DNA from: Streptomyces cyaneogriseus subsp. noncyanogenus
Lineage (GTDB): Bacteria; Actinomycetota; Actinomycetes; Streptomycetales; Streptomycetaceae
DNA length: 64,000 nucleotides
Direction: 5' to 3'
Assembly (NCBI RefSeq): GCF_000931445.1
Contig: NZ_CP010849.1
Coordinates: 496,001 to 560,000, forward strand
In this document: positions 1 to 64,000 of the stretch, piece by piece
How positions within the stretch are numbered: the first letter of the stretch is position 1
Layout of the letters: every line of letters begins with the position of its first letter
Notes under the pieces: model-generated
Database searches by the model: none
Told to the model about the DNA's origin: nothing
What the model saw: only the letters and a program-made list of their open reading frames with translations
Translations under genes and position numbers: made by a program

Positions 1-94
1 CGCGGCTGCTGGACTGCCACTGCGCGTTGGTGAGGTCCAGCTCCGGCTTGTCCCAGCCCCTGAGCGGGCGGTGGTGGGTGGTGCTCTCGGCCAC
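1..94 (-). CDS. DUF397 protein, N-terminal part only
   Basis: A reading frame runs off the left edge of the window. It starts with GTG at 94, preceded by a GGAGG site about nine bases upstream. The visible 31 residues (MAESTTHH.. then ELDLTNAQWQSSSR) resemble the start of Streptomyces DUF397 proteins, small proteins usually encoded next to XRE-family regulators. The rest of the gene, including the core DUF397 motifs, lies outside the window, so the family call rests on a short stretch. Confidence 0.5.
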   Translation of the reverse strand, partial: MAESTTHHRPLRGWDKPELDLTNAQWQSSSR

Positions 95-397
95 GTCCGT
101 GCTCCTCCCGAGTCGATGTCCGCGGCCAGCCTAGCGATCGGCCAGGGGCGCCGACAGGCCACGTGAGGGGGACCTTTCGGTCCGGCGGGCGGGCCGGTGT
201 CCCGGCGCCCCGGAGGGGGACCCGCGGGTCCGCCGGACAGCGCGGCGGGGCTGCCCGGGCGGGCGCCGGGCGGTGGGGCCGGCCCGGGGCCGCCGTGGCC
301 GCGCGCGCCGGATCTCCCGCGCGGCGGGGGCCGAGAAAACGCGCGCCGGGCTCTTGCCTCGGGCACGTCCGGATGGATTACTGATCTCCGACACCTC
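95..397. other. Intergenic region, no gene seen
   Basis: This very GC-rich stretch separates the divergent DUF397 fragment and paaK. Open frames exist on both strands but they are compositional, lack a plausible start site and resemble no protein family I know. Apart from the palindrome at its right end (separate entry) I see no structure in it. Confidence 0.5.
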
Positions 398-413
398 GAC
401 CGAATGATCGGTC
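398..413. promoter_or_regulatory. Putative TetR-type operator upstream of paaK
   Basis: GACCGA-ATGA-TCGGTC is a perfect inverted repeat with 6-bp arms and a 4-bp spacer, 35 bp before the paaK start. The ACCGA/TCGGT half-sites resemble those bound by TetR-family repressors of phenylacetate catabolism genes. The binding protein is not encoded next to it, so the assignment is inference. Confidence 0.45.
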
Positions 414-448
414 GTCCGTAATGGAGCGGTTGGTGAGGGAGGCGTCCG

Positions 449-1747
449 ATGGCGGATGCGACGGCGGAGCTGCTGGATGCCGGGGAACGGCTCGACGCGG
501 GGGCACTGCGGGAGTTGCAGTTGACCCGGCTGCGGTCGTCGCTACGGCACGCCTACGACAACGTGCCGTTCTACCGGGAGTCGTTCGACAAGGCAGGGGT
601 GCGGCCGGAGGACTGCCGTTCGCTCGCCGACCTGGCGCGGTTCCCGTTCACCGTCAAGACGGACCTGCGGGAGCAGTACCCGTACGGGATGTTCGCGGTG
701 CCCCGGGAGCGGGTCCGCCGGATCCACGCCTCCAGCGGCACCACCGGGCAGCCCACGGTCGTCGGCTACACGGAGGGCGATCTGTCGCTGTGGGCGGACA
801 TGGTGGCCCGCTCGATCCGGGCGGCCGGCGGCAGGCCCGGGGACGTGGTGCACGTGGCCTACGGCTACGGGCTGTTCACCGGGGGCCTGGGCGCCCACTA
901 CGGCGCGGAGCGGCTGGGCTGCACGGTCGTCCCCGCGTCCGGCGGCATGACGGCCCGCCAGGTGCGGCTGATCCAGGACCTCCGCCCGCGGATCATCATG
1001 GTCACCCCCTCCTACATGCTCACGCTCCTCGACGAGTTCGAGCGGCAGGGCGTGGACCCGCGCGGCACCTCGCTGCGGGTGGGCGTCTTCGGGGCGGAGC
1101 CCTGGACCGAGGAGATGCGGCGGGAGATCGAGGAGCGGTGCGCGATCGACGCGGTGGACATATACGGGCTGTCGGAGGTGATCGGCCCGGGAGTGGCGCA
1201 GGAGTGCGTGGAGACCAAGGACGGGCTGCACATCTGGGAGGACCACTTCTATCCCGAGATCGTGGACCCGGTCACCGGTGAGGTGCTGCCGGAGGGCGAG
1301 GAGGGCGAGCTGGTGTTCACCTCGCTGACCAAGGAGGCGATGCCGGTGATCCGGTACCGCACCCGGGATCTGACACGTCTGCTGCCGGGCACGGCGCGGG
1401 TGTTCCGGCGAATGGAGAAGGTCACCGGCCGCAGCGACGACATGGTGATCCTGCGCGGGGTGAACCTCTTCCCCACCCAGATCGAGGAGATCCTGCTGCG
1501 CACGCCGGGGGTCGCTCCCCACTTCCAGCTCCGTCTGACCCGGGAGGGCAGGCTGGACGCCCTCACGGTGCGGGCCGAGGCGCGTCCCGATGCCGGTCCG
1601 GGGATCAGGGAGGCGGCGGCGCGGTCCGTCGCGGCGGCCGTGAAGGAGGGCATCGGGGTGTCGGTCGGGGTGGAGATCGTCGATCCCGGGACACTGGAGC
1701 GGTCGGTGGGCAAGATCCGCCGGATCGTGGACCTGCGGTCGCGTTAG
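449..1747 (+). CDS. paaK: Phenylacetate-CoA ligase
   Basis: This is a 432-residue AMP-forming ligase of the PaaK type, which activates phenylacetate (or a related aryl acid) to its CoA thioester in the cytoplasm. The P-loop motif ASSGTTGQPTVVGY lies near residue 94, the long mid-region YGLSEVIGPGVAQEC is typical of PaaK, and the C-terminal domain carries GRSDDMVILRGVNLFP. Length and domain order are normal for the family. The ATG has a GGGAGG site six bases upstream. No other paa genes are nearby, so it may serve a stand-alone role. Its stop overlaps the stop of the convergent downstream gene by a few bases. Confidence 0.92.
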   Translation: MADATAELLDAGERLDAGALRELQLTRLRSSLRHAYDNVPFYRESFDKAGVRPEDCRSLADLARFPFTVKTDLREQYPYGMFAVPRERVRRIHASSGTTGQPTVVGYTEGDLSLWADMVARSIRAAGGRPGDVVHVAYGYGLFTGGLGAHYGAERLGCTVVPASGGMTARQVRLIQDLRPRIIMVTPSYMLTLLDEFERQGVDPRGTSLRVGVFGAEPWTEEMRREIEERCAIDAVDIYGLSEVIGPGVAQECVETKDGLHIWEDHFYPEIVDPVTGEVLPEGEEGELVFTSLTKEAMPVIRYRTRDLTRLLPGTARVFRRMEKVTGRSDDMVILRGVNLFPTQIEEILLRTPGVAPHFQLRLTREGRLDALTVRAEARPDAGPGIREAAARSVAAAVKEGIGVSVGVEIVDPGTLERSVGKIRRIVDLRSR

Positions 1748-3243
1748 CCGTCCGCGAAGCGCCTCCGCAGTTCCCGCTTGAGGATCTTGCCGCTGGCGTT
1801 GCGGGGCAGCTCGTCGACGAACAGGACGCGTTTGGGCGCCTTGAAGGCGGCGAGCCTGTCCCGGGCGTGGGCGATGAGCTGGGCCTCGGTGACCTCGCCG
1901 CGCGGGACGACGACCGCCGTGACGGCCTCGATCCACCGCTCGTCGGGCAGGCCGACCACGGCGGCCTCGGCCACCGCCTCGTGCGTGTACAGGGCGTCTT
2001 CGACCTGCCGGGAGGCGACCAGGACACCACCGGAGTTGATGACGTCCTTCACGCGGTCGACGATCGTGAAGTAGCCGTCGGCGTCCCGCACGGCGAGGTC
2101 GCCGGAGTGGAACCAGCCGTCGCGGAACGCCTCCGCCGTCTCCTCGGGCTTGTCCCAGTACCCCTCGCACAGCTGCGGGGAGCGGTAGACGATCTCGCCG
2201 GGCGTGCCCGCTGGGACCTCCTTGCCGTCCTCGTCGACGACCCGGGCTTCGACGAAGAGCACGGGGCGGCCGCAGGAGTCCATGCGGCCCTCGTGCTCGC
2301 CGGGTCCGAGGACGGTGGCGAGGGGGCCGATCTCGCTCTGGCCGAAGCAGTTGTAGAAGGCGAGTCGGGGCAGGCGTGCGCGTAGCCGCTCCAGGACGGG
2401 CACCGGCATGATCGACGCCCCGTAGTACGCCTTGCGCAGCCCGCCGAGGTCCCGGCCGGCGAAGTCGGGCCGGTTCGCCAGGCCGATCCAGACGGTGGGC
2501 GGCGCGAACAGGCTGTCGACGCGGCCGGCCTCGATGAGGTCGAAGATCGTGTCGCCGTCGGGTGCGTCGAGGATGACGTTGGTGGCGCCGACGGCGAGGC
2601 AGGGCAGCAGGAAGACGTGCATCTGCGCCGAGTGGTACAGCGGCAGCGCGTGCGCGGGCCGGTCGTCCTCGCGCAGGTCGAGGGCGGTGAGGGCGCTGAG
2701 GTACTCGTGGACCAGTGCCCGGTGGGTCATCATCGCGCCCTTGGGCAGGGCGGTGGTGCCCGAGGTGTACAGCAACTGCACCAGGTCCTCGGCGCCCGGC
2801 TCGGGCCCCTCGTGGACGGGCGCCGCGGCCAGGCGGGTCAGCAGCGCGTCGCCGGTGTCCCGCAGCGGCATGGTCCGTACGCCGTCGGGGAGGCGGCCGG
2901 CGAGGGCGGGGTCGGCGAGGACCAGTGCGCTGCCGGACTGGCGGACGATGTAGGCGAGGTCGTCGCCGGTGAGGTGGTGGTTGACCGGCACATGGACCAG
3001 TCCGGCGCGGGCGCAGGCGAGGAAGGCGATCAGGTAGGCGTCCGAGTTGTGGCCGTAGGCGCCGACCCGGTCGCCCGGGGAGAGTCCCTGGCCGAGCAGG
3101 ACGCTCGCCGCGCGGGAGACGGCGGTGTCCAGTTCCTCGTACGTCCAGCGGCGCTCGCCGTACTCCACCGCGAGGCGCGTGGGGGTGCGCCGGGCGCTGC
3201 GCCGCAGCATCCCGTCGACCGTGCTGCCGTGTCCGGGCGTCAT
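1744..3243 (-). CDS. Acyl-CoA synthetase (AMP-binding)
   Basis: This 499-residue ANL-superfamily adenylating enzyme is expected to convert a carboxylic (probably fatty) acid to acyl-CoA with ATP. The adenylation core is clear: YTSGTTALPKGAMMTH near residue 158, FGQSEIGPLA in the middle, GYWDKPEETAEAF and the hinge DRVKDVINSGG. NASGKILKREL near the C-terminus contains the catalytic lysine. It is transcribed towards paaK and the two stops overlap. The substrate cannot be read from sequence; medium- or long-chain fatty acids or aryl acids are all possible. Confidence 0.85.
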   Translation of the reverse strand: MTPGHGSTVDGMLRRSARRTPTRLAVEYGERRWTYEELDTAVSRAASVLLGQGLSPGDRVGAYGHNSDAYLIAFLACARAGLVHVPVNHHLTGDDLAYIVRQSGSALVLADPALAGRLPDGVRTMPLRDTGDALLTRLAAAPVHEGPEPGAEDLVQLLYTSGTTALPKGAMMTHRALVHEYLSALTALDLREDDRPAHALPLYHSAQMHVFLLPCLAVGATNVILDAPDGDTIFDLIEAGRVDSLFAPPTVWIGLANRPDFAGRDLGGLRKAYYGASIMPVPVLERLRARLPRLAFYNCFGQSEIGPLATVLGPGEHEGRMDSCGRPVLFVEARVVDEDGKEVPAGTPGEIVYRSPQLCEGYWDKPEETAEAFRDGWFHSGDLAVRDADGYFTIVDRVKDVINSGGVLVASRQVEDALYTHEAVAEAAVVGLPDERWIEAVTAVVVPRGEVTEAQLIAHARDRLAAFKAPKRVLFVDELPRNASGKILKRELRRRFADG

Positions 3244-3690
3244 GACAGCTGATCCTCGACCGACCGCGGGGCGGGGTCAAGACGCCGGCCCGGCCCGGTC
3301 GGCCGCGGCCGGCGGTCCCCCGACCGCGCGGGCGGCCGGACCCACCGGCGGCACCAATGCGCCCAATACATGCCAAATGACACAGACCCCACTACCGTGC
3401 TGTTGACCGTGCACTCACCGGGAAGACGGTGGGCCGCCCGGCCCGGGTGCTGCTGTGGATCCCGCGTTCCCGTCGCCTGCGACCTGGGCGGCGCCCCTGC
3501 GATGCCGGCGTGCCGGGGACCGTGAGGAATCCGTGGCGCCGGCCGTCGCCCGTGACCCACGTCCGGGGAGAGCCGGGCGGCAGCGGGCCGCGGCCGCGTT
3601 CCGGGATCCCGGGCTTCCGCCCCGGGCCGTCGTCGCGTGGGGCTCGGACGTCACCTTGCCGGCGCCGGACGATCCTTGGGGAGACAGGCC
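3244..3690. other. Intergenic region with divergent promoters
   Basis: About 450 bp separate the divergent acyl-CoA synthetase and amino-acid antiporter genes. A locally less GC-rich patch near 3354-3420 is the likeliest promoter area, with a TTGACC element near 3407. No convincing open frame with ribosome site was found. Confidence 0.4.
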
Positions 3691-5136
3691 ATGAGTTCCG
3701 CAGGAACGGAGACCGGGAGTCCCGCGACCGCCCCGGCCAAGCTGGCGCTGCCCAGCATGGTCGCCATGGTCGTCGGCTCCATGGTCGGCGCCGGTGTGTT
3801 CTCCCTGCCCGGGCGGTTCGCCCAGGAGACGGGCGTCGCGGGCGCGCTCATCGCCTGGGTGATCGCCGGGTCCGGGATGCTCATGCTCGCCCTGGTCTTC
3901 CAGAGTCTGGCGGTGCGCCGCCCGGATCTGGACGCCGGTGTCTACGCGTACGCGAAGGCCGGCTTCGGCGAGTACCTCGGCTTCTTCTCGGCCTTCGGGT
4001 ACTGGGCCAGCGCCTGCGTCGGCAACGTGACCTACTGGGTCCTGATCATGTCCACGGCCGGAGCCGTCATCCCCGCCCTGGGGGAAGGCGACACCGTCCT
4101 CGCGGTGGTGCTGTCCTCCGCCGGGCTGTGGGGGTTCTTCTTCCTGGTGCGCCGGGGCGTGAAGGAAGCCACCGCCATCAACCGCGTCGTGACCGTGGCC
4201 AAGGTCATCCCGATCCTGGTCTTCGTCGTCCTGGCCCTCTTCTACCTGGACGCGGACGTCTTCGCCGACAACGTCTCCGGTGCCGGCTACACCGGATCGC
4301 TGTTCCAGCAGGTGCGCGGCACCATGCTGGTCACCGTCTTCGTGTTCCTCGGCATCGAGGGCGCGAGCGTCTACTCCCGCCACGCCCGGCGGCGCGAGGA
4401 CGTCGGCCGCGCCACGCTGCTGGGGTTCCTCAGCGTCTTCGCCGTCTTCGCCTCGGTCACCCTCGTCTCCTACGGCATCGTCCCCATGGAGCGGATCGCC
4501 GGGCTGCGCCAGCCCTCCATGGCGGGCGTGCTGGAGGAAGCGGTCGGCACCTGGGGCGCGGTCTTCGTCAGCGTCGGGCTGATCGTCTCGGTGCTGGGCG
4601 CGTATCTGGCGTGGACCCTGATGGCCGCGGAGGTGCTCTTCGTCGCGGCCCTCGACGACGACATGCCGCGCTTTCTGCGCCGTGTGACCCCGGCCGACGC
4701 GCCGGTGGCCGCGCTGCTGCTGACGACACTGCTGTCGCAGGTCGTGCTGGTCGTCACGCTGGCGTCCGACGACGCCTTCGACTTCGCGCTCAATCTCACC
4801 AGCTCCCTGTCGCTCATCCCCTACCTCCTGGCCGCGGCCTTCGCGGTGAAGATCACCTGGCGGCCGGGCGGGGAACCGGGGGCCGGGCGGGGCCGCGCCC
4901 TGACCGTCGCGGTCCTCGCGACCCTCTACACCGCCTTCCTCCTCTACGCGGCCGGACCGAAGTACCTGCTGGTGTCCTTCGTCGTCTACGCGCCCGCGAC
5001 CATCCTGTTCGCGATGGCCCGGCGGGAGCGGAACCGGCGTGTGTTCACACCCGCCGAACTCGTCATCTTCGTCCTCTCAGTGGCCGGAGCGGTGCTGGGC
5101 GTCCTCGCGCTGGCTCTCGGCTGGATCGAGCTGTGA
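3691..5136 (+). CDS. APC-family amino acid antiporter, probably arginine/ornithine
   Basis: This 481-residue integral membrane protein belongs to the APC superfamily, basic amino acid/polyamine antiporter branch. The N-terminal [16 protein letters not shown] segment is the family's substrate-binding unwound helix, followed by about a dozen hydrophobic segments. An arginine deiminase gene starts 44 bp downstream in the same direction, which argues for import of arginine in exchange for ornithine or citrulline (ArcD-like). The ATG at 3691 is preceded by GGGAGACAGG. An in-frame start further upstream (3637) lacks family similarity. Substrate specificity is inferred from context. Confidence 0.85.
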
Positions 5137-5179
5137 CCGCGGGCGTCCGCGCCCACGGCACCCATCGGGAAAGGAACGT

Positions 5180-6439
5180 ATGAGCTCCCACGCCCCGGCC
5201 GCGTCGTCCCACGGTGTCCACTCCGAGGTCGGCCGGCTCCGCAAGGTCCTGGTGTGCGCGCCCGGCCTGGCGCACAAGAGACTGACCCCCACCAACGCCG
5301 CCGAACTCCTCTTCGACGACGTGATGTGGGTGGAGAGCGCCCAGCGCGACCACGCCGACTTCGTCCGGCAGTTGACCGACCGCGGTGTGGAGGTCGTGGA
5401 ACTGCACGATCTGCTCGCCGAGACGGTCACACTGCCCGAGGCGCGTGCCTGGCTGCTCGACCGGAAGATCGTCACCAATCAGGTGGGCATCGGGCTGGTC
5501 GACGACACGCGCGCCTACCTCGACGGGCTGCCGCCGCGCCGGCTGGCCGAGTACCTGATCGGCGGCCTGGCCACCACCGACCTGCCGGACGAGTTCCGCT
5601 CCGGCTACCTCGCCCTCGCGCGGGAGTCGACCGGCGCGCACGAGTACCTGATGCCGCCGCTGCCCAACACGCTGTACACCCGGGACACCACCTGCTGGCT
5701 CTACGGCGGGCTCACCCTCAATCCGCTGTACTGGCCCGCCCGGCACGACGAGACACTGCTGATGAAGGCCGTCTACACCTTCCATCCGGACTTCCGCGAC
5801 TCCACCGTGTGGTGGGGCGATCCCGAGGAGGACTGGGGTCAGGCGACGATCGAGGGCGGTGACGTCATGCCCATCGGCAGGGGAGTCGTCCTGATCGGCA
5901 TGAGCGAACGCACCTCCCGGCAGGCCATCACCCAGGTCGCCGCCGCCCTGTTCCGCAACGGCGCCGCCGAGCAGGTCATCGTCGCCGCCATGCCCAGACT
6001 GCGGGCGGCGATGCACCTGGACACCGTCTTCACCTTCGCGGACCGGGATCTGGTGACGGTGTATCCGCGCATCGTGGAGTCGATCCACACCTTCTCGCTG
6101 TACCCGACGGACAAGATGTACGGCCTGGACGTCATCGACGAGGGCTCCCGGCCCCTGGTCGACGTGGTGGCCCGGGCGCTGGGGCTGAAGGCCCTGCGCG
6201 TGGTGGAGACCGGCGGTGACCTGTACGCCTCCGAGCGGCAGCAGTGGGACAGCGGCAACAACGCCGTCGCCGTCGAGCCCGGCGTCGTCTTCACCTACGA
6301 CCGCAACACCCAGACCAACGCCCTGCTGCGCGACGCGGGCGTCGAGGTCGTCCCCATCGTCGGGGCCGAGCTGGGACGGGGCCGCGGGGGCGGGCACTGC
6401 ATGACCTGCCCGCTCGTCCGCGACCCGGTCGACCACTGA
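5180..6439 (+). CDS. arcA: Arginine deiminase
   Basis: This 419-residue enzyme hydrolyses L-arginine to citrulline and ammonia. The guanidino-modifying core is complete: [14 protein letters not shown] (substrate and catalytic Asp region), [10 protein letters not shown], the [10 protein letters not shown] block and the nucleophile Cys407 in [13 protein letters not shown] at the C-terminus. Length fits bacterial ArcA. It starts with ATG behind AAGGAACGT, 44 bp after the antiporter stop, so the two are probably one transcript. No ornithine carbamoyltransferase or carbamate kinase is adjacent, so the full ADI energy pathway is not encoded here. pH homeostasis or nitrogen release is an alternative role. 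Confidence 0.93.
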
Positions 6440-6468
6440 ACCGGCGCGCCCGCCGCCGCGTAGGAGCC

Positions 6469-6531
6469 GTGCCGGGCCGGGTACGCGTCGGCCGCAGCGG
6501 TGCCGGGCCGGGTTACGCGTCGGCCGCGGCG
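6469..6531 (+). repeat. 31-bp direct tandem repeat
   Basis: Two consecutive copies beginning GTGCCGGGCCGGG and ending CGTCGGCCGC(A/G)GCG occupy the gap between arcA and the amidohydrolase. The second copy has one extra T. It has the look of a slippage duplication; no function is apparent. Confidence 0.6.
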
Positions 6532-6603
6532 GTGCAGCATCATGGGGCGGGCTCACCCGCCCACCCCTGGCATCGGTACGGCCGCGAAGACGGAGAACAC
6601 ACG

Positions 6604-7851
6604 ATGACGGCAGCCGGCTCGGCGACGGATCTGGCATCGCTCTACCGCGACCTGCACGCGCACCCCGAGCTCGCCTTCCAGGAGAGGCGCACCGCCCGGA
6701 TCGTGGCCGACCGGCTCCGGGCCCTCGGGTACGAGACCGCCACCGAGGTCGGCGGAACGGGGGTCGTGGGGGTGCTGCGCAACGGCGACGGACCCACCGC
6801 CCTGCTCCGCGCCGACATGGACGGCCTGCCCGTCCGGGAGCGGACCGGCCTGCCCTACGCCAGTACCGCCCTCGGTACCGACGGCGGCGGCGACACCGTT
6901 CCCGTCATGCACGCCTGCGGCCACGACGTGCACGTCACCTGCCTGCTGGGCGCGGCGGCCGAGCTCGCCGCGCACCGCCACACCTGGCGGGGCACCGCCC
7001 TGCTGGTCTTCCAGCCGGCCGAGGAGACCGGCCAGGGCGCCCGGGCGATGGTCGACGACGGCCTCTACGACCGGTTCGGCCGGCCCGCCGTCGTTCTGGG
7101 CCAGCATGTCGCTCCCCTGCCGGCCGGGGTCCTCGGGCTGCACCCCGGGGCGGCCTTCGCCGCCTCCGACTCCCTCTCCGTCGTCCTGCACGGGCAGGGC
7201 GGCCACGGTTCCCGGCCGGAGACGACCGTCGATCCCGTCCTGATGGCGGCGGCCACCGTGATGCGCTTGCAGGGCATCGTCTCCCGCGAGGTCGCGGGGT
7301 CCTCCACCGCGGTCCTGACCGTCGGGGCCCTGCACGCCGGTACCCGCGGCAACATCATCGCCGACCGGGCCGAACTCCTGCTGAGCGTCCGCACGTTCGA
7401 GCCGTCCGTGCGGGAGAGGGTGCTGGCCGCCGTCGAGCGGGTCGTCCGGGCCGAGGCCGCGGCCTCCGCGGCACCCCGTGATCCGGACATCACCCTCACC
7501 GAGTCCTTTCCCTCCGTCTTCAACGACCCCGGCGCCTGCTCCCTCGTCGAGCGCGCCTTCACCACCGCCCTCGGTCCCGGCCGGGTCGTCGATCCCGGGC
7601 CGGTCACGGGCAGCGAGGACGTCGGCGTCCTCGCCACCGCCGCGGACGCGCCCTGCGTCTACTGGCTCCTCGGCGGGGCGGACCCGCACGCCTTCGCCCA
7701 CGCCACCGACCCGGAAGCCGTCCAGCACGTCGTCGCCGGTCTTCCCTCCAACCACTCCCCCCATTTCGCCCCCGTCGTCGAACCGACCCTCGCCACCGGC
7801 GTGACCGCCCTGGTCCGCGCGGCCCGCGCCTGGCTGCCCGCGCCCGCCTGA
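6604..7851 (+). CDS. M20-family amidohydrolase
   Basis: This 415-residue M20D metallopeptidase-type hydrolase resembles N-acyl-amino-acid or hippurate amidohydrolases. Metal and catalytic signatures are visible: RDLHAHPEL near residue 15, ACGHDVH with Cys105 and His107, the catalytic Glu pair in QPAEETGQGA near 140, GGHGSRPE in the lid domain and the C-terminal NHSPHFAP. ATG at 6604 follows a GGAG-containing leader. It lies 164 bp after arcA in the same direction, so it may share the arginine/acyl-amino-acid catabolic context. The precise acyl substrate is unknown. Confidence 0.87.
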   Translation: MTAAGSATDLASLYRDLHAHPELAFQERRTARIVADRLRALGYETATEVGGTGVVGVLRNGDGPTALLRADMDGLPVRERTGLPYASTALGTDGGGDTVPVMHACGHDVHVTCLLGAAAELAAHRHTWRGTALLVFQPAEETGQGARAMVDDGLYDRFGRPAVVLGQHVAPLPAGVLGLHPGAAFAASDSLSVVLHGQGGHGSRPETTVDPVLMAAATVMRLQGIVSREVAGSSTAVLTVGALHAGTRGNIIADRAELLLSVRTFEPSVRERVLAAVERVVRAEAAASAAPRDPDITLTESFPSVFNDPGACSLVERAFTTALGPGRVVDPGPVTGSEDVGVLATAADAPCVYWLLGGADPHAFAHATDPEAVQHVVAGLPSNHSPHFAPVVEPTLATGVTALVRAARAWLPAPA

Positions 7852-7967
7852 CCCGCACGCGACCCCGCCCGGCGGCCCGGGCACCGCCCGGTCCGCCCGG
7901 CCCTCCCGGAACTCCGCGGAACCCGGCCTTCCTCGCCCGCCCCATTGACACGCTCCCCCGCTGACAG

Positions 7968-8008
7968 GAAAGTTTCACCCCGCACGGCATTCCCGGAAAG
8001 ATACTTTC
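7968..8008. promoter_or_regulatory. Paired GAAAG inverted repeats upstream of serine hydrolase
   Basis: GAAAGTTTC (7968-7976) and GAAAG-ATA-CTTTC (7996-8008) are two short palindromes sharing the GAAAG half-site, 28 bp apart and directly before the serine hydrolase start. A TTGACA element lies at 7945. Together they look like a repressor-controlled promoter, but the regulator is unknown. Confidence 0.4.
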
Positions 8009-8032
8009 AGCCTGGGCGGCGGGAGGCTTTCG

Positions 8033-9805
8033 ATGGCGGAAGAGGCGGCGGGCGGACTCACACGGCGGCACCTGGGCGCCCTGGCCCTGGGCGGGGCGGT
8101 GGCGATCGCGCCCTTCGCCGCCGGGCCCGCGTCGGCCGTCCCCGACCGGTCGCGGCGGCGGCCGACCCTGCGCCACGGCACCGCCGAGCGCGCCGGTCTG
8201 CTCCCGTCCCATCTGCGGCAACTCGTCACCGACGCCCAGGCGTTCCTCGGCCCTTCGCCCAAGCACCCGTGGTACGCGGGCGCCGTGCTGCTCGCCGGGC
8301 GGGGCGGCACCGTGGCGCTGCACGAGCCGACCGGCATGGCGGTGCGCTACCGGGCGTACGACGAGAAGACCGACACTGGCGTCGAGTTCCCGGCCGGGTC
8401 GCAGATCCCCATGACCCGGGAGACCGTGTTCGACCTGGCGTCGGTGTCGAAGCTGTTCACCTCGCTGCTGGCCGTGCAGCAGATGGAGCGGGGCGCCCTG
8501 CGGCTGGAGGCGACGGTCGCCTCCTACGTACCGGAGTTCGGGCGGGCCGGCAAGCAGGGCGTGACGATCCTCCACCTGCTCACCCACACCTCGGGGTTGC
8601 GGGCCTGGATACCCCTGTACAACGCGCCGACGTACGAGGAGAGGATCCGGCTCGTCCACGACGAGGCGCCCGTCGCACCGCCCGGCACCGCCTATCTGTA
8701 CTCCGACCTGAACCTCATCGCGCTCCAGCTGGTGCTGGAGCGGATCACCGGCCGCGCCCTGGACACCCTGCTGCGCGAGGAGATCACCGGCCCCCTGGGG
8801 CTGCGCCGCACCCGCTACAACCCGCCCGCCTCCTGGAGACCGCGGATCGCGGCCACCGAGGACGCCCGCAGACCCTGGTCCGGGCTGGACCGGGGGCTGG
8901 TGTGGGGCGAGGTGCACGACGAGAACGCCCACAGCCTCGGTGGCGTCGCGGGGCACGCGGGAGTCTTCTCCTGCGCGTGGGATCTGGCGGTCCTCGCCCG
9001 GACGCTGCTCAACGGCGGTTCCTACGGCCGGGCGCGCATCCTGCGCCCGGAGTCGGTGGAGCTGATGTTCACCGACTTCAACACGGCGTTCCCCGGCGAC
9101 GAGCACGGCCTCGGCTTCGAGCTGCACCAGCACTGGTACATGGGCGCGATGGCCACGCCGCGCACCGCCGGGCACACCGGCTTCACCGGTACCTCGCTGG
9201 TCCTGGACCCGACGACCGACTCGTTCCTCGTCGTCCTGGGCAATTCGGTGCACCCGGTGCGTAGTTGGCGGTCCGGCTCGGCACCGCGCGTGGCCGCCGC
9301 GAACACCCTGGCGCGGGCCGTGCCGGTCCGTCCCGCGCGGGGCCGGACCGCCTGGTTCTCCGGGATGCGGAACGCCGCCACCGCGACACTCGCCCTGCCC
9401 GCCCTGGACACCTCCTCGGGTGGCGCCCGGCTGACGTGCGCCCTGTGGTGGGACACGGAACCGGGACCGGACAGGCTGACCCTGGAGGCCACCGACGACG
9501 ACGGGGCCACCTGGCGGCCGGTCCCCTTCACGACCGCCCGCGCGGGCGGGGAGCCGCAGCAGCGTCCGTCCGGCTCGGTGACCGGCTGGTCCGGACGGGT
9601 CTGGCACCGGCTCGCCGCGGATCTTCCGGCCGCTCGCAGGCTCACGACACGCTGGCGGTACACGACCGACCGGCTGTACGTGGGCCGCGGGGCCTACGTC
9701 GACGGCCTGCGGGTCGAGGCGGCCGGAGGTGTCCTCTTCGACGAGGCCCGCCCGGCGGACGCGGCGCGGATCGAGGCGGCCGACTGGGCGGCGTCGGCCG
9801 ACTGA
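8033..9805 (+). CDS. Secreted serine hydrolase, beta-lactamase/class C fold
   Basis: This 590-residue protein has an N-terminal twin-arginine-like signal (TRRHLGALALGGAVAI, cleavage expected near residue 35), so it is probably exported. The penicillin-binding/beta-lactamase core shows the nucleophile motif SVSK at residues 137-140, a YSD tyrosine motif near 223 and HTGFTG near 385. About 170 further residues form a C-terminal beta-rich domain seen in some actinobacterial cell-wall serine hydrolases. The role is likely D-amino-acid peptide or peptidoglycan-derived substrate hydrolysis. The ATG has GGGAGG eight bases upstream. Confidence 0.82.
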   Translation: MAEEAAGGLTRRHLGALALGGAVAIAPFAAGPASAVPDRSRRRPTLRHGTAERAGLLPSHLRQLVTDAQAFLGPSPKHPWYAGAVLLAGRGGTVALHEPTGMAVRYRAYDEKTDTGVEFPAGSQIPMTRETVFDLASVSKLFTSLLAVQQMERGALRLEATVASYVPEFGRAGKQGVTILHLLTHTSGLRAWIPLYNAPTYEERIRLVHDEAPVAPPGTAYLYSDLNLIALQLVLERITGRALDTLLREEITGPLGLRRTRYNPPASWRPRIAATEDARRPWSGLDRGLVWGEVHDENAHSLGGVAGHAGVFSCAWDLAVLARTLLNGGSYGRARILRPESVELMFTDFNTAFPGDEHGLGFELHQHWYMGAMATPRTAGHTGFTGTSLVLDPTTDSFLVVLGNSVHPVRSWRSGSAPRVAAANTLARAVPVRPARGRTAWFSGMRNAATATLALPALDTSSGGARLTCALWWDTEPGPDRLTLEATDDDGATWRPVPFTTARAGGEPQQRPSGSVTGWSGRVWHRLAADLPAARRLTTRWRYTTDRLYVGRGAYVDGLRVEAAGGVLFDEARPADAARIEAADWAASAD

Positions 9806-9885
9806 GCGGCCGAACCGTCCGGGCCGTCCGCGGGCCGCCTGGCCGGCCGGGGCCGGGCGGCCGTGGTGGCGGGGGCGGCCGTGCG

Positions 9886-10077
9886 CTACTCGTTGAAGAC
9901 GGCCTTCTGCACCTCGTTGGGTCCGTCGAAGCGGTCCTGCTTCAGACCGTCGAGGCGGCTGACGACCTTCTCGTCCGCCTTGTTCTTGCGGGCACGCTCC
10001 ACCAGATGCTTCTTGTCCGTCGGATAGTCCATGCCGCTGAGGGCCTTCTGCAGGTCGATGGGGCTGAGGTCCGCCAT
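9886..10077 (-). CDS. DUF2795 family small protein
   Basis: This 63-residue acidic/basic small protein (starts MADLSPIDLQKALSGMDYP) fits DUF2795, a helical fold common in actinobacteria and often near stress genes. The start at 10077 follows a GGGAGG site. Upstream in-frame extension to 10245 looks non-coding. It is transcribed convergently with the serine hydrolase. No biochemical function is known. Confidence 0.8.
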   Translation of the reverse strand: MADLSPIDLQKALSGMDYPTDKKHLVERARKNKADEKVVSRLDGLKQDRFDGPNEVQKAVFNE

Positions 10078-10154
10078 GGCAGCCTCCCTGTAGTGGTACG
10101 TCACGGAATTTCCGTTATGTCGCGGTACCCCGCCCTCGGCGACGCATGCGCCCG

Positions 10155-11723
10155 TCAGCCCCGCGATGCCTCCAGCACCGCCATGGCCGCGTTGTGCCCG
10201 GGCACCCCGCTCACCCCGCCGCCGCGCACCGCGCCCGCCCCGCACAGCAGCACGTTGGGGTGCGCGGTCTCCACGCCCCAGCGGCCGGTGCCCTCCCCGG
10301 CGTGGGGCCAGGACAGGTCACGGTGGAAGATGTGGCCGCCGGGCAGCCGGAGGTCCCGTTCCAGGTCGAGGGGGCTCTTGGCCTCGATGCACGGCCGCCC
10401 GTCCGCGTCCGTGGCCAGGCAGCCGGCGAGCGGTTCGGCCAGGTGGGCGTCGAGCTGCGCGAGCGTCGCCCGCAGCAGCTCCTCGCGTACGGCGTCGTTG
10501 TCCCGGGTGAAGAGCCGGGCCGGGGCGTGCAGGCCGAAGAGGGTGAGGGTGTGATGGCCCCGCCCGGCCGGGCCGGGTCCCAGGATCGTGGGGTCGGTGA
10601 GCGTGTGGCAGTAGATCTCCGAGGGCGGCACGGCGGGCACGCGGCCGGCTGCCGCCTCGGCATGGGCCGCGGCGAGCTGCTGGTAGCCCTCGGCGATGTG
10701 GAAGGTCCCGGCGAACGCCTCGCGCGGGTCGACCGCGCGGTCCCGCAGCGCCGGGAGCCGCTCCAGCAGCATGTTCACCTTGAGCTGGGCGCCTTCGGCC
10801 GGGGCCGGGGCCGGGGCCGACATCAGTGCCGCCAGTTCGTGCGGGGAGGCGTTCACCAGGACGTGGCGCGCCGCGGCGACCCCCTCGCCGTCGGCGGTCC
10901 GGTAGGCGACCTCCGCCGCGCCGCCGTCGGTGGCGATCCGCACCGCCTCGTGCCCGGTGGCCAGGACGGCGCCCGCCGCTCGGGCCGCCCCGGCCAGCGC
11001 GCCGGTGAGGGCGCCCATTCCGCCGACGGGCACGTCCCAGGCGCCGGTGCCGCCGCCGATCACGTGGTAGAGGAAGCAGCGGTTCTGCTTCAGCGAGGGG
11101 TCGTGGGCGTCGGCGAAAGTGCCGATCAGGGCGTCGGTGAGGACCACGCCGCGCACCAGGTCGTCGGTGAAGTGCTCCTCGATCGCCACGCCGATGGGCT
11201 CCTCGAAAAGGGCCCGCCAGGCGTCCTCGTCGTCGATCCGGCGGCGCAGCTCCTCGCGGGTGGGCAGCGGCTCGGTGAGGGTGGGAAACACCCGTTGGGC
11301 GACGCGCCCGGTCATGCCGTAGAACCGCCGCCATGCCTCGTAGGCGCGGTCCGAGCCGGTGAGCCGCGCGAACGAGGCACGGGTCCGCCGCTCGCCGCCG
11401 CCGACGAGAAGCCCGGTGGGCCGCCCGTCGCGCTCCACGGGTGTGTACGAGGAGACGGCGCGGGTGCGGAGGCGGACGTCCAGGCCGAGGTCGCGCACGA
11501 TCTTTCGGGGCAGCAGGCTGACCAGGTAGGAGTACCGGGACAACCGGGCGTCGACGCCGGTGAACGGCCGCGTGGAGACGGCCGCGCCGCCGGTGTGCCC
11601 CAGCCGCTCCAGCACCAGCACCGAGCGCCCGGCACGGGCGAGGTAGGCCGCGGCGACCAGACCGTTGTGGCCCGCGCCGACGACGACGGCGTCGTACCTG
11701 CCCCGTGCCCCGTGTGCGGTCAT
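10155..11723 (-). CDS. FAD-dependent CrtI-like oxidoreductase
   Basis: This protein of about 522 residues belongs to the phytoene-desaturase-like NAD(P)/FAD oxidoreductases. The dinucleotide-binding motif DAVVVGAGHNGLVAAAYL is near the N-terminus and the C-terminal FAD motif reads LLCGAGAVRGGGVSGVPGHNAA. Ordinary CrtI partners (phytoene synthase, GGPP synthase) are absent, so it is probably one of the many uncharacterised actinobacterial homologues rather than a carotenoid enzyme. ATG at 11723 was chosen because FAD motif spacing fits; a start five codons upstream is possible. Confidence 0.83.
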   Translation of the reverse strand: MTAHGARGRYDAVVVGAGHNGLVAAAYLARAGRSVLVLERLGHTGGAAVSTRPFTGVDARLSRYSYLVSLLPRKIVRDLGLDVRLRTRAVSSYTPVERDGRPTGLLVGGGERRTRASFARLTGSDRAYEAWRRFYGMTGRVAQRVFPTLTEPLPTREELRRRIDDEDAWRALFEEPIGVAIEEHFTDDLVRGVVLTDALIGTFADAHDPSLKQNRCFLYHVIGGGTGAWDVPVGGMGALTGALAGAARAAGAVLATGHEAVRIATDGGAAEVAYRTADGEGVAAARHVLVNASPHELAALMSAPAPAPAEGAQLKVNMLLERLPALRDRAVDPREAFAGTFHIAEGYQQLAAAHAEAAAGRVPAVPPSEIYCHTLTDPTILGPGPAGRGHHTLTLFGLHAPARLFTRDNDAVREELLRATLAQLDAHLAEPLAGCLATDADGRPCIEAKSPLDLERDLRLPGGHIFHRDLSWPHAGEGTGRWGVETAHPNVLLCGAGAVRGGGVSGVPGHNAAMAVLEASRG

Positions 11724-11793
11724 GGTTCTTGCTAGCACGCGGTCGCCGGGAGCCGCCAGAGGGGCGTCCGCGGTGGCCCGGCGGTGGGGGGGG

Positions 11794-12168
11794 TCAGCCG
11801 AGGGTGGTGAGGAAGGTCGTGCACGCCTTGGCGCAGGCGCGGCACGCCTCCGCGGTCTCCGCGGCGCCCGGGTGCGCGTCGAAGACGTGCGCGCTCTCCA
11901 GGCACACCTGCCGGCACCACTCGACCTGGACGCGGATCGCCTCCTCGTCCACCTGGTTCTGCTCGGACAGCACGCGGCAGGTCGCGTCGCACACCTCCGC
12001 GCACATGATGCCCTTGCGTCGTACGAGTTCCTGGTTCTCGGCCCCGTCCGGATTCACGAGGCTCGCCCGCACCGCGCACGCGCGGGCGCACTCGGTACAC
12101 GCCTGCGCGCAGGCGAAGCGGTCCTCCAGGAACCGGAAGAGCTCCTGCTGGGATGTCGTCGATGTCAC
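11794..12168 (-). CDS. Cys-rich four-helix-bundle copper-binding protein (DUF326)
   Basis: This 124-residue protein has cysteines spaced in helices: CAQACTECARAC, CAEVCDATC, WCRQVC and ACRACAKAC. The pattern is that of the DUF326/cytosolic copper storage family, in which Cys-lined helical bundles bind Cu(I). No signal peptide is visible, so storage would be cytoplasmic. The GTG at 12168 is the best available start, though its ribosome site is weak. No copper exporter or CsoR gene is adjacent. Confidence 0.82.
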   Translation of the reverse strand: MTSTTSQQELFRFLEDRFACAQACTECARACAVRASLVNPDGAENQELVRRKGIMCAEVCDATCRVLSEQNQVDEEAIRVQVEWCRQVCLESAHVFDAHPGAAETAEACRACAKACTTFLTTLG

Positions 12169-12307
12169 AGGGCGCGGGTAGCCCCGGCCGGGGGCGTCAA
12201 ACCCGCCTTCCACCCAGTGTTCCCAAGGGTTCCGGCCGTTTTCGGACCCCCGGCCCCGGGCACCCGTGGACTCTTCGGCGAACCGCGAGAAAACGGAGGT
12301 GGGTCCC

Positions 12308-12712
12308 GTGCCGGGACGTGAGGAACTGCCGTCGACCCTGGAGCGGTCTCCGCAGGACGCCCAGCGCACCTGGATCAAGGCGCACGACTCGGCCGTGGAG
12401 GAGTACGGCGAGGGCGAGCGGGCGCACCGGGTGGCGTACGGAGCACTCAAACACAAGTACGAGAAGGTCGGTGACCACTGGGAACGCAAGGAGGGCGGCC
12501 GCAAGGGGCCCTCGGACCCGCGCTCGGCCCGGCCGCGACAGCAGGGCGGCCGCAGCGGGGAGGGCGTCGACGAGCAGGCGTCCAAGGAACACCTGTACGG
12601 GGTCGCCAAGCGGCTGGGGGTCGAGGGCCGGTCGCGGATGAGCAAGCCGGAGCTGCTCGACGCGATCCGCAAGGCGAACCGTTCGCGGACACGGGCGGCC
12701 CGGTCGAGGTGA
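12308..12712 (+). CDS. ChaB family protein with C-terminal Rho-N/SAP-like region
   Basis: This 134-residue basic protein opens with the ChaB signature (LPSTLERSPQDAQRTWIKAHDSA) over residues 5-65. After a Gly/Arg-rich linker comes a short helical module (SKEHLYGVAKRLGV..MSKPELLDAIRK) like Rho N-terminal/SAP-type nucleic-acid-binding segments. ChaB was named for cation transport regulation, but actinobacterial versions are uncharacterised. The GTG at 12308 sits after GGAGGTGGG. Confidence 0.75.
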   Translation: MPGREELPSTLERSPQDAQRTWIKAHDSAVEEYGEGERAHRVAYGALKHKYEKVGDHWERKEGGRKGPSDPRSARPRQQGGRSGEGVDEQASKEHLYGVAKRLGVEGRSRMSKPELLDAIRKANRSRTRAARSR

Positions 12713-12749
12713 TCCGGTTGACCGGGGCCGCGCGGGGTACTCGCGTGCC

Positions 12750-13115
12750 ATGACTACCGCATGGATGGAACTGGCCGCGGGCCGTGGCGCCCTCGGTGTC
12801 GGGCTGGGCGTGGCCGCCGTCGTGGTGGTGGCCCTGCTGATCGGTGCCTTCGCGCTCGGTATCCGCAGCAAGCGCCGGGAATCGCCCCCGCCCCGCCCGG
12901 AGGAGCAGCCCCGGATGCCCGAGGGCGGCCCGGTCCGCGAGGTGCGGGAGAACCGCGAACCCGACGAGATGCCCCGCAGCGACGAGCGCCTGACGCCGCA
13001 CCAGCTCAAGGGGCACGGAAACGTGGGCGACCGTCCCGCCACGACGGGGCAGCGGCCCCGCTGGGACGAGGGCAGCAGTGGCTCGTTCGGCAGCGGTGGT
13101 ACGGGCGGGCGCTGA
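12750..13115 (+). CDS. Small single-pass membrane protein (DUF6479-like)
   Basis: This 121-residue protein has one transmembrane helix at about residues 13-37 (GALGVGLGVAAVVVVALLIGA), followed by a charged, proline-rich cytoplasmic tail ending in a Gly/Ser-rich stretch. It resembles small Streptomyces membrane proteins of unknown function. It lies between the ChaB-like gene and another small protein in the same direction, suggesting co-expression. No ribosome site is strong, so the start is provisional. Confidence 0.65.
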   Translation: MTTAWMELAAGRGALGVGLGVAAVVVVALLIGAFALGIRSKRRESPPPRPEEQPRMPEGGPVREVRENREPDEMPRSDERLTPHQLKGHGNVGDRPATTGQRPRWDEGSSGSFGSGGTGGR

Positions 13116-13182
13116 TCCGGCGCCGCTTCGACCGCCGTGCCCCCGGGCGCTGCAAGACCGCCGTACAGAGGAAGTGAGAACC

Positions 13183-13533
13183 ATGGCCGACCCCGCCCGC
13201 AACACCCTTCCCCTGCCCGACTACGACCATCTGCCGATCGGCGGGCTGGAGAGCCGGATCCGGTCGCTGGGTGTCGAGGAGGTGGAGGAGCTGCTGGCGT
13301 ACGAGCGGTCGCATGCCGACCGCCTGCCGGTGACGGAGCTGCTGGCGTCCCGCCTGGAGCAGTTGAAGTCCGGCGCCGAACCCTCCTCGGGAGATCCCGG
13401 CGCCCTGCGCCCCGAGCAGTCCCAGGGCCACGCGGGGTCGCCCGTGTCGCCCGCGACGTCTCCGCAGCCCATGAGCCCGCCGCCGCACGGTACTCCCGAC
13501 CAGCGGGGCAAGCCGAAGGGGAACCGCCCGTAA
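13183..13533 (+). CDS. Hypothetical small protein (DUF8129-like helical N-terminus)
   Basis: This 116-residue protein has a helical first half (LPIGGLESRIRSLGVEEVEELLAYERSHADR in pieces) resembling short actinobacterial proteins with a lipid-droplet-associated helical motif, and a low-complexity Pro/Ser/Gly tail. ATG follows GAGGAAGTGAG. Function is unknown. It is the last of three small genes in a row. Confidence 0.62.
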   Translation: MADPARNTLPLPDYDHLPIGGLESRIRSLGVEEVEELLAYERSHADRLPVTELLASRLEQLKSGAEPSSGDPGALRPEQSQGHAGSPVSPATSPQPMSPPPHGTPDQRGKPKGNRP

Positions 13534-13727
13534 CACGTGTGGCGTCCCCCGGCCCGCGGGCCGGTGAAACCATGCGGGGGCGGTTGCCGCGCCGGGCCAT
13601 CGGTGCGGCAGCCGCCCCGCTGTCGTGCCCGGTCCTTTCCGGCGGGCCGGGACCCCAGGAGCCCCGCGTCCTCCGCCGGGCCACGCCCGCCCGGCCGCCC
13701 TTCGGTGGCCGGGCGGGCGCTCGCACG

Positions 13728-14897
13728 TCAGGCGTCGTGATCGCGGCGGGCGGAGAAGACGGCGTCCGTGTGCTCGCCCAGCGCGGGCGGGGCGAGCCGG
13801 TAGCGCGCCGGGGTGGCGCTGAGGCGGACCGGGTGGGCGACCTGGCGGGTGCCGCCGGCCTCCACCACCGCCTCCACACCGAGGCGTTCGGCGTACGCGA
13901 ACGCCTCGTCGAGGGCGTTGACCGGCCCGGCCGGGACCCCGGCGGCGGGCAGCACATCGGCCCAGTGGTCGGCGGTGCGGGTGCGCAGCCGCTCCTGGAG
14001 GACACCGCGCAGGGCGGCCCGGTGCGCGACGCGGTCGGGGTTGGTGCGGAACCGCTCGTCGTCGGCGAGCTCGGGCCGCCCCAGCAGCCCCGCCAGCGCG
14101 GCGAACTGCCGGTCGTTGCCGACCGCGAGGGCGATCGGCCGGTCGGCGGTCTCGAAGGTCTCGTACGGTGCGATGCTCGGGTGCGCGTTGCCGAGCCGCC
14201 CCGGCACCACCCCGGCGGCCACGTACCCGGACGCCTGGTTGGCCAGCGCCGACAGCAGGGAGCCGAGCAGGCTCACCTCGACGACCTGGCCGAGGCCGGT
14301 GCGTTCCCGGTGGCGCAGGGCGGCCAGGATGCCGAGGCAGGCGTGCAGGCCGGTGATGACGTCGACGAGGGCGACGCCCGTCTTGGTGGGTTCGCCGTCG
14401 GGCTCGCCGGTGACGCTCATCAGCCCGCCGACGGCCTGGACGAGCAGGTCGTAGCCGGGCAGGGCGGCGCCCGCGCCGGTGCCGAAGCCGGTGACGGAGC
14501 AGTACACGAGGCCGGGGTCGGCCGCCAGGAGTTCGCGGGGGCCGAGTCCGAGCCTGTCCATGGTGCCGGGGCGGAAGTTCTCCACCACCACGTCCGATCC
14601 GGCGATCAGCTCACGGGCCCGTTCCCGGCCCTCGCCGGTGGACAGGTCCAGTGCGACGGACCGCTTGTTGCGGTTGACGCCGAGGAAGTAGGTGGAGGTG
14701 CCGCAGGCGTCGGCGGGAGGGCGCCAGGACCGGGTCTCGTCGCCGCTGCCGGGACGCTCCACCTTCACCACCTCGGCGCCCAGGTCGGCGAGGAGCATGG
14801 TCGCGTAGGGCCCGGCCAGCACCCGGGAGAAGTCCGCGATCCGTATCCCGCACAGCGCCCCCACGGCCTCGTTCCCCGTCTCCCGGCTCGTCGGCAT
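13728..14897 (-). CDS. Family III CoA-transferase (CaiB/BaiF)
   Basis: This 389-residue class III CoA-transferase moves CoA between carboxylic acids through an aspartyl mixed-anhydride mechanism. Family landmarks include GIRIADFSRVLAGPYA at the N-terminus, EVVKVERPGSGDETR, FLGVNRNKRSVALDL, ENFRPGTMDRLGLG and GYDLLVQAVGGLMSVTG. Length is normal. The ATG at 14897 follows GAGGAGCCGAGG. It is divergent from an arsR-type gene across a palindromic operator. The donor and acceptor acids cannot be predicted. Confidence 0.88.
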   Translation of the reverse strand: MPTSRETGNEAVGALCGIRIADFSRVLAGPYATMLLADLGAEVVKVERPGSGDETRSWRPPADACGTSTYFLGVNRNKRSVALDLSTGEGRERARELIAGSDVVVENFRPGTMDRLGLGPRELLAADPGLVYCSVTGFGTGAGAALPGYDLLVQAVGGLMSVTGEPDGEPTKTGVALVDVITGLHACLGILAALRHRERTGLGQVVEVSLLGSLLSALANQASGYVAAGVVPGRLGNAHPSIAPYETFETADRPIALAVGNDRQFAALAGLLGRPELADDERFRTNPDRVAHRAALRGVLQERLRTRTADHWADVLPAAGVPAGPVNALDEAFAYAERLGVEAVVEAGGTRQVAHPVRLSATPARYRLAPPALGEHTDAVFSARRDHDA

Positions 14898-15019
14898 CCT
14901 CGGCTCCTCTGCTCGCCCCTGGTCCCGGGAGCGGTGCGTCCCGGTCCCCTGAACGACTGTTGCGCGCCGGGAGGCGCCCCCACACGTGAGCTGCGCCACC
15001 CGGCCCGAGCGGGGAGCTT

Positions 15020-15045
15020 GATAGGCAAGTCGCCACTTGCCTATC
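15020..15045. promoter_or_regulatory. Perfect palindromic operator of the ArsR gene
   Basis: GATAGGCAAGT-CGCC-ACTTGCCTATC is a perfect inverted repeat with 11-bp arms, ending nine bases before the ArsR start. Its size and position are typical of an ArsR/SmtB autoregulatory site that could also control the divergent CoA-transferase. Confidence 0.75.
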
Positions 15046-15054
15046 GTGGCGGTC

Positions 15055-15344
15055 ATGGCGGAGGATGTCTTCAAGGCGCTGGCCGACCCCACCCGTCGGC
15101 GCATTCTCGACGAACTGGCGGAGCGGGACGGCCAGAGTCTGTTCGAGATCTGCACGCGGCTGGTCACCAAGCACGGTCTGGGGCTCTCCCGCCAGGCGAT
15201 CAGCCAGCATCTCGCCGTACTGGAGTCCGCGGGCCTGGTCGTCTCGCGGCGCCAGGGCCGGTACAAGTTCCACGATCTGAACACCGAACCCCTCGAGCGC
15301 GCCCTGAGCCGATGGCTCAGGCCCGACGCACCGGAAGGCACCCC

Positions 15345-15348
<4 letters not shown>
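15055..15348 (+). CDS. ArsR-family transcriptional regulator
   Basis: This 97-residue winged-helix protein has the ArsR signature FKALADPTRRRILDEL at residues 6-21 and recognition helix LSRQAISQHLAVLESAGLV. The Cys metal-site motif of ArsR/SmtB is not evident, so it probably senses something other than metal, as do many glyoxalase-linked members. It is translationally coupled (ATGA overlap) to the downstream VOC protein and preceded by a perfect palindrome, implying autoregulation. Confidence 0.87.
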
Positions 15349-15731
<383 letters not shown>

Positions 15732-16024
15732 GGGACTCGGCCCGGAGGCCCGCCGGGGGCCTGCTACCCGTAGCCACCGCCTCGGGGCGCGCGCCTGGCC
15801 GCCGTACGCGGCGCTCCCTGTCCGCGTGAGCGGACACCTCCCCCGGCCGCTTCGCCCCCCACCGCGCCGGTCCGGTCCGGCCCTACGACCTCGGCGCTCC
15901 CTGCGGCGGGTCGCCGGCGTCCACCGGCCGGGGCGGCGCCTACGGACACACCGCCCCGGCCTTCTCGCGGCACCGGCGCGCCACCGTGCCCTTGGCGGCG
16001 GGGTACGGCGGCGAGAGGAACACG

Positions 16025-17122
16025 TCACAGACGCGACCGGGAGGCGGGAGCCCCGTCCACGGCCCGCACCGAGACCAGTACCACCAGCAGCGACACGAGC
16101 CCGACGCCGGCCGCGGCCCAGATCCCCGCCCTGATCCCGAGGGGCAGCAGCGTCGCCGCGGCGAGCGCCGCGCCCGATTCCCGGCCGCCGGCCGTGACGC
16201 CGGAGGCCACCCCCTCCTTGCCCGCCACCGCCCGGGCCAGTCCGGCCGCCGAGGTGGTCGGCACCAGCAGGCCCCAGCCCATGCCGAGGAAGACCAGCAG
16301 CACGAGCAGCAGGCCGTACCGTGCGAAGACCAGCGGCATGGGGATCAGGACCGCGACGACGAGCACGGAGCCGAGAACCATCGCCCCGCGTACGCCGAGC
16401 CGGCCGATCACCCGCCCGGCCGCCAGGGCGGCCACGATGTTGCCGCCGGCCAGGGGCAGCAGGGCCGCCCCCGCCTGGAAGGCGGACATGCCCAGTTCGT
16501 CCTGGAGTCCCATGCTGACGATGTAGAGGGTGCCGAAGAACGCGGCCGTACCCACCACGGTGACCAGCGCCTTGGCGCTGAACGGGACGTTCCGGAGCTG
16601 ACCGAGCGGAAGCATCGGCGCGGCGGCGCGCCGCTCGACCCGGCCGAAGAGCCACACCGCCCCGACGGCCGCCACCGCGCCCGCCCCGAGGGCCCACACC
16701 GGGAGCGCGCGCCAGTCGTGGGCCAGGAAGGCCACCAGTCCCAGCAGCACCACCATCACGACCAGGCCCGGCAGGTCGAGCCGGGCTCCGCCGCCGCGCA
16801 GCAGCGGCAGGACGGGACGTCCCACCAGGGCGAAGGCGACCGCGAGCACGGCCACGACCAGGAACATGGCCCGCCAGGACGACACCGACACCAGCGCCCC
16901 GCACAGCACGGGCCCCAGCGCGGCCCCGAGCGCGGCCCCCGCCCACATGCCGATCGCCCAGGAGAGCCGTCCGGGGACGTCCTGGTAGACGAATTGGGTC
17001 GAGCGGATGGCCGGGGAGGCGATGGAAGCGCGGCTCGGCTGACGCGCTCCGCGGCGGGCCTGCGCGGGCCGGGCGGGCCGGATCGGACGCGGGCGGGGCA
17101 TCCGGGCCGGCGCCCGGCTCAC
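16025..17122 (-). pseudogene. 5'-truncated DHA2-type MFS efflux transporter
   Basis: The frame encodes recognisable MFS sequence from about transmembrane helix 5 onwards (GMWAGAALGAALGPVLCG, then nine or ten helices, ending near residue 365). The normal first four helices, including the inter-helix 2-3 signature, are missing. In their place are about 45 Arg/Pro-rich residues without similarity. The next gene's stop lies only 33 bp upstream, so this is a real truncation rather than a wrongly chosen start. It is unlikely to be functional. Confidence 0.75.
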
Positions 17123-17155
17123 GGCCCGGCCCGCGCTCCCGGTGCGGCGGCGCGG

Positions 17156-17899
17156 CTACCGGGCCGGCGGGAGCCGGTAGACGGAGACGTGGGAACGGGA
17201 TTCGGCGGTGAAGGGGGCGCCGGTCCAGTCCGCGTGCCTGCTCTCCCGCTCGAACCCGGCCAGTCGGGCCATGAGGTCGAGCTCGGCCGGCCAGATGTAG
17301 CGGTGCGGGCTGCGGAACAGCCGAGCCTGTCCCGTGGCGTCGAAGTGGAAGTGGTGCGACACCACGTGCTGGCGCAGCACGTCGTAGGTGTCCAGACCGA
17401 TGTAGCCGGGCTCGTTCTGCCAGACGGTGGCCGTCCGGCCCGGTGGCAGGGTGCGCAGTTCGGGCACCCAGAGCTCGACCACGAACCGGCCGCCGGGCGT
17501 GAGGTGGCGGGCGGCGTTGCGGAAGCATTCGACCTGCTCGGCCTGGGTCAGCAGGTTGGAGAGGGTGTTGTAGACGAGGTACACCAGGGAGTACTCCCCG
17601 GGGGCGAGCGCGGTCGCCATGTCCCCCATGACCACGGGGATCGTCGCTTCGTCCGCCTTGGTGCGCAGTTGCTCCACCATCGGCGGTGACAGTTCGATGC
17701 CGGTGACCGGCACTCCCCGTGCGGCGAGCGGGACGGCGACCCGGCCGGTCCCGATGGCGAACTCGAGCGCCGCCCCCCGCCCGGCCAGTCGGGCGAGGCG
17801 GTCGACGGTCGGCTCCAGTACCCCGGGGGCGAACATGCCGGTCCCGGGCGTGTCGTAGTTCCTGGCCGTCTCGGCGTCCCAGATCTGCTCCGGCTGCAT
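17156..17899 (-). CDS. Class I SAM-dependent methyltransferase
   Basis: This 247-residue protein has a Rossmann methyltransferase fold: motif I reads ALEFAIGTGRVAVPLAARG near residue 45, an acidic residue in GIELSPPMV binds the SAM ribose, and VVMGDMATALAPGEYSLV forms motifs II-III. It lies just upstream of the truncated transporter in the same direction. The methyl acceptor is unknown; small-molecule methylation is most likely. Confidence 0.82.
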   Translation of the reverse strand: MQPEQIWDAETARNYDTPGTGMFAPGVLEPTVDRLARLAGRGAALEFAIGTGRVAVPLAARGVPVTGIELSPPMVEQLRTKADEATIPVVMGDMATALAPGEYSLVYLVYNTLSNLLTQAEQVECFRNAARHLTPGGRFVVELWVPELRTLPPGRTATVWQNEPGYIGLDTYDVLRQHVVSHHFHFDATGQARLFRSPHRYIWPAELDLMARLAGFERESRHADWTGAPFTAESRSHVSVYRLPPAR

Positions 17900-18059
17900 A
17901 CGGCCAACGCTCCCCGCGGCACCACAGGGTGTCCAGCGAATATCTCAGGTTGCGGCGCGGGGACGCCTGGCGCCGGACGCCCCGGCCCTTCGGGGCTGCG
18001 CGGCTCGGCGTCGCGCGGTGGGCCGGTGCCGCCGGCGGCGCGGCGGCACCGGCACCGGG

Positions 18060-18890
18060 TCAGGCGCGCGCTGCCAGGAGGCCGCCGATCTCCTCGTGCA
18101 GTTTCTCCGGCAGCCGGAGGGACCAGCGGGCCGCGGCCTCGGCGCTCAGGTCCCGGCTCCAGCTCCAACTGTTGCGGGCCGCCGTGCGGAGTTCGGGATC
18201 GCGGGCGGCGCTGGTGGTGGCGGTGTAGCGGTCCTGGTCGGAGGCGGGCAGGTCCTGTTCCAGCGCCCGGCTGGGGGTCAGCCAGTGGGCGGTGCTGCCC
18301 CGCAGCAGACGGCAGAGCTGCAACTGCTGGGGCGCGATGACGGAGTGCAGCAGGGCGTGGGCGCGGGCGATCTCACCGCGGTTCAGCACATGGGTGAGCA
18401 TGAGGGTCCAGTTGGCCAGCTCGTCGGTGAGCCGCTGCGCGGTGGTGACGGGCTCGGGCGGGCGGAACTCGGCCAGCCGCCGCGCGGCCCGGGTGAGCCG
18501 GCCGGTGCGGTCCAGGAGGACGGCCGCCTCGGGGCGCGGCAGGTGGACCATCCCTTCCCAGGTGGGGACTTCGTCGATGCCCGGACCGGCCGCGGTGATG
18601 TGGAACTCGCCGCGCATCAGGTCGTCGAAGACCACCGCGAGGATGCCGTACATGTTGGTGTACGCCAGCTCGAGCGGCGCGAGTCGCGCCAGGAACGCCG
18701 GGGCGTCGAAGGTGTCGACGTGCTCGTCCTGGACGTAGAGGTACGCCTCGATGTCGGAGTGGGCGTCCGCTTCGCCGAGGGTCCAGGAGCCGTAGAGCAG
18801 GACGCCTTCGAGATGGGGTTCGGCCCGGGCGATCTCGCGCAGGCGGGCGATCCGGTCGTCGAGCACGGGGGAAGCAGAGCGGTGGGACAT
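18060..18890 (-). CDS. Nucleotidyltransferase-fold protein, lincosamide nucleotidyltransferase-like
   Basis: This 276-residue protein has a clear nucleotidyltransferase motif: LLYGSWTLGEADAHSDIEAY with Gly34-Ser35 and the acidic pair Asp46/Glu48, then a long helical C-terminal domain. The arrangement resembles Lnu(B)/Lnu(F)-type enzymes that adenylylate lincosamides. A different substrate is quite possible in a soil actinomycete, so resistance is only inferred. ATG at 18890 follows a GGAGAG site. Confidence 0.72.
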   Translation of the reverse strand: MSHRSASPVLDDRIARLREIARAEPHLEGVLLYGSWTLGEADAHSDIEAYLYVQDEHVDTFDAPAFLARLAPLELAYTNMYGILAVVFDDLMRGEFHITAAGPGIDEVPTWEGMVHLPRPEAAVLLDRTGRLTRAARRLAEFRPPEPVTTAQRLTDELANWTLMLTHVLNRGEIARAHALLHSVIAPQQLQLCRLLRGSTAHWLTPSRALEQDLPASDQDRYTATTSAARDPELRTAARNSWSWSRDLSAEAAARWSLRLPEKLHEEIGGLLAARA

Positions 18891-19191
18891 GAGTCGGTTC
18901 TCTCCTGAGCGGCGTGCGGACACGCCGGAGGAAGGCCCGGCGCGGCCGGACGGATGGCTGTGGACCGTGTCGTACCGGTCTTGCTCAGGAGACGCCCATG
19001 GCGGGGATGGTAACGCCTGTGGCGGCTGGGGGCAGGGGAAAGGCCGGGACAGAAGCCGTCGTCGGCCGAGAACGAGCGGCCGTTGCCCGGTTTTCTTCCG
19101 GCCGGGGGGCATGCCGCGGGACTGTGGCCCCCCGGCCCGCCGGGACGACGGGTGCTCGCGGCCGTCCCGGCACCTGCGGGGTGCCCGCGCC
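18891..19191. other. Intergenic region, nothing recognised
   Basis: Upstream of the nucleotidyltransferase this stretch holds its promoter and otherwise no supported gene. Frames on both strands lack start sites and family resemblance. Confidence 0.4.
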
Positions 19192-19345
19192 GACGACGTC
19201 GACGCCACCTACGCGGCTTGGCTGGACGAGCCGGACGCCGACGTGGTGCTGGTGCGGCGGGGCTTCCGTCGCCACGGCACCGGCGGTGCGGGTGAGGCCG
19301 CCGCGCTCGCCGACGGTTTCCTCTCGGCCCCGGGCGCGCCCCGGC
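19192..19345 (+). pseudogene. Possible C-terminal remnant of an FAD monooxygenase
   Basis: One plus-strand frame (DATYAAWLDEPDADVVLVR and following) shows strong third-position G/C bias. It reads like the final helix and strand of class A flavin monooxygenases, where a YxxWL/F..ADxVLVRPD pattern is usual. No start codon or upstream domain remains. This is a short match made by eye. Confidence 0.4.
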
Positions 19346-19396
19346 CGGTCTCCGCCCGCCGAGCGCGAACAGCCGCCTGCGGGCTCCGCGGGGACT

Positions 19397-19936
19397 TCAG
19401 TCGACCCGGTCGGCGAAGCCCTCGGGCAGGTCGTGCGGGCCGGCCGCGACGACGGTCTCGTCGTTCTCGCCGACGTACTCGAACAGGGTGATGCGCGCGA
19501 ACTCGGGCACGACGTAGATGGGGTAGGTGGGCCCGGCGTCCCGGTAAGCGCGCATCTCGTCCAGGTGCTCGTTCTGGTAGAGCACCGTCTTGCTGCCGTC
19601 CTGCTCGATCCAGTGCGGGAAGAAGATGGTGCCGTGCAGGACGCGCCGGCCGGGCAGCACGTTGACGACGACACAGGTGCCGGTCGGCTCGGTCCAGGAG
19701 ACCTTGTAGGCGTCTTCGGCGAGCCGCACGAGGTCGACCTCCTGGTCCTTGACCCAGCGGCCGCCGACCATGCCGCTGTGGATGCGGTAGTCGATGGTCG
19801 TGGCGTTCTTCACGTACATCTCGTACTGCCAGCCGTTGGCGTAGGTGTAGATGAACCGGTGCCCGGCGATCCCGGAGAGGTCCTGCGGCGGGACGGGGTT
19901 CTGGGCGGTGGTGGGGGTCTCGTTCTCGATGATCAT
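19397..19936 (-). CDS. padC: Phenolic acid decarboxylase
   Basis: This 179-residue enzyme is expected to decarboxylate ferulic, p-coumaric or caffeic acid to the vinyl phenol without cofactor. Family blocks are visible: [20 protein letters not shown] with the substrate-binding Tyr residues, [15 protein letters not shown], and [18 protein letters not shown] with the catalytic Arg/Glu region. Length is normal for PAD. ATG at 19936 follows AAGGAG. A MarR-type gene is divergent across an AT-rich palindrome, the usual arrangement for substrate-induced pad genes. Confidence 0.92.
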
Positions 19937-20024
19937 GGTGCTCCTTGCCGTGCTGCGGGCGGCGGGCTCCGCCGGCCTCCGGTTCGGCCGGTCCGTCGCT
20001 TCCGCCCCCCACCATCGACTGTGC

Positions 20025-20041
20025 CACAAAATATATTTGTG
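20025..20041. promoter_or_regulatory. MarR-type operator between padC and marR
   Basis: CACAAAATATATTTGTG has inverted CACAAA/TTTGTG arms in an AT-rich patch that stands out from the GC-rich surroundings. It lies between the divergent padC and MarR genes, where a MarR/PadR repressor would act. Confidence 0.6.
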
Positions 20042-20075
20042 TCAAAACTTTATCGGATGGGTTCACAATGGAGCC

Positions 20076-20615
20076 ATGCCAGGCATGCGCGAGACTCACA
20101 CAGCGGCGGACAGGGACGGCCGGGGGACGCCGGACACGGCGGGGACGGCCGGGATCGCGGCCGGACTGGGCGGGCTGCTCGGGCCGCTCAGGCGCGCCGT
20201 GCTGCGCGCCACGCGGAACGCCGAGGGCCTGCCCGACCTGCCCGAAGCGCAGATCGAGCTCCTGCGGACGCTGTCCACGGCGCCCGAGGGCCTCTCCCCC
20301 GGCACGGTCGCCGCCCGGCTGCGGATGGCGCCGTCCACCGTCAGCAACCTCGTCCGGACCATGTCCGCCGAGCGGCTGGTGGAGCGCGTCCGGCCGGACC
20401 ACGACCAGCGGACCGTGGTCCTCACCGCCTCGCGGGAGGCACTGGAGCTGCTGCGACGCTACGACCGGGCCAGCACCGCGGCGCTCACCCGGGTCGTCGA
20501 CGACCTGCCGGCCGCCGACCGGCGGGCGCTCGCCCAGGCGCTGCCGGCGCTGGACCGGCTCGTCGCCGCGCTGGAGACCGCGGACACCACCGCGAACGGC
20601 ACCCCCGCGACCTGA
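20076..20615 (+). CDS. MarR-family transcriptional regulator
   Basis: This 179-residue protein has a winged-helix core: EAQIELLRTLSTAPEGLSPG, recognition helix MAPSTVSNLVRTM and wing RPDHDQRTVVLTASRE, as in MarR repressors. It is divergent from phenolic acid decarboxylase, so it probably represses padC and is released by phenolic acids. The start at 20076 is the first ATG in frame downstream of the palindrome; others nearby are out of frame. Confidence 0.85.
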   Translation: MPGMRETHTAADRDGRGTPDTAGTAGIAAGLGGLLGPLRRAVLRATRNAEGLPDLPEAQIELLRTLSTAPEGLSPGTVAARLRMAPSTVSNLVRTMSAERLVERVRPDHDQRTVVLTASREALELLRRYDRASTAALTRVVDDLPAADRRALAQALPALDRLVAALETADTTANGTPAT

Positions 20616-20833
20616 ACCGGGGCCGCCCGCCCGCCGGAGCGGCCCCGCGCAGGTCACCGCCCGGCGGTGGGACGGGGCTCAGGGGAGCCGTCGTACGGCG
20701 GCCGGCCGCCCGGAGATCAGCTCGGTTCGAACTCACCGCCGGCGACCCGGCCCACCCACCGCACACCGCCCCGGACGATCGGGGGCCGCACCCCGGACAT
20801 CTCGCACCACCGTGCCGTCAGCACCGCCACCGC

Positions 20834-21434
20834 CTACAGCCCGTAGGTCTTGCCGATGATGTCCCGCTGGATCTCGCTCGTCCCGCCGTACACCGTGGAC
20901 ACGACGGTCGAGCGCAGCAGGGCCTCCATGCCGTACTCGGTGGCCTAGCCGTAGCCGCCCATCATCTGCATGCCCTCCAGGGTCACGTGTTTGGCCAGCT
21001 CGGTGCATGTGAGCTTGGCCATGGAGGTCTCGCGGGCGAACACCCGGCCGGGCTCGGCGTCGGTCGCGGCGGCCACGTCCTCCAGCAGCAGCCGGGCGCA
21101 TTCCAGTTCGGTGGCCATGTCCGCGATCCGGTGTCTGAGCGCCTGGAACGAGCCGATCGGCCTGCCGAACTGCTCCCGCTGGCGCACATGGGCGAGGGTG
21201 TCGTCGAACGCGCGCCGGGCGACGCCCAGCATCAGCGCGGCGAGGATCATCCGTTCCAGGTTCAGCCCGGTCATCAACTGGGTCCACGCCTGTCCGGGTG
21301 TGCCGACGACCGCGGAGTCGGGAACGAAGCAGTCGGTGAAGTACAGGTCGTTGACCTCCCGGCCGCCCATCGTGTCGCTGCCGCGGATCCGCAGCCCCTC
21401 GGCGTCGGTGGGCACCATGAACTGGGTGAGCCCC
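20834..21434 (-). pseudogene. Acyl-CoA dehydrogenase C-terminal fragment with in-frame stop
   Basis: About 200 residues match the second half of an acyl-CoA dehydrogenase: TQFMVPTDAEGLRIRGSDTMGG, then the helical C-terminal domain REQFGRPIGSFQALRHRIADM and TLEGMQMMGGYG. A TAG codon at 20945-20947 replaces the usual Tyr in GGYGYATEYG; beyond it the frame continues in register (YGGTSEIQRDIIGKTYGL) to a second stop at 20834. The first half of the gene is absent upstream of 21434. Both lesions make it a relic. Confidence 0.85.
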
Positions 21435-21477
21435 CGATGACGTGCGTCCCGCCGTGCGGAGTGTCGGATACGCGTTC

Positions 21478-22098
21478 TCAGTCGTCCCGCAGGGCCGGGA
21501 AGACGGTGTTCACCAGATGGAGCACGGTGCGGGTCAGCATCACGTGCAGGTCGCCGCGGCTGAGCGTGCCGCGCACCAGCCACTCCCGGGAGGCGGCCTT
21601 GAGCATGCCGCTGTGGGCGCGGATCATGGCCCGCAGCTTGTGCCGCCCCTCGACGACATCGGCCATCATCGCGGCCTCCAGGACGCGGTCGGTGGCGATC
21701 TCGTCGGCCTCGAGCATGATCTGGTCGATCTCGGGGTCGTTGCCGAGGGCTTCCAGGCCGATCGCGGACAGCCACATCTCCCGGTTGCGCTCGGCGACTT
21801 CGAGCCACCGGTCGACGCAGATCGCCAGACGCTCCTCCGCGGTGGTCGGGGGCAGCCGCTCCGAGACGGAGGCGGGGACGACCATCATCTGCCGCACCGC
21901 CTCCAGGTAGAGCTGCCGTTTGCCGCCGAAGTAGTGGTTGATCAGCGCGCGGGCGACACCGGCTTCGGTCGCGATGTCCGAGAGGGAGACCGTGGTGTAG
22001 CCGCTGGCCCCGAAGAGCCTGCGGGCGACGCTGAGGATCTCGGCCCGCCGGGCGTCCGGCTCCATCCTGCGTCGCTGTGCCTGGCGCTGAACGCCCAT
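21478..22098 (-). CDS. TetR-family transcriptional regulator
   Basis: This 206-residue regulator has the TetR N-terminal helix-turn-helix at residues 17-63 (ILSVARRLFGASGYTTVSLSDIA, then VARALINHYFGGK) and an all-helical ligand domain. It is only 34 bp downstream of a fadD-type gene in the same direction, suggesting control of fatty-acid genes, including perhaps the broken acyl-CoA dehydrogenase that follows it. Confidence 0.85.
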   Translation of the reverse strand: MGVQRQAQRRRMEPDARRAEILSVARRLFGASGYTTVSLSDIATEAGVARALINHYFGGKRQLYLEAVRQMMVVPASVSERLPPTTAEERLAICVDRWLEVAERNREMWLSAIGLEALGNDPEIDQIMLEADEIATDRVLEAAMMADVVEGRHKLRAMIRAHSGMLKAASREWLVRGTLSRGDLHVMLTRTVLHLVNTVFPALRDD

Positions 22099-22132
22099 AC
22101 GGCCGTCCCCCTCGTGGTAGCGGTGTGTCGCA

Positions 22133-23950
22133 CTATGTGTACATCGACTCGATCGCGGCGGCGTGCAGGTGGCCGATGGCCCGGCGGCGCAGGCTCAGCT
22201 TCGGTGTCAGCTCACCGGTCTCGGTGGTCCAGGGGCCCGGCAGGACGCGGTACTTCTTCACCTGCTCGGCCCGGGAGAGGACGGCGTTCGCGTCCGCGAC
22301 CGCCTGGTCCAGGGCCGCGAGCACCGCGGGGTGGCGGGACAGCGCGTCGAGACCGGACACGGGGAGGCCGTGCTCCCGCGCCCACAGGGGGGCCGCCTCC
22401 TCGTCCAGCACCAGCAGCGCGGTGACGTACCGGCGCCGGTCGCCGATGGCGACGGCGTGGGCGACCAGAGGGTGTGCCCGCAGCAGGGACTCGATCTTGG
22501 TGGGGGCGATGTTCTTGCCCCCGTCGGTGATGATGATCTCCTTCTTGCGGTCGGTGACCGTGACGATGCCCCGGGAGTCCACCGTCCCGACGTCCCCGGT
22601 GGCCAGCCAGCCCTCCGCGTCGGTCGCGGGCTCGATGCGGCCGTCGGCCCGCAGGTAGCCGGGGAAGACCACCGGGCCGCGGACGAGGAGCTCGCCGTCC
22701 CGGGCCTCCTTGACCTCGATGCCCGGCCCCGGGCGCCCGACCGAGCCGAGCGCGAACACCTCCGGTGTGCTGACCGTCGCCGCGCCCGTGGTCTCGCTCA
22801 GGCCCCACACCTCGTACACGGGAAGTCCCACACCGGCCAGGAACTCCAGCACCCCGGTGGGGATCGGCGCCGCCCCGCTGATGGCCCGGCGGCACTCGTC
22901 GAGTCCGACGGCGGCCCGTACGGGCCGCAGCACCTGGTCGTCGAGGTGCTCCAGGGGCCCGGTCAGCTCCGCCGGAAGGTCCTTGCCGGCGGAGCGCAGG
23001 CGGAACACCTCGAGAGCCGTCCTGCGGGCCTGCTCCACCACGGCGGCCTGCTCCCCGGCCAGCGTGGCGAGCTTCGCCCGCAGGCCGGCGGCGAGCTTCT
23101 CCCACACCCGGGGGACGCCGAAGAAGCCGTGCGGGCGCACCGCGCGCAGCGTGGGCAGGAGCTGCGCGGGGTCCGGGCAGAGGGTGACGTGGCCGGCGTT
23201 GCAGATCGGCATGTAGATGCCGAGCACGCGCTCGGCGATGTGGGCCATCGGCAGATAGGCGACCGACCGCGGGTGCTCCGGTACGGGGACGAGGTGGTCC
23301 TGCATCAGGCACTCGTGGACGACGTTGCGGTGGGAGAGCACCACGCCCTTGGGTTCGCCGGTGGTGCCCGAGGTGTACATCACGGTCAGCGGCCGGTCGG
23401 GGGTGGCCGCGTCCGTGAGCGCCTCGAACGCGGAGTCGTCGGGCGGCACCGCGCCGCGCACGGCGGCGTAGCCGACGTGGAGCGGGTCGTCTGCCGGGGC
23501 CGCGTCCCGGTCCAGGACGACGACGGCGCGCAGCCGGGGCATCTCCTTGAGGGCGGGCTCCCAGCGCCGTATCTGCTCCTCGCCCTCCAGGACCAGGACG
23601 GTGGCGGCACTGTGCCGGGCCACGAAGCGTATCTGCTCGGTGCTCAGGGTGTCGTAGGTGCTGCAGGGCAGGGCACCGACATGGATCGCGGCCAGGTCGG
23701 CGATCCAGTGCTCGGCCCGCTTGGACATGGCGATGAGCATGCGGTCGCCCCGCTCGAGGCCGAGCGCGACGAGACCGCGGGTGAGGGCGGCGACTTCCGC
23801 GCGCAACTGAGACCAGGACAGCGTCCCCGCGTCCGGCCCGATGCCGGTGGTGAGCGCGGGGCGGTCGGCGAACTGCTGGGCGTTGCGGCGCAGCAGCCCG
23901 GTGATCGTCAGTCCTTCGACGGCCCTGTGCAGTTGCTCTGCTGTGGCCAC
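22133..23950 (-). CDS. Long-chain fatty acid-CoA ligase, FadD15 type
   Basis: This 605-residue AMP-forming ligase of the long-chain acyl-CoA synthetase group shows YTSGTTGEPKGVVLSHRN near residue 196, LPMAHIAERVLGIYMPI (characteristic of the FadD15/FAA branch), VWGLSETTGA, and the hinge TDRKKEIIITDGGKNIAP. It activates long-chain fatty acids for oxidation or lipid synthesis. GTG at 23950 follows GGAGGGAG. It forms a probable operon with the TetR gene downstream. Confidence 0.88.
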   Translation of the reverse strand: MATAEQLHRAVEGLTITGLLRRNAQQFADRPALTTGIGPDAGTLSWSQLRAEVAALTRGLVALGLERGDRMLIAMSKRAEHWIADLAAIHVGALPCSTYDTLSTEQIRFVARHSAATVLVLEGEEQIRRWEPALKEMPRLRAVVVLDRDAAPADDPLHVGYAAVRGAVPPDDSAFEALTDAATPDRPLTVMYTSGTTGEPKGVVLSHRNVVHECLMQDHLVPVPEHPRSVAYLPMAHIAERVLGIYMPICNAGHVTLCPDPAQLLPTLRAVRPHGFFGVPRVWEKLAAGLRAKLATLAGEQAAVVEQARRTALEVFRLRSAGKDLPAELTGPLEHLDDQVLRPVRAAVGLDECRRAISGAAPIPTGVLEFLAGVGLPVYEVWGLSETTGAATVSTPEVFALGSVGRPGPGIEVKEARDGELLVRGPVVFPGYLRADGRIEPATDAEGWLATGDVGTVDSRGIVTVTDRKKEIIITDGGKNIAPTKIESLLRAHPLVAHAVAIGDRRRYVTALLVLDEEAAPLWAREHGLPVSGLDALSRHPAVLAALDQAVADANAVLSRAEQVKKYRVLPGPWTTETGELTPKLSLRRRAIGHLHAAAIESMYT

Positions 23951-24322
23951 GGCGGGCTCCCTCCATCGCGAACCGTGAGCGGACGGACTCGTTGAGCGGT
24001 CCCCACCATGGACCCGTTATTGGCGGAGCGTCGATAGATCGATCCGGACCGATCTCCGCGCGACCGACCATTCCCCGTTACGCGTCAACCCACGCCCCAC
24101 GGAAGCAGGGTGACATTGCGTCAGCGATATTGACACGGCGCCAATAGCTGCTTTTGCCTTGCCTCCGCCGGACGTGCTCGCGAGCCTTTGCCGGACGCGC
24201 TCGAGCCGCTGCGGGAATCGGCTGCCCCGCGTTGCGTCGCCCGGGCGGGCGTCGGCCGGCCGGTACGGACGGCGGTTCCGGCCGACCGCTTCCCCGGCGG
24301 CCCGGGCCGGGAACGGCGAGGG

Positions 24323-24860
24323 CTACGGGTGAGCGCGGGGCGGTGGCCCGAGCATCGGGACGAGGAACCTCCGGGCCACCGCACCCACCTGGCTCCTCGT
24401 CGTCGAGGTCGACGACATGGGTGGGGATGACCAGGAAGGACACGGAGACACGGACCGTCATCTCGGCCACGAGGTCCACGTCCACGCCGTCGGCGGCGTT
24501 GCCCGCCTGCTGCTCCCGGCGGAGCCGTTCCGCGACGAACTGCCGTACCGCGGCCAGGGTGCGCCCGCCGTCGCTGGTCATGGAGGGCACGGCGGCGCCC
24601 GGCTCGGCGGCCGGCAGACCGCCGATCAGGGGGTTGCGGCGGATGGCCCGCAACGAGCTCGCGAAGCCCAGGACGACCCGGTCGGCGACGGTCCGCGCGC
24701 CTTGGATGTCGACGATGAACCGGTCGAAGTACCGCCGGACCTCACGCCGTACGACCTGTTCGACCAGTACGTCCTTGGTGGCGAACCGGCGGTGGACGGT
24801 GATCCGGGAGACACCCGCCAGCCGCGCCACGTCCGCCATGGTCGACCGATTGATGCCCAT
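24323..24860 (-). pseudogene. TetR-family regulator, apparently frameshifted
   Basis: The helix-turn-helix is clear (STMADVARLAGVSRITVHRRFATKDVL) and the ligand domain continues to SFLVIPTHVVDLDDEE. There the frame becomes Pro/Arg-rich nonsense. Shifting by one base near 24391 restores a typical TetR ending (VARRFLVPMLGPP) with a stop at 24323. The first helix (LLEIALAEAVEGADQDDETV) continues upstream of the only ATG (24860) to about 24967 but meets a TGA without any start codon. Either the gene has decayed or the draft sequence has indels. Confidence 0.65.
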
Positions 24861-25160
24861 CCGGCAGAACTGCTCGTACGCGGCGTCGAGCAGGCGCGTG
24901 ACGGTCTCGTCGTCCTGGTCGGCGCCTTCGACGGCCTCGGCGAGCGCGATCTCCAGCAGCGAGGCGAGTCAAACCCGCGCGGTCTTCCGGCGCAGATGAT
25001 GTGAGCCCGCGACGGCGGCGCGAGGGCCGGCGCCCATGACCGCGCCCGCGACGGCCGAGCGGCGTTCACCGACAGCCAGCGGCGGGCCGGCGGGAGCGGC
25101 GTGTGCCGCTCCCGCACGGCCGTACCGGGCCCGCCCGCACGGCCCGGACGGCTCCGGGCA
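24861..25160. other. Upstream part of the broken TetR and intergenic DNA
   Basis: From 24861 to about 24967 the minus strand still encodes the first helix of the TetR protein in frame, up to a TGA. The remaining 190 bp to the MaoC stop hold no supported gene and no clear hairpin. Confidence 0.4.
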
Positions 25161-25616
25161 TCAGGCGTAGAACCGGGACAGGCTCTGCAGGACGGCCGCG
25201 GGCTTGGCGCCGCCCTCGATCTCGATGGTGCCGTCCACGGTGATCTGCACCCCCGCGGTCACGTCCTCGACGGCCGCGAGCCGGCCGGCCAGCCGGATCC
25301 GGGAACCCACCTTCACCGGTGCGGGGAAACGCACCTTGTTCAGGCCGTAGTTGACCTTCGTGGTGACGCCCTGGACGTCCAGCAGCTCGGTGAACAGGGG
25401 GATGAAGAGGGAGAGGGTGAGGTAGCCGTGGGCGATGGGGGCGCCGAAGGGGCCCTTCCCGGCACGCTCGGGGTCGACGTGGATCCACTGGTGGTCGCCG
25501 GTGGCGTCGGCGAAGGTGTCGATGCGCTCCTGGGTGACCTCGATCCACTCGCTGGTGCCGAGGTCGCTGCCGGCCAGCTTCTTCAGCTCGTCGAGGCCGT
25601 TGACGGTGATACCCAT
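25161..25616 (-). CDS. MaoC-like enoyl-CoA hydratase/dehydratase
   Basis: This 151-residue single hot-dog domain has the hydratase 2 motif FADATGDHQWIHVDPERA followed by GPFGAPIAHGYLTLSL, with the catalytic Asp/His pair. It is expected to hydrate trans-2-enoyl-CoA, or act on a related thioester. ATG at 25616 follows GAAAGG, 15 bp after the acyl-CoA ligase stop, so it ends a four-gene operon (SDR, amidohydrolase, ligase, MaoC). Confidence 0.88.
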   Translation of the reverse strand: MGITVNGLDELKKLAGSDLGTSEWIEVTQERIDTFADATGDHQWIHVDPERAGKGPFGAPIAHGYLTLSLFIPLFTELLDVQGVTTKVNYGLNKVRFPAPVKVGSRIRLAGRLAAVEDVTAGVQITVDGTIEIEGGAKPAAVLQSLSRFYA

Positions 25617-25631
25617 GTCTAAACCTTTCGT

Positions 25632-27143
25632 TTAGGGTGAGAGTTGGCCGCCGTAGCGCCGGCGCACCTGGGGTTTGAGGAGTTTCCCGGACGCGGTACG
25701 CGGGAGTTCGTCCGCGATCACCACCGTTTTGGGGATCTTGTACTTGGCGAGGCGTCCGGCCAGCGAGGCGAGGATCTCGCCGGGGTCGGGGCGGGCCCCC
25801 TGGCGGGGGACGACGACCGCGCGCGGCACTTCGCCCCACCGGTCGTCGGGCACGCCGATGACCGCGCACTCGACCACGTCCGGATGGGCGAGGAGCAGGT
25901 CCTCGATCTCGGCGGGGTAGACGTTCTCGCCACCCGAGATGATCATGTCCTTGATGCGGTCGACGATGTAGACGTATCCGTCCTCGTCGGTCCGGGCGGC
26001 GTCCCCGGTGCGGAACCAGCCGTCCGTGAAGGAGGCGGCCGTCGCCTCGGGCAGCCCCCAGTACCCGGGCATGACGTGCGGTCCGCGCACGACCACCTCG
26101 CCGGTCTCGCCGACGCCGGCGGGCGACAGGTCCGGCCGCACCACCCGTACGTCGCTGAAGAAGTGCGGCACGCCCGCCGAACCGGCCTTGGCGACGGCGT
26201 GCTCGGCGTCGAGGAAGAGGGTGCCGGGCGCCGCCTCGGTCATGCCGTAGCCCTGGAGGAAGGTGAGGCCGCGCTCCTGGTAGACGGCGATGAGCGAGGT
26301 CGGCACCGGGGAGCCGCCGCAGGTGAGGATGTGCAGGGAGGACAGGTCCGCGTCGGGGAAGCGGGGATGGCGGGCCATCCGGTCGAACATGGCCGGCACC
26401 CCGAACATGAAGGTGATCCGGTGCCGTTCGATCAGGTCGAGGGTGCCGGCCGGGTCGAACGCCTCCACCAGCACGCACGCGCCGCCCTTCAGCAGCACCG
26501 GCAGCGTGAGCATGTTCAGCCCGGCGGTGTGGAAGAGCGGGGCGCAGACCAGGGCGCGCTCGCCGGCGGTCAGGTCGGTGTCGACGAGGACGTTGACCGC
26601 GTTCCAGGTCAGGTTGGCGTGGGTGAGCATCGCGCCCTTGGGGCGGCCGGTCGTCCCCGAGGTGTACATGATGAGACAGGTGTCGTCGGCGGCGACGGAT
26701 TCGTCGATCGGCTCAGTGGCGGCGCCGGCCGTCATCTCCTCGTACTCGTCGCCGATCCTGACGTAGGTCCGCACGTCCGTGCCGCCCGGCAGTCCGGCGA
26801 CCAGCCCGGTGTGCGCGGGGCCGTAGAGCAGCACCTTGGCGCCGGAGTCGGCGAGCTGGTAGGCGATCTCGGGGCCGGCCAGCCGGGTGTTGAGCGGGAC
26901 GAAGACGGCGCCGAGCGTGCCGGCCGCGAACAGCGTCTCCAGGTAGGAGGGGTGGTTGGGCCCGAGATAGGCGACGCGGTCGCCGCGCCGGACGCCCCGG
27001 GCGCGCAGGGCGTGGGCGAGGCGGGTGGTGCGTTCGTACAACTGCGCGTAGGTGACGGTGGTGTCACCGTGGATCAGGGCGGTGCGGTGGGGGGTTTTGC
27101 GGGCCCGGCGGGCGGGCCACGACCCCAGTCCCTCGTTGCGCAT
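25632..27143 (-). CDS. Acyl-CoA synthetase, FadD-like
   Basis: This 503-residue AMP-dependent ligase has YTSGTTGRPKGAMLTHAN near residue 161, QGYGMTEAAPGT, the hinge DRIKDMIISGGENVYP and the catalytic lysine motif RTASGKLLKPQVR at the C-terminus. It lies between the amidohydrolase and MaoC genes in one operon and probably feeds the carboxylate released or made by those enzymes into CoA-thioester metabolism. Substrate unknown. Confidence 0.87.
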   Translation of the reverse strand: MRNEGLGSWPARRARKTPHRTALIHGDTTVTYAQLYERTTRLAHALRARGVRRGDRVAYLGPNHPSYLETLFAAGTLGAVFVPLNTRLAGPEIAYQLADSGAKVLLYGPAHTGLVAGLPGGTDVRTYVRIGDEYEEMTAGAATEPIDESVAADDTCLIMYTSGTTGRPKGAMLTHANLTWNAVNVLVDTDLTAGERALVCAPLFHTAGLNMLTLPVLLKGGACVLVEAFDPAGTLDLIERHRITFMFGVPAMFDRMARHPRFPDADLSSLHILTCGGSPVPTSLIAVYQERGLTFLQGYGMTEAAPGTLFLDAEHAVAKAGSAGVPHFFSDVRVVRPDLSPAGVGETGEVVVRGPHVMPGYWGLPEATAASFTDGWFRTGDAARTDEDGYVYIVDRIKDMIISGGENVYPAEIEDLLLAHPDVVECAVIGVPDDRWGEVPRAVVVPRQGARPDPGEILASLAGRLAKYKIPKTVVIADELPRTASGKLLKPQVRRRYGGQLSP

Positions 27144-27155
27144 CGTCGCGCCCCT

Positions 27156-28031
27156 TTACGGTTTCGTCAGCCCGAGCAGGCGGGCGGCGTTCTCCTTGAG
27201 GATCTTCGGCCGCACCTCGTCCTTGATCGGCAGCTTCTCGAAGTCGGCGAGCCAGCGGTCCGGGGTGAGGACGGGGAAGTCGGAGCCGAAGAGGACCTTG
27301 TCCTTCAGCAGCGTGTTGGCGTACTGCACCAGCTGCGGCGGGAAGTACTTCGGGGACCAGCCGGACAGATCGATGTGCACGCCCGGCTTGTGGGTGGCGA
27401 CGGCGAGGGCCTCGTCCTGCCAGGGGAACGACGGGTGCGCCAAGATGATCTTCAGGTGGGGGAAGTCGGCGGCGACGTCGTCGACGTGGAGGGGGTTGGA
27501 GTACTTCAGGCGGATGCCGCCTCCGCCGGGCACCCCGGCACCGATGCCGGTCTGGCCGGTGTGGAACAGGGCGATGGTGCCGGTCTCCTCGATCACCTCG
27601 TACAGGCCGTACGCCACGGAGCGGTCGTTCGGGAAGAAGCCCTGGATGCTGGGGTGGAACTTGAAGCCTTTGACGCCGTACTCCTCGACCAGGCGGCGGG
27701 CCTGCCGCACCCCCGCCCTGCCCCGGAACGGGTCGATGGAGGCGAAGGGGATGAGGACGTCCGCGTTGGCGGCGGCGGCCTCGGCGACCTCTTCGTTGGG
27801 GACCGGCGCGGTGCCGGTGGCGGACTCGGCGTCCACGGTGAAGACGACGGCGGCCATCTTCCGCTCGCGGTAGTAGGCGGCGGTCTCCTCCAGGGTCGGC
27901 TTGCGCTTGCCCTCGACCTTGAAGTAGGCGGAGGAGGCGTCGTGCAGGTCGTCGTCGAGGGAGGAGTGGCCCTTGGACGACACCTCGGCGTGGGTGTGGA
28001 CGTCGATGGCGGTCAGGTCGTCGGTGTTCAC
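27156..28031 (-). CDS. Amidohydrolase 2 family metal-dependent hydrolase/decarboxylase
   Basis: This 291-residue TIM-barrel protein has the metal-binding IDVHTHAEV at the N-terminus, KFHPSIQGFFPND, ILAHPSFPWQDEAL and FGSDFPVLTP at the usual positions of the amidohydrolase_2 family, which contains many nonoxidative decarboxylases of aromatic acids as well as hydrolases. The GTG start overlaps the SDR stop as GTGA, and GGAGG precedes it, so it is translationally coupled. The reaction cannot be fixed without the substrate. Confidence 0.82.
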   Translation of the reverse strand: MNTDDLTAIDVHTHAEVSSKGHSSLDDDLHDASSAYFKVEGKRKPTLEETAAYYRERKMAAVVFTVDAESATGTAPVPNEEVAEAAAANADVLIPFASIDPFRGRAGVRQARRLVEEYGVKGFKFHPSIQGFFPNDRSVAYGLYEVIEETGTIALFHTGQTGIGAGVPGGGGIRLKYSNPLHVDDVAADFPHLKIILAHPSFPWQDEALAVATHKPGVHIDLSGWSPKYFPPQLVQYANTLLKDKVLFGSDFPVLTPDRWLADFEKLPIKDEVRPKILKENAARLLGLTKP

Positions 28032-28948
28032 CGTGCCTCCGGGAGCTTCGGGGCGGGGATGCCGACCGTCTGGGGTTCGGCGCCGACCGAGGCGGGCCAG
28101 ACGGCTGCCAGCGCGTCGGGGGTCCAGCCCCCGTCGGCGTAGGCGGTACGGATCTCCTGCGGGTGGGACCACAGGGCCACCTTGTCGCCGCCGATGCCGA
28201 TGCACTGGCCGGTGATGCCCCGCGCGGCGTCGGAGGCGAGGAAGGGGACGAGGGCCGCGCAGTCCTCGGGGGTGCCGAAGCCTTCGCCCTTGCGCAGGAA
28301 GCCGGGGAGCGGCTCGCCGTTCTTCATGGCCTGGACGTACGGGGCGAAGGCGGGGATGGTCTCGGTCATCGCGGTCGCCGCGACGGGGACGATCGCGTTG
28401 ACGGTGACACCGGCGCGGGCCAGTTCCATGGACCAGGTACGGGCCATGGCGGCGATACCGGCCTTGGCGGCGGCGTAGTTGGTCTGCCCGAAGTTGCCGC
28501 GCTGCCCGGCCGGGGAGCCGACCAGGATCAGCGTGCCGCCCTCCCCCTGTTCGCGCATGCGGACGGCGGCGGCGCGGGCGCAGGTGAACGTGCCCCTGAG
28601 GTGGGTGGTGACGACCGCGTCGAAGTCGTCGTCGGTCATCTTCCACAGGACCTTGTCGCGCAGGATGCCGGCGTTGGTGACCAGGACGTCGAGCCGGCCG
28701 AACTCGGTGACGGCGCGGTTCACCAGCCGGTCGGCCGCCTCGCCGGTACCGACCGCGACGACCTCGGCGACGGCGGTGCCGCCCGCCTCGGTGAGGGACT
28801 TCACGGCGGCCTCGGCCACCGCCTCGTCGACGTCGTTGACGACGACGGACGCGCCGTGGGCGGCGAGCGCGTGGGCGTAGGCGAGACCGAGGCCCCGGCC
28901 GCTGCCGGTGACGACGGCGGCCTTGCCGGTGAGATCGATGCTGGACAC
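28028..28948 (-). CDS. Short-chain dehydrogenase/reductase
   Basis: This 306-residue SDR has the cofactor motif VVTGSGRGLGLAYA, NAGILRDK, catalytic Ser in LVGSPAGQRG and the YAAAK tetrad motif. The longer C-terminal region resembles the SDR domain of peroxisomal multifunctional 3-hydroxyacyl-CoA dehydrogenases. With MaoC and acyl-CoA ligase in the same operon, beta-oxidation-like steps are plausible. It is the first gene of the operon; GTG at 28948 follows a GAGAGGA site. Confidence 0.87.
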   Translation of the reverse strand: MSSIDLTGKAAVVTGSGRGLGLAYAHALAAHGASVVVNDVDEAVAEAAVKSLTEAGGTAVAEVVAVGTGEAADRLVNRAVTEFGRLDVLVTNAGILRDKVLWKMTDDDFDAVVTTHLRGTFTCARAAAVRMREQGEGGTLILVGSPAGQRGNFGQTNYAAAKAGIAAMARTWSMELARAGVTVNAIVPVAATAMTETIPAFAPYVQAMKNGEPLPGFLRKGEGFGTPEDCAALVPFLASDAARGITGQCIGIGGDKVALWSHPQEIRTAYADGGWTPDALAAVWPASVGAEPQTVGIPAPKLPEAR

Positions 28949-29093
28949 GTGCGAGTCCTCTCGGGCGGTGACACGGGATGCGTTGCAGGCGTCGGGTGGG
29001 TCGGGTGCGAAGTGCGCGGGCACGCTCGGGCGGTGGCGTTCCGTGCCCGGGCGACGGGACGGCGAGGGGGGCGCCACGAAGTCGAAGCTAAGA

Positions 29094-29104
29094 GCAATGA
29101 TTGC
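29094..29104. promoter_or_regulatory. Candidate operator in the divergent SDR/transporter promoter region
   Basis: GCAAT-G-ATTGC is a perfect palindrome in the 308-bp gap between the divergent catabolic operon and the MHS transporter. A second short dyad (CAA-TAG-TTG) follows a few bases on. The patch is AT-richer than the surroundings. No gene was found in this gap. Confidence 0.35.
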
Positions 29105-29256
29105 CGACGTCAATAGTTGCGTTCCACCGGAAGGTTGGCCGGAACCCGGGTCAAAGTTGCGCATCTGATTGACGGCTGCACCATCAGTGCCTAACTTCAC
29201 CGGGGCACCGGTGCGGTCCCCCACCGGTGGCGCCCCACGGCATCAGGGAGCTCACC

Positions 29257-30874
29257 GTGCAGCCATCCCGCACGTCCCTTCGTCATCCCTCCCCGGACAC
29301 CCGGCAACTGCGCCGGGTCGCCCTGTCCGGGCTGGTCGGAACCGCCGTAGAGTTCTACGACTTCCTGGTCTACGGCACCGTCGCCGCCCTGGTCTTCGGC
29401 GATCTGTTCTTCCCCGAGGCCGACCCCGCGGTCGGCACCATCGCCGCCTTCGGCACCTTCGCCGCGGGCTATGCGGCCCGCCCGCTCGGCGGCATCGTCT
29501 TCGGCCACTTCGGCGACCAGGTCGGCCGCAAGTCGATGATGCTGCTGACCATGGCCCTGATGGGCTGCGGCAGCTTCCTCATCGGCCTGCTGCCGACCTA
29601 CGAGTCGTATAACTTCGTATAATGTACGCTATACGAAGTTATTACGCCTGGTCTTCGGCGATCTGTTCTTCCCCGAGGCCGACCCCGCGGTCGGCACCAT
29701 CGCCGCCTTCGGCACCTTCGCCGCGGGCTATGCGGCCCGCCCGCTCGGCGGCATCGTCGTCGGCCACTTCGGCGACCAGGTCGGCCGCAAGTCGATGATG
29801 CTGCTGACCATGGCCCTGATGGGCTGCGGCAGCTTCCGCATCGGCCTGCTGCCGGCCTACGAGGCCATCGGCGTGTGGGCCCCGGTCCTGCTCATCGCCC
29901 TGCGCGTCGTCCAGGGCGTGGCCATCGGCGGCGAGTGGGGCGGTGCCACCCTGATGGTCGTCGAACACGCCGAGCGCACCCAGGGCGACCGGCGCGGCCT
30001 GTGGTCCGGCTTCACCCAGCTCGGCGCCCCGCTCGGCTCGGTCCTCTCGGCCGGTGTGGTCACCCTCGTCTCCGCCCTCCCCGACGACGACTTCCGCGCC
30101 TGGGGCTGGCGCGTCCCGTTCCTGCTCAGCATCGTGCTGCTGGCCGTCGGCCTGTTCGTACGCCTGAAGGTCGCCGAGAGCCCGCTGTTCACCCAGGCGC
30201 GGCGGGAGCCGGCGCGCAAGCCGCCGCTGCTGGAGGTGGTGCGCCGGCCCAAGCCCGTCCTGCTGGCCGCCTGCGTCGGCATCGGCGCGTTCACCGCGCA
30301 GTCGCTGCTGACCGGTTTCATGATCTCGTACGCCGTGGACCGGGGCTACAGCCGCCCGCAGGTCCTCACCGCCGTGACCGTCGCCTCCTGTGTCGCGCTC
30401 GCGGTGCTGCCCGCCGCCTCGGCGCTGTCCGACCGGGTCGGCCGCCGCCCCGTCGTCCTGGCCGGCGCCGTCGCCTGCGCCGCCCTCGCCTTCCCCGTCC
30501 TCGCCCTGGTCGACTCCGGCTCCCCCGGCCTGCTGATCCTCGCCCTCGCTCTCGGCCACGGCCTCGCCCAGTCCACGATGTACGGGCCGCTCGGCGCCCT
30601 GCTCACCGAGCTGTTCGGCACCGCGGTGCGCTACACCGGCGCCTCCCTCGGCTACCAGGCGGCCACGCTCATCGGCGCCGGTTTCTCGCCGCTGATCGCC
30701 AGTGGGCTGCTCGCCTCGTACGGCGGTGGCGGCACGCCCGTCGCGCTGCTGCTGTGCGCCGGTGCCGCCGTCACGGCGCTCACCGTGTGGCGCATGCGCG
30801 AGACGCACACCGACCCGCTCGACTCCCCCGCGTCCCGGGCCACCGCCCCCACCCCGGAAGGAACCCCCCGTTGA
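29257..30874 (+). CDS. MHS-family MFS transporter, interrupted by an assembly artefact
   Basis: As written the gene is broken: the first 116 codons run into a linker at 29605 and the rest resumes in another frame. Removing 259 bp (one 217-bp repeat copy plus a 42-bp linker) gives one continuous 452-residue protein with GTG start at 29257 behind AGGGAG. It shows metabolite:H+ symporter features: TAVEFYDFLVYGTVA at helix 1, GGIVFGHFGDQVGRKS in the 2-3 loop and about twelve helices. The first repeat copy (FLIGLLPTY) fits the family better than the second (FRIGLLPAY). It is coupled to the next gene (stop overlaps a TTG start). Substrate unknown, perhaps a carboxylate linked to the divergent operon. 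Confidence 0.8.
29388..29604 (+). repeat. First copy of a 217-bp artefactual duplication
   Basis: This segment is repeated at 29647-29863 with an exact 259-bp offset. Three mismatches were seen (29500, 29579 and 29596 against 29759, 29838 and 29855). The copies flank a 42-bp linker and lie inside one transporter gene. Confidence 0.9.
29605..29646 (+). other. loxP-bearing 42-bp sequencing linker
   Basis: The 42 bp contain two 13-bp loxP arms (ATAACTTCGTATA and its inverse) around spacer ATGTACGC, with outer bases TCGT and TACG. The standard spacer is ATGTATGC, so there is one T-to-C change. The whole 42-mer, outer bases included, otherwise matches the Roche 454 Titanium paired-end circularisation linker as I remember it. 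It separates two copies of the same genomic sequence. Confidence 0.9.
29647..29863 (+). repeat. Second copy of the 217-bp artefactual duplication
   Basis: This repeats 29388-29604. After 29863 the unique sequence of the transporter continues. Its three differences give less typical residues (V for F, R for L, A for T), so it is probably the lower-quality copy. Confidence 0.9.
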
Positions 30875-32238
30875 AGCGCCGTCTCGCCCTGCTGACCGTG
30901 TCCCTGTGCGCCGTGACCGCGCTTCCCGCGCAGGCCGTGGCCGAGGACACCCACCTCGAAGGCCGGCTCCCCTCCGGCGCGGCCTACACGATGGACGTCC
31001 CCGCCGCGTGGAACGGGACCGTGCTGCTGTACAGCCACGGCTACACCCCCGCCGGGCAGGCCAACCCGGCCCGGAACGCGCCGGACGCGCCCACCCGGGA
31101 CGAGCTGCTCCAGGAGGGATACGCGCTGATCGGCTCCTCCTACGCGACGACCGGCTGGGCCGTCACCGAGGCCGTGCCCGACCAACTCGCGACACTGGAG
31201 ACGTTCACCGGCAGGTTCGGCCCGGCCCGGCGGACGCTGGCCTGGGGCACCTCCTACGGCGGACTCGTCACGACCGTGCTCGCCGAGCGGCACGCCGAGC
31301 GCTTCGACGGCTCGCTGGCCATGTGCGGGCTGGTGCAGGGCGGCGTCGCCAACTGGAACAGCACCCTCGACCCCGTGTTCGCGCTGAAGACCCTGCTGGC
31401 CCCGGACTCGGACATCCCGCTCACCGGCTTCGCCGACGAGACGGCGGCACGGACCGCGGCGAGCGAGCTGACCGCCGCGGTCGACGCCGCCCAGCGCGGC
31501 CCGCAGGGCCGCGCCCGCATCGCGCTCGCCGCCGCCCTGCACCACATCCCCGGCCACAACAGTCCCGCCCAGAGCGAACCGGCCCCCGACGACCGGGCGA
31601 GCCGGCAGGCCAACCAGTACGCGGCCGTGCGCGGGCTGGTGCAGCAGCCCGCCTTCGGCTGGCGCCACGAGGCGGAGGGCCGGGCCGGCGGCAACCCGTC
31701 GTGGAACACGGGCGTCGACTACACCGCCCTGCTCCACGCGTCCCCCCTCCACAAGGAGGTGACCGAGCTCTACAAGGAGGCGGGGGCCTCGCTCCGGGCG
31801 GACCTCACGGCGCTGAACCGCGCACCCCGCGTGTCCGCCGACCCCGCCGCCGTACGGTGGATGCGCCGGACCAGCGTTCTGACCGGCCGGCTCACCGACC
31901 CGCAACTGGCCGTCCACACCACGGGGGACGCCCTGATCCCGGTGGCCGCCGAGAGCGCCTACCGGCGGGCCGCCGACGCCGCCGGCGCCGGCCCGCTCCT
32001 CGGCCAGGCGTACGTCCGCGCCCCCGGCCACTGCACCTTCACCGCCGGCGAGATGGTCGCGGCCCTGCACACCCTGGAGCACCGGCTGGACGCCGGCCGC
32101 TGGGACACCGCGCCGGACGCGCTCAACGCCCGGGCCCGGCAGGCGGATCCGGCGGGCGCCGCCCGCTATGCCGCCTACCGGCCCGCGCCCTACCCGCGGC
32201 CGTACGACCTGGCCCATCCGGCGGACGCCCGGTCCTGA
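30871..32238 (+). CDS. Secreted alpha/beta hydrolase
   Basis: This protein of about 455 residues starts with TTG overlapping the transporter stop (TTGA) behind GGAAGG. A signal peptide is visible at residues 1-24 (RRLALLTVSLCAVTALPAQAVA). The hydrolase core has SHGYTPAG near the oxyanion hole, nucleophile Ser128 in GTSYGG, and His in APGHCTFTAGE near the C-terminus. It may release a compound for uptake by the co-transcribed transporter, but the substrate class (ester, amide or peptide) is not clear. Confidence 0.8.
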   Translation: MKRRLALLTVSLCAVTALPAQAVAEDTHLEGRLPSGAAYTMDVPAAWNGTVLLYSHGYTPAGQANPARNAPDAPTRDELLQEGYALIGSSYATTGWAVTEAVPDQLATLETFTGRFGPARRTLAWGTSYGGLVTTVLAERHAERFDGSLAMCGLVQGGVANWNSTLDPVFALKTLLAPDSDIPLTGFADETAARTAASELTAAVDAAQRGPQGRARIALAAALHHIPGHNSPAQSEPAPDDRASRQANQYAAVRGLVQQPAFGWRHEAEGRAGGNPSWNTGVDYTALLHASPLHKEVTELYKEAGASLRADLTALNRAPRVSADPAAVRWMRRTSVLTGRLTDPQLAVHTTGDALIPVAAESAYRRAADAAGAGPLLGQAYVRAPGHCTFTAGEMVAALHTLEHRLDAGRWDTAPDALNARARQADPAGAARYAAYRPAPYPRPYDLAHPADARS

Positions 32239-32441
32239 CCGCGCCGCCCGGCTCCCGGCTCCGGTGGATACCACCGCGGGCGCCGGGCACGGCCGTCCGG
32301 GCGTAATCGGCGGCCCCGCGGCACGGGTATGCGCGGCGACCGGCCCCGCGAGGACCGGCGCGGGAGGAGCTCCGGCGCGGGACACGCCATCGGATGGACC
32401 ATTCGCCCGGTTCCAAGTACCTCGATCATACCGTGCGCAAT

Positions 32442-33500
32442 ATGAACAAATGCCATATCACGTACCTGGCGTGCACTGCCACGCTCATCGGGGTGGGGAT
32501 CGGCGCCGCTCCGCAGGCCGCCGACCACCGGACCCACGTGGTGTCCCCCGGCGAATCGATCCAGAAGGCCGTCGACGCGGCCGCGCCGGGAGACACCGTC
32601 CTCGTGACCGCCGGCACCTACCACGAGAGCGTCAAGGTGAGCACGCCCGGGCTGACCCTGCGCGGCGCGGGCCGCAGCACCGTGATCAAGCCGGGCACGG
32701 GCAAGGCCGCGGGCACCTGCGCCGAGGCCGGCAACGGAATCTGTGTGACGGGCACGAAGGACCGCAAGGTCGCGGACGTCACCATCGCCTCCCTGACCGT
32801 CACCGGCTTCACCAAGCACGGGGTGTACGCCGTCGCGACGGACCGGCTGACCGTCCGCAACGTGACGGCGGTGAAGAACGGGGTGTGGGGCATCGCCCAG
32901 GAACAGTCGGTGCGCGGCGTGTTCAGCAGGAACACCGCTCAGGCCAACGGCGACGCGGGCCTGTTCCTCGCCAACACGGTCAGCGCCGAGCAGGGCGCCG
33001 CGGACAGCCGGGGCGCGGTGGTCGCGGAGAACCGGCTGGAGGACAACCGGATCGGTCTCACCGTCCGGCGCCTGCGCAACCTCACCGTCGCGGACAACCA
33101 CGTGACCGGCAACTGCGCGGGGATGTTCCTCGTCGGCGACGAGAACAAGCCGCGGGCCGGCGCCCTCACCGTGCACAGCAACCGCGTCGTGCAGAACAAC
33201 AAGTCCTGCCCCAAGACCGCCCGCCTGGACGCCCTCCAGGGATCCGGCATCGTCATCACCGGCGTCGAGGACTCCGTGGTGACGCAGAACGTGGTCAGGG
33301 ACAACGCCGGCGCCTTCTCCATGTCGGGCGGCATCGTCCTGTCCAAGAGCATGGTGGGCGCCACCAGCGAGCGGAACCGGATCACCGGCAACACGCTGGC
33401 GAACAACTCCCCGGCCGATCTCGTCAACGCGGACACCGGCAAGGGCAACACCTTCGACGGCAACACCTGCGGGGCCTCGAAGCCCGCGGGCCTGTGCTGA
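32442..33500 (+). CDS. Secreted right-handed parallel beta-helix protein
   Basis: This 352-residue protein has an N-terminal hydrophobic signal (TYLACTATLIGVGIGAA). Repeated strand motifs typical of beta-helix proteins follow: SIQKAVDAAAPGDTVLVTAG, NVTAVKNGVWGIA, NRLEDNRIGLTVRR, NHVTGNCAGMFLVG, NRITGNTLANNS. Such folds occur in polysaccharide lyases and mannuronan epimerase-like proteins. No catalytic set could be identified. ATG at 32442 has no clear ribosome site; it may be leaderless or start at an upstream GTG (32433). Confidence 0.75.
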   Translation: MNKCHITYLACTATLIGVGIGAAPQAADHRTHVVSPGESIQKAVDAAAPGDTVLVTAGTYHESVKVSTPGLTLRGAGRSTVIKPGTGKAAGTCAEAGNGICVTGTKDRKVADVTIASLTVTGFTKHGVYAVATDRLTVRNVTAVKNGVWGIAQEQSVRGVFSRNTAQANGDAGLFLANTVSAEQGAADSRGAVVAENRLEDNRIGLTVRRLRNLTVADNHVTGNCAGMFLVGDENKPRAGALTVHSNRVVQNNKSCPKTARLDALQGSGIVITGVEDSVVTQNVVRDNAGAFSMSGGIVLSKSMVGATSERNRITGNTLANNSPADLVNADTGKGNTFDGNTCGASKPAGLC

Positions 33501-33547
33501 CCGGCCGGCCCGAGCCGTCCGCGCGACCCAGTGAGGAAAGGCGGCAC

Positions 33548-34588
33548 ATGACGACCGTACAGACCGCTCCGGCGCCGTCCATGCGGCTGCGGGAGCTCGT
33601 GTTCGGGGCGGCGTGCGCCGCCGCCCTCCGCGCGGCGGCCCGGCTCGGGGTCGCCGACGCCCTGGACGACAGCCCGCGGGCGGTGGAGGACCTGGCGGCG
33701 GCGGTGAAGACCGAGCCGCAGCCGCTGCGACGACTGCTGCGGGCCCTGTCCTGTCACGGCGTCTTCGCCGAGCAGCCGGACGGGACGTTCGCGCACACCG
33801 ACATGTCCCGGCTGCTGCGCGAGGACGACCCGCACAGTCTGCGCGCCATCACGCTGTGGTGCACCGAGCCGTGGACCTGGGACGCCTGGCCGAAGCTGGA
33901 CGAGGCGGTGCGCACCGGCCGCAACGTGGTGGAGGACCTCTACGGGAAGGAGTTCTTCACCTACCTCAACGAGGACGCCCCGGAGTCGGCCGACGTCTTC
34001 AACCGGGCCATGACGACCTCCAGCGTGCAGTCCGCGCGGGACGTCGCGCGGTTCCTCGACCTCTCGGGGGCCTCCTCGGTCGCCGACATCGGGGGCGGCC
34101 AGGGTCATGTGGTGGCGAGCCTGCTGGAGAAGTACCCCTCGCTCCAGGGGACCCTGCTCGACCTGCCGCGCGTGGTGGAGAACGCCGATGCGCGGCTGCG
34201 GGCGGGAGGCGCGCTCGCGGACCGGGTGCGGATCGTGCCCGGCGACTGCCGGACGGCCGTCCCCGTCAAGGCCGATGTGTACATCATCAAGAACATCCTG
34301 GAGTGGGACGACGACAGCACCGCCCGGACGCTGCGCAACGTCATCGAGGCGGGCGGCCCGGGAACGCGGGTGGTGGTCATCGAGAACCTCGTCGACGACA
34401 CCCCCTCGATGCGGTTCAGCACCGCCATGGACCTGCTGCTCCTCCTCAACGTCGGCGGTGCCAAGCACACCACCGAGAGCATGGTCGGCCGGCTCACCGG
34501 CGCGGGCCTGGTCATCGACGACGTGCGCCCGGTCAATCCGTATCTGCACGCCTTCGACTGCACGGTCCCGGACCACCGCGCCGGCTGA
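33548..34588 (+). CDS. O-methyltransferase (acetylserotonin/aromatic-polyketide type)
   Basis: This 346-residue methyltransferase has an N-terminal winged-helix dimerisation domain (RLGVADALDD..LRRLLRALSCHGVF) and a C-terminal SAM domain with VADIGGGQGHVVASLLEKYP and IIKNILEWDDD. It is the type that methylates phenolic hydroxyls of aromatic polyketides. It converges on the spore-pigment operon, ending 258 bp from the cyclase stop as written (about 40 bp once the artefact is removed), so it may tailor the pigment. ATG follows GAGGAAAGGCGG. The last codons fall in a duplicated segment. Confidence 0.85.
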   Translation: MTTVQTAPAPSMRLRELVFGAACAAALRAAARLGVADALDDSPRAVEDLAAAVKTEPQPLRRLLRALSCHGVFAEQPDGTFAHTDMSRLLREDDPHSLRAITLWCTEPWTWDAWPKLDEAVRTGRNVVEDLYGKEFFTYLNEDAPESADVFNRAMTTSSVQSARDVARFLDLSGASSVADIGGGQGHVVASLLEKYPSLQGTLLDLPRVVENADARLRAGGALADRVRIVPGDCRTAVPVKADVYIIKNILEWDDDSTARTLRNVIEAGGPGTRVVVIENLVDDTPSMRFSTAMDLLLLLNVGGAKHTTESMVGRLTGAGLVIDDVRPVNPYLHAFDCTVPDHRAG

Positions 34589-34751
34589 GAGACGACGGCG
34601 GACGCCGATCGCCGGGCACGCGCGTGGCGCGTGCCCGGCGATCGGCTGGGGAGAGGGGGACGGTTCAGATGATGGCGTCCCGGTCCCAGCGGTAGAAGCA
34701 GTTCGCCATCGCGTCCTTCGGCGAGCGCCAGGTGGCCGGGTCGTAGGCGCT
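34573..34751 (+). repeat. First copy of an artefactual duplication (179 bp, with hairpin)
   Basis: This segment recurs at 34794-34932 with identical sequence except that 40 bp, including the terminator hairpin, are missing from the second copy. It holds the methyltransferase stop, the terminator and the 3' end of the cyclase gene. Confidence 0.9.
34607..34643. terminator. Bidirectional terminator hairpin
   Basis: A perfect inverted repeat with 17-bp arms (GATCGCCGGGCACGCGC and its complement) and a 3-base loop (GTG) lies between the convergent methyltransferase and cyclase genes, where it can stop transcription from both sides. Confidence 0.85.
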
Positions 34752-34793
34752 CGTAATAACTTCGTATAGCATACATTATACGAAGTTATACGA
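34752..34793 (-). other. Second loxP-bearing 42-bp sequencing linker, inverted
   Basis: These 42 bp are the reverse complement of the linker at 29605, here with canonical spacer GCATACAT (ATGTATGC on the other strand) and outer bases CGTA and ACGA. Genomic sequence is duplicated on either side. Read in frame on the minus strand it gives MYAIRSYYE, a peptide I recall as a hallmark of 454 linker carry-over in databases. Confidence 0.92.
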
Positions 34794-34932
34794 CCACCGC
34801 GCCGGCTGAGAGACGACGGCGATCGGCTGGGGAGAGGGGGACGGTTCAGATGATGGCGTCCCGGTCCCAGCGGTAGAAGCAGTTCGCCATCGCGTCCTTC
34901 GGCGAGCGCCAGGTGGCCGGGTCGTAGGCGCT
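34794..34932 (+). repeat. Second copy of the duplication (139 bp, hairpin lost)
   Basis: This is identical to 34573-34751 apart from a 40-bp deletion whose ends share the microhomology CGGCG, exactly removing the terminator stem-loop. Unique sequence resumes at 34933. Confidence 0.88.
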
Positions 34933-35178
34933 GACGTACGCCGACAGACGCTCGCTGACGTCCTGGAACTCCGGGTGCCCGGCCATCTTGGCGATGGCGG
35001 GTCCGGGGTCCTGCTCGGACTCGATGAGGTGCAGGTACACATCACCGAACTGGAACAGACTGCGCCCGGAGACCCCGATGAGGTGCGGGAGTTCCCCCCG
35101 GTCCGACTCCGCGAACACCTTGGCGATGTCCTGGGCCGAACCCGGGGCCATCCGGGCGACGATCAACGTGTGGTGCAT
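34846..35178 (-). CDS. whiE-ORFVII: Polyketide cyclase, TcmI family (spore pigment)
   Basis: This 110-residue protein resembles the ferredoxin-like-fold TcmI cyclases, which close later rings of aromatic polyketides. Family traits are TLIVARMAPGSAQDIAKVF at the N-terminus and the terminal FYRWD motif. It is the last gene of the KS-CLF-ACP-aromatase operon and corresponds to whiE ORFVII of the spore pigment locus by order and size. Its 3' end also appears, displaced, in the first copy of the artefactual duplication. Confidence 0.87.
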   Translation of the reverse strand: MHHTLIVARMAPGSAQDIAKVFAESDRGELPHLIGVSGRSLFQFGDVYLHLIESEQDPGPAIAKMAGHPEFQDVSERLSAYVSAYDPATWRSPKDAMANCFYRWDRDAII

Positions 35179-35200
35179 GGTGGTGTGCTCCGTCCCGCGC

Positions 35201-35939
<739 letters not shown>

Positions 35940-35966
35940 GTGCTTTCTCCTTTGCTCTGTGCCGTC

Positions 35967-37220
35967 TCACTGCACGGCGCCGGCGGTGCCGCGTCGCAGC
36001 ACCAGCGCCGAGTTCGACCCCATCAGCCCTCGGCTGAGGACGAGCGCCGTGCGCAGCTCGGCGGCACGGGCCCGGCCGGTCACCAGATCGAGGTCGTGGC
36101 AGATGTCGAACACATTGGGGGTGGGCGGGATGACTCCCTGTTCCATCGCGAGCACCGCCGCCGCGGCGTCCAGCACCGGCGCGGCGCAGTAGCCCCGGCC
36201 GACGCCGGTCTTGGGGGCGGTGACGGGCACCCGCCGGCCGTGCGCGCCGAGGGCGTCCGCGATGGCCAGTGCCTCGGCACGGTCCGCCTCGGGCACGCCG
36301 AGGGCGTCCGCGAAGACCACGTCGATCTCCTCGGGGGCCAGGCCGGCCTCGTCCAGGGCGCCCCGGACGGCCTGGGCGAGCCCGTGCCTGGACTCCTCCC
36401 AGCGGGAGGCCCCGGTGAAGGTCGCCGCGTGTCCGGCGAGGACGCCCCGCACCTGCGCGCCCCGGTCCAGCGCCGAGTCCTCGTCTTCCACGACGAGCAT
36501 GGCGCCGCCCTCGGCGGGCACGAACCCGCACGCCGCCGAGGTGAAGGGGCGGTAGGCACGCGCCGGGTCGTCGGCCGTGCTCAGTTCCCCGTAGCCGAGC
36601 TGGCAGACCACCGAGTAGGGGGCCAGCGGGGCCTCGGTCGAGCCGGTCACGATCACCTCGGTGCCGCGCCGGACCGCCCGCGCGGCGTGCGCGAGGGCGT
36701 CCAGGCCGCCGGCCTCGTCGGCGGCGACCACGCCGCAGGGGCCCTTGAAGCCCCGGCGGATGGAGATCTGGCCGGTGCTGGCGGCGTAGAACCAGGCGAT
36801 CGACTGGTAGGGGCCGACGAAGCGGCTGCCCTTTCCCCAGAGCTGCTGCAGCTCCCGCTGCCCGAACTCGCCGCCGCCCGAGCCGGCCGCGGTGACGACA
36901 CCGACGGAGAACGGCGAGCCGTCGGTGTCGCTCCGGGGCAGGCGGGCGTCGTCGAGCGCGAGGTCGGCGGCGGTCATCGCGAAGTGCGTGAACCGGTCGG
37001 TCTGGACCAGGAAACGCTCCTCGACCGCCGCCGACGGGTCGAACTCCCGGATCTGGCCGGCGACCCGCAGCGGCAGGTGCTCGCACCCCTCGCGGGTGAC
37101 CCGGTCCAGGACGCTGAGCCCTTCCTTGGTGGACTTCCAGAAGGTCTCGGTGGTGGTTCCGTTGGGCGCGACCACGCCGATTCCGGTGATGGCCGCGCGC
37201 CGTGGATGCGGTTCGCTCAT
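35967..37220 (-). CDS. whiE-ORFIV: Ketosynthase chain-length factor (KS-beta)
   Basis: This 417-residue KS homologue lacks the active-site cysteine: the segment aligning with KS-alpha TGCTSGLDS reads ADEAGGLDA, placing Glu169 where chain-length factors usually carry Gln. It forms the heterodimer with KS-alpha and sets chain length. ATG overlaps the KS-alpha stop (4 bp), so the pair is translationally coupled. Order and neighbours match whiE ORFIV. Confidence 0.93.
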
Positions 37221-38485
37221 GGTGTCTTCTCCCTAGGCCGGGTCAGGACCACCGCGGACTGGAAGCCGCCGAACCCGCTGCCCACGGAGAGCACGCTGTT
37301 CAGTCTTCGCTCGCGGGCGACGCGCGGGACGTAGTCCAGGTCGCACTCCGGGTCAGGGGTCTCGTAATTCGCGGTGGGCGGTACCACCTGGTGGGCGAGG
37401 GCCAGCACACAGGCGACGACCTCGATCGAACCGATCGCGCCGAGCGAGTGGCCCACCATGGACTTGATGGAGCTCATGGGCGTGTCGTAGGCGTGCCGGC
37501 CCAGGGCCCGCTTGACCGCGGCCGTCTCGTGGCGGTCGTTCTGCTGGGTGCCCGAGCCGTGCGCGTTGACGTAGTCGATCGCCGTGCCGTCGAGCCGGGC
37601 GTGGTCGAGCGCCGACTCGATGGCCCGGGCCATCTCCAGGCCCTCCTTGGTCAGACCGGTCATGTGGTAGGCGTTGCCGAAGGTGGCGTAGCCGCCGATC
37701 TCGCAGTACACGCGCGCACCGCGGGCCCGTGCGTGCTCCAGCTCCTCCAGGACCAGTACGGCTCCGCCCTCCCCCATCACGAACCCGTCACGGTCGGCGT
37801 CGAAGGGACGCGAGGCGTGGGCGGGGTCGTCGTTGTTAGAGGACGTGGCCTTGATCGCGTCGAAGCAGGCCATGGTGATCGGTGAGATCGGCGAGTCCGA
37901 GGCGCCGACGATGCACACGTCGGCCCGGTTCTCCTCGATCGTGTGGAACGCGTAGCCGATCGAGTCGAGGCCGGAGGTGCACCCGGTGGAGACGGTCTGC
38001 ACCGGCCCGCGCGCCCCGAACCGCTCCGCCACCGTGGAGGCGAGCGTGCTCGGCGAGAACGCGCGGTGCAGGTGCGGCTGCGCCTCCTGGTGGTCCACGT
38101 CCCAGCGCCGGCCTCCGTGGCTGACCAGCACGTAGTCGTGCTCCAGCCGGGTGGTGCCGCCGACCGCGGTGCCCAGGGAGACCCCGACCCGCCAGGGGTT
38201 CTCCCGGGCGAGGTCGAGGCCGGAGTCCCGTACCGCTTCGTCCCCAGCGACCAGGGCGAACTGGATGTACCGGTCGCACCGTTCGATCTCTTCGGCGTCC
38301 AGGCCGTGGGCCCCCGGGTCGAAGTCGCATTCGGCGGCGATCCGCGAGCGCAGGCCGGACGGGTCGAAGAAGGTGATGCCCCGCGTCGCGGTGCGCCCGT
38401 GGGACAGCAGGTCCCAGAAGGCCGGTACGCCGATGCCGCCCGGCGCGACAATGCCTATGCCGGTGACGGCCACACGCCTGGTCAT
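37217..38485 (-). CDS. whiE-ORFIII: Type II PKS ketosynthase alpha
   Basis: This 422-residue ketosynthase has the catalytic triad in place: Cys169 in [10 protein letters not shown], His in [12 protein letters not shown] and His in [12 protein letters not shown]. It catalyses iterative malonyl condensation on the ACP with the chain-length factor. Its start overlaps the upstream cupin stop and its stop overlaps the KS-beta start, both as ATGA, so the minimal PKS is tightly coupled. Gene order identifies it as the spore-pigment ketosynthase. Confidence 0.95.
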
Positions 38486-38943
38486 GACCGGACCTGCCGT
38501 CGTTCGGCCGTCGGCGCCTCACCGACGTGGAGCGGCGCCGCGCCGGCCGGGACGGCGTCGGTCTCCTCGGTGTCGACGTGGCCGAGCGGCGGGCTGGGGG
38601 CGAGGGGGCCGAGGTGGAAGACGATCCGGGCCTCCACGTTGCCGACGTTGCGGAAGCGGTGCCGCATGTGCGCCGGGATCATCAGCCCCTGCTCGGGCTG
38701 GAGCGGGTGGGGTTCGCCGTCGAGGTCCACCTCGAGCTGCCCGCACACGACGTAGACGAACTCCTCGGAGTACGGGTGGTAGTGCTCGGCGATGCGGTCG
38801 CCGGGCTGCACGATGGCCACACCCATGAAGCCACTGGTGGAGCCGACCGTGGCCGGGGTGAGCATGGCACGCAGATCGCCACCGCGCCGGGTGTTGGGCT
38901 CGACCTCGCTGAGATGCACGATTCTGGGACTGGCTTTGATCAC
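38482..38943 (-). CDS. whiE-ORFII: Cupin-domain protein of spore pigment cluster
   Basis: This 153-residue protein has a single cupin barrel: motif 1 reads [19 protein letters not shown] and motif 2 [12 protein letters not shown], with His residues suited to metal binding. Equivalent proteins (WhiE-ORFII, SchB/CurC type) sit directly before the KS gene in spore pigment clusters and assist cyclisation or oxidation. GTG at 38943 follows GGAGGAAAG. It is coupled to KS-alpha by a 4-bp overlap. Confidence 0.88.
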
Positions 38944-39010
38944 GGCTTTCCTCCGATCTGGTGCCGCTGGGACGCGGCGGCGTGGCTGGGGCGGCACGTG
39001 CGCCGGCGCA

Positions 39011-40168
39011 TCAGGCTTCGGGCGCGAGGCGGTCGGTGACGAGGTCCATACGGGCGAGCGTGAACAGGCGGTCGGGGTCGCCGTCCCGCAGCGCGGAGGC
39101 GTCCGCGCCCAGTACCTCGGCGTCCAGGAGTACCGTCAGCTCCTGCGCGTGCTCGCGGTGGCCGAGGCCGAGCACGGTGCCGGGGTCGGCTCCGCGCCCG
39201 TCGCGCACGTCGACGAGCCGCATCACGACGTCGTCGCGCTGGAAGATGGTGCTGCGCAGGACCGGCCCCTGCGGGTCGCCGGCCGCCGCTTCGTCCTGCC
39301 GCGCGAGCAACTCGGCCAGACGCATGCCGCAGCCCTCGCGGGCCGGGTAGTACAGCGCGTGCCGCTCGGCGTCCGCGGCCTCCCGGCCGGCGTCCACGTG
39401 GTGGACTGCGGGCAGCGCCGCCCGGGTGAAGAAGGCGCGGGCGGACTCGGGGTCGTCCAGGTCCCGGTCCTGCTCCAGGTGAGGGTTGATGGCCTCTTCG
39501 ACGGCCCGTACTTCGGGCTGCCGGGCGACGTGGCGCAGCGCGGCGAGCAGGTCGCCCCGTACCTCGATGGCGCGCACGACGCGGTTGCCGTGCATGAACA
39601 GGGAGGTGCGGCACAGCCGGGTCGCGGCGTCGACCCGGGGCTCGGGCGAGGCGTATCCGGCGAGGATCTCCGCGACGGCCTTCTCCCGGCCCGGCTTGAC
39701 GGTGAAGGTGAGCGCGTGGCGGATGACGCCGTCACCGATCCTCGGCGACGCCTGGAGCCGGCGCTCCGCGGGATCGACGCCCGCCGCCGGGCCGCCCGTC
39801 TCGCGGACGATGTGGAAGCGAAGGGACCGGGTGTCCCGGACGCAACTGTGCAGCGGCTCCACCATCTGCACGTGCTCCTCGCTGTTGACCCAGGTCAGGA
39901 ACGGCGGGGCGCTCTCCCACTCACTGGTGATGAGCCATTGGGAGGGGTTCTCGATCGACTGGCACAACTGGTCGCTGACGTGTCCGGGGACGGAGGCGAC
40001 CTGATTGCACAGTTGCTCGTACGCCTCCAGGAACTGCTGCTGGGCACCGTCGTGGACGTCCACCAGCAGGACGACACGGAGCCTGGAGCCGTCGAACACG
40101 GACTGGGAGACACGCTGTGACACCTGTCGGGTCAGCGGTCCGGAAACACGTTCGGGCGTGGTGGTCAT
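39011..40168 (-). CDS. whiE-ORFI: SchA/CurD-like protein of spore pigment cluster
   Basis: This protein of about 385 residues, first in the operon, resembles WhiE-ORFI, SchA and CurD. It appears to contain two antibiotic-biosynthesis-monooxygenase-like ferredoxin folds (around residues 25-120 and 130-230) and a C-terminal SchA/CurD domain (residues 280-380). Its role is unknown, though it is required for full pigment in related loci as I recall. ATG at 40168 was chosen by similarity; GTG at 40177 has the better-placed AAGGAG and could be the true start. Confidence 0.85.
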
Positions 40169-40322
40169 CCTGCGCACATCTCCTTGAGGCACGGGGTGGA
40201 CATCGGGTCCGGTGAGCGTTATCGGTGTTCCTCGATCCTGTGGCCGTCCCCTGAGGAGCGCGACTCGCGTGAACTAGGCGGGTGACCGGCCGGCCCCACC
40301 GGACCCGGAGGGCGGGACGGCC

Positions 40323-41000
40323 TCAGGTGAGGTGGGCGAAGACCACGAGGTTGTCCGTGTAGTCCTTCGCCGCGGAGTCGTAGTCACCCGCGCAGGTGAT
40401 CAGCCGGACCTCGGCCCGGCCGGTGTCCCCGTACACCCGCTCGTCGGGGAAGTCGTCCTTCTCGAACGTCTCCATGTCGTCGACCACGAAGGACGCCTTG
40501 CGGCCGTCGGCTCGTACGACGTGGAAGGCGTCGCCCTTGTCCAGTTCGCCGAGGCCCGCGAAGACGGCGGGGGACGTCTTGGTGTCCAGGTGCCCGGCGA
40601 TGATCGAGGTACCGAGCTCGCCCGGCGAGGGCCCCCCGGCGTGCCAGCCGACGAGGTTGACGTCGCCCGCGGGCGGGGCTTCGAGCTGCCCCGAGGGACC
40701 GATGGCGAGATCCGTGAAGGGGGCGTCCACCGAGATCTTCGGGATGAGCAGCCGCACCGGCTTCGACCGCGGCAGGGCCTTCTGCGGCGACCGGCCCGGC
40801 TTCTCGGCCGACGGGGCGGCCACGCCGGTCGGCGCGGCCTGCGGCGGGCGGGGCGCGTAGGTCGGGGTGCCGCTGCCGCCGACCAGGCTCATGACGAGAA
40901 CCAGGGCGGCCACGGCCCCCGCCACCAGCATGCCGGCCGGGTACTTCTCCTCGGTCGGGGCTGCTTCGAGGCCGGAGGGCGAAGACGGATCGGCTGCCAT
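40323..41000 (-). CDS. Class F-like sortase
   Basis: This 225-residue transpeptidase has an N-terminal membrane anchor (AGMLVAGAVAALVLVMSLVGG, residues 22-43), a Pro-rich linker and a sortase barrel with catalytic His in IIAGHLDTKT and Cys in RLITCAGDYD. The Arg is probably in GRAEVRLI. It would cleave a sorting signal on the outer membrane face. The adjacent upstream gene encodes a repeat-rich secreted protein with a C-terminal anchor-like region, the likely substrate. Confidence 0.85.
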   Translation of the reverse strand: MAADPSSPSGLEAAPTEEKYPAGMLVAGAVAALVLVMSLVGGSGTPTYAPRPPQAAPTGVAAPSAEKPGRSPQKALPRSKPVRLLIPKISVDAPFTDLAIGPSGQLEAPPAGDVNLVGWHAGGPSPGELGTSIIAGHLDTKTSPAVFAGLGELDKGDAFHVVRADGRKASFVVDDMETFEKDDFPDERVYGDTGRAEVRLITCAGDYDSAAKDYTDNLVVFAHLT

Positions 41001-41120
41001 CGGGGAACCACCTCACTGGAGCACGGCGGACAAGGCGAGCGGAGCGCCGGGGGTGCCGGCCGGGGCCGCCACGCGGCACGCGCGCGTGGCGGCCGCAGCG
41101 GCTATCGCATCCGGCATCGG

Positions 41121-41768
41121 TCAGCCCGCGCTCTCGGCCGTCTTCCTACGGCGCACCGCGTACAGACCGGCTCCGGCGACGGCCAGGGCGGCCATCCCGC
41201 CCGCGGTCACCGACGGTGCGGCCAGGGCGCCGCCACCGGTGTGCATCCCTCCGCGGGGCTTCTCGTGGCCACCGTTCCAGGAGCCCGATCCGTGCTCGCT
41301 GTCCTTGCCACCGCCGTGCTCGCTGTCCTTGTAGCCCGAGGAGCGGTCGCTGTCCTTCTGGGAGCCCGAGTCGTGCTGCCCGGAGTCCCGGCCGGAGCCC
41401 CAGTCGCCCTCGTTCACCGCGGCCAGCGCGCCGCCGCCGGTGCGCATGCCGCCGCGCGGGGAGTCGTACGAGTCGTCCTTGCCGTGGTCCCGGCCGTTGT
41501 CCTTGCCGTACTCCTTGTCGTTCTCGTCGCCGTTGTCCTTGCCGTGCTCCTTGCTGTTCTCGTCGCCGTTGTCCTTGCCGTACTCCTTGCTGTTCTCGTC
41601 GCCGTTGTCCTTGCCGTACTCGGCGCCCTCCTTGTCGTGTCCCTTGTCGTGTTCCTGGCTGTAGGAGGTGTCCTCGTGGTCGGAGCCGGAGGCGAAGGCG
41701 CCGGGAGCACCGAGAGCGAGGGCGGCCGAAGCCGCTCCAGCGGCCAGCAGCATGCGAGCAGAGCGCAT
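41121..41768 (-). CDS. Secreted repeat protein with anchor-like C-terminus, probable sortase substrate
   Basis: This 215-residue protein has a signal peptide (residues 1-26), three and a half 12-residue acidic repeats (GKDNGDENSKEY and variants) and a second Asp/Ser/Gly-rich stretch. A C-terminal hydrophobic helix (TAGGMAALAVAGAGLYAV) is followed by RRRKTAESAG. The helix is preceded by PRGGMHTGGGALAA; a sister motif PRGGMRTGGGALAA occurs mid-protein. No LPXTG or LAXTG is present. It lies 120 bp upstream of the sortase gene in the same direction. Probably wall-displayed in aerial hyphae or spores; function unknown. Confidence 0.75.
   Translation of the reverse strand: MRSARMLLAAGAASAALALGAPGAFASGSDHEDTSYSQEHDKGHDKEGAEYGKDNGDENSKEYGKDNGDENSKEHGKDNGDENDKEYGKDNGRDHGKDDSYDSPRGGMRTGGGALAAVNEGDWGSGRDSGQHDSGSQKDSDRSSGYKDSEHGGGKDSEHGSGSWNGGHEKPRGGMHTGGGALAAPSVTAGGMAALAVAGAGLYAVRRRKTAESAG
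41497..41622 (-). repeat. 36-bp tandem repeat inside the surface protein gene
   Basis: Three full copies (41497-41532, 41533-41568, 41569-41604) and part of a fourth of a 36-bp unit encode the GKDNGDENSKE(Y/H) repeats. Copies differ at only one to three positions, suggesting recent expansion and length variability. Confidence 0.85.
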
Positions 41769-42083
41769 CTGACATTCCTTCCGCCGACGGTCGAGCAGCT
41801 GTCACTTGGTCAGCTGGCCTAACTCGACCTCGACGTTGTCAACGGTCAGTCAGCCGGCTCCTGTCCGCTACTCCTGGCGATCAGTCGGGTGAACCCGTCC
41901 GCCCACCGGATGACGCGGCCGCGGGCGCGGGGCCGCCGTAGGCGTCGGCTCGTCAACTCCGTGAGGGCTTCTCCCCGCTGAGGGCGGCCACACACGGCGA
42001 GGCGCCGACCCGCGCTGTGCGGATCGGCGCCTCGCCGTCGATGGCCGGTGGCCCGGTGGGACGCGCCCCGGGCGCGTTCGGGG
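41769..42083. other. Intergenic region with promoter of the surface protein
   Basis: On the minus strand a TTGACA element (41837-41842 on the plus coordinates) lies about 70 bp upstream of the surface protein start with a plausible -10 region. The remaining DNA up to the hydroxylase stop holds no supported gene. Confidence 0.4.
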
Positions 42084-43739
42084 TCAGCCCACGGCCAGCA
42101 CCTCGGTCAGGACCCGGCGCAGCTCCGCAGCGGCGTCACGGACCGGGGCGGGTGCCCGCCAGGCGACGAATCCGTCGGGGCGGACGAGCACGGCACCGCC
42201 GGGCTCCGTGCCGTGGCAGGTGCTCCACTCCGCGCCGTCCTCGGGTGTCAGCTCGGCGTCGGGGCCGGTGCCCACCCGGTACGAGGCCAGCGGCACGGAC
42301 ATCTCTTCCGCGACGCGCTGGGCGGCCTCGTGCCATCCGCTCCCGGCGTCGGCGTCGCTGAGCAGGACGAACGACTTCTCGTAGAGGTCGAGGGTGGAGA
42401 CACGTTCCCCCTGCTGCCGCAGCCACATGTGGGGCGCCCTGCTGCCGGGCGCGCCGGTCAGGTCGAGGCCCTCCGGGACCACCAGGATCGCCGGGTCGGC
42501 GCCGATCACGGCGCCACGCGGATAGCGGTAGCCGAGAGCCACGTTGAGGATGCCGCGCTGCGGAGCACCGCCGGCTCCCGGTGGCGGGGTGAAGCCGGGG
42601 TGGCTGTGCTCGACCGACCGTGCGGCGGCCCGGGAGCTGGTCGCCTCCGCGACCGGGCGGCGCTCGGCGTCGTAGGTGTCCAGCAGTCCGTCACCCGCCC
42701 AGCCGCCGAGCACCGCGGCCAGCTTCCACGCGAGGTTGTGGGCGTCCTGGATACCGGTGTTGGAGCCGAAGGCCCCGGTGGGGGACATCTCGTGGGCCGA
42801 GTCGCCGGCCAGGAACACGCGTCCCTCCCGGTAGCTGCGGGCGACCCGCTGGGCCGCGTGCCAGGGCGCCTTGCCGGTGATCTGGACGTCCAGGTCGGCG
42901 ACCCCGACCGCGCGGCGGATGTGCTCGACGCACCGCTCCTCGGTGAAGTCCTCCAGGGTCTCGCCGCGTTCGGGGTGCCAGGGGGCGTGGAACACCCAGT
43001 TCTCGCGGTTGTCCACGGGCAGCAGCGCGCCGTCGCCGTCCGGGGCGGTCAGGTAGCAGACGATGAAGCGGCGGTCGCCCACGACGTCGGCGAGACGGCG
43101 GGAGCGGAAGGTGAGGCTGATGTTGTGGAACAGCTCGCCCGGGCCGCTCTGTCCGATGCCGAGCTGCTCGCGGACGGGGCTGCGGGGGCCGTCGGCGGCG
43201 ACGAGGTAGTCCGCGCGCACGGTGGTGTGCTCGCCCGTCTCACGGCTCTTGACCACCGCGGTGACGCCGGTGGGGTCGGGGTCGAACGAGATCAGTTCGG
43301 TGCCGTAGCGCAGATCGCCGCCGAGCCGTGCGGCCTGGTCGAGCAGGACCGGCTCCAGGTCGTTCTGGCTGCACAGACACCATGAGCTGGGGCTGAAGCG
43401 GGAGAGACCCCCGCCGGGGTCGATCTCCCGGAACAGCCACTCCCCCGCGTCCCCGACCAGGCTGGGGGTCTGCAGGATGCCGTGGTTGCCGGCCAGCGTG
43501 GCGGCGGCCTGCCGGATCATCGGCTCGGCGCCGGCCACCCGGAACAGCTCCATGGTGCGGACGTTGTTGCCGCGGCCCCGGGGGTGGATGGAGGTGCCCG
43601 CGTGTCGCTCCACCAGCGTGTGCCGCACCCCCAGCCGTCCCAGGAACAACGAGGTGGACAGGCCGACCAGGGAGCCGCCGACGATGAGGACCGGAACCTG
43701 ATGGATCGTGGGGTCCGTTCGATCGGCTTTTTGGTTCAT
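42084..43739 (-). CDS. whiE-ORFVIII: FAD-dependent polyketide hydroxylase (spore pigment type)
   Basis: This 551-residue class A flavin monooxygenase has VPVLIVGGSLVGLSTSLFLG as FAD Rossmann motif, GDSAHEMSPTGAFGSNTGIQDAHNL as the second FAD/ribose motif and a thioredoxin-like C-terminal domain. It resembles the hydroxylase encoded beside whiE clusters (ORFVIII) and would oxidise the pigment. Unlike the classical layout it is not divergent from ORFI but in the same direction, 1.9 kb upstream, with the sortase pair between. ATG at 43739 follows GGAGG. Confidence 0.82.
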   Translation of the reverse strand: MNQKADRTDPTIHQVPVLIVGGSLVGLSTSLFLGRLGVRHTLVERHAGTSIHPRGRGNNVRTMELFRVAGAEPMIRQAAATLAGNHGILQTPSLVGDAGEWLFREIDPGGGLSRFSPSSWCLCSQNDLEPVLLDQAARLGGDLRYGTELISFDPDPTGVTAVVKSRETGEHTTVRADYLVAADGPRSPVREQLGIGQSGPGELFHNISLTFRSRRLADVVGDRRFIVCYLTAPDGDGALLPVDNRENWVFHAPWHPERGETLEDFTEERCVEHIRRAVGVADLDVQITGKAPWHAAQRVARSYREGRVFLAGDSAHEMSPTGAFGSNTGIQDAHNLAWKLAAVLGGWAGDGLLDTYDAERRPVAEATSSRAAARSVEHSHPGFTPPPGAGGAPQRGILNVALGYRYPRGAVIGADPAILVVPEGLDLTGAPGSRAPHMWLRQQGERVSTLDLYEKSFVLLSDADAGSGWHEAAQRVAEEMSVPLASYRVGTGPDAELTPEDGAEWSTCHGTEPGGAVLVRPDGFVAWRAPAPVRDAAAELRRVLTEVLAVG

Positions 43740-44439
43740 CACTCGCCTCCAGGCGTGTCGGGTCCGAGGATGCGGCCGGATACGGCCGGGACCACCATGC
43801 ATGCCCGGCGAGGGGGACGACGGCCCAGTCTTCACCCGCTTAACCCGCGCGGTTCGCCGTGTCGGCGGGCCGGACCCGGCCGGCCGGCCCGGGCTCCCCG
43901 TGCCGAGGGGGCGCACCGCACGCCGCGCCTGCGTGGGTGTCAGTTCGAGTGCCGGGGCCCGCCGTGGCCTCCTGCACGGTCTGTCCGTGGCCCGCCCCCG
44001 GCTCGGCCCGGCGGCACCGGCTCGGGAGGCGGCAGCCACCCGGTAGGCCGTTCGGCGGGTTCCCGCGAGGGGACTCGGTGGCGCTCGCCCGGGCCGCCTG
44101 GGTCGGCCTCCCCGCGAGCAGCCGGGCGGGGCGTCGCCGAAGAGCGAGCGGCCGGTCGGCAGCGGGGAGCCGCCCCGGCGCCCGGCCGGGCGCCGGGGCG
44201 GACGAGCGGCCTCACCGACGCCCTCCGGTACGCGGAGCCCGGCGCCCTCCTGGCGGGCGGGCCCCGCACGTCGACGGCGGCCGGGCGCGGGAGCGGCGCG
44301 TCGAGACCGGTGCGCGCCCGTCGCCGGTGAGCGCGGACCGGTTTCCCCCCGGCCGGCGTGGCGCCGTCCGGCGCCGTGCCTCGGGGCACACCGTCGGGCG
44401 GCGACCTCGACAGGTCAACTCACCCACGGTGTCAGCCGG
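43740..44439. other. 700-bp region without recognisable gene
   Basis: This is a very GC-rich gap between the hydroxylase and the acetyltransferase. Long frames exist on several strands but codon use is compositional, and none has a credible start or domain. The upstream promoter of the hydroxylase must lie at its left end. Confidence 0.45.
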
Positions 44440-44778
44440 TTACTTGAGCTCCGCCTCGATCCACCGGACCACCTCGGGTGTCACCGGGTCGGCGATGCCC
44501 GCCAACTCCTGGTGCTTCTCCAGGAAGCCCTTGACATAGGGGCAGACGGGCACGATCCGCCTGCCCGTCTCCCGCACGTCGCTCAGGGCCTCGCGCACGA
44601 GCCGGGACGCCAGCCCCTGTCCGGAGAACGCGTCGTAGATCTTGGTGTGGTAGAAGACCCGCTGCTGCTCACCGCGGTCGCGGTAGGCGGTGAAGCCGGC
44701 GGTCTCGCCGCCGACCTCGATCTCGTAGCGGGACCGGTCCGGTGCGTGCCGGACGGTCGGGGAGGTCTGGTCTGTCAT
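44440..44778 (-). CDS. GNAT-like N-acetyltransferase (small)
   Basis: This 112-residue protein of the small GCN5-related family (YidJ/Gcn5-related type) has EVGGETAGFTAYRDRG in the first half, FSGQGLASRLVREAL as the acetyl-CoA pyrophosphate loop and RIVPVCPYVKGFLEKH near the end. These single-domain proteins bind acetyl-CoA; acceptors are unknown. ATG at 44778 was chosen by family alignment. Confidence 0.83.
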   Translation of the reverse strand: MTDQTSPTVRHAPDRSRYEIEVGGETAGFTAYRDRGEQQRVFYHTKIYDAFSGQGLASRLVREALSDVRETGRRIVPVCPYVKGFLEKHQELAGIADPVTPEVVRWIEAELK

Positions 44779-44895
44779 CGCGCGTCCTTCGCGTCCGGAG
44801 CGGGCTGCCCTGTGGTGGGGGTGGCGTCGAACAGTACGGGGCGGGAGGCGGTCCCCCGGGCGGGTGGCCCGGCCCGGCCGCAACGGGCCGACGCG

Positions 44896-44970
44896 GCCTG
44901 TCCGGTGTCGCGGCCCGGCCGTCTGTCCGGTGGCGCGGCCCGGCGGCTTGTCCGGTGGCGCGGCCCGGAC
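44896..44970 (+). repeat. 25-bp tandem repeat, three copies
   Basis: Three consecutive copies of a unit containing TGTCCGGTGGCGCGGCCCGG start at 44896, 44921 and 44946, with a few mismatches. They lie in the 337-bp gap between the acetyltransferase and MerR genes. No coding or regulatory role is evident. Confidence 0.65.
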
Positions 44971-45115
44971 GACGCGTCCTGGCCGCGGCCGGTCAAGTCC
45001 CCCCATGTCGTGGACCCTATCAACGTCGCCGCAGCTCATCGGCGTTGCGGCGCGGGCCCCCGGGCGCGGGGCGGAGCACTGCCCGGGGAGGGGCCGGGCA
45101 GCGTCTCGGCCGAGT

Positions 45116-45901
45116 TCACCCGCGGCCCGCTGCGCGCGCGCCGCCCGCCGCGCCGACCTCGCGCCGGCGGAGGTACGCCTCCAGCTCCGCGGCGCCGGTC
45201 AGCATCGCCCGGCCGCGGGCGGAGAGCCGGCCGCGCCAGTCGCGCAGTGCGCCCTCCAGCGGCTCCAGTCCGCCCGCCGCCCGCACCTGGGCGATCAGCG
45301 GGGCGATCTGCTCCAGCAGGTGACCGCCCCGCCTGAGCTGGTGGGTCAGCCGGGCGTCCCGCACGTCGGCCTCGTCGTAGACGCGGTACCCGGTCCGCGG
45401 GTCGCGGCGCGGGCTCACCAGCCCGGCGCGCTCCCATGCGCGCAGGGTCGCGGGCCGGATCCCGAGCCTGCCCGCCAGCGTCCCGATGGACGTGTCGCCG
45501 GGCCCGGCCGCCCCGGCCGGTCCGGACGCCGCACCGGCCCCGGACGCCATGGCGGGTCCCAGGTCGCGCAGGGCACTCTCCACGGCCTGGAGGGTCCGCC
45601 GGTCGTCGAGGAGCTGGGCGTGGCTCTCGTCGATGAGGCGGAACGCCTCATCGAGCGCCTCCTGGTTCACCGCCCGCATGACCGCCGTCGCCGTCTGGTG
45701 GCCATGGCCGGGCACCAGGGCGAGAAAGGCGCGCAGGGCGCCCGCGTGCAGCGCGGTGTAGGTGCGGTAGCCGTGGGGGGTGCGATCGGCGGCCGGAAGG
45801 ATGCCGGCCGCCTCGTAGTTCCTCACCGCCTGGGTGGACAGACCGTGCCCGCGCGCCAGATCCACCGGCCGGAGCCGTTCACCGCTTTGAAGGTTTCGCA
45901 C
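45116..45901 (-). CDS. Tandem-domain MerR-family regulator (TioE-like)
   Basis: This protein of about 261 residues carries two MerR-type DNA-binding modules in one chain: RPVDLARGHGLSTQAVRNYEAAGIL near residue 8, and TLAGRLGIRPATLRAWERAGLVSPRRDPRTGYRVY near residue 140. Each is followed by helical segments, an arrangement known from TioE-like regulators. GTG at 45901 follows AGGAAG. It is divergent from the erythromycin-esterase-like gene across a dyad-rich 60-bp spacer, so it probably controls that gene. Confidence 0.82.
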   Translation of the reverse strand: MRNLQSGERLRPVDLARGHGLSTQAVRNYEAAGILPAADRTPHGYRTYTALHAGALRAFLALVPGHGHQTATAVMRAVNQEALDEAFRLIDESHAQLLDDRRTLQAVESALRDLGPAMASGAGAASGPAGAAGPGDTSIGTLAGRLGIRPATLRAWERAGLVSPRRDPRTGYRVYDEADVRDARLTHQLRRGGHLLEQIAPLIAQVRAAGGLEPLEGALRDWRGRLSARGRAMLTGAAELEAYLRRREVGAAGGARAAGRG

Positions 45902-45913
45902 CGTCTTCCTGCC

Positions 45914-45958
45914 GCTATCGCCGAAAAGTTTCCACCGGATGTTCAACGATAGCGTTGA
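45914..45958. promoter_or_regulatory. Dyad-rich operator region between merR and ere
   Basis: Two inverted repeats interlock here: GCTATCG (45914) with CGATAGC (45947), and TCAACG-ATAG-CGTTGA (45943-45958). The second ends four bases before the esterase start, so that transcript may be nearly leaderless. This is a plausible target for the tandem MerR protein. Confidence 0.5.
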
Positions 45959-45962
45959 GGGC

Positions 45963-47264
45963 ATGGCTACTGACATCAGGGACTCCACCCATGCCGTCGA
46001 CGCCGCCGCCGTCATGAGGCTGCTCCCGGTCCGGCCCCGGCTGCTCGCCCTGGGCGAGCCCACCCATGGCGAGGACGCTCTGCTCGATCTGCGCAACGAA
46101 CTCTTCCGGCAGCTCGTCGAGGAAGAGGGCTACCGGACGATCGCGGTCGAGAGCGACTGCGTGCGGGGCCTGATCGTGGACGACTACGTCACTTCGGGCA
46201 GGGGTGCTCTCGACGAGGTCATGGAGCACGGGTTCAGCCACGGCTGGGGCTCACAGGCGGGCAACCGGGAGCTCGTACGCTGGATGCGCGCCTACAACGT
46301 CCGCGCCGAGCACGACGGCCGGCCCGCGTCGGACCGGCTCCGCTTCGCCGGCTTCGACGGCCCGTTGGAGATCACCGGCGCCGCGAGCCCCCGGCAGGTC
46401 CTCACCGCGCTCCACGGCTACCTCGCGGCGGAGGTGGACGCCGACCTGCTCCCCTGCACCGCGGACACCCTCGACCGTCTGATCGGCGCCGACGAACGGT
46501 GGACCGAGCCCGCCGCGATGAGGGACCCGGCCCGGTCCGTGGGGCGGTCGGCCGAGGCCGACCGGCTGCGGCTGCTCGCCGACGATCTGGTGGCGTTGCT
46601 CGACGCGCAGGCGCCGCACCTGCTCGCGGCGACGTCGCGGGAGGAGTGGGACCGGGCGTGCCTGTACGGGCGCACCGCGACCGGCCTGCTGCGCTACCAC
46701 CACGGGATGGCCGACACCTCACCCGCCCGCCTGACCCGGCTGGTGACCGTGCGGGACCAGATGATGGCCGGCACCCTCCTCGCCGTCGCCGCTCGGGGCC
46801 CGGCTCTCGTGCACGCCCACAACTCCCATCTCCAACGGGAGAAGAGCACGATGCGGATGGGCGGGGCGCCCCTGGCGTGGTGGAGCGCCGGTGCGCTGGT
46901 CGGCGCCCGGCTCGGCGAGGAATACGCCTTCCTGGCCACCGCCCTCGGCACGATCCGCCACCGGGGAGTGGACACACCGCCGCCGGACACCGTCGAAGGG
47001 CTCCTGTACGCGCTCCCGCGGGACCACTGCCTCGTCGACACCCGGCGGCTGGCCGCCGCCCTCGGCGACGCGCGGCCCGCGCCCCGCGTGTCGCCCTGGT
47101 TCGGCTACGCCCCGTTCGACCCGGCCCACCTGGCGGACAGCGACGGGCTGGTGTTCGTCAAGGACGTCCCGCAGCGCCAGGGGGTTCCTGACCCCGGGTC
47201 GCGGCAGCGGCCGGCCGGTCCGGTCGCTGCCGCGCGGCCGTCGGCACGGCCAGCACCATGGTGA
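45963..47264 (+). CDS. Erythromycin esterase family protein
   Basis: This protein of about 433 residues belongs to the Ere/succinoglycan-biosynthesis-associated family. Core motifs are visible: RLLALGEPTHGEDALL with the catalytic-site His, FRQLVEEEGYRTIAVESD, HGFSHGWGSQ and LVHAHNSHLQREKSTM. Family members hydrolyse macrolide lactones, but many homologues do not confer resistance. The ATG lacks a well-spaced ribosome site. The last 35 codons overlap the convergent kdpD gene, so the native end may be untidy. Confidence 0.82.
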   Translation: MATDIRDSTHAVDAAAVMRLLPVRPRLLALGEPTHGEDALLDLRNELFRQLVEEEGYRTIAVESDCVRGLIVDDYVTSGRGALDEVMEHGFSHGWGSQAGNRELVRWMRAYNVRAEHDGRPASDRLRFAGFDGPLEITGAASPRQVLTALHGYLAAEVDADLLPCTADTLDRLIGADERWTEPAAMRDPARSVGRSAEADRLRLLADDLVALLDAQAPHLLAATSREEWDRACLYGRTATGLLRYHHGMADTSPARLTRLVTVRDQMMAGTLLAVAARGPALVHAHNSHLQREKSTMRMGGAPLAWWSAGALVGARLGEEYAFLATALGTIRHRGVDTPPPDTVEGLLYALPRDHCLVDTRRLAAALGDARPAPRVSPWFGYAPFDPAHLADSDGLVFVKDVPQRQGVPDPGSRQRPAGPVAAARPSARPAPW

Positions 47265-49731
47265 GGCCGCCGCCGGGTGTGTCCTCGGTGTCGAGTGTGC
47301 CGCCGATGGTCTCGGCGAAGCCGCGCGCGACCGCGAGGCCGAGCCCGACACCGGCTCCGCGGGGCGCGTCCCCGTACCGCTGGAAGGGTTCGAAGATGCG
47401 GTCCTTGGCCGCGTCGGGGACGCCGGGGCCGCGGTCGACGACCCGTACCTCGACCCGGCCGGCCAGGGCGCTCGCGGAGACCAGGACCTTCTCCCCCGGC
47501 GGGCTGTACTTGACGGCGTTCTCGACGATGTTGGCGACGGCCCGCTCCAGCAGGCCCCGGTCGACGTGGACCATGGGCAGCGTCTCGGGGATGTCCAGTT
47601 CCACGCTGCCCTCGGGGACTCCGCCCAGTGCCATGGGCACGACCTCGTCGAGGTCGGTCTCCCGGATGATCGGGGTCACCGTGCCGGTCTGGAGGCGGGA
47701 CATGTCCAGCAGGTTGCCGACCAGATGGTCGAGGCGATCGGCCCCCTCCTCGATGGCCGCGAGCAGCTCCGCCTGATCCTCTTCGGACCATGCGACGTCG
47801 TCGGAGCGGAGCGAGGAGACGGCGGCCTTGATGCCGGCGAGCGGGGTGCGCAGGTCGTGGCTGACGGCGGCGAGCAGCGCGGTCCTCATCCGGTTGCCCT
47901 CGGCCAGTTCCCTCGCCCGGTCGGCTTCCCGTCTCAGGCGCCTGCGGTCCAGGACGACGGCGGCCTGCGCGGCGAACGCGGCCAGCACCCGCCGGTCGGC
48001 GGCCGGCAGCACCCCGCCGGACAGTGCCAGAGTCATGTGGTCGCCGACCGGTACGTCGACGTCCGCCTCCTCGGGAATTCTCGCGGGCCGGGGCCCGGCG
48101 CTGCCGGCGCTGGTCCAGGGCTCGGTCTCGCCGGTGCGCTCCAGCAGGGCCGCCGACTCCATGCCGAAGGTCTCCCGGACCCTCTCCAGCAGCGCCTCCA
48201 GGCTGGTCTCGCCGCGCAGTACGTTCCCGGCGAGGAAGGAGAGGATCTCCGACTCGGCGCGCAGACGGGCCGCCTGGTGGGTGCGCCGGGCCGCGAGGTC
48301 CACCACCGAGGCCACCGACACGGCGACCCCGACGAAGACCGCGATGGCGACGATGTTCTTCGGGTCCGCGATGGTCAGGGTGCGGACGGGCGGGGTGAAG
48401 TACCAGTTGAGCAGCAGGGAGCCGACCAGCGCGGAGGCCAGCGCCGGGGCCAGCCCGCCCAGCAGGGCCGCCGCCACCGTCAGCGTCAGAAGCAGCAGCA
48501 TGTCGTTGGCGAGGCCGACGTCCACAGCGGCGCCGGTGAGCATCCAGGTGAGCAGGGCCGGGCCGAGCACGCCGACGAGCCACCCCCAGACGACCCGCGC
48601 GCGGCCCAGGCGTGCCCCGCGGGCGGCCGCCGGGAGTCCGCGGCCCTTGCCCACCGCGTCGTGCGTGACGAAGTGCACGTCGAGATCGGGGCCGGAGTCG
48701 CGGGCCACGGTGGCGCCCACGCCCGGCCCGAAGACGTACTGCCAGCTCTTGCGGCGGGAGACGCCGAGCACTATCTGGGTCGCGTTGACGCCGCGCGCGA
48801 AGTCGAGCAGGGCGGCCGGTACGTCGTCGCCCACGACCTGGTGGAAGGTGCCGCCGAGGTCCTCGACCAGTCTGCGCTGAACGGCCAGTTCGCCGGGCGA
48901 GGCCGACGTCAGGCCGTCGCTGCGGGCGATGTAGACGGCCATGACCTCGCCGCCGGCGCCCTTCTCCGCCAACCGGACGGCACGCCGTATCAGGGTGTGT
49001 CCCTCCGGGCCGCCGGTCAGCCCGACCACGATCCGCTCGCGCGAGCCCCAGATCCTGAACACCTGGTGCTCACTGCGGTACTGGTTCAGATACTCGTCGA
49101 CCCGGTCGGCGACCCACAGCAGCGCCAGCTCCCGCAGGGCGGTGAGATTGCCGGGCCGGAAGTAGTTGGACAGGGCCGCGTCCACCTTGTCCGGCCGGTA
49201 GATGTTGCCGTGCGCCATGCGGCGCCGCAGCGCCTGCGGGGACATGTCGACCAGCTCTATCTGGTCGGCGCGGCGCACCACCTCGTCGGGCACGGTTTCG
49301 CGCTGCCGCACTCCGGTGATCGACTCCACGACGTCGCCCAGCGACTCCAGATGCTGGATGTTGACCGTCGAGATCACGTCGATGCCGGCGGCCAGCAGTT
49401 CCTCCACGTCCTGCCAGCGCTTGGCGTTGCGGGAGCCGGGCACGTTGGTGTGGGCGAGCTCGTCCACCAGTGCCACCCGCGGACGGCGGGCCAGCACCGC
49501 GTCGACGTCCATCTCGGTGAAGGCCGTGTCCCGGTACTCGATCTCCTTGCGCGGGATCTGCTCCAGACCGTGCAGCATCACCTCGGTGCGCGGCCGGTGG
49601 TGGTGCTCGACGAAGGCGACCACGCAGTCGGTGCCCCGCTCGGCACGGCGGTGCGCCTCCGACAGCATGGCGCAGGTCTTGCCGACACCGGGCGCCGCAC
49701 CGAGGTAGATCCGCAGCTTGCCGCGTGCCAT
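47158..49731 (-). CDS. kdpD: Osmosensitive potassium channel histidine kinase KdpD
   Basis: This 857-residue sensor kinase opens with the KdpD domain (Walker A GAAPGVGKT at residues 11-19, then HHHRPRTEVML), followed by a universal-stress-like region, four closely spaced membrane helices (around residues 380-480), a GAF-like region and the kinase core with H-box AVSHDLRTPLAGI and an N-box near NIVENAVKYSP. It autophosphorylates at low K+ or osmotic stress and signals to KdpE. It lies 13 bp after kdpE. Confidence 0.95.
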   Translation of the reverse strand: MARGKLRIYLGAAPGVGKTCAMLSEAHRRAERGTDCVVAFVEHHHRPRTEVMLHGLEQIPRKEIEYRDTAFTEMDVDAVLARRPRVALVDELAHTNVPGSRNAKRWQDVEELLAAGIDVISTVNIQHLESLGDVVESITGVRQRETVPDEVVRRADQIELVDMSPQALRRRMAHGNIYRPDKVDAALSNYFRPGNLTALRELALLWVADRVDEYLNQYRSEHQVFRIWGSRERIVVGLTGGPEGHTLIRRAVRLAEKGAGGEVMAVYIARSDGLTSASPGELAVQRRLVEDLGGTFHQVVGDDVPAALLDFARGVNATQIVLGVSRRKSWQYVFGPGVGATVARDSGPDLDVHFVTHDAVGKGRGLPAAARGARLGRARVVWGWLVGVLGPALLTWMLTGAAVDVGLANDMLLLLTLTVAAALLGGLAPALASALVGSLLLNWYFTPPVRTLTIADPKNIVAIAVFVGVAVSVASVVDLAARRTHQAARLRAESEILSFLAGNVLRGETSLEALLERVRETFGMESAALLERTGETEPWTSAGSAGPRPARIPEEADVDVPVGDHMTLALSGGVLPAADRRVLAAFAAQAAVVLDRRRLRREADRARELAEGNRMRTALLAAVSHDLRTPLAGIKAAVSSLRSDDVAWSEEDQAELLAAIEEGADRLDHLVGNLLDMSRLQTGTVTPIIRETDLDEVVPMALGGVPEGSVELDIPETLPMVHVDRGLLERAVANIVENAVKYSPPGEKVLVSASALAGRVEVRVVDRGPGVPDAAKDRIFEPFQRYGDAPRGAGVGLGLAVARGFAETIGGTLDTEDTPGGGLTMVLAVPTAARQRPDRPAAAATRGQEPPGAAGRP

Positions 49732-49744
49732 GTCCGTCCCCTGC

Positions 49745-50428
49745 TCAGGCTTCGAAACGGTAGCCCATGCCGGGCTCGGTGATCAGGTAGCGGGGGTGGG
49801 AGGGGTCCGTCTCCAGCTTGCGGCGCAGCTGGGCCATGTAGACCCGCAGATAGTTGGTCTTGCTGCTCTGCGATATGCCCCACACCTCCTGGAGGAGATG
49901 TTTCTGTGTGACCAGCCGGCCCGGGTTGGTCACGAGGATCTCCAGCAGGTGCCACTCGGTCGGGGTCAGTCGCACGTCCCGCCCGTCCCGGACGACCTTC
50001 TTGGCCAGGAGGTCGATGCTGAAGTCGTCGGTCTCGACCAGCGTGGTGTCCAGGGTGAGGGGTGCGTTCTCGGTGCGGCGCACGGCCGCCCGCAGCCGTG
50101 CCAGCAGTTCGTCCATGCTGAACGGCTTGGTGATGTAGTCGTCGGCGCCGGCGTCGAGGGCGGCCACCTTCTCGTCGGACGCCTGCCGGGCGGACAGCAC
50201 CAGGACCGGCACCCGGGTCCATCCCCGCAGGCCCCTGATGACCTCGACACCGTCCATGTCGGGCAGGCCGAGGTCGAGCAGCACCACATCGGGCTGGCGC
50301 GCGGCGGCCAGCCGCAGGGCCGTGGCTCCGTCGGGGGCGGCGTCCACTCCGTACTGGCGTGCTTTCAAGTTGATCACGAGGGCCCGCACGAGCTGCGGGT
50401 CGTCCTCCACCACGAGCACCCGGGTCAT
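49745..50428 (-). CDS. kdpE: KDP operon response regulator KdpE
   Basis: This 227-residue OmpR/PhoB-type regulator has acidic pocket residues at positions 9-10, phospho-acceptor Asp52 in LLDLGLPDMDG, Lys in YITKPFSMDELLARL, and a C-terminal winged helix ending VRGLGYRFE-like (EPGMGYRFEA). Phosphorylated KdpE should activate kdpFABC. It sits between kdpC and kdpD. Confidence 0.95.
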   Translation of the reverse strand: MTRVLVVEDDPQLVRALVINLKARQYGVDAAPDGATALRLAAARQPDVVLLDLGLPDMDGVEVIRGLRGWTRVPVLVLSARQASDEKVAALDAGADDYITKPFSMDELLARLRAAVRRTENAPLTLDTTLVETDDFSIDLLAKKVVRDGRDVRLTPTEWHLLEILVTNPGRLVTQKHLLQEVWGISQSSKTNYLRVYMAQLRRKLETDPSHPRYLITEPGMGYRFEA

Positions 50429-50561
50429 GGGTGTGTGTCTCTCCTGTCGTGCGTCGGGCCGTGCCCGCCGGAGGCGGGGCAACCGGCCGCGTGGCGGCGG
50501 GAGCCGGTGGTCGCGGGAGGTCCCCCGGGCCACCGGCTCCCGCGCGGGGCGGGTAAGGCCG

Positions 50562-51242
50562 TCACTGCTTCGCCACGAGGTCCTGGAGCGCGATGTTGAG
50601 TTCGAGGACGTTCACCCGTGGTTCGCCGATGAAGCCGAGCGTACGACCCTCGGTGTGGTCCTCGACCAACTGCCCCACCTCCTCGACGGGCAGCCCGTTC
50701 CGCTCGGCCACCCGGTGGACCTGCAGCGCGGCGTAGGCCGGGGAGATGTGCGGGTCGAGACCGGAGCCGGAGGACGTCACCGCGTCGGCGGGGACGCCGG
50801 AGGGATCGACCTGGAAGCCGGGGACGGAGTTCTCCTCGACGACGGCGGCCTTGGCCCTGGTCACCCACTGGACGAGCTCTTCGCTCCCGCCGGACCGGTT
50901 GGTCGCGCCGGAGAGGACGAGCCGGTAGCGGGTGTTGATCTCGTTGGTGCCGAGCCCGTTGGCCGGGCGGCCGTGGAACCACCTCGGATCGGGCTCGGGG
51001 GTCTCCTGGCCCTTCTTCAGCGGCAGATGGTACGGCTGGCCGATCAGCGAGGAGCCGACGGCCCTGCCGTCCGCCGTGATCTCGGAGCCGTCGGCCCGGT
51101 CGCGGAAGAGTGCCTGGGCGACGCCGGTGACGACCAGCGGGTAGCCGGCGCCCGTCACCAGGGTCAGCACGAGGAGGGCCCGCAGGCCCGCCCCGAGCAG
51201 CCGGACGGTGTGGGTGGCGGAGTTGTTCATGGCGGTCAGCAC
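50562..51242 (-). CDS. kdpC: Potassium-transporting ATPase subunit C
   Basis: This KdpC protein (226 residues from GTG at 51242, or 222 from ATG at 51230) has one N-terminal membrane helix (LLVLTLVTGAGYPLVVTG) and conserved blocks DPRWFHGRP, SGLDPHISPAYA and LPVEEVGQLVEDHTEGR. KdpC stabilises the KdpA-KdpB complex. It follows kdpB by about 12 bp. Confidence 0.95.
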   Translation of the reverse strand: MLTAMNNSATHTVRLLGAGLRALLVLTLVTGAGYPLVVTGVAQALFRDRADGSEITADGRAVGSSLIGQPYHLPLKKGQETPEPDPRWFHGRPANGLGTNEINTRYRLVLSGATNRSGGSEELVQWVTRAKAAVVEENSVPGFQVDPSGVPADAVTSSGSGLDPHISPAYAALQVHRVAERNGLPVEEVGQLVEDHTEGRTLGFIGEPRVNVLELNIALQDLVAKQ

Positions 51243-51254
51243 GCTTTCGTGACG

Positions 51255-53354
51255 TCACGGCCCGGGAACGAGGGAGATGAACAGGTCGATGATCTTGATG
51301 CCTATGAAGGGCGCCACCAGGCCGCCCAGGCCGTAGATCCCGAGGTTGCGCCGCAGCATCCGGTCCGCGCTCACCGGCCGGTACCGCACGCCCCTCAGGG
51401 ACAGCGGCACCAGCGCCACGATGACCAGCGCGTTGAAGATCACCGCGGAGAGGATCGCGGAGTCGGGTGAGGACAGGCCCATGACGTCGAGTCGCTCCAG
51501 GCCGGGATGGGCCGGCGCGAACAGCGCCGGGATGATCGCGAAGTACTTCGCGACGTCGTTGGCCAGGGAGAAGGTCGTCAGTGCGCCGCGTGTGATCAGC
51601 AGTTGCTTGCCGATCTCCACGATCTCGATCAGTTTGGTGGGATCGGAGTCGAGGTCGACCATGTTGCCGGCCTCCTTCGCGGCCGACGTACCGGTGTTCA
51701 TCGCCACGCCGACGTCCGCCTGGGCCAGAGCCGGGGCGTCGTTGGTGCCGTCCCCGGTCATGGCGACCAGCCTGCCGCCTGCCTGCTCCCGCCTGATCAG
51801 CGCCATCTTGTCCTCGGGAGTCGCCTCCGCGAGGTAGTCGTCGACGCCCGCCTCGCGCGCGACGGCCTGCGCGGTCAGCGGGTTGTCACCCGTGATCATG
51901 ACGGTCCTGATGCCCATGCGGCGCAGTTCCTCGAACCGCGCGCGCATGCCGTCCTTGACGACGTCCTTGAGGTGGACGGCTCCCAGCACCCGGGCGCCCC
52001 GCTCGTCCCGCGCGGCGACCAGCAGGGGCGTGCCCCCCGATCCGGCGATGCGGTCGGCGATGGCCTTCGCGTCCTGGGCGGCCTCACCGCCCTGCTCCTC
52101 GACCCAGGCGAGGATGGAACCGGCCGCGCCCTTGCGGATCCTGCGGCCGCCGACGTCCACGCCCGACATGCGGGTCCGGGCGGTGAACGCGATCCATTCG
52201 GCGCCGGCGAGTTCGCCCCGGTGCCGCTCGCGCAGTCCGTACTGCTCCTTCGCCAGGACGACGACGGACCGGCCCTCGGGCGTCTCGTCCGCGAGCGAGG
52301 AGAGCTGCGCGGCGTCCGCCACCTCGGCCTCCGTGGTGCCGGACACCGGCACGAACCCGGCCGCCCGCCGGTTGCCGAGCGTGATCGTGCCGGTCTTGTC
52401 CAGCAGCAGCGTGGAGACGTCGCCCGCGGCCTCGACCGCCCGGCCCGACACGGCCAGCACATTGCGCTGCACCAGGCGGTCCATGCCCGCGATGCCGATC
52501 GCCGAGAGCAGCGCGCCGATCGTGGTCGGGATGAGGCAGACCAGCAGCGCCACCAGCACCGTCGGTGTCAGGTGGGTGCCCGCGTGATCCGCGAAGGGCG
52601 GCAGCGTGGCGCAGACCAGCAGGAAGACGATGGTCAGCGAGGCCAGCAGGATGTTCAGCGCGATTTCGTTAGGCGTCTTCTGCCGGGCCGCGCCTTCGAC
52701 GAGGTCGATCATCCGGTCGATGAAGGTCTCACCGGGCTTGGTCGTGATCCGGATGACGACACGGTCGGACAGGACCTTGGTGCCGCCGGTGACGGCGCTC
52801 CGGTCTCCCCCCGACTCGCGGATGACGGGTGCCGACTCGCCGGTGATGGCGGACTCGTCGACGGACGCGACGCCCTCGACGACATCACCGTCGCCGGGGA
52901 TGACGTCCCCGGCCTCGCAGACCACCAGATCGCCGATCCTCAGTCCGGTGCCCGGCACCCGCTCCTCCGAGCCGTCCTCGCGCAGGCGGCGGGCGACGGT
53001 GCCGGTCCTGGTCTTGCGCAGGGTGTCGGCCTGTGCCTTGCCGCGGCCTTCGGCGACCGCCTCCGCGAGGTTGGCGAAGAGCACGGTCATCCAGAGCCAG
53101 GCGGAGACGGTCCAGCCGAACCGGTCGCCGGGATCCATGAGGGCGAAGACGGTGGTGAGGACCGAGCCGATCCACACCACGAACATCACGGGCGTCTTGA
53201 TCTGCACCCGCGGGTCCAGCTTGCGGAAGGCGTCCGGCAACGACCTGACGAGCTGGCCCGGGTCGAACAGACCGCCGCCGACCCGCCTTTCGGACGGCTG
53301 GTGACCGGTGGGGGCGTCGCGCTGCGGCGTCCGGGCGGGAGTGATCGTGGACAT
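51255..53354 (-). CDS. kdpB: Potassium-transporting P-type ATPase subunit B
   Basis: This 699-residue P-type ATPase shows [13 protein letters not shown] (phosphorylated Asp), [10 protein letters not shown] in the actuator domain, [20 protein letters not shown] in the hinge and seven membrane segments. It couples ATP hydrolysis to K+ uptake through KdpA. The start at 53354 has AAGGGA at good spacing; an ATG at 53387 overlapping the kdpA stop would add 11 residues and is also possible. Confidence 0.96.
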
Positions 53355-53383
53355 CGGGTTCCCTTGGTCGTCCGGGTGTGCGC

Positions 53384-55048
53384 TCATGCCGCCAGCCCTT
53401 CGGCGAGCGGCCCCAGCGCCAGGGCCGGGAAGTACGTCAAGCCGGCGAGGATCAGGATCGCGCCCACCATCAGGCCGCTGAACAGCGGCTTGTCGGTGCG
53501 CAGGGTGCCGGTGGTGACCGGCACGGGCCGTTGCCCGGCGAGCGAGCCGGCCAGCGCCAGGACGAACACCATCGGCAGGAAGCGGCCGAGCAGCATCGCC
53601 AGTCCGATGGTGGTGTTGAACCACTGCGTGTCCGCGTCGAGACCGGCGAAGGCCGAGCCGTTGTTGTTGGCGCCGGAGGTGTAGGCGTAGAGGATCTCGG
53701 AGAACCCGTGCGCGCCGCTGCCGGTCGTCGAGTTCACCGGCGTCGGCAGGGCCATCGCGCACGCGGTGAGGATCAGGACCAGCGCCGGGGTGACCAGCAG
53801 GTGGCAAGCGGCCAGTTTGATCTCGCGGGTGCCGATCTTCTTGCCCAGGTACTCGGGCGTGCGGCCGACCATCAGACCGGCGATGAACACCGCTGTGACG
53901 GCCATGACGAGCATGCCGTAGAGGCCGGATCCCACCCCGCCCGGAGCGATCTCGCCCAGCATCATGCCGAGCATCGCGATGCCTCCGCCAAGGCCGGTGA
54001 AGGAGGAGTGGAAGGAGTCCACCGCGCCGGTCGAGGTGAGCGTGGTCGACACCGCGAAGATGGACGAGGCGCCGACACCGAAGCGGACCTCCTTGCCCTC
54101 CATCGCGCCACCGGCGATCTCGAGCGCCGGGCCGCGGTGCGAGAACTCGGTCCACATCATCAGGGCGACGAAGGCGATCCAGAAGGTGGCCATCGTCGCC
54201 AGGATCGCGTAGCCCTGCCTGACCGAGCCGACCATGACGCCGAACGTCCGGGTGATCGAGAAGGGGATCACCAGGATCAGGAAGATCTCGAAGAGGTTGG
54301 TGAAGGGCGTCGGGTTCTCGAACGGGTGGGCGCTGTTGGCGTTGAAATAGCCGCCGCCGTTGGTGCCCAGCAGTTTGATGGCCTCCTGGGAGGCGACCGC
54401 GCCCCCGTTCCACTGCTGCGAGCCGCCCGTGAACCGGCCGACCTCGTGGATGCCGGAGAAGTTCTGGATGACCCCGCAGGCGGCCAGCACCACGGCGCCG
54501 AGGGTGGCCAGCGGCACCAGGACGCGGACCGTTCCGCGCACCAGATCGGCCCAGAGGTTTCCCAGTTCACCGGTGCGGGAGCGCGCGAACCCGCGCACCA
54601 GCGCGACCGCGACGGCCATGCCCACGGCGGCCGAGGTGAAGTTCTGCACGGCCAGGCCGGCGGTCTGCACGAGGTGTCCCATGGCCTGTTCGCCGGAGTA
54701 CGACTGCCAGTTGGTGTTGGTCACGAAGGACACGGCCGTGTTGAACGCCTGGTCCGGGTCGACGGCTCGAAAGCCGAGGGACAGCGGCAGGACGCCTTGC
54801 GCCCGCTGGACCAGGTACAGGAAGAGGACGCCGGCCACGGAGAAGGCCAGCACACCGCGGAGGTACGCGGGCCAGCGCATCTGGGCGCCGGGGTCGACAC
54901 CGATGCCCCGGTAGATCCATCTCTCGACGCGCCAGTGCTCGTCGGAGGAGTAGACCTTGGCCATGTGGTTGCCGAGGGGTTTGTGGACGAGTGCCAGAGC
55001 ACTCGTCAGGGCGAGCAGTTGGAGCACGCCGGCGAGTACGGGACCCAT
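53384..55048 (-). CDS. kdpA: Potassium-transporting ATPase subunit A
   Basis: This 554-residue channel-like subunit has about ten helices and the repeated pore loops of the KdpA family, for example [31 protein letters not shown] and [14 protein letters not shown], each contributing a glycine to the selectivity filter. It starts eight bases after kdpF. Length is normal. Confidence 0.96.
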
Positions 55049-55056
55049 GGCTGCTC

Positions 55057-55146
55057 TCAGAACCTCTCCGGGAAGATCAGGGCGAGGACGAGATAGCCCA
55101 GCAGGGAGACGGCCACGACCAGGCCGACGACGGTCTCGGCGGTCAC
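55057..55146 (-). CDS. kdpF: Potassium-transporting ATPase subunit F
   Basis: This 29-residue single-helix peptide ([20 protein letters not shown] and on, ending LIFPERF) matches KdpF, the small lipid-like subunit that stabilises the Kdp complex. It starts with GTG that overlaps the stop of an even smaller upstream frame (GTGA), and ends eight bases before kdpA. Confidence 0.93.
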
Positions 55147-55226
55147 AGCTTCGTCACCCCCCTGGCGACAACAGCCACCAGCGCGAAGAGCGCGAGCGTG
55201 GTGACGACGAAGGCCGTATCGGCCAT
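55143..55226 (-). CDS. 27-residue membrane peptide coupled to kdpF
   Basis: A frame of 27 codons ([20 protein letters not shown], then ARGVTKL) encodes one hydrophobic helix with a basic tail. It overlaps the kdpF start by four bases, begins with ATG, has a GGA-rich leader (CAGGAGTCCGCG) and is the first frame after the presumed kdp promoter. It is not KdpF itself. I know of no function; it may be an additional small Kdp component or a leader peptide for coupling. Confidence 0.7.
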
Positions 55227-55303
55227 CGCGGACTCCTGGAATGAGGTGCGGTGGAAACGGACCCTTGCAGGTAAGCGCCTCACCGACCGAAACAGGACGT
55301 CCG

Positions 55304-55352
55304 TTGACGTTTCCCTTACGGCGTGACGTACGTCTTTGACGGAACTCTTACG
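55304..55352. promoter_or_regulatory. Direct-repeat pair upstream of kdp, candidate KdpE site
   Basis: TTGACG-tttcc-CTTACG (55304-55320) and TTGACG-gaact-CTTACG (55336-55352) are direct repeats with perfect 6-bp ends and a 32-bp period, that is three helical turns. They lie about 80-125 bp upstream of the first kdp frame. OmpR-type regulators bind such spaced direct repeats, so KdpE is the natural candidate. Confidence 0.6.
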
Positions 55353-55428
55353 CCTGAGGTCCGTGTCCATGCCCCTCGGTCCGTTGCGGACCATGCCCCC
55401 GCGGCCACCGGAGAGGGCGGCGTCCCCC

Positions 55429-55911
55429 TCAGCGGGCCCCGCCCGTCTCCCCCGGGGCCTCCGTCTCCCCCACCTTCTCCACGACCGTCTCCTCCGGCCC
55501 GACCGGCCGTCCGTCCGCGGCACGGATCCGCAAGGGGCGCAGCGGGCGGCCGGTGCGGCGGTCGAGCAGGCGGGAGTGGTCCTCGCCGGGGGCGAAGCAC
55601 TGCTCCTCGCCCCACTGGCGCAGGGCGACGATCACCGGGAACAAGGCGCGGCCCTTGTCCGTGAGGACGTACTCACGGTGGGAACCGCCGTCCGGCGCGG
55701 GCACGTTGCGCAGTACCCCGGCCTCCTCCAGCGCGCGCAGCCGCGCCGTCAGGATGTTCTTGGCGATGCCGAGGCTGCGCTGGAACTCGCCGAAGCGGCG
55801 ACTGCCGTCGAAGGCGTCCCGCACGATCAGCAGCGACCACCAGTCGCCGATGGCGTTCACCGACCGGGCGACGGGACAGGGGTCGGCGTCGAAACGGGTG
55901 CGGGCGACCAT
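55429..55911 (-). CDS. HxlR-family transcriptional regulator
   Basis: This 160-residue winged-helix regulator has the HxlR pattern CPVARSVNAIGDWWSLLIVRDAF, then FQRSLGIAKNILTARLRALEEAGVL and the wing REYVLTDKGRAL. The Cys at residue 12 (DPCPV) is at the position often used for redox or electrophile sensing. It is divergent from an MFS efflux gene across a long inverted repeat and probably represses it. Confidence 0.88.
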   Translation of the reverse strand: MVARTRFDADPCPVARSVNAIGDWWSLLIVRDAFDGSRRFGEFQRSLGIAKNILTARLRALEEAGVLRNVPAPDGGSHREYVLTDKGRALFPVIVALRQWGEEQCFAPGEDHSRLLDRRTGRPLRPLRIRAADGRPVGPEETVVEKVGETEAPGETGGAR

Positions 55912-55955
55912 CCGCGTCTCTCCTCTCCTCCGGCACCCCGGATCCCTCCAGGGAT

Positions 55956-56011
55956 GGTTGCAACATGCTACCTCGTACGGCTACCGTCCTCGCCGGTAGC
56001 AAGATGCAACC
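55956..56011. promoter_or_regulatory. Inverted repeat between hxlR and MFS gene
   Basis: GGTTGCAACATGCTACC (55956-55972) and GGTAGCAAGATGCAACC (55995-56011) are inverted copies matching at 15 of 17 positions, 39 bp apart, in the divergent promoter region. This is a likely HxlR binding site. Confidence 0.65.
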
Positions 56012-56030
56012 GAGTGAGAGGTGTGACGGT

Positions 56031-57365
56031 ATGGCGGTCCAGTGCTCCGGTGCGGACGGCGGATGCGGCGAAGCCGGTGGTCGCGGAGCGGCCGGCACGG
56101 CGCCGCCCGCGCGGCTCGTGCCCCTGCTCGCCCTGGCCTGTGGCAGCTCCGTCGCCACCGTCTACTTCGCCCACCCCCTGCTGGTGACCCTCGGTGAGCG
56201 CTTCGCGCTCGGCCCCGGGCTGCTCGGCGCGATCGTCACCGTGACGCAACTCGGTTACGCGGTGGGCCTGCTGACACTCGTGCCGCTCGGCGACCTGCTC
56301 GGCCACCGGCGGCTGGTCACCGCTCAGCTCGGACTGCTGGCACTGGCGCTGCTGGCCGCCGGGCTGGCGCCGGGCGCGGCTGCGCTGCTCGGCGCGCTCG
56401 CCGCGGTCGGGCTGCTCGCCGTCGTCGCCCAGACGATGGTCGCGGCTGCCGCCGCCCTGAGCCCGCCCGACCGGCGAGGCCGCGCCGTGGGAACCGTCAC
56501 CGGCGGCATCGTCACCGGCATCCTGCTGGCGCGCGCCGCCGCGGGCGTCCTCGCCGACCTCGCCGGCTGGCGGGCGGTCTACCTGGCGTCGGCGGGCGTC
56601 ACCGCCGTCCTCGCCGTGCTGCTGCGCCGTGCGCTGCCCCCGGGATCGCCGTCCGCAAAGGCTCGCGAGACGTCGTACGTACGGCTGGTGGCCTCGACCG
56701 TCACCCTGTTCGCCCGCCATCCGCTGCTGCGGATCCGGGGGGCCCTGGCCCTGCTGGTGTTCGCGGCCTTCAGCACGCTGTGGAGCGGCGTGGCCCAGCC
56801 CTTGAGCGATCCGCCGTGGTCGCTGTCGCACACCGCGATCGGCGCGTTCGGGCTCGCCGGGGCGGCCGGAGCCGTCGCCGCACAGGTGGCCGGGCGCTGG
56901 AACGACCGGGGGCTCGCCCGGCGCACGACCGGCGCCGGCCTCGCGCTGCTGGCGCTCTCCTGGCTCCCGATCGCCCTGACCCGGCAATCGCTGTGGGCGC
57001 TGGCGATCGGCGCCGTCCTGCTGGACTTCGCCGTGCAGGCCGTCCACGTCACCAACCAGACCCTCATCCACGCCGTCCGGCCCGAGGCGGGCAGCAGGAT
57101 CATCGGTGGTTACATGGTCTTCTACTCCGCGGGCAGCAGCCTCGGCGCCCTCGGTTCCTCCCTCGCCTACGCCACGGCGGGCTGGCCGGCCGTGACGGCC
57201 CTGGGCGCGTCGTTCAGCGTCGCCGCGCTGCTGCTGTGGACGGCGACCCGTCGTACGGGGCTGCCCGGCGACGACCCGGCGGCCGAACGGACGGACCCTG
57301 GCCGTCCGTCCGGGGACAGGGCTGCCGGGAGGCCCGCCCGCAGCCGCTCTTCCGGCCCCCGGTGA
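56031..57365 (+). CDS. MFS transporter, sugar/drug efflux (DHA1) type
   Basis: This 444-residue transporter has about twelve hydrophobic segments. PLGDLLGHRRLV in the loop between helices 2 and 3 is the MFS signature, and AVGTVTGGIVTGILLARAAAG is motif C-like, typical of proton-driven exporters. It is divergent from an HxlR regulator sharing an inverted repeat, suggesting inducible efflux. ATG at 56031 follows GAGAGG. Confidence 0.85.
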   Translation: MAVQCSGADGGCGEAGGRGAAGTAPPARLVPLLALACGSSVATVYFAHPLLVTLGERFALGPGLLGAIVTVTQLGYAVGLLTLVPLGDLLGHRRLVTAQLGLLALALLAAGLAPGAAALLGALAAVGLLAVVAQTMVAAAAALSPPDRRGRAVGTVTGGIVTGILLARAAAGVLADLAGWRAVYLASAGVTAVLAVLLRRALPPGSPSAKARETSYVRLVASTVTLFARHPLLRIRGALALLVFAAFSTLWSGVAQPLSDPPWSLSHTAIGAFGLAGAAGAVAAQVAGRWNDRGLARRTTGAGLALLALSWLPIALTRQSLWALAIGAVLLDFAVQAVHVTNQTLIHAVRPEAGSRIIGGYMVFYSAGSSLGALGSSLAYATAGWPAVTALGASFSVAALLLWTATRRTGLPGDDPAAERTDPGRPSGDRAAGRPARSRSSGPR

Positions 57366-57543
57366 ACGTCTGGGGTGGCGCGGGGCGCGCGATAGGGGTC
57401 CGCCGAGAGTCAGGGGTTGTCCCGCCTGTACAGCGGCATCGGCGGTCGGTCCAATGGAAGGCGTGCCTCCGGATGCGGGGCGGGTCGTCGACGACCCTGT
57501 GCCGGCGGCGGATTCCCACCCTCCCCCGGAAGGCGAGGTCGTG

Positions 57544-58164
57544 ATGACCGACGTCCGTCATGACAGCAGGCAGACGGGTCCGGCGCTGCGCGCGCTCAGC
57601 GCGGCCCGGCGGGCGCGGGCCTTGGCGTCCGCGATGGCGGCGGCCGCCGCGGAGACGCGGCAGGCCGTCGAGGCCGCGGACGGCACGGACCGCGCGGCCG
57701 CCGTAGCCGAGATCGGCGCGGTACTGGAGGACGCCTCCCGGCACACGGACGCCGCCGCCGAGGCCGCCGCCTCGGCTGCCGAGGCCGCCGCCCGGGCCGA
57801 GACGGCCGAGGCCGCCCGCACGGTGGCCGCCGAGTCGGCCGAGGCCGTCGTCGCCGCCGCCGAGACGGCGGTCCGGGCGGCCCGGGTCACCGAGGCCGCC
57901 ACGAGCGCCGCCGCCCAGGCCGCGGCCGGTACGGACGCGGCGGGCGTGATGGCGGACGCCGCGGCGCACACCCGGCAGGCCACCGCCGAGACCGCGGCGA
58001 TCGCCGAGGCCGCCGCCGCGGCGGCCAGCGCGGCCCGGGCCGCCGTCGGCGACGAGGCGGCGGACGGCGCGGACCCGTGCCGACGGGCTGACGAGGCGGA
58101 GGCCGCGGCCCTGCGGCTGTGCGAGGACACGCCGTGGCTGCGCAGGCACCTCCCCGACGTGTGA
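57544..58164 (+). CDS. Ala-rich helical protein of unknown function
   Basis: This 206-residue protein is about half alanine, with regularly spaced Glu/Arg/Thr in a heptad-like pattern over residues 20-175, suggesting a long coiled coil or surface helix. Ends are more ordinary (LRLCEDTPWLRRHLPDV). ATG at 57544 follows AAGGCGAGG. Low complexity makes homology doubtful; the opposite strand also has a long frame, but this strand has the better start. Confidence 0.5.
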   Translation: MTDVRHDSRQTGPALRALSAARRARALASAMAAAAAETRQAVEAADGTDRAAAVAEIGAVLEDASRHTDAAAEAAASAAEAAARAETAEAARTVAAESAEAVVAAAETAVRAARVTEAATSAAAQAAAGTDAAGVMADAAAHTRQATAETAAIAEAAAAAASAARAAVGDEAADGADPCRRADEAEAAALRLCEDTPWLRRHLPDV

Positions 58165-58170
58165 GGCAGG

Positions 58171-58470
58171 GTGCCCGGCGGCGCCGGCGCGAGATGGAAC
58201 CCGGGCCGGGCGGCCCTCTTCCCTCCGGGTGCCGGCGACGAGACCGTCGCCCCCACCTCGAACCGGGCCTTCCGGTCGCTGTACCGGCATCCGGAGATCG
58301 AGCGGCGGCCGCACTCCGAGGGGGACCGGGTGCTCGGCGGCCGGGCCGCCACCTGGACGGATCCGCCGTCGCTGGAGCTGACGGGCCGGGTGGTCCACGA
58401 CGCGCTGCGCCTGTTCCCCGGACGGGCTGCTCACCGGGTCATCACCGAGGACACGGGGCGCGCAGGGCGC
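58171..58470 (+). pseudogene. Cytochrome P450 central fragment
   Basis: A plus-strand frame with strong third-position G/C bias reads GDETVAPTSNRAFRSLYRHP, EIERRPHSEGDRVLGGR, then LTGRVVHDALRLFP and HRVITEDT. This matches the end of the I-helix through the K-helix of a P450 (usual pattern: ETVA, HPE, E-DRVLGGR, VV-EALRLFP). The invariant ExxR Glu is Asp. The heme-binding Cys region and the N-terminal half are absent. It is a relic at the edge of the PKS cluster. Confidence 0.7.
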
Positions 58471-58569
58471 GCGCCGCCGGCCGGCGGCGTCGTCGCCTGG
58501 GTCGATCAGCAGCCCCCCGCGGCGGGTTGCTCACGTTCGGCGGCGGGCAGGCGTCCGCCCGGTGCGCGT

Positions 58570-61338
58570 TCAGACCGGGCTTTCGATGTGCGCGCACAGC
58601 CGGGCGGGCAGTTCCTGACGGCGGCTGATCTCCAGCTTGCGGTAGGCGCGCGTCAGGTGCTGCTCCACGGTGCTGACGGTGATGCAGAGCCGGGCGGCGA
58701 TCTCCCGGTTGGTGTGCCCGTTGGCGGCGAGTTCCACGACCCTGAGCTCCGATCCGCTCAGCGCCGCCTCGGTCCGCCCCGTGCCGTCCCCGGACGACTG
58801 CCGCCCGGGACCTCCCGGCAGGATCCGCTCGCACAGAGCCCGCGCCCCGCAGTCGTTCGCCAGGTGCCAGGCGCGGCGGATCGTGGCGCCCGCCCGGGTC
58901 GACTCGCCGCGCTCCCGGTAGGCGGCGCCCAGATCGGCCAGGGCACCCGCCAGGGCCAGCCGGTCGCCGCTGCTCTTCAGGTGGTTCACGGCCTCGGTCA
59001 GCAGGTTCAGCCGATCCGGCGGTTCGGCGATCTGCGCGCGCAGCCGCAGCGAGACGCCGCGCACATGAGGATCGTCGTCCGGGGTCCGGGCCAGTTGTTC
59101 CCGCAGGAGCCGATCGGCCCTCCTCGGCTCGCACAGCCGCAGGAACGCCTCCGCCGCGTCCGAGCGCCACGGCATCAGCGTCGGCCGGTCGATCCCCCAG
59201 CGCCGCAGCAGACGGCCGGCGCCGAGGAAGTCGCGGACGGCGGCGAGGGGCCGGTCCAGGGCGAGGTAGTAGTGGCCCCGGGCGCGCAGGTAGGCGGGGC
59301 CGTACACGCTGCGGAACAGGGCCTCCGGCACCGGGTGGTCGAGCTGCCGGGTGGCCTCGTCGTAGCGCCCCATCGCGGTGGCCGCGAACACCCGGCTGGC
59401 CAGCGGCCCGCCGATGAAGACGCTGCGGCTGCACCTCGGCACGCAGGCCAGGGCCTGACGGGCGTACTCCTCGGTGTCGGCGAGCAGCCCCCGGCACAGC
59501 GCGATCTCGGCCTGGAGGGCGAGGAACTGCGCCTTCCAGCCCGGCAGCCGGCGACCGGCGGCCTCGCCGAGCAGACGTGTGCACCAGAGCGCCGCGGTCT
59601 CGTACGAGCCGGTGCGGCACAGGACCCGGACCGCGTTGACGACGATCACCAGGGTGGTGTCGGTGAGCGGCAGGCTCCTCAGGACGTGCTCCGCCGCGTC
59701 GGAGGCCGAGGCGTTGGTGCCGTCGCCGGGGAGGTCCCAGATCCCGGTCACCGGCATCCGCGGGCGGGGGCTCTCCTCGTCCCCGGGCTCCGGGTCCGTC
59801 CGGGGACGGATCAGCGGCTCCCAGAGCGCGGAGGCGTGGAAGCCCGTCTCCAGCCGGGGAGTTCGCGGGTCGCCGTGGGGGCCCGGCCGTCCCATGACCT
59901 CCGTGGCCTCCTCCAGCCGTCCGCAGCCGAGCAGCAGGTGACCCAGCCGTTCGGTCTCGGCGCTCGTCAGTCGTCCGGCCCGCAGCTCGGTGACGAGTTC
60001 GGCGAGGTGGTCCTCCGCCGCCGCCGGGTCGGTGCGCCGGGTGGCGACGGTCAGGCGCAGCAGGATCTCGGCGCGCCGGGGCCCTCCCGCACAGGAGCGC
60101 CGGGCCAGTTCGAGACAGGAGACGGCGGTCAGGACGTCGTCCCGCATCAGCAGCTGCTCGGCGGCGTCCCGCAGCACGGACATCGCCCAGGGCCCGGCCG
60201 CGTGCCGGGCGGCGAGCAGGTGCCGGGCCACCTCGTCCGGTTCCGCGCCGACGTCGTACAGCAGCGCGGCGGCGCGGCGGTGGAGGTGTGCGCGGTGGTC
60301 GTGGTCCAGGGTGTCCAGGGCGGCCGCCTCGACCACGGGGTGCCGGAAGCGGCCGGACGCCGTCAGGCCGGTCGCCTCCAGGGCGCGCAGCCCGCGGGCC
60401 GCCATGGCGCGGCCGATGCCGAGCAGCCGGGCGATCACCTCGGCGCAGCCGGAGTCACCGAGGACGGCGAGCGCGCCGGCGCTGTGCCTAACCAGGCTGT
60501 CGGTGCGGGACAGTGAGGCGAGGACGGCCTGGTAGAACCGCCCGCCGATGACGGGCGACGCTGCTCTCCGGCGCCGGCCGGCACGCTCGTCGGTGTGCCC
60601 TTGGGTGTGGCTTTCGACGAGTTCTTCGAGCAGGGCATGCACCAGCAGCGGATTGCCGCCGGTGACGGCGAGGAGGTCGTCCGCGGGCAGGGCCTCGACG
60701 GCCGGTCCGGGGCGGGCGGCGCGCAGTCCGGACACGGCGCGCAGGGAGAGGCGGCCGAGCATGACGCGCTGGAGGGCCGGCTGGCACAGCAGCTCGGCCT
60801 CCACGGCGGGGTCGGCCGCCAGGCCGGACGGCAGCGCGGTGCAGACCAGCAGCAGTCGGGTGGCGCGGGGATGGTCGACGGCCTGGAGCAGGCAGTGCAG
60901 GGACTGCGGGTCCGCGTGGTGCAGGTCGTCGATGCCGATGACGACCGGCGCGGCGCCGGTGAGCTGGTGGAGCGCCGCCCGCACACGCTGCGCGGCCGGG
61001 GTCTCCGTCCCGACGGCGTCCTGGAGCAGTGAGCGCTGGGCGTCCGGGATGTCGGGGTCGACCGCCAGTTGCCGCAGGAGGTCGAAGGGGCGCCGGCCCT
61101 CCGGCGGGCTTCCGGCGGACCGGAGGACCAGGAAGCCCGATGCCGCCGCGTGCTTGAGCGCCTCCCCCAGGAACGCGCTTTTCCCGCAGCCGAGTCCTCC
61201 TTCGACGACCAGCACCCGCACCCGGCCGGCGGCGCACGCCTCGAGCGCCGTTCTCACGGCATGGGACTGCCTGCCCAGGCCGAGGAACGTGAGCCCTTGC
61301 GGCTCCCGCACGGACACCGAAGGGGAAACGCCCCGCAT
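58570..61338 (-). CDS. LuxR-family large ATP-binding (LAL) regulator
   Basis: This regulator of about 922 residues has an N-terminal AAA/NB-ARC-like ATPase (Walker A GGLGCGKS at residues 47-54, Walker B-like VIGIDDLHHADP), a long TPR-like helical middle and a C-terminal LuxR helix-turn-helix (LSGSELRVVELAANGHTNRE, then STVEQHLTRAYRKLEI). LAL proteins are pathway-specific activators of macrolide and polyene clusters. The ATG at 61338 has a GGGAGA site. It is divergent from the thioesterase and lies at the edge of the PKS locus, so it probably activates it. Confidence 0.9.
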   Translation of the reverse strand: MRGVSPSVSVREPQGLTFLGLGRQSHAVRTALEACAAGRVRVLVVEGGLGCGKSAFLGEALKHAAASGFLVLRSAGSPPEGRRPFDLLRQLAVDPDIPDAQRSLLQDAVGTETPAAQRVRAALHQLTGAAPVVIGIDDLHHADPQSLHCLLQAVDHPRATRLLLVCTALPSGLAADPAVEAELLCQPALQRVMLGRLSLRAVSGLRAARPGPAVEALPADDLLAVTGGNPLLVHALLEELVESHTQGHTDERAGRRRRAASPVIGGRFYQAVLASLSRTDSLVRHSAGALAVLGDSGCAEVIARLLGIGRAMAARGLRALEATGLTASGRFRHPVVEAAALDTLDHDHRAHLHRRAAALLYDVGAEPDEVARHLLAARHAAGPWAMSVLRDAAEQLLMRDDVLTAVSCLELARRSCAGGPRRAEILLRLTVATRRTDPAAAEDHLAELVTELRAGRLTSAETERLGHLLLGCGRLEEATEVMGRPGPHGDPRTPRLETGFHASALWEPLIRPRTDPEPGDEESPRPRMPVTGIWDLPGDGTNASASDAAEHVLRSLPLTDTTLVIVVNAVRVLCRTGSYETAALWCTRLLGEAAGRRLPGWKAQFLALQAEIALCRGLLADTEEYARQALACVPRCSRSVFIGGPLASRVFAATAMGRYDEATRQLDHPVPEALFRSVYGPAYLRARGHYYLALDRPLAAVRDFLGAGRLLRRWGIDRPTLMPWRSDAAEAFLRLCEPRRADRLLREQLARTPDDDPHVRGVSLRLRAQIAEPPDRLNLLTEAVNHLKSSGDRLALAGALADLGAAYRERGESTRAGATIRRAWHLANDCGARALCERILPGGPGRQSSGDGTGRTEAALSGSELRVVELAANGHTNREIAARLCITVSTVEQHLTRAYRKLEISRRQELPARLCAHIESPV

Positions 61339-61663
61339 AATCTCCCTCTGACTCCCTCCCCCGAAGACCGGGGGCTTTACGGATTCGTACCAACAGGAAA
61401 GCCCACAAGTCGACGAGATACTGCCCCTCTCCCGAAGCCGCCACACGCGCACCCCGATACGAGAATGAGCCAATGAGCAAGCGTGGTGGCCGAGTTGATA
61501 CGAACCCGTGAATTTACGTTATTTCGCTCACCCTTTCGAGCGTGTGGAGAGTCCTCGGAATGGGCGGCCGGGAGGTTGGGCAGCCTCCGCGGGACGGCGA
61601 GCCATTCGCGAGGTCACGCGGACACGCGTGTTGCGATAATCGCACTTAAGGAGAGGACGAGCG
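61339..61663. promoter_or_regulatory. Divergent promoter region of LAL regulator and thioesterase
   Basis: These 325 bp hold no gene. GGATTCGTACCAAC (61381-61394) and GTTGATACGAACCC (61494-61507) are inverted copies matching at 12 of 14 positions, and a GATACGAGAATG element lies at 61456. The region is less GC-rich than its surroundings, as expected for promoters. Confidence 0.45.
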
Positions 61664-62443
61664 ATGCCCGACCTTTGCGAGACCGAATCCCTCTGGCTCC
61701 GGCGGTTCCAGCCGGCTCCCGCGGCCCGGACGCGGCTCATGTGCTTCCCGCACGCGGGCGGGTCCGCCAGCGCCTATCTGCGCCTGGCCCGGTCCCTCGC
61801 CCCCGGCATCGAGGTCCTGGCGGTCCAGTACCCCGGACGACAGGACCGGCGCGCCGAGCCCTGCCCGGACTCCGTCGAAGGCCTGGCGGACGATCTGTTC
61901 GCGGCCGTCCGGCACCGCGTGGACGCGTCGACCGCGCTGTTCGGACACAGCATGGGCGCGGTCCTCGCCTTCGAGCTGGCCCGGCGGCTGGAGCGCGACG
62001 CGGGGGTCCGCTGCGCCCGGATCTTCGCCTCGGGGCGCCGGGCACCCTCCCGGTTCCGTGACGACTCCGCCCCGGCCGCCAGCGACGCCTCGATGCTCGC
62101 CGAGATGCGGACTCTCGGCGGAACCGACCTGCGGGTGCTCCAGGACGAGGAACTGCTGATCGCCGCGCTGCCCGCGCTGCGCGCCGACTACCGCGCGATC
62201 GGGACCTACCGCGCCGCCGACGACGCCGTGGTCGGCTGCCCGGTCACCGTGCTGGTCGGTGACGCCGATCCGAGGACCAGCCTCGACGACGCCCACGCCT
62301 GGAGCGCCCACACCACGGCGGAGTCCGAGGTGCTCACCTTCTCCGGCGGGCACTTCTTCCTCGACGCCCACCACGACGCGGTGGTGGAGGTCGTCACCGC
62401 GCGCCTGCGGCAGGACCGCGCGCCCCGGCCGGACCGGGTGTGA
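61664..62443 (+). CDS. Type II thioesterase
   Basis: This 259-residue alpha/beta hydrolase of the PKS/NRPS editing thioesterase family has CFPHAGGSASAY at the oxyanion loop, nucleophile Ser96 in GHSMGAV, Asp in VLVGDADPRT and His in FSGGHFFL. It removes stalled or misprimed acyl groups from PKS carrier proteins. ATG follows an AAGGAGAGG site. It sits between the LAL regulator and SDR, next to the PKS start. Confidence 0.93.
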   Translation: MPDLCETESLWLRRFQPAPAARTRLMCFPHAGGSASAYLRLARSLAPGIEVLAVQYPGRQDRRAEPCPDSVEGLADDLFAAVRHRVDASTALFGHSMGAVLAFELARRLERDAGVRCARIFASGRRAPSRFRDDSAPAASDASMLAEMRTLGGTDLRVLQDEELLIAALPALRADYRAIGTYRAADDAVVGCPVTVLVGDADPRTSLDDAHAWSAHTTAESEVLTFSGGHFFLDAHHDAVVEVVTARLRQDRAPRPDRV

Positions 62444-62446
62444 GGG

Positions 62447-62469
62447 GGCCCGGCCCGAAGGGCCGGGCC
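62447..62469. terminator. Terminator hairpin after the thioesterase
   Basis: GGCCCGGCCC-GAA-GGGCCGGGCC is a perfect stem-loop with 10-bp arms and a stable GAA loop, starting four bases after the thioesterase stop. Confidence 0.8.
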
Positions 62470-62473
62470 GCTC

Positions 62474-62525
62474 CGCGCGTCTGCCGGCACCGGGCCGCAC
62501 CGGACCCGGCGCCGGCAGACGCGCG
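62474..62525. terminator. Second terminator hairpin, for the convergent SDR
   Basis: Perfect 15-bp arms (CGCGCGTCTGCCGGC and complement) enclose a 22-base loop. It lies just beyond the SDR stop, so with the preceding hairpin it separates the two convergent genes. Confidence 0.75.
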
Positions 62526-62531
62526 GCGACC

Positions 62532-63335
62532 TCACATCATGGCGGGCGCCAGGGCCATTCCCCCGCTGGCGTCCAGCAGTTGGCCGGTGATCCAGCGGGC
62601 GTCGTCGGAGACCAGGAAGGCGACGATGCCGGCGATGTCGTTCGGCCGGCCCAGCCGGCCGAGCGCGGTCAGGGCCGAGATGCCCGCCTCGGCCCCCGGG
62701 GTCTCGCGCACCCAGCGGTTCATGTCGGTGTCCGTGATGCCGGGGGCCACGGTGTTGACGGTGATGCCGCGCGAACCGAGTTCGTTGGCGAGCCGGGGAG
62801 CCATCATCTCCAGCGCCCCCTTGGTCATGGCGTAGGGCAGCAGCGGCCAGGCGATCCGGGTGACGGCCGAGGAGACATTGACGATGCGTCCGCCGTCGGC
62901 CATCAGTGACAGGGCCCGCTGGGTCACGAAGAACGGTGCCCGGACGTTGATGCGGTACACGCGGTCGAACTCCTCGGGCGTGGTGTCCGACAGGCCGGGG
63001 ACATAGCCGTCCTGTGCCGCGAGCGCCGGGTCGCCGGGGGCGGGGGCGACGGCCGCGTTGTTCACCAGGATGTGCAGCGGACGCCCCTCCAGCTCCCGCT
63101 CCAGTGCGGTGAAGAGCTCATCCACGGCGTCGTCCCGGAGGAGGTCCGCCCGGACCGCGAAGGCCCGTCCCCCCGCGCGTTCGATCGTCTCCACCGTCTC
63201 CTGGGCGCTCTTTTCCTGCGTTCCGTAGTGCACGGCGACCCGGACGCCCTCGGCGGCGAGTCGCTGGGCGATGGCTTTTCCGATGCCGCGCGAGGCACCC
63301 GTGACCAAGGCCGTCCTGTCGTTCAATTCCGGCAT
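62532..63335 (-). CDS. Short-chain dehydrogenase/reductase, FabG-like
   Basis: This 267-residue classical SDR has the cofactor motif LVTGASRGIGKAIAQ at residues 10-24, NNAAVAP, catalytic Ser in VNVSSAVTRIA and YAMTK, then NTVAPGITDTDM. It is NADP(H)-type by the basic residues after the second strand. It lies divergent from the PKS gene, so it may reduce a ketone on the macrolide or its precursor, comparable to AveF/MilF in avermectin-type loci. A generic FabG-like role cannot be excluded. Confidence 0.85.
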   Translation of the reverse strand: MPELNDRTALVTGASRGIGKAIAQRLAAEGVRVAVHYGTQEKSAQETVETIERAGGRAFAVRADLLRDDAVDELFTALERELEGRPLHILVNNAAVAPAPGDPALAAQDGYVPGLSDTTPEEFDRVYRINVRAPFFVTQRALSLMADGGRIVNVSSAVTRIAWPLLPYAMTKGALEMMAPRLANELGSRGITVNTVAPGITDTDMNRWVRETPGAEAGISALTALGRLGRPNDIAGIVAFLVSDDARWITGQLLDASGGMALAPAMM

Positions 63336-63722
63336 CCCGAATCCCCTTCTGCCGATTATCTTACTTTTCCTCTTGATGCATGGGGTCGGACCCGAGGCCA
63401 GATCCGCACCCCGGCCACGCGTGAGGTCGCGACCTCACCGATTACTGTGCCAGAGTCCAGGCGACACACGGGAGGGCGGGAATGCGATCGATTTCCGCAC
63501 CCGGAACTCGTAGGGGGAGCAAGAAGATCGGCCGAATACCCCTGGGGTGGATAGGGGGTACCAGGACCGTCGGGCGATCACTATTTTGAAACACGACTCC
63601 GGCGCGCGGCCGGCGGCGAAAGTCCTCTCCATGCCGGGCTGTCCCCTGCCTCGAAATACCTGCGGCGACTTTCGCCCTGCGATGCGGCCGCCCATCCCTG
63701 CCGAGCGGTGAGGAGACGACAA
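63336..63722. promoter_or_regulatory. Divergent promoter region of SDR and PKS genes
   Basis: This 387-bp gap has no gene. An AT-richer block follows the SDR start (63345-63380). Near 63537-63562 a short palindrome ACCCC-T-GGGGT is followed by GGATAGGGGGTACC, and a related TAGGGGGAGC occurs at 63511, giving repeated AGGGGG elements that could be an activator site. Confidence 0.45.
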
Positions 63723-64000
63723 GTGCACGAGACACACGCGCACGGCGAGGAAGGGTCGTCCGACGGGTCCGCGGACGCAGTGGTCTTCGTCTTCCCCGGA
63801 CAGGGGTCTCAGTGGCCGGGGATGGGTGCGGAACTGTGGGACACCTCCCCGGTGTTCCGCGAGAGTGTGCGCGCCTGCGCCGACGCGCTCGCCCCGTACC
63901 TCGACTGGTCCGTCGAAGGCGTCCTGCGCGGCGCCCCGGACGCCCCGGCCGGCCCGGCGCTCGATCGCGCCGACGTCGCGCAGCCGGCCCTGTTCACCCT
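63723..64000 (+). CDS. Modular type I polyketide synthase, start only (loading acyltransferase)
   Basis: GTG at 63723 follows GAGGAGACG. After only about 20 residues the frame enters an acyltransferase domain: [39 protein letters not shown] and VAQPALFT. No ketosynthase precedes it, so this is an AT-first loading module as in avermectin- or erythromycin-type starter PKSs rather than a KSQ loader. The remainder, including the active-site GHSxG, lies beyond the window. Confidence 0.92.

What the first reader, a model, noticed from the sequence alone, without database searches (positions are those of the whole stretch)
29388..29863. A 42-bp loxP-containing linker splits a transporter gene between two copies of the same 217 bp
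Seen: arms ATAACTTCGTATA and inverse around ATGTACGC, outer bases TCGT and TACG, flanked by 217-bp copies with an exact 259-bp offset and three mismatches. Deleting 259 bp restores one in-frame 452-residue gene. Known (from memory): Roche 454 Titanium paired-end libraries use a 42-bp loxP linker with these outer bases. Inference: this is an untrimmed library linker that the assembler kept, not biology. The transporter is intact in the organism.
Basis: partly seen in the sequence, partly recalled or inferred. Interest (0 to 1): 0.85.

Follow-up and report, generated by a model that had tools for sequence, protein, structure and literature searches.

The report
Untrimmed sequencing-library linker in assembly
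A synthetic loxP linker from a DNA-sequencing library kit was left in this public bacterial genome, where it falsely splits a transporter gene; it is a data artefact that recurs hundreds of times in the same genome, not biology.

Summary
A 42-bp loxP linker sits at 29605-29646 between two 217-bp copies (29388-29604, 29647-29863; 3 mismatches, offset 259). It differs by one base (29627) from the Roche-protocol circularisation adaptor printed in PMC5199103. The 7.76-Mb one-contig genome holds 342 lox sites at up to 3 mismatches, 173 in the exact TCGT...TACG frame. Of 199 same-genus genomes searched, only this one has an exact-arm site. All 32 isolated linkers examined lie between direct copies of 86-367 bp that abut the linker on both sides; 0 of 2000 random places do. 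The same linker frame occurs in nine other organisms; 68 of 77 lox sites in viral contigs have P1-type flanks, none of those with a duplication. The closest ortholog of the transporter carries the 217 bp once. Best reading: short library molecules circularised through the linker were read untrimmed and built into the assembly. Errors look more Illumina-like than 454-like, so the platform is open. Not a real feature.

The parts
29388..29604 (+). left copy of the 217-bp direct duplication, the one that fits the orthologs, inside the MFS transporter gene
   Evidence: 13 against 16 mismatches to L218, 21 against 24 to L220, 30 against 33 to L219 for left against right copy
29605..29646 (+). 42-bp loxP circularisation linker, one substitution (29627) from the printed adaptor
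29647..29863 (+). right copy of the duplication, with the three deviating bases
29257..29604 (+). 5' piece of a metabolite/H+ symporter-type MFS gene (TIGR00883 profile positions 1-89; below the curated cut-off, as expected of a piece)
29648..30874 (+). 3' piece of the same gene (TIGR00883 profile positions 18-396; PF07690); overlaps the 5' piece by the duplication
34573..34751 (+). left copy (179 bp) of the duplication at the second linker, containing a 43-nt near-perfect hairpin at 34604-34646
34752..34793 (-). second linker, exact match to the printed adaptor, reverse orientation
34794..34932 (+). right copy (139 bp) of the duplication at the second linker, 40 nt shorter because most of the hairpin is missing; continues into an uninterrupted polyketide cyclase gene (34846-35178, minus strand)

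Best explanation
This is an untrimmed library linker kept in the assembly (the confidence given is for this). Mechanism thought most likely, about 0.7 within it: in a Cre/loxP mate-pair library, DNA fragments carrying a loxP linker at each end are circularised by Cre, so that reads cross fragment right end, one 42-bp linker, fragment left end. Here the molecules were short (about 86-367 bp, or small concatemers) instead of kilobases. Junction reads, not trimmed, were used to build or close the assembly, which therefore writes the fragment, the linker and the fragment again; very short circles were unrolled into tandem arrays. Shown: linker identity, genome-wide recurrence, the duplication signature in the sites examined. 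Inferred: the short-circle step and the use of such reads in assembly or gap closing.
For: Linker identical (second site) or one base off (first) to the adaptor printed in PMC5199103; protocol with 42-bp loxP linkers in PMC6992861. 342 sites at up to 3 mismatches, 238 with exact arms, 173 in the exact 42-bp frame, 97 forward and 76 reverse. Of 199 same-genus genomes only this one has an exact-arm site. 32 of 32 isolated linkers examined abut a direct duplication on both sides, 30 of 32 of equal length; control 0 of 2000 random places. Of 47 clusters with several linkers, 25 share sequence between their outer flanks. In 8 of 12 evenly spaced arrays every unit is identical, some with a private error in all copies, e.g. 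11 copies of 134 bp with spacer CTGTATGC. Nine other organisms carry the linker frame (80 listed of 111 stretches).
Against: The duplication signature is not general: at 141 linker sites in 111 stretches of other genomes, 108 show none, 9 one-sided, 5 two-sided, 19 lie too near a stretch end to test. 22 of 47 multi-linker clusters here share no 20-mer between outer flanks. 4 of 12 arrays have two distinct units. A region that authors corrected by PCR in what I infer is this strain has no linker in the stretch examined, so that correction is no direct test. No reads were available.
Confidence: 0.98

Rival explanations
1. Same artefact by another step: two contigs whose ends overlap by 86-367 bp each carry a linker tail from mate-pair reads, and the scaffolder joined them through the linker without seeing the overlap. 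(The 0.3 is a share within the artefact reading, not added to it.)
For: Predicts the same abutting duplication and fits joins with several linkers and foreign bits between overlapping flanks.
Against: Does not readily explain identical tandem units with a shared error; gaps between contigs should not always be overlaps, yet 32 of 32 isolated sites examined are.
Confidence: 0.3
2. Deliberate Cre/lox engineering of the strain left lox scars.
For: The site has two intact lox arms.
Against: 342 sites at up to 3 mismatches, with duplications, arrays and mutated arms; the outer bases match a library adaptor. Cre acting on hundreds of sites would be expected to rearrange the genome (general knowledge of Cre). 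No search for a cre gene was made.
Confidence: 0.003
3. A natural P1-type loxP, or a mobile loxP element that duplicates its target.
For: Natural loxP exists: 75 stretches of viral contigs hold lox sites.
Against: 68 of those 77 sites have P1-type flanks unlike TCGT...TACG; target duplications of mobile elements have a nearly constant, short length (general knowledge), here 86-367 bp; exact-arm sites absent from the other 198 same-genus genomes searched.
Confidence: 0.005

Closest known systems
Roche-protocol loxP circularisation adaptor (the 454 Titanium paired-end linker; that name for this very sequence is recalled)
   Same: 42 bp, TCGT-loxP-TACG, both orientations; second site exact, first site one substitution; 42-bp loxP linkers in the 454 Titanium protocol
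   Different: Library and platform of this assembly unknown; error types suggest Illumina reads of such a library (attribution recalled)
Natural loxP of P1-like phages
   Same: 13-bp arms and, in the commonest contexts, the same spacer
   Different: Flanks differ; none of the 68 P1-like sites tested has a flanking duplication
Linker remnants in other public genomes (e.g. Candidatus Paracaedibacter symbiosus, Gemmata sp. IIL30, Kitasatospora cheerisanensis)
   Same: Same 42-bp frame
   Different: Mostly without the flanking duplication; 64 of 141 sites lie within 200 bases of the end of the stretch held, which is not always a contig end

Membership tests
Roche-protocol loxP circularisation linker | 42-bp sequence identity | tested here: met
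   34752-34793 exact; 29605-29646 41 of 42
Roche-protocol loxP circularisation linker | Occurs in both orientations, scattered over the assembly | tested here: met
   97 forward, 76 reverse exact frames
Roche-protocol loxP circularisation linker | Occurs in unrelated assemblies with the same outer bases | tested here: met
   9 other organisms in the 80 listed of 111 stretches
Roche-protocol loxP circularisation linker | Joins the two ends of one fragment | tested here: met
   pattern expected of it at 32 of 32 isolated sites examined; not general in other genomes, and the rival contig-overlap step gives the same pattern
Roche-protocol loxP circularisation linker | A Cre/loxP mate-pair library was made from this strain | not testable with these tools
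   no read archive; the 2015 genome paper of the inferred strain was seen only as a reference
P1-type natural loxP | P1-type flanks around the site | tested here: not met
   window flanks against viral contexts
Transposable element with target duplication | Near-constant duplication length | tested here: not met
   86-367 bp
Engineered Cre/lox scar | One or few sites at designed loci | tested here: not met
   342 sites at up to 3 mismatches

The most novel reading that the evidence does not exclude
The sites are really in the chromosome: a loxP-like sequence has spread to hundreds of places in one Streptomyces-like bacterium with duplication of 86-367 bp at each insertion, by an unknown recombinase-driven process.
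Probability: 0.003. Interest if true: 0.95.

Novelty: not a real feature. Interest (0 to 1): 0.1.

Why it matters
It matters for data quality, not biology. A one-contig public genome, rated 100% complete by the search tool, holds 342 lox sites that look linker-derived. Those examined split or duplicate sequence and make false tandem arrays, some of them in a region of very long PKS-like frames just beyond this window. Anyone reading gene content, pseudogenes or repeats from it would be misled; a scan for the 42-mer would flag this and other genomes.

Tried and rejected
Natural loxP, engineered Cre/lox and a mobile element were considered and rejected (see rivals). I looked for a broken essential gene as extra proof and dropped the argument: the acetolactate synthase gene split at contig position 184795 has a full-length relative at 5.52 Mb, and the uracil-DNA glycosylase family has five matches, the one beside a linker included. 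Of 20 gene pieces beside isolated linkers run against NCBIfam, 10 matched nothing at 1e-15; a 3-dehydroquinate synthase-like piece (2809622) was not followed up.

Strain identity: I recalled the length 7,762,396 as that of Streptomyces cyaneogriseus ssp. noncyanogenus NMWT1; a text search for the bare digits listed 20 of 32 papers, none on this organism. Supporting but not proving: the only acyl-CoA oxidase family match in the genome lies at about 245 kb, and very long PKS-like frames start near 559.5 kb (PKS judged by eye, no profile run), against 'about 310 kb upstream of the nem cluster' in PMC7670052 (one section read). The stretch I take for that paper's PCR-corrected region holds no linker (L290). 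Paper searches touching linker contamination and the platform of that strain gave listings only and nothing specific among the 20 titles shown each time. Passages of PMC3253782 describe a related Cre-LoxP method but do not print the linker. The second linker could not be compared with relative G009, whose similarity ends before it. On rechecking, I found that the three viral lox sites with a duplication are not P1-like: two have the linker frame and one lies beside them.

Full report
Observation. The 42-mer at 29605-29646, the two 217-bp copies at offset 259 and the three mismatches are as described. No match was seen in 100 shuffles of the window. The frame from GTG 29257 runs into a stop inside the linker. 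With one copy and the linker left out, the frame is 452 codons plus stop, whichever copy is kept.

What was missed. A second linker, an exact match in reverse orientation, lies at 34752-34793. It sits between a 179-bp left copy and a 139-bp right copy; the right one lacks 40 nt of a 43-nt hairpin (hairpin of the stretch 34600-34650 at -32.8 kcal/mol as DNA, z -8.8). The neighbouring polyketide cyclase gene (34846-35178, PF04673) is uninterrupted.

Identity of the linker. PMC5199103 (passages read) prints both orientations of the 42-mer as adapter sequences of mate-pair libraries that were made with a Roche circularisation adaptor and Cre by the Roche 454 protocol, and were sequenced on Illumina. 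PMC6992861 (passages read) describes 42-bp loxP linkers for 454 Titanium paired ends; the passages do not print the sequence. The first linker differs from the printed one at one base (29627), the second at none.

Genome-wide. The window is C1:496001-560000 of a one-contig genome of 7,762,396 bases. It has 342 lox sites at up to 3 mismatches, 238 with exact arms, and 173 in the exact 42-bp frame (72+60, 25+16). Of 199 same-genus genomes searched, this one included, only this one has an exact-arm site.

Duplication signature. I examined 75 stretches of this genome holding 260 sites in 79 clusters. They were taken from the places listed. The lists stop at 100 places, and three listed places (7030718, 7034096, 7319694) were not fetched, so this is a part of the 342. 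All 32 isolated linkers in them have a direct copy that ends at the linker on the left and begins at it on the right, 86-367 bp long; 30 of 32 are equal in length on both sides. Of 2000 random places in the same stretches, none does. Among 47 clusters with several linkers, 25 share at least one 20-mer between their outer 700-bp flanks and 22 do not; in 23 of the 25 the left copy ends at the first linker (no random control was run for this looser test). Of 12 evenly spaced arrays of three or more, 8 consist of one identical unit and 4 of two; in some, all copies share a private error (11 copies of 134 bp, 10 of 63 bp), as expected if one small circle was unrolled.

Errors. The 30 equal-length pairs hold 59 mismatches in 4566 bases, 38 of them A/C or G/T. 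Linker substitutions, counted once per variant and cluster, are A to C or T to G in 24 of 46. Allowing up to 5 edits with indels, 28 of 209 linker places have an indel, but these are only 4 variants, 26 of the 28 places being two variants (17 and 9 places) that I take for junctions inside tandem arrays. This substitution-rich pattern is, from recalled knowledge, more Illumina-like than 454-like, so I do not take the 454 platform as shown.

Transporter. The two pieces match metabolite/H+ symporter-type MFS profiles (TIGR00883, both below its whole-protein cut-off; the right piece also PF07690 over its cut-off). In the closest relative found among 20 (88% identity over the right-hand ORF) the pieces map to one continuous gene, overlapping by just the duplicated stretch, and the left copy has three fewer mismatches than the right copy to each of L218, L219 and L220. 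So at all three positions the right copy deviates. DNA alignment with that relative covers the gene on both sides of the linker.

Comparison. In other public genomes the linker frame was found in 111 stretches; the 80 listed belong to nine organisms of several phyla. There the duplication signature is mostly absent (of 141 sites 108 none, 9 one-sided, 5 two-sided, 19 untestable at stretch ends), so it reflects how this particular assembly was made. Of 77 lox sites in the 75 viral stretches, 68 have P1-type flanks and none of these a duplication; 5 have the linker frame (L163 twice, L201, L203, L211), 2 of them with a one-sided repeat; 4 are other, 1 of them with repeats.

Strain. By inference only, this is Streptomyces cyaneogriseus ssp. 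noncyanogenus NMWT1: recalled length, plus the genome's only acyl-CoA oxidase family match about 314 kb before very long PKS-like frames, against about 310 kb in PMC7670052. That paper reports that a region of the published genome had to be corrected by PCR; the stretch here that I take for it has no linker, so it speaks for assembly errors in general, not for this one.

Verdict. An assembly artefact from an untrimmed Cre/loxP library linker; the transporter is most likely a normal, single, intact gene. Interest low except for database curation.

Noticed in passing
   Followed up: yes
34604-34646: 43-nt near-perfect hairpin between convergent O-methyltransferase and polyketide cyclase genes, present in the left copy and mostly missing from the right copy of the second duplication; perhaps a terminator.
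   Followed up: partly
34846-37220: Genes for two polyketide cyclases and a ketosynthase (Pfam), looking like part of an aromatic (type II) polyketide cluster.
   Followed up: no
41493-41621: Imperfect direct repeats at 36-bp offset inside an open frame; no lox site there.
   Followed up: no
44170-44201: Perfect 32-bp palindrome.
   Followed up: no
L291-L294 (contig 559555-635999): Very long PKS-like frames begin just before the window's end; linkers and linker arrays appear in this region from about 601 kb on.
   Followed up: partly
L031-L141: The same linker frame remains in other public genomes, e.g. Candidatus Paracaedibacter symbiosus, Legionella tunisiensis, Gemmata sp. IIL30, Kitasatospora cheerisanensis, Litoribacter populi.
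   Followed up: partly
L163, L201, L203, L211: Four viral contigs hold lox sites with the linker's outer bases instead of phage flanks, so they too look contaminated.
   Followed up: partly
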